From NCBI GenBank assembly GCA_944363655.1, contig CALVUU010000080.1, positions 1-8,307 of the forward strand: a stretch of DNA of 8,307 nt. Direction: 5' to 3'. A model generated the notes under the pieces. That model was not told the DNA's origin and did no database searches. It worked only from the letters and a program-made list of their open reading frames with translations. This document shows positions 1-8,307 of this stretch, in pieces (positions within the stretch are counted from its first letter, which is position 1; each line of letters opens with the position of its first letter). Source of the DNA: an uncultured Bacilli bacterium (lineage in GTDB: Bacteria; Bacillota_I; Bacilli_A; RF39; UBA660). Position numbers and translations under genes: made by a program.

Positions 1-90
1 TACGCTTTTAAAATAAAAAATTAAATAATTATCTGTTACTTCAATTGAATCATTATCAAATGTTCTGTTTATAAATACTATTATTTTCAT
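1..90 (-). CDS. 5' end of an unrecognised leftward gene (partial)
   Basis: An ATG on the minus strand at 90-88 opens a frame of 30 sense codons that stays open to the window edge. The product begins MKIIVFINRTFDNDS and I do not recognise it. The main support is a very good minus-strand sigma-A type promoter at 109-137, placed so that transcription would start about a dozen bases before this ATG. There is no strong Shine-Dalgarno sequence, only a weak AGTGAT just upstream. A short leader with a weak ribosome site is plausible but not proven. The codons are A/T rich like those of the neighbours. The rest of the gene lies outside the window, so neither length nor function can be judged. Confidence 0.5.
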   Translation of the reverse strand, partial: MKIIVFINRTFDNDSIEVTDNYLIFYFKSV

Positions 91-108
91 AATTATCACT
101 GGTTAGTT

Positions 109-137
109 ATTCTAGCATAGTTAATGTCTAATGTCTA
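109..137 (-). promoter_or_regulatory. Sigma-A type promoter for the leftward gene
   Basis: On the minus strand, -35 TAGACA (137-132) is separated by 17 bp from -10 TAGAAT (114-109). Each matches the consensus at 5 of 6 positions. A TG one base before the -10 makes it an extended -10. The predicted start is near 102, giving a leader of about 12 nt to the ATG at 90. A tandem 7-bp repeat (TAATGTC twice, 122-135) overlaps the -35 side. Confidence 0.6.
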
Positions 138-145
138 GAAATATC

Positions 146-174
146 TTGAATAAATATTGTACTCGTGTTAAACT
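146..174 (+). promoter_or_regulatory. Promoter for the secreted variable-type protein gene
   Basis: TTGAAT (146-151), a 17-bp spacer, then TAAACT (169-174) preceded by TGT, which makes an extended -10. Transcription would start near 181, just ahead of the ribosome site AAGGA at 184-188. It stands back to back with the leftward promoter at 109-137, so the two genes share one short control region. Confidence 0.5.
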
Positions 175-197
175 TATGATAGTAAGGATAGATGAAT

Positions 198-1775
198 ATG
201 ACTGATAGAAAGAAATTAGAGAAATATTTAATAATTGGAGTTATAGCTTTATTTGTAGTAATTAGTGCTACGTATGCATTTTTTCAAGCGCAACTTGATG
301 ATGGAGCACAAACAGATGTTAATGTTGGTTCAAATACCACTGATAGCTTAACATTTGATGTAAATAATGCAATTAATTTAAATATTAACCAATTTAATTT
401 TGGGGTAGGAGCTGGTAATCTTTCAAGTAGTGCAACAGCTAGTGCAACACTACTTGCTAATAACAGTAGTAATACAGCAACTTATACTTATTATGTTTAT
501 TTTAAAATTAATTCTAATGAATTTGTTTATACTACAAGTGATTCTAAACCAGAAATACTACTTACAGTAACTGATCCAACAGGACAACCTGTTACATCTA
601 TTGATGGACTTACATATGTTCAAAATGTCCAAACTACAACTAGTGATGGATCTACCCAAACAGTAAGTGGTTTTGATATTACAACAGCAACAGGTACATT
701 TGCAGTGGCTTCCGCTTATAGTATAACTGCAGATAGTACTACCCCAACTACCCAAAATTGGGAGTTTACAGCAACATTTATTAATCTAGATTCTGATCAA
801 CAAGGTAATACCGGCAAAACAATGGATGCTGATATAATAATACAAGAAGAAGAATTAAAACAAACATTTGCAGAATATATAATTAGTCAATATACAACAG
901 ATGGGGAAAATGGATTATATTATCACGATGCTGATTTAGCAACTGGAGCCCAAGATAATAGTTACAGATATAGTGGAGCAAATCCGAATAATTATGTATG
1001 CTTTGGCAGTGATGAAGAAACATGTCCAGCAGAAAATTTATATCGTATAATTGGCATATTTGATGATGATAAAAATAGTAATTATCAAATAAAATTAATA
1101 AAGAGTGATTATACAACAAGTGCAATGTTAGGAACAGATGGAAGAGATTATTATGGTACTTATGATCAGGATACTTCAAGTTATAAAGGAAGTATGGATA
1201 CAAGTACAATAGCAGGATATAGGTGGAATTATGATACGAGTGTAAGTGAATTTGGATCAAATAACTGGACAACAAGTGAATTTAATACAATAAATTTAAA
1301 TACAAATTATTGGAATTATTTAGGTCCAACATGGCAAGATTTAATAGCAACAACAACATGGCATCTCGGAGGAATGTCATCAAGCAGTAATACAGCAAAA
1401 GCATTTTACGATGGAGAAAGAAATAATGCGGGATATGGAAATAATCCAACAACATATAACGATGAAATAGGATTAATGTATCCCAGCGATTATGGATATG
1501 CAGCAAGTCCAGATAACTGGAATACAAACATGGGAGATTTATATAATGATACAAATAGAAATAATAACTGGATGTTTATGAGGTTAGATGAATTGGCAAT
1601 TACTCCGCGTTCGTCGTACAGTAGCGGCGTGTTTGCTGTGAGCAGCTATGGCTCCTTGGGCAGCAGCAGCGCTGACGGCGGGTATGCCGCTAGACCTGTC
1701 TTTTATCTGAAATCTAATGTAGCATTACAAGGAGGAAGTGGAACTTCAAGCGATCCATATCGCCTTGCAGTGTGA
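198..1775 (+). CDS. Secreted or anchored surface protein with a DUF6273/C-type-lectin-like C-terminal domain and a putative hypervariable tail
   Basis: The protein has 525 residues from ATG 198. I prefer this start over ATG 192 because the ribosome site AAGGA (184-188) is 9 nt from 198 but only 3 nt from 192. A charged N-terminus is followed by a hydrophobic segment (about residues 11-29) ending in ATYAFFQAQ. This resembles the signal segments of TasA/camelysin-like (SipW-type) exported proteins. A Thr/Ser/Asn-rich, probably beta-rich region runs to about residue 220. From about residue 256 the sequence is of a type common in gut Firmicutes surface proteins: YRYSGANPNNYVCF, a Cys pair at 268/276, LYRIIGIF, then a Trp/Asn/Gly-rich stretch ending in ARPVFYLKS and a GGSGTSSDPYRL tail. 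Residues 470-503 differ sharply in base composition and look like a DGR variable region. The gene ends in tandem TGA stops. Export and cell-surface location are likely. Ligand binding is inferred from fold-type resemblance only. Confidence 0.75.
   Translation: MTDRKKLEKYLIIGVIALFVVISATYAFFQAQLDDGAQTDVNVGSNTTDSLTFDVNNAINLNINQFNFGVGAGNLSSSATASATLLANNSSNTATYTYYVYFKINSNEFVYTTSDSKPEILLTVTDPTGQPVTSIDGLTYVQNVQTTTSDGSTQTVSGFDITTATGTFAVASAYSITADSTTPTTQNWEFTATFINLDSDQQGNTGKTMDADIIIQEEELKQTFAEYIISQYTTDGENGLYYHDADLATGAQDNSYRYSGANPNNYVCFGSDEETCPAENLYRIIGIFDDDKNSNYQIKLIKSDYTTSAMLGTDGRDYYGTYDQDTSSYKGSMDTSTIAGYRWNYDTSVSEFGSNNWTTSEFNTINLNTNYWNYLGPTWQDLIATTTWHLGGMSSSSNTAKAFYDGERNNAGYGNNPTTYNDEIGLMYPSDYGYAASPDNWNTNMGDLYNDTNRNNNWMFMRLDELAITPRSSYSSGVFAVSSYGSLGSSSADGGYAARPVFYLKSNVALQGGSGTSSDPYRLAV
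1605..1709 (+). other. Putative DGR-type variable region at the 3' end of the surface-protein gene
   Basis: These codons encode a Ser/Gly/Ala/Tyr-rich stretch just before the conserved ARPVFYL motif. By hand count, 1605-1706 is 61/102 G+C with only 14 A, against about 30% GC on both sides. The stretch has no Asn or Lys codon, whereas the 30 residues before it contain eight Asn. Fourteen codons (TAC, AGC, GGC, TCC, GAC, GCC) are what A-directed mutagenesis of AAC codons gives. Their position at the gene end, in a DUF6273-like domain, is where DGR variable regions lie. The reverse transcriptase and template repeat are not in this window, so the call is inferred from composition and context. Confidence 0.5.
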
Positions 1776-1785
1776 TGACCTTTAA

Positions 1786-1817
1786 GCCTCCGCTGGCGGC
1801 AGTCTCCGCCCGGAGGC
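1786..1817. repeat. GC-rich inverted repeat just after the surface-protein stop
   Basis: GCCTCCG (1786-1792) pairs with CGGAGGC (1811-1817). Inside it GGCGG (1795-1799) pairs with CCGCC (1806-1810), leaving a CT bulge and a 6-nt loop. An alternative pairing of GGCGGC (1795-1800) with GCCGCC (1816-1821) is possible. It is almost entirely G+C in an A+T-rich genome. No T-run follows, so it is not a standard intrinsic terminator. Its place just past the putative variable region recalls the stem-loop that promotes DGR target recognition in phage BPP-1. Confidence 0.6.
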
Positions 1818-1857
1818 CGCCGAGTTATCAACAATGAATAAAAATAGAAAGGAAAGT

Positions 1858-2976
1858 ATGAAAACATTAAAAGATATTGATGTAAGTAATAAAAGTGTTG
1901 TAATAAGATGTGATTTTAATGTACCTATGGAAGGAGTTAGAATAACTGATAATAGTAAGATAGTTAAGAGTTTGGATACTTTAAAGTATTTATTAGATAA
2001 CAACTGTAAGATAGTTATATTAAGTCATTTTGGGAGAGTTAAAAGTGAAGAAGATAAAAGTAAAAATACTTTAAAGTATGTGGGTCAAGAACTTAGTAAT
2101 TTGCTTGGAAAAGAAGTAAAGTTTGTAGATAAATGTAATGGAGCAAAAGTTAAAGAGTTTGTAGATTCATGTAACAAGGGAGATGTTATTCTACTTGAAA
2201 ACACTAGGATAATGGATTATCCTGAGAAGTTAGAAAGTGGTAATGATATGGAACTTGCTAAGTTTTGGGCAAGTTTAGGGGACGTTTATGTAAATGATGC
2301 ATTTGGTTCTATGCATAGGGCACATGCTTCTACTGCTGGTATTGCGAAGTTTATTCCTCATTGTATTGGATTGCTCGTAGAAGAAGAACTTAATAACTTA
2401 AGTATTTTAGTTAAGGATACTCCTCATCCTTTCGGAGTATTTATGGGTGGAGCTAAAGTAGATGATAAATTACCTATAATTAAGTCATTACTTGATAGAT
2501 GTGACTTCTTACTTACTGGTGGTGGTATTGCTAATTCTTTCTTAAAAGCAAAGGGTGCTGATGTTGGGGCAAGTATTGCTACTAGTGATGATGATATATT
2601 AAATGAATTAAGAGATTTAATGGATAAATATAAGGGTAAAATAATACTTCCAGTAGATTTTACAATAGATGATGGTATAATATATGATATTGGAAGTAAG
2701 AGTTTAGAATTATATAAGAAATATATTAATCAAAGTGAAATAATATTTGTCAATGGAACTTGTGGTAAATTTGAAGATGATAGGTTTACAGAAGGTACAA
2801 GTGGTTTATTTAAAATACTTAAAGAAAGTAATAAAAAGGTTATAGTTGGTGGTGGAGATACTGTTTCAGCGGCGAAAAAGTTTGGCTATGAGTTTTCATT
2901 TATGTCTAGTGGTGGAGGGGCAACACTAGAATATATTGCAGATGGTACTTTAAAGGCCTTAGAATGGATGGAATAG
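1858..2976 (+). CDS. pgk: Phosphoglycerate kinase
   Basis: This enzyme transfers phosphate from 1,3-bisphosphoglycerate to ADP, the first ATP-forming step of lower glycolysis, in the cytosol. I chose ATG 1858 over ATG 1834: AGAAAGGA lies just ahead of it, and the product then starts MKTLKDIDV like other family members. It has 372 residues, slightly short for the usual 390 or so. Motifs seen in order are DFNVP (19-23), SHFGR (56-60), LLENTR (112-117), VNDAFGSMHRAHAS (145-158), MGGAKVDDK (196-204), GGGIANSF (221-228), GGGDT (331-335) and SSGGGATLEY (350-359). Two departures stand out. Lys34 sits where the catalytic Arg (Arg38 of the yeast enzyme, in the DxxRIxxxxPTI motif) is expected, and the WNGPMG loop reads VNGTCGKFE. 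The other substrate Arg/His residues are present. The long LENTR-to-GND insertion resembles Bacilli-type enzymes. tpiA follows after 4 bp. Confidence 0.95.
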   Translation: MKTLKDIDVSNKSVVIRCDFNVPMEGVRITDNSKIVKSLDTLKYLLDNNCKIVILSHFGRVKSEEDKSKNTLKYVGQELSNLLGKEVKFVDKCNGAKVKEFVDSCNKGDVILLENTRIMDYPEKLESGNDMELAKFWASLGDVYVNDAFGSMHRAHASTAGIAKFIPHCIGLLVEEELNNLSILVKDTPHPFGVFMGGAKVDDKLPIIKSLLDRCDFLLTGGGIANSFLKAKGADVGASIATSDDDILNELRDLMDKYKGKIILPVDFTIDDGIIYDIGSKSLELYKKYINQSEIIFVNGTCGKFEDDRFTEGTSGLFKILKESNKKVIVGGGDTVSAAKKFGYEFSFMSSGGGATLEYIADGTLKALEWME

Positions 2977-2980
2977 TATT

Positions 2981-3694
2981 ATGAAGTATTTTGTATGTAA
3001 TTTTAAAAATAAATTAGTTAAAGATGATATAGTTAGATATAACAATAGATTAAGTGAAATTGAAAGTAAAAAGGTAAAGTTGGTAATTGTACCATCTTTA
3101 CCCTTTTTAGCGTTTTTTGATAGAAATGGATATAGTTTAGGTAGTCAGGATATATCTTCATTTATGGATAAAACTATTACAGGAGAAGTAACTGGGGAAC
3201 AACTTAAAAGTATGGGGGTAGAATATGTAATAGTGGGACATAGTGAAAGAAGAGCGTATAAACATGAAATAAATATTGATTTTATAAATAAAATCAATAA
3301 TGCAATGGAAAACAATATTAAAGTAATATATTGTATTGGAGAAACTTTAAAAGATAAAGAAGAGGGAAATACTTATATGGTTTTAGAAAAACAAATAAGT
3401 GAAGTACTTAATAATGTTGAAGTTAAAAATATAATTATTGCTTATGAACCAGTTTGGGCGATAGGAACTGGCAAATTACCTAGTGAAAAAGAAATAAGAG
3501 ATAATATAGAGTTTATTAAAGATGTAATAGAAGAAAATTATGATACAAGATTAGATGTATTATACGGTGGAAGTATAAATAAAGATAATATTGCAAGCAT
3601 TAATGCAATTAAATGTGTTGATGGTTTTTTAGTTGGGGGAGCATCAACTAGTATAGATAGTTTGGAAAATATATTATTAGAAATAGAAAAATAA
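2981..3694 (+). CDS. tpiA: Triosephosphate isomerase
   Basis: It interconverts dihydroxyacetone phosphate and glyceraldehyde 3-phosphate, as a TIM-barrel dimer in the cytosol. At 237 residues it is a little shorter than the usual 250 or so. The catalytic set is complete: Asn7 and Lys9 in CNFKN (a variant of the usual GNWKM), His87 in VGHSERR, and Glu156 in AYEPVWAIGTGK. The phosphate-binding LYGGSI and FLVGGAS motifs are also present. The gene starts 4 bp after the pgk stop. It has only a weak ribosome site (GGATGG, 2966-2971, inside pgk), so translational coupling to pgk is likely. It ends at a strong stem-loop terminator. Confidence 0.95.
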   Translation: MKYFVCNFKNKLVKDDIVRYNNRLSEIESKKVKLVIVPSLPFLAFFDRNGYSLGSQDISSFMDKTITGEVTGEQLKSMGVEYVIVGHSERRAYKHEINIDFINKINNAMENNIKVIYCIGETLKDKEEGNTYMVLEKQISEVLNNVEVKNIIIAYEPVWAIGTGKLPSEKEIRDNIEFIKDVIEENYDTRLDVLYGGSINKDNIASINAIKCVDGFLVGGASTSIDSLENILLEIEK

Positions 3695-3739
3695 ATGAGA
3701 AGCTTTTTTGATGTAATAGGTCAAAAAAGTTTCTCATTT
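3693..3739. terminator. Bidirectional terminator shared by tpiA and the convergent ATPase gene
   Basis: The 19-nt arms at 3693-3711 and 3721-3739 pair fully, with one G-T wobble, around a 9-nt loop (3712-3720). T-rich DNA follows on the plus strand (TTTTGTTTTGATGTTTTT), and a weaker T-rich stretch follows on the minus strand. The left arm overlaps the tpiA stop. The right arm contains the last codons and the TGA stop of the leftward ATPase gene. Confidence 0.85.
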
Positions 3740-5037
3740 TGTTTTGATGTTTTTATACAAAATACAGCATATAACGGAACTGATTTAATATTGTTTTCAA
3801 AACCAAAGTTTTTGGTACTTATTCTTATGGCAAAAGAAGGTTTATATTTATTGATATATTCGTTTAAACTTTTACTAGTATTTCTTCTACCTGCCTTAAC
3901 TTCGATTGGAATTATATCTCCATCTATATTTATAAGAAAATCAATTTCGAAGTTAGCAAACGTATAATAAAACAATTCTTTCGTTTTAGGCATTAATTCT
4001 GTTGCTACATAGTTTTCGGATAAAACTCCATTAAACATTTTATTTTTTTCTAATAGTATTTCATTTGGGGATATATTAGACAATGCTCTGAGTAATCCTA
4101 CATCGCTTAGGTATAATTTAAATTTGTCAGTATTTTCATATGCTTTAAGTGGTGATTCATTTTTTTCTGTTAAATTACATTTTAATATCATATTACTTGC
4201 TACTAGCCAATCTATACTATTTTCATATCTTATTTTTCTTGCTTGTTCATCTACAATGCTATATTTAAATGTGTTGTTTTCTCTAGCGAGTTCTCTAGGA
4301 ATGGCTAAATATATTTTATTGTTTTTTACACTTTCGGTATTAATAGTATATTTATTCATATCAGCTAGATAAGAAGAAATTATCATATCCTGATATTCTA
4401 GTAATGAGGGACTTATGGATTTATTATCGATATAATCATCAATGATTCTAGGCATTCCTCCTAGAATCATATAAGTTTTATATAATTTTAGGGCTTTGTT
4501 ATGTACGGCATCAATTAAAGGAACATTACTTTGGTAATGACTTTTAATTTCTTCGATTAACTTCTTCTCACCTAGATTAATTAAGAATTCTTCGAAATCC
4601 AATGGGTATAGATATTTAATAATTACTTTACCAACAGGAAATGAGACAAATTCTCTGTTTATTTTTACACCAAGTAGCGAACCAGCACAAACGATTTTAT
4701 ATGGAATGCTGCTTTCAGCAAAGTATTTTAAAGATGTAATAGCTTTTTCACATGTTTGGATTTCATCGAAAAAAATTATTGTGTTTTCGACATTAAATTC
4801 AGTTTCCATAATTATTTCAATGTTTTTAATTATATTTTGAGGATCTAATGTCTTATCAAATATCGATGAAATTTCTGGGGATTTTTCTAAGTTTATATAA
4901 ATTAAATTTGAATAATATTGTTTACAAAATTTATTTAATATGTATGTTTTACCTGTTTGTCTAGCTCCAATCAACATAAGTGGTAGACTTTCGTTTTGGT
5001 GCCATTTTTTTAATTCTTCTTCTATTTTTCTGTACAT
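3721..5037 (-). CDS. AAA_14/DUF4143 family ATP-binding protein
   Basis: The protein has 438 residues and starts at the minus-strand ATG at 5037-5035, after a good ribosome site (AGGTGATG). The N-terminal P-loop ATPase domain has Walker A GARQTGKT (24-31), Walker B IIFFDEIQ (87-94) and the CAGSLLG sensor-type motif (117-123). The C-terminal DUF4143 region has LYLSDVGLL (308-316), GVLSENYVATEL (337-348) and a nuclease-like core, EIDFLI (364-369) plus IPIEVKAG (376-383). That core resembles the D...ExK arrangement of PD-(D/E)XK enzymes. Members are widespread in bacteria and archaea, often many per genome, and their role is unsettled. The gene looks intact. It lies antisense to the glycolytic genes with its own promoter, as an independent cassette. 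Nuclease activity is only suggested by the motif. Confidence 0.9.
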   Translation of the reverse strand: MYRKIEEELKKWHQNESLPLMLIGARQTGKTYILNKFCKQYYSNLIYINLEKSPEISSIFDKTLDPQNIIKNIEIIMETEFNVENTIIFFDEIQTCEKAITSLKYFAESSIPYKIVCAGSLLGVKINREFVSFPVGKVIIKYLYPLDFEEFLINLGEKKLIEEIKSHYQSNVPLIDAVHNKALKLYKTYMILGGMPRIIDDYIDNKSISPSLLEYQDMIISSYLADMNKYTINTESVKNNKIYLAIPRELARENNTFKYSIVDEQARKIRYENSIDWLVASNMILKCNLTEKNESPLKAYENTDKFKLYLSDVGLLRALSNISPNEILLEKNKMFNGVLSENYVATELMPKTKELFYYTFANFEIDFLINIDGDIIPIEVKAGRRNTSKSLNEYINKYKPSFAIRISTKNFGFENNIKSVPLYAVFCIKTSKQNEKLF

Positions 5038-5056
5038 ATTTTCATCACCTAATATA

Positions 5057-5085
5057 ATTTTATCACAAAAGTTGGCGTTTTTAAA
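5057..5085 (-). promoter_or_regulatory. Promoter of the ATPase gene
   Basis: On the minus strand, TTTAAA (5085-5080), a 17-bp spacer, then TAAAAT (5062-5057) preceded by TGA as an extended -10. The ribosome site AGGTGATG and the ATG at 5037 follow at a normal distance. Confidence 0.5.
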
Positions 5086-5096
5086 CTATTTTAGTG

Positions 5097-5149
5097 CAAA
5101 ATGTACGAAAATAACGGTTAAAAACGTACAAAATGTACGAAATATAACG
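5097..5149. repeat. Near-direct repeat and palindrome in the divergent control region
   Basis: CAAAATGTACGAAA starts two near-identical units, 5097-5116 and 5129-5149, each ending in ATAACG. The second unit has one extra base. Across its left edge lies a perfect palindrome, CGTACA-AAA-TGTACG (5125-5139). The spacing (32 bp, about three helical turns) and symmetry suggest a dimeric regulator's operator. The regulator is unknown. Confidence 0.55.
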
Positions 5150-5151
5150 TC

Positions 5152-5201
5152 TTCGACATTTTGTGACAAGCCTTTACATCGATTTACATAGTTCGACAAA
5201 A
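5152..5201. promoter_or_regulatory. Two Spo0A boxes upstream of spo0A
   Basis: TTCGACA (5152-5158) and TTCGACAAAA (5192-5201) are the reverse complements of the Spo0A box core TGTCGAA. The second matches TTTTGTCGAA over ten bases. They lie between the divergent ATPase and spo0A promoters, about 30-80 bp upstream of the spo0A -10. This fits autoregulation, which is known for spo0A in Bacillus. Confidence 0.65.
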
Positions 5202-5205
5202 GTTT

Positions 5206-5237
5206 TTGTAGCATTTTGTATTATTCTATTTTATAAT
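5206..5237 (+). promoter_or_regulatory. spo0A promoter
   Basis: There is a perfect -10, TATAAT, at 5232-5237. The best upstream element, TTGTAG (5206-5211), is 20 bp away, so the -35 is poor. A good -10 with a weak -35 and Spo0A boxes just upstream suggests an activated promoter. Confidence 0.5.
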
Positions 5238-5287
5238 GAGGACATGTGCAGTAAATAAAATAATTTTAGCAGTCAGAAAGGAAACAC

Positions 5288-6052
5288 ATGAACAGAATGA
5301 TTAAAGTTGTTGCAATAGATGACAACGAAGCGGTGTTAAGTAGTGTTAGGAAGTACTTTAAGAGTAGTGACGTAGTTAAAGTTGTAGGATGTTTCAATAA
5401 TGGAAAAGAAGGGTTAAAATATTTAATCAATAATCATGATGATTATGACGTGATATTAATGGATATTTTGATGCCACAGATAGATGGCATTAGAATGTTA
5501 GAGGAATTAAATAAAAGAAATATTGAAAAGAAAATAATTGTTTTATCTAGTTTTAAAGATGATTATACAATTAAAAAGGTTCAAAGATTAAAAGCAAGTT
5601 ATTATATGCTTAAACCAGTTGAATTGAAAATACTAGAAGAAAGAATAGTAGATTTATTTGAAGAAAGTGCTGAAGTTAAATATGCGGATAACTATAGTGT
5701 TGAGGTGGAAGTTAGTTCTCTTTTACACGATTTAGGAATTCCATCACATGTTAGGGGTTATAAATATATTAGAGAAGGAATAATGCTTTTATATACAAGT
5801 AAGGAAGTAGTAACTTTAGTTACTAAGGATTTATATCCGGAGATTGCTAATAGATTTAATACTACATCTTCAAGAGTTGAAAGAGCAATTAGACATGCTA
5901 TTGAAATTAGTTGGATTAGAGGAGATTTAAAAATTATGGAAGAAATATTTGGTAATTCTATTGATTTTGAAAGAAGTAAACCAACTAATTCAGAATTTTT
6001 AACTACCATTGCTGACAGATTGAAATTACATCAAAAGGATTTGGTGGGGTAA
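5288..6052 (+). CDS. spo0A: Sporulation master regulator Spo0A
   Basis: This is a response regulator that, when phosphorylated, binds Spo0A boxes to start sporulation and repress growth-phase genes. It has 254 residues, against about 267 in Bacillus subtilis. The receiver domain (about 4-125) has the acidic pair Asp11/Asp12, phospho-acceptor Asp59 in ILMDILMP, the switch Ser87/88, and Lys109 in LKP. After a short linker, the Spo0A-specific DNA-binding domain (about 136-245) has LLHDLGIPSHVRGYKY, TKDLYPEIA, the recognition-helix segment SRVERAIRHAIEISW, and the hallmark KPTNSEF (231-237). The ribosome site AAAGGA (5277-5282) fixes the start. The gene looks complete. Unusually, it lies beside glycolytic genes; in many spore formers it follows spoIVB. 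Autoregulation is suggested by the upstream boxes. Confidence 0.96.
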   Translation: MNRMIKVVAIDDNEAVLSSVRKYFKSSDVVKVVGCFNNGKEGLKYLINNHDDYDVILMDILMPQIDGIRMLEELNKRNIEKKIIVLSSFKDDYTIKKVQRLKASYYMLKPVELKILEERIVDLFEESAEVKYADNYSVEVEVSSLLHDLGIPSHVRGYKYIREGIMLLYTSKEVVTLVTKDLYPEIANRFNTTSSRVERAIRHAIEISWIRGDLKIMEEIFGNSIDFERSKPTNSEFLTTIADRLKLHQKDLVG

Positions 6053-6053
6053 G

Positions 6054-6085
6054 ATGGGCTTTAACAGTCCATTTTCTTGTTTTTT
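6054..6085 (+). terminator. Intrinsic terminator after spo0A
   Basis: ATGGGC (6054-6059) pairs with GTCCAT (6067-6072), with one G-T wobble and a 7-nt loop. A T-rich tract runs to 6085. It lies immediately after the spo0A stop, and its T-tract overlaps the -35 of the next promoter. Confidence 0.7.
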
Positions 6086-6105
6086 AAAAGGGTTTATGTT
6101 ATTAT
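6077..6105 (+). promoter_or_regulatory. gpmI promoter
   Basis: TTGTTT (6077-6082), a 17-bp spacer, then TATTAT (6100-6105) preceded by TGT as an extended -10. It lies just after the spo0A terminator, so gpmI can be transcribed independently. The ribosome site AAGGTGA (6118-6124) follows. Confidence 0.55.
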
Positions 6106-6127
6106 ATTGGCGTAATGAAGGTGACTT

Positions 6128-7630
6128 ATGAAAAAGATATTAACTATTATTTTTGATGGGTTTGGCATGCGTGATGAGGCTAAAGGAAATGCTGTTGCTG
6201 GAGCAAAAATGAATAACTTTAATATGCTTTGGAGGAATTATCCGCATGCTCTACTTGATGCATCTGGTAAAGCGGTTGGTTTAAATGAAGGGCAACCTGG
6301 TAATAGTGAAGTGGGGCATATGACAATTGGAGCTGGTAGAATTTTTAAACAACCTGAAATACTTGTCAATGAATTTTTAGAGAAACCGGACATGGAAAGT
6401 AAAAGTATCCAAAAGTTAAAAACATTAAATGAAAAAGATATACATATAATGGGACTTTGTAGTGATGGCAATATCCATGCAGGTGTTGATGATTTTTTAG
6501 GAATGTATAAGTTTTTAGTTGATAATGGTTTTACTAAAATTCATTTTCATATTATTACAGATGGTAGAGATACTGATATTCATTCGGCTTATAAATATAT
6601 TAAAATGATTAAAGATAAAATTGCGGAAAATAATGGAATTGGTAATATAGCAACGGTATGTGGTAGATATTATGCAATGGATAGAGATGAGAATTATGAT
6701 AGAACCAAAATTTATTATGATCTAGTTGTAAATGGCAAAGGACTTAATTCTTTGGATGTTGAGCGAAGTATTAATAGTAGTTATGATGCAGGAGTTACTG
6801 ATGAATTTATTAAACCAATAAAATTATCAATGGATATGATTAAAAATGGGGACGTATTAATTTGGATGAATTATCGTGCAGATAGAGCCAAACAAATACT
6901 TAATAGTATTGTTAATTGTGATACGTTTGATTATTTTAATGTAAAAGATTTAAGGGAAGTTACAGTATTTAGCTTTTTACCCGTTGATAAAAGGATAAAA
7001 ACAATAAATTTTATTGAGCAACCAAATGTTACTCATCCTTTGGGGATTTATTTGAGTGAACTTGATTTTACGCAAGCGAGAATTGCGGAAAGTGAAAAAT
7101 TTCCTCATGTAACATATTTTTTTGATGGAGGATATGATGGTAAGATTAATAAATGTGATAAATTTCATATTCCTAGTCCAGACGTTGCAACATATGATTT
7201 AAAACCGGAGATGAGTTGTGTTGAGGTAACGAAGAAAACTGTTGCTGCAATGAATGCCGACTACGACTTTATTTTGGTTAATTTTGCTAATCCTGATATG
7301 GTAGGACACACTGGTAATATGGATGCTGCAACTAAAGCTTGTATGGCAATAGATTTGTGTTTAGGTAAAATTTTAGAAAAAGCGGAAGATAATTTTTACA
7401 AAGTTATATTACTTGCTGATCATGGTAATGCAGAAATTATGATTAATCCTGATGGTGGCCCTTGTACTACTCATACAACAAGTAAAGTTCCTTTTATAAT
7501 TGTTGATAATAAAATAAAGATGAGAGATGCGGGTACTTTAGTTAATGTTGCTCCAACAATACTTGATTATATGGACATTGCTATACCCAGTGAAATGGCT
7601 GATACGGAATCGTTATTGATTGAAGAGTAA
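6128..7630 (+). CDS. gpmI: 2,3-bisphosphoglycerate-independent phosphoglycerate mutase
   Basis: This cytosolic enzyme interconverts 3- and 2-phosphoglycerate in glycolysis, using two Mn ions and a phosphoserine intermediate. It belongs to the alkaline phosphatase superfamily. At 500 residues it is close to the usual 510. Seen in order: Asp10 in FDGFG (usually DGWG); nucleophile Ser60 in GNSEVGHMTIGAGR; DGNIHAG (114-120); DGRDT (145-149); GRYYAMDRD (179-187); NYRADRA (248-254); EKFPHVTYFF (323-332); metal site NPDMVGH (388-394); ADHGNAE (430-436); and THTTSKVPFI (448-457). All expected catalytic and metal residues appear present. The ribosome site AAGGTGA at 6118-6124 gives a 3-nt gap to the start. 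The downstream gene begins 20 bp after the stop and is probably co-transcribed. It completes a three-gene glycolytic set with pgk and tpiA but is separated from them by the ATPase gene and spo0A. Confidence 0.96.
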   Translation: MKKILTIIFDGFGMRDEAKGNAVAGAKMNNFNMLWRNYPHALLDASGKAVGLNEGQPGNSEVGHMTIGAGRIFKQPEILVNEFLEKPDMESKSIQKLKTLNEKDIHIMGLCSDGNIHAGVDDFLGMYKFLVDNGFTKIHFHIITDGRDTDIHSAYKYIKMIKDKIAENNGIGNIATVCGRYYAMDRDENYDRTKIYYDLVVNGKGLNSLDVERSINSSYDAGVTDEFIKPIKLSMDMIKNGDVLIWMNYRADRAKQILNSIVNCDTFDYFNVKDLREVTVFSFLPVDKRIKTINFIEQPNVTHPLGIYLSELDFTQARIAESEKFPHVTYFFDGGYDGKINKCDKFHIPSPDVATYDLKPEMSCVEVTKKTVAAMNADYDFILVNFANPDMVGHTGNMDAATKACMAIDLCLGKILEKAEDNFYKVILLADHGNAEIMINPDGGPCTTHTTSKVPFIIVDNKIKMRDAGTLVNVAPTILDYMDIAIPSEMADTESLLIEE

Positions 7631-7650
7631 TATATTTATGGGGGTTTATA

Positions 7651-8163
7651 ATGGATGATGAATTAAAATTATTAAGTAGAATTATTTATTATGATAAATA
7701 TTTACAAAGTTTTGGATATAATGTAAGACTTAAATTTTGGAAAATTGGTTTAATAGATGTAAATGGTATAGATGATCCAATTGTTTTAAAAAAGGACGTT
7801 GATTATAAATTTTTGGCTTTGTTTGAAACTTTGTTGAGTGGTAAAACTGTTTGTTTTGATAGTTCTGAATTAATGGCTTTATCTAATTTATTTAATGTAT
7901 CTATTAATCAAATGGTAATTTTTTTTGATTGTTTTATTGGAATATCTCAAGATATTCTTAGTAAAGATGAAAGAAGTGAGGAAGAAAAGGATATTGTTAA
8001 TTCTTTTTTAGATACATTAAAAGCATTTAAAATGTCTATGCTTAATTATTGGGTAAATGCTTTAGAAGATATGACTGTTGGTTTACAAATAGAAAGAGAT
8101 TTAATGTTAGAAAAGTATGATAATAATTTTTTGATAGAGACATTATTATTGGGAGATAGATAA
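7651..8163 (+). CDS. Unrecognised 170-residue protein
   Basis: I do not recognise this family. The start is well supported by GGGGG at 7640-7644 ahead of ATG 7651. The gap of 20 bp to gpmI, with no terminator or promoter seen, suggests one transcript. The protein is acidic and rich in Leu, Phe, Ile and Asp. It looks mostly alpha-helical, with no signal peptide, no convincing membrane span and no Cys/His metal cluster. An Asp/Glu-rich charged stretch (DERSEEEKD, around residues 106-114) splits it into two probable helical halves. It reads as a soluble cytosolic protein. Codon use matches its neighbours, so it is unlikely to be a recent import. Confidence 0.75.
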   Translation: MDDELKLLSRIIYYDKYLQSFGYNVRLKFWKIGLIDVNGIDDPIVLKKDVDYKFLALFETLLSGKTVCFDSSELMALSNLFNVSINQMVIFFDCFIGISQDILSKDERSEEEKDIVNSFLDTLKAFKMSMLNYWVNALEDMTVGLQIERDLMLEKYDNNFLIETLLLGDR

Positions 8164-8197
8164 ATTTGCAAAAAAATGCAAAGGGTGTAAAAAAATT

Positions 8198-8228
8198 TTG
8201 TAGGTAAATTGTCATTATATGGTATACT
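8198..8228 (+). promoter_or_regulatory. Promoter of the gene leaving the right edge
   Basis: -10 TATACT (8223-8228) is preceded by TGG as an extended -10. The best -35 is TTGTAG (8198-8203), at a long 19-bp spacing. It lies in the 90-bp gap after the 170-residue gene and before an AGGAGA ribosome site. Confidence 0.5.
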
Positions 8229-8253
8229 TATTAATATAGGAGAATAGATAAGT

Positions 8254-8307
8254 ATGAATAATCAAAAAGAATTTGATAACGAATTTAAAAAATTAGCTAA
8301 ACAGGAT
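8254..8307 (+). CDS. 5' end of an unrecognised gene (partial)
   Basis: ATG 8254 opens 18 codons to the window edge, encoding a Lys/Asn/Glu-rich start, MNNQKEFDNEFKKLAKQD. AGGAGA (8238-8243) lies 10 nt before it, and an in-frame TAG at 8245-8247 rules out any earlier start. A promoter with an extended -10 lies just upstream. Too little is visible to assign a family; the hydrophilic start argues against a signal peptide. Confidence 0.65.
   Translation, partial: MNNQKEFDNEFKKLAKQD

Follow-up and report, generated by a model that had tools for sequence, protein, structure and literature searches.

The gene at the start of this 8,307-nucleotide stretch of DNA (the window) ends in a GC-rich block, which raises the question whether a diversity-generating retroelement (DGR) uses the block as the variable region (VR) of one of its targets, as a preliminary description had proposed. 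The evidence set out below supports that proposal through a template match in a relative, genome G006, through the reverse transcriptase (RT) and Avd-like gene present there, and through variation at sites derived from AAY codons. Positions 1605–1694 are read as the VR of a DGR target, active or not, with a probability of about 0.95.

Layout and composition of the locus

The window holds seven longer genes, namely the target, pgk, tpi, an AAA_14/DUF4143 gene, spo0A, gpmI and a gene for an unknown protein of 170 residues (Table 1 gives the features discussed here). The target protein matches no Pfam family at E ≤ 0.001 and does not reach the gathering score of PF19789 (DUF6273), a family present in the relatives P0046 and P0118; the first target of locus L114 scores 19.7 against it, below the gathering score of 23.5. 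In the full-length model of the target the C-terminal part lies mostly below pLDDT 60, and a separate model of the C-terminal domain was used in its place. This model resembles DUF6273 and, weakly, C-type-lectin domains. A modelled helix at residues 4–34 suggests a transmembrane role and thereby a membrane-anchored protein, which is probably exposed at the surface. Further downstream, spo0A (5288–6052; PF08769, 1e-37; related draft genomes measure about 0.9–1.7 Mb) is separated from tpi by the AAA_14/DUF4143 gene (3721–5037, minus strand). In L002, tpi and spo0A are nearly adjacent (13515 and 13675) and the AAA_14/DUF4143 gene thus resembles an insertion; in L001 a distant relative of it (31% identity) occupies the tpi–spo0A interval.

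Table 1 Features of the target locus, in window coordinates
Feature	Position	Strand	Remarks
DGR target gene	192..1775	+	525–527 aa; predicted N-terminal transmembrane helix, beta domain, C-terminal domain with the VR
C-terminal 300 residues of target	873..1772	+	model mean pLDDT 96.1, pTM 0.94
VR	1605..1694	+	30 codons, 15 of them AAC/AAT in the G006 template
Conserved tail 3′ of VR	1695..1775	+	26 codons and stop
GC-rich stem-loop over stop codon	1770..1832	+	without T-run
pgk	1834..2976	+	target gene directly upstream, as in L001–L004 and L053
tpi	2981..3694	+	belongs to the same conserved neighbourhood as pgk

The GC-rich, Asn-free character ascribed to 1605–1709 was confirmed, with 60.0% GC, 14 A in 105 bases and no AAN codon, against 31.8% GC in the rest of the target gene. 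All 105-base stretches that end before 1550 or start after 1850 have at most 45.7% GC. The eight Asn that had been reported for the 30 residues preceding the block were also counted. The described richness in NNC codons holds, with a corrected count of 15 of 35 in place of fourteen, and the span itself is to be shortened: homology to the template covers about 1605–1694 (CCG ... GCT AGA), and 1695–1709 is constant. All 15 VR codons that are AAC or AAT in the G006 template end in C or T in the window, 12 of them in C, compared with 52.5% and 6.0%, respectively, of the remaining codons of the target gene (binomial p 6e-5 and 9e-13).

Templates and reverse transcriptases in related genomes

Neither an RT nor a template was found within the 8,307 nucleotides; outside the VR, the best score of a template search in the window was 38, and 20 shuffled windows gave a mean of 37.7 and a maximum of 46. 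An RT and a template (TR) probably lie elsewhere in the window's own genome. Scanning genome contigs yielded 77 loci, whose titles name MAGs of uncultured Bacilli, Tenericutes or bacterium. The 19 genomes with such loci that were searched all belong to the genus of G001, the genome of the closest ortholog, in which 30 genomes were searched, and RVT_1 matches occur in all 19 of these congeneric genomes. Twenty RT loci from 14 genomes were picked by eye for an RVT_1 match starting near profile position 8, and in 16 of them, from 11 genomes, an AAC/AAT-rich copy of a VR lies within about 1.5 kb of the RT. These copies are incomplete in L119, a truncated template in G009, and in L122. Among the 20 loci, L110, L121 and L123 gave no TR near the RT, and L125 gave a chance A-rich match alone. 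Five further, non-DGR RTs were tested; the best matches are to retron RT families for those at L082 1501–2112, L085 1501–2076 and L087 1501–2073, and to group II intron or generic RT families for L078 and L080.

The templates fall into two classes. The TR of the window's class (NSSNSNNVFNVNNNGNLNNNNANNGYAAR) is located after the RT and that of the other class, reading SRNSDNTNNAFNVNN..., before it, and both classes are found in G005, G006, G007 and G009. The G006 RT is an RVT_1 ORF of 352 aa with the motifs IGNMTSQ and YMDD, which are taken here as marks of a DGR-type RT, and its TR lies about 20 bases after the stop codon. The best solved relative of the RT is 8ub7, presumably the DGR RT of BPP-1. 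In G006 and G007 the cassette displays the order target, orf (98–120 aa), 122-aa protein, RT (352–354 aa), TR, orf (88–96 aa) and target. The 122-aa protein of G006 (L114 2892–3257), whose gene precedes the RT, is Avd-like, matching phrog_3206 (the PHROG Avd) at 5e-12, NF033474 at 8e-12 (45 bits, below the curated cut-off of 80) and bAvd at 2e-7 (31.9 bits, below the curated cut-off of 40). In G007 an apparent IS110-like transposase, recognised by eye (L116 8282–9619), is placed between the DGR cassette and the first target.

A near-identical copy of the VR that differs at template adenines and lies near a DGR-type RT had been anticipated, and such a copy is the TR of G006, which comes from a related species. 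The window VR differs from it at 22 of 36 template A positions and at 3 of 58 non-A positions (p 3e-9). Two of these non-A differences are common to the window and all five G007 VRs compared with it (L023 stayed outside this count), and the third is common to five of the six. The six VRs agree at 50 of 56 non-A columns and at 3 of 34 A columns. Because they share these non-A differences, the window and G007 VRs seem to descend from a close variant of the template, of which a 36-base stretch was found at up to 3 mismatches in one of the 30 congeneric genomes, the match being the G006 TR itself. A search with the core motif of the window-class TR, which passes over variant templates like those in G002 and G009, detected it in 5 of the 30 congeneric genomes when up to 2 mismatches were allowed; of the eight places, two are VRs or resemble VRs. 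With up to 1 mismatch allowed, the motif was detected in 2 of 291 genomes sampled from the family. In G001 the core motif, with up to 2 mismatches allowed, gave no window-class template. The viral collection gave a single match to the AAC-rich TR core, exact over 23 bases (L244 9218–9240). By eye this contig carries a different lectin-like target with long tail-fibre-like genes nearby, and it was set aside as an apparently unrelated phage DGR.

Variation among orthologs and homologs

The closest orthologs, upstream of pgk–tpi, show random-level change at the template-A sites. Between the window and L001 identity reaches 94% in the N-terminal part, 84% in the C-terminal domain before the VR, 91% in the tail, 95% in the stem-loop region and 91% in pgk, and inside the VR 9 of 34 template-A sites and 42 of 56 other sites are identical. 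Similarly, the template-A sites agree with the window at 12/34 in L002, 13/31 in L003, 15/32 in L004 and 11/34 in L053, and the other VR sites at 38/56, 39/55, 44/56 and 44/56, respectively, with flanks of 70–87% identity. At the same site in G006 the target (L008 1384–2952, 234 bases before pgk at 3186) carries a VR of the other class (ISR type), as if its C-terminus had moved to the other DGR.

The variation expected at AAC-derived codons was recovered among homologs, where it is concentrated on the AAC/AAT-derived sites. In 34 homologous VRs (36 were found; L013 and L062 were dropped) nucleotide diversity at bases 1, 2 and 3 is.674,.634 and.305 in AAY-derived codons,.193,.133 and.356 in the other VR codons and.302,.281 and.350 in the 20 codons preceding the VR. 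The third base of the AAY-derived codons is C or T in 505 of 510 cases. At the protein level, the 8000 candidates with the most words in common were scored and gave 7654 relatives, of which 120 are listed. Most C-termini among the matches listed fit WMYMGLxEWTITPxSSxSxxVFxVxxxGxLxxxxAxxG..ARPVFYL (x free) and a smaller number the ISR pattern; one match listed is Candidatus Onthocola stercoravium, of a genus placed in the Bacilli by NCBI. The 97 listed proteins with a 27-residue VR were compared without gaps, in pairs that are not independent. Among these matches, 49 pairs share at least 90% of the 200 residues that precede the VR; within the VR they show a mean of 10.1 differences at the 15 variable sites and of 1.4 at the 12 other sites, and in some pairs the VR is identical. 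P0058 and P0071 are identical over the 200 upstream residues and have changed at 13 of 15 variable and 1 of 12 other sites.

Number of VR-type ends per genome and possible writing in trans

Profile matches number 17–86 per genome, fragments included. A C-terminal profile found 23, 24 and 36 places in G006, G007 and G005, of which 22, 22 and 30 were tested; the templates L180, L203 and L204 were left out, and six further places of G005, one of them a template, lay outside the test. VR-type C-termini account for 14 of 22 places in G006, 15 of 22 in G007 and 14 of 30 in G005 (draft genomes of about 1.1–1.3 Mb), by a test that keeps the highest score among 16 TRs and tolerates A mismatches in its scoring, and thus leans towards A bias. 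Its threshold of 70 is above the highest score of the shuffled windows (46) and was missed by 31 of the 74 paralogs. Contigs without a DGR RT carry 11, 12 and 12 of the VR-type ends of G006, G007 and G005, respectively.

Against the TR of their own genome, 7, 7 and 4 ends of G006, G007 and G005 score at least 100 (18 of 43), and seven of the 43 have 0–1 non-A differences. Five of these seven (L170, L190, L196, L197 and L224) share a contig with a DGR RT, and the other two, L158 and L191, do not; the VRs of L190 and L191 are identical, and this pair may represent a single gene that was assembled twice. The in-genome differences from the TR amount to 15/36 A and 0/58 non-A in L170, 18/36 and 1/58 in L158, 18/39 and 0/64 in L190, 14/35 and 0/60 in L224, 11/35 and 1/59 in L196, and 16/34 and 1/57 in L197. 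Writing in trans is documented for few targets, mainly by L158 and by weaker cases such as L160 (21/36 A, 4/58 non-A). Since the remaining VR-type ends differ more from their own TR, many of them may be frozen, or their templates may be absent from the assemblies.

A stem-loop at the stop codon

The stem-loop over the stop codon of the window's target begins about 75 bases after the end of the VR and folds at -30 kcal/mol (z -4.1), an energy that none of 200 shuffles equalled. A fold of -20 kcal/mol or below is found at the stop codon of 27 of the 36 VRs of the window's class, the nine others being L013, L018, L027, one of L040, L041, L050, L062, L076 and L104. In G005, G006 and G007 the median fold energy is -24.3 for the 43 VR-type ends and -13.6 for the 31 other paralogs (p 4e-6), a contrast confounded by GC content; with L199 and L211, whose stop lies far downstream, removed, the values are -24.4 and -13.4 (p 2e-6). 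Of the 43 VR-type ends, 13 are followed by the motif TTATCAAC or TTATCCAC, compared with none of the 31 other paralogs. In the same three genomes all 17 VRs of the window's class have a fold of -20 kcal/mol or below, as do 7 of the 25 VRs belonging to the other class. Few non-A differences go with a strong stem-loop (rho 0.69, 42 VRs), which is largely a class effect, as rho is -0.07 within the window's class and 0.39 (p 0.055) within the other.

RNAalifold, run on 23 sequences chosen for showing the stem-loop, gave 6 pairs, 3 of them with compensatory changes, at a total of -0.44 kcal/mol. The stems are probably misaligned in this input, and the claim made here is for similar single folds and not for covariation. 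Rfam at the gathering threshold gave no match in the window. An intrinsic terminator was considered and rejected by eye, no T-run following the stem. In BPP-1, homing is strongly aided by an inverted repeat on the 3′ side of the VR (PMC12875486), and by that precedent the stem-loop may be a homing aid here.

Proposed mechanism and alternative explanations

If 1605–1694 is a DGR-written VR, an RT–Avd complex would copy the AAC-rich template and misread its adenines, and the mutated cDNA would replace the VR at the 3′ end of the target gene. The domain scaffold would be kept, about 15 residues would be rewritten and the cell would display changing ligand-binding tips. Current activity of the window's target, and ligands for it, are presumed. 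A sub-case holds that the VR was once DGR-written and that the RT or the matching template has since been lost. It draws on the lack of both elements inside the window, on the absence of the shared template subtype from the 30 congeneric genomes apart from the G006 TR (up to 3 mismatches), on the poor match of 25 of the 43 VR-type ends to their own-genome TR and on the truncation of the G009 template. The 95% identity of the stem-loop region to L001, set against 26% at the template-A sites of the VR, speaks against this sub-case, as do the low number of three non-A differences from the G006 TR and the retention of RT, TR and some closely matching VRs together in each of G005, G006 and G007, and such a frozen target is considered unlikely. 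A more ambitious extension of the DGR reading states that two DGR systems write in trans about 15 dispersed, membrane-anchored, lectin-like proteins per genome, that live targets are marked by the stem-loop at their stop codon and that a target can switch template class at one chromosomal site, as at the pgk locus. It is weakened because only 18 of the 43 ends match their own template well, and it is advanced tentatively, with odds somewhat below even.

Diversity without mutagenic reverse transcription was also weighed. Paralogous C-termini could undergo gene conversion or exchange cassettes and so shuffle old diversity, and both the abundance of profile matches in each genome and the other VR class of L008 at the pgk site of G006 fit such an exchange. 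Shuffling does not, however, create a signature in which change is focused on template adenines and third bases are fixed, nor does it account for AAC-rich templates near RTs, and this explanation is very improbable. Positive selection of the ordinary kind acting on a binding loop, or horizontal acquisition of a GC-rich segment, would agree with the sharp GC contrast to the rest of the gene. The high GC content of the VR is, however, explained by the randomisation of A in AAC codons, the third bases of the varying codons are almost invariably C or T, and the G006 template match contradicts both proposals, whose probability is close to nil.

Relation to known systems

DGRs, DUF6273-type targets and remote targets are already known. 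In Treponema denticola, as in the present genomes, one TR/RT is accompanied by several dispersed targets, seven in ATCC35405, and in one isolate a remote target fits another TR type better than its own (PMC4891356). In contrast, the present draft genomes of about 1.1–1.3 Mb hold 14–15 VR-type C-termini each, and four genomes have two TR classes. Thiohalocapsa PB-PSB1, with nine DGR loci and 15 targets for which trans action was argued from metagenomes, similarly has several DGR classes per genome, although it is a multicellular bacterium whose targets are tied to conflict systems (PMC10907252). The 76 remote targets of a cyanobacterial survey are likewise dispersed and carry the VR near the 3′ end; they are C-type-lectin proteins, with cruciforms suggested as cis elements, and are mostly predicted to be cytosolic and linked to signalling (PMC7517822). 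In gut-phage DGR targets the VR lies within a DUF6273 domain reported as C-type-lectin-like (PMC11792537, PMC10743442); those are phage proteins, whereas the present target is encoded by a chromosomal gene beside pgk–tpi and has no PF19789 match. BPP-1 has an RT with Avd, adenine-directed mutation and a stem-loop downstream of the VR, features with probable counterparts here, yet its stem-loop is immediately 3′ of the IMH and its TR precedes the RT (PMC12875486), in contrast to the spacing after the VR and the RT–TR order of the window's class.

By its own account, the approach of a large DGR survey would miss remote targets (PMC8144416), and such targets are therefore probably under-counted. 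A literature search gave no paper pairing DGRs with RF39 or Onthocola, and broader queries gave none among the matches listed. So many dispersed membrane targets in small genomes of gut Bacilli seem to be new.

Implications

In an uncultured gut lineage whose genomes measure about 1–1.5 Mb, one surface-protein family is present in many copies, and about 15 of these proteins appear to have tips that are, or once were, hypermutated. The many near-parallel targets with known templates would allow testing which cis elements, for example the stem-loop, decide rewriting. If the targets are live, they would form a compact bacterial counterpart of a receptor repertoire.
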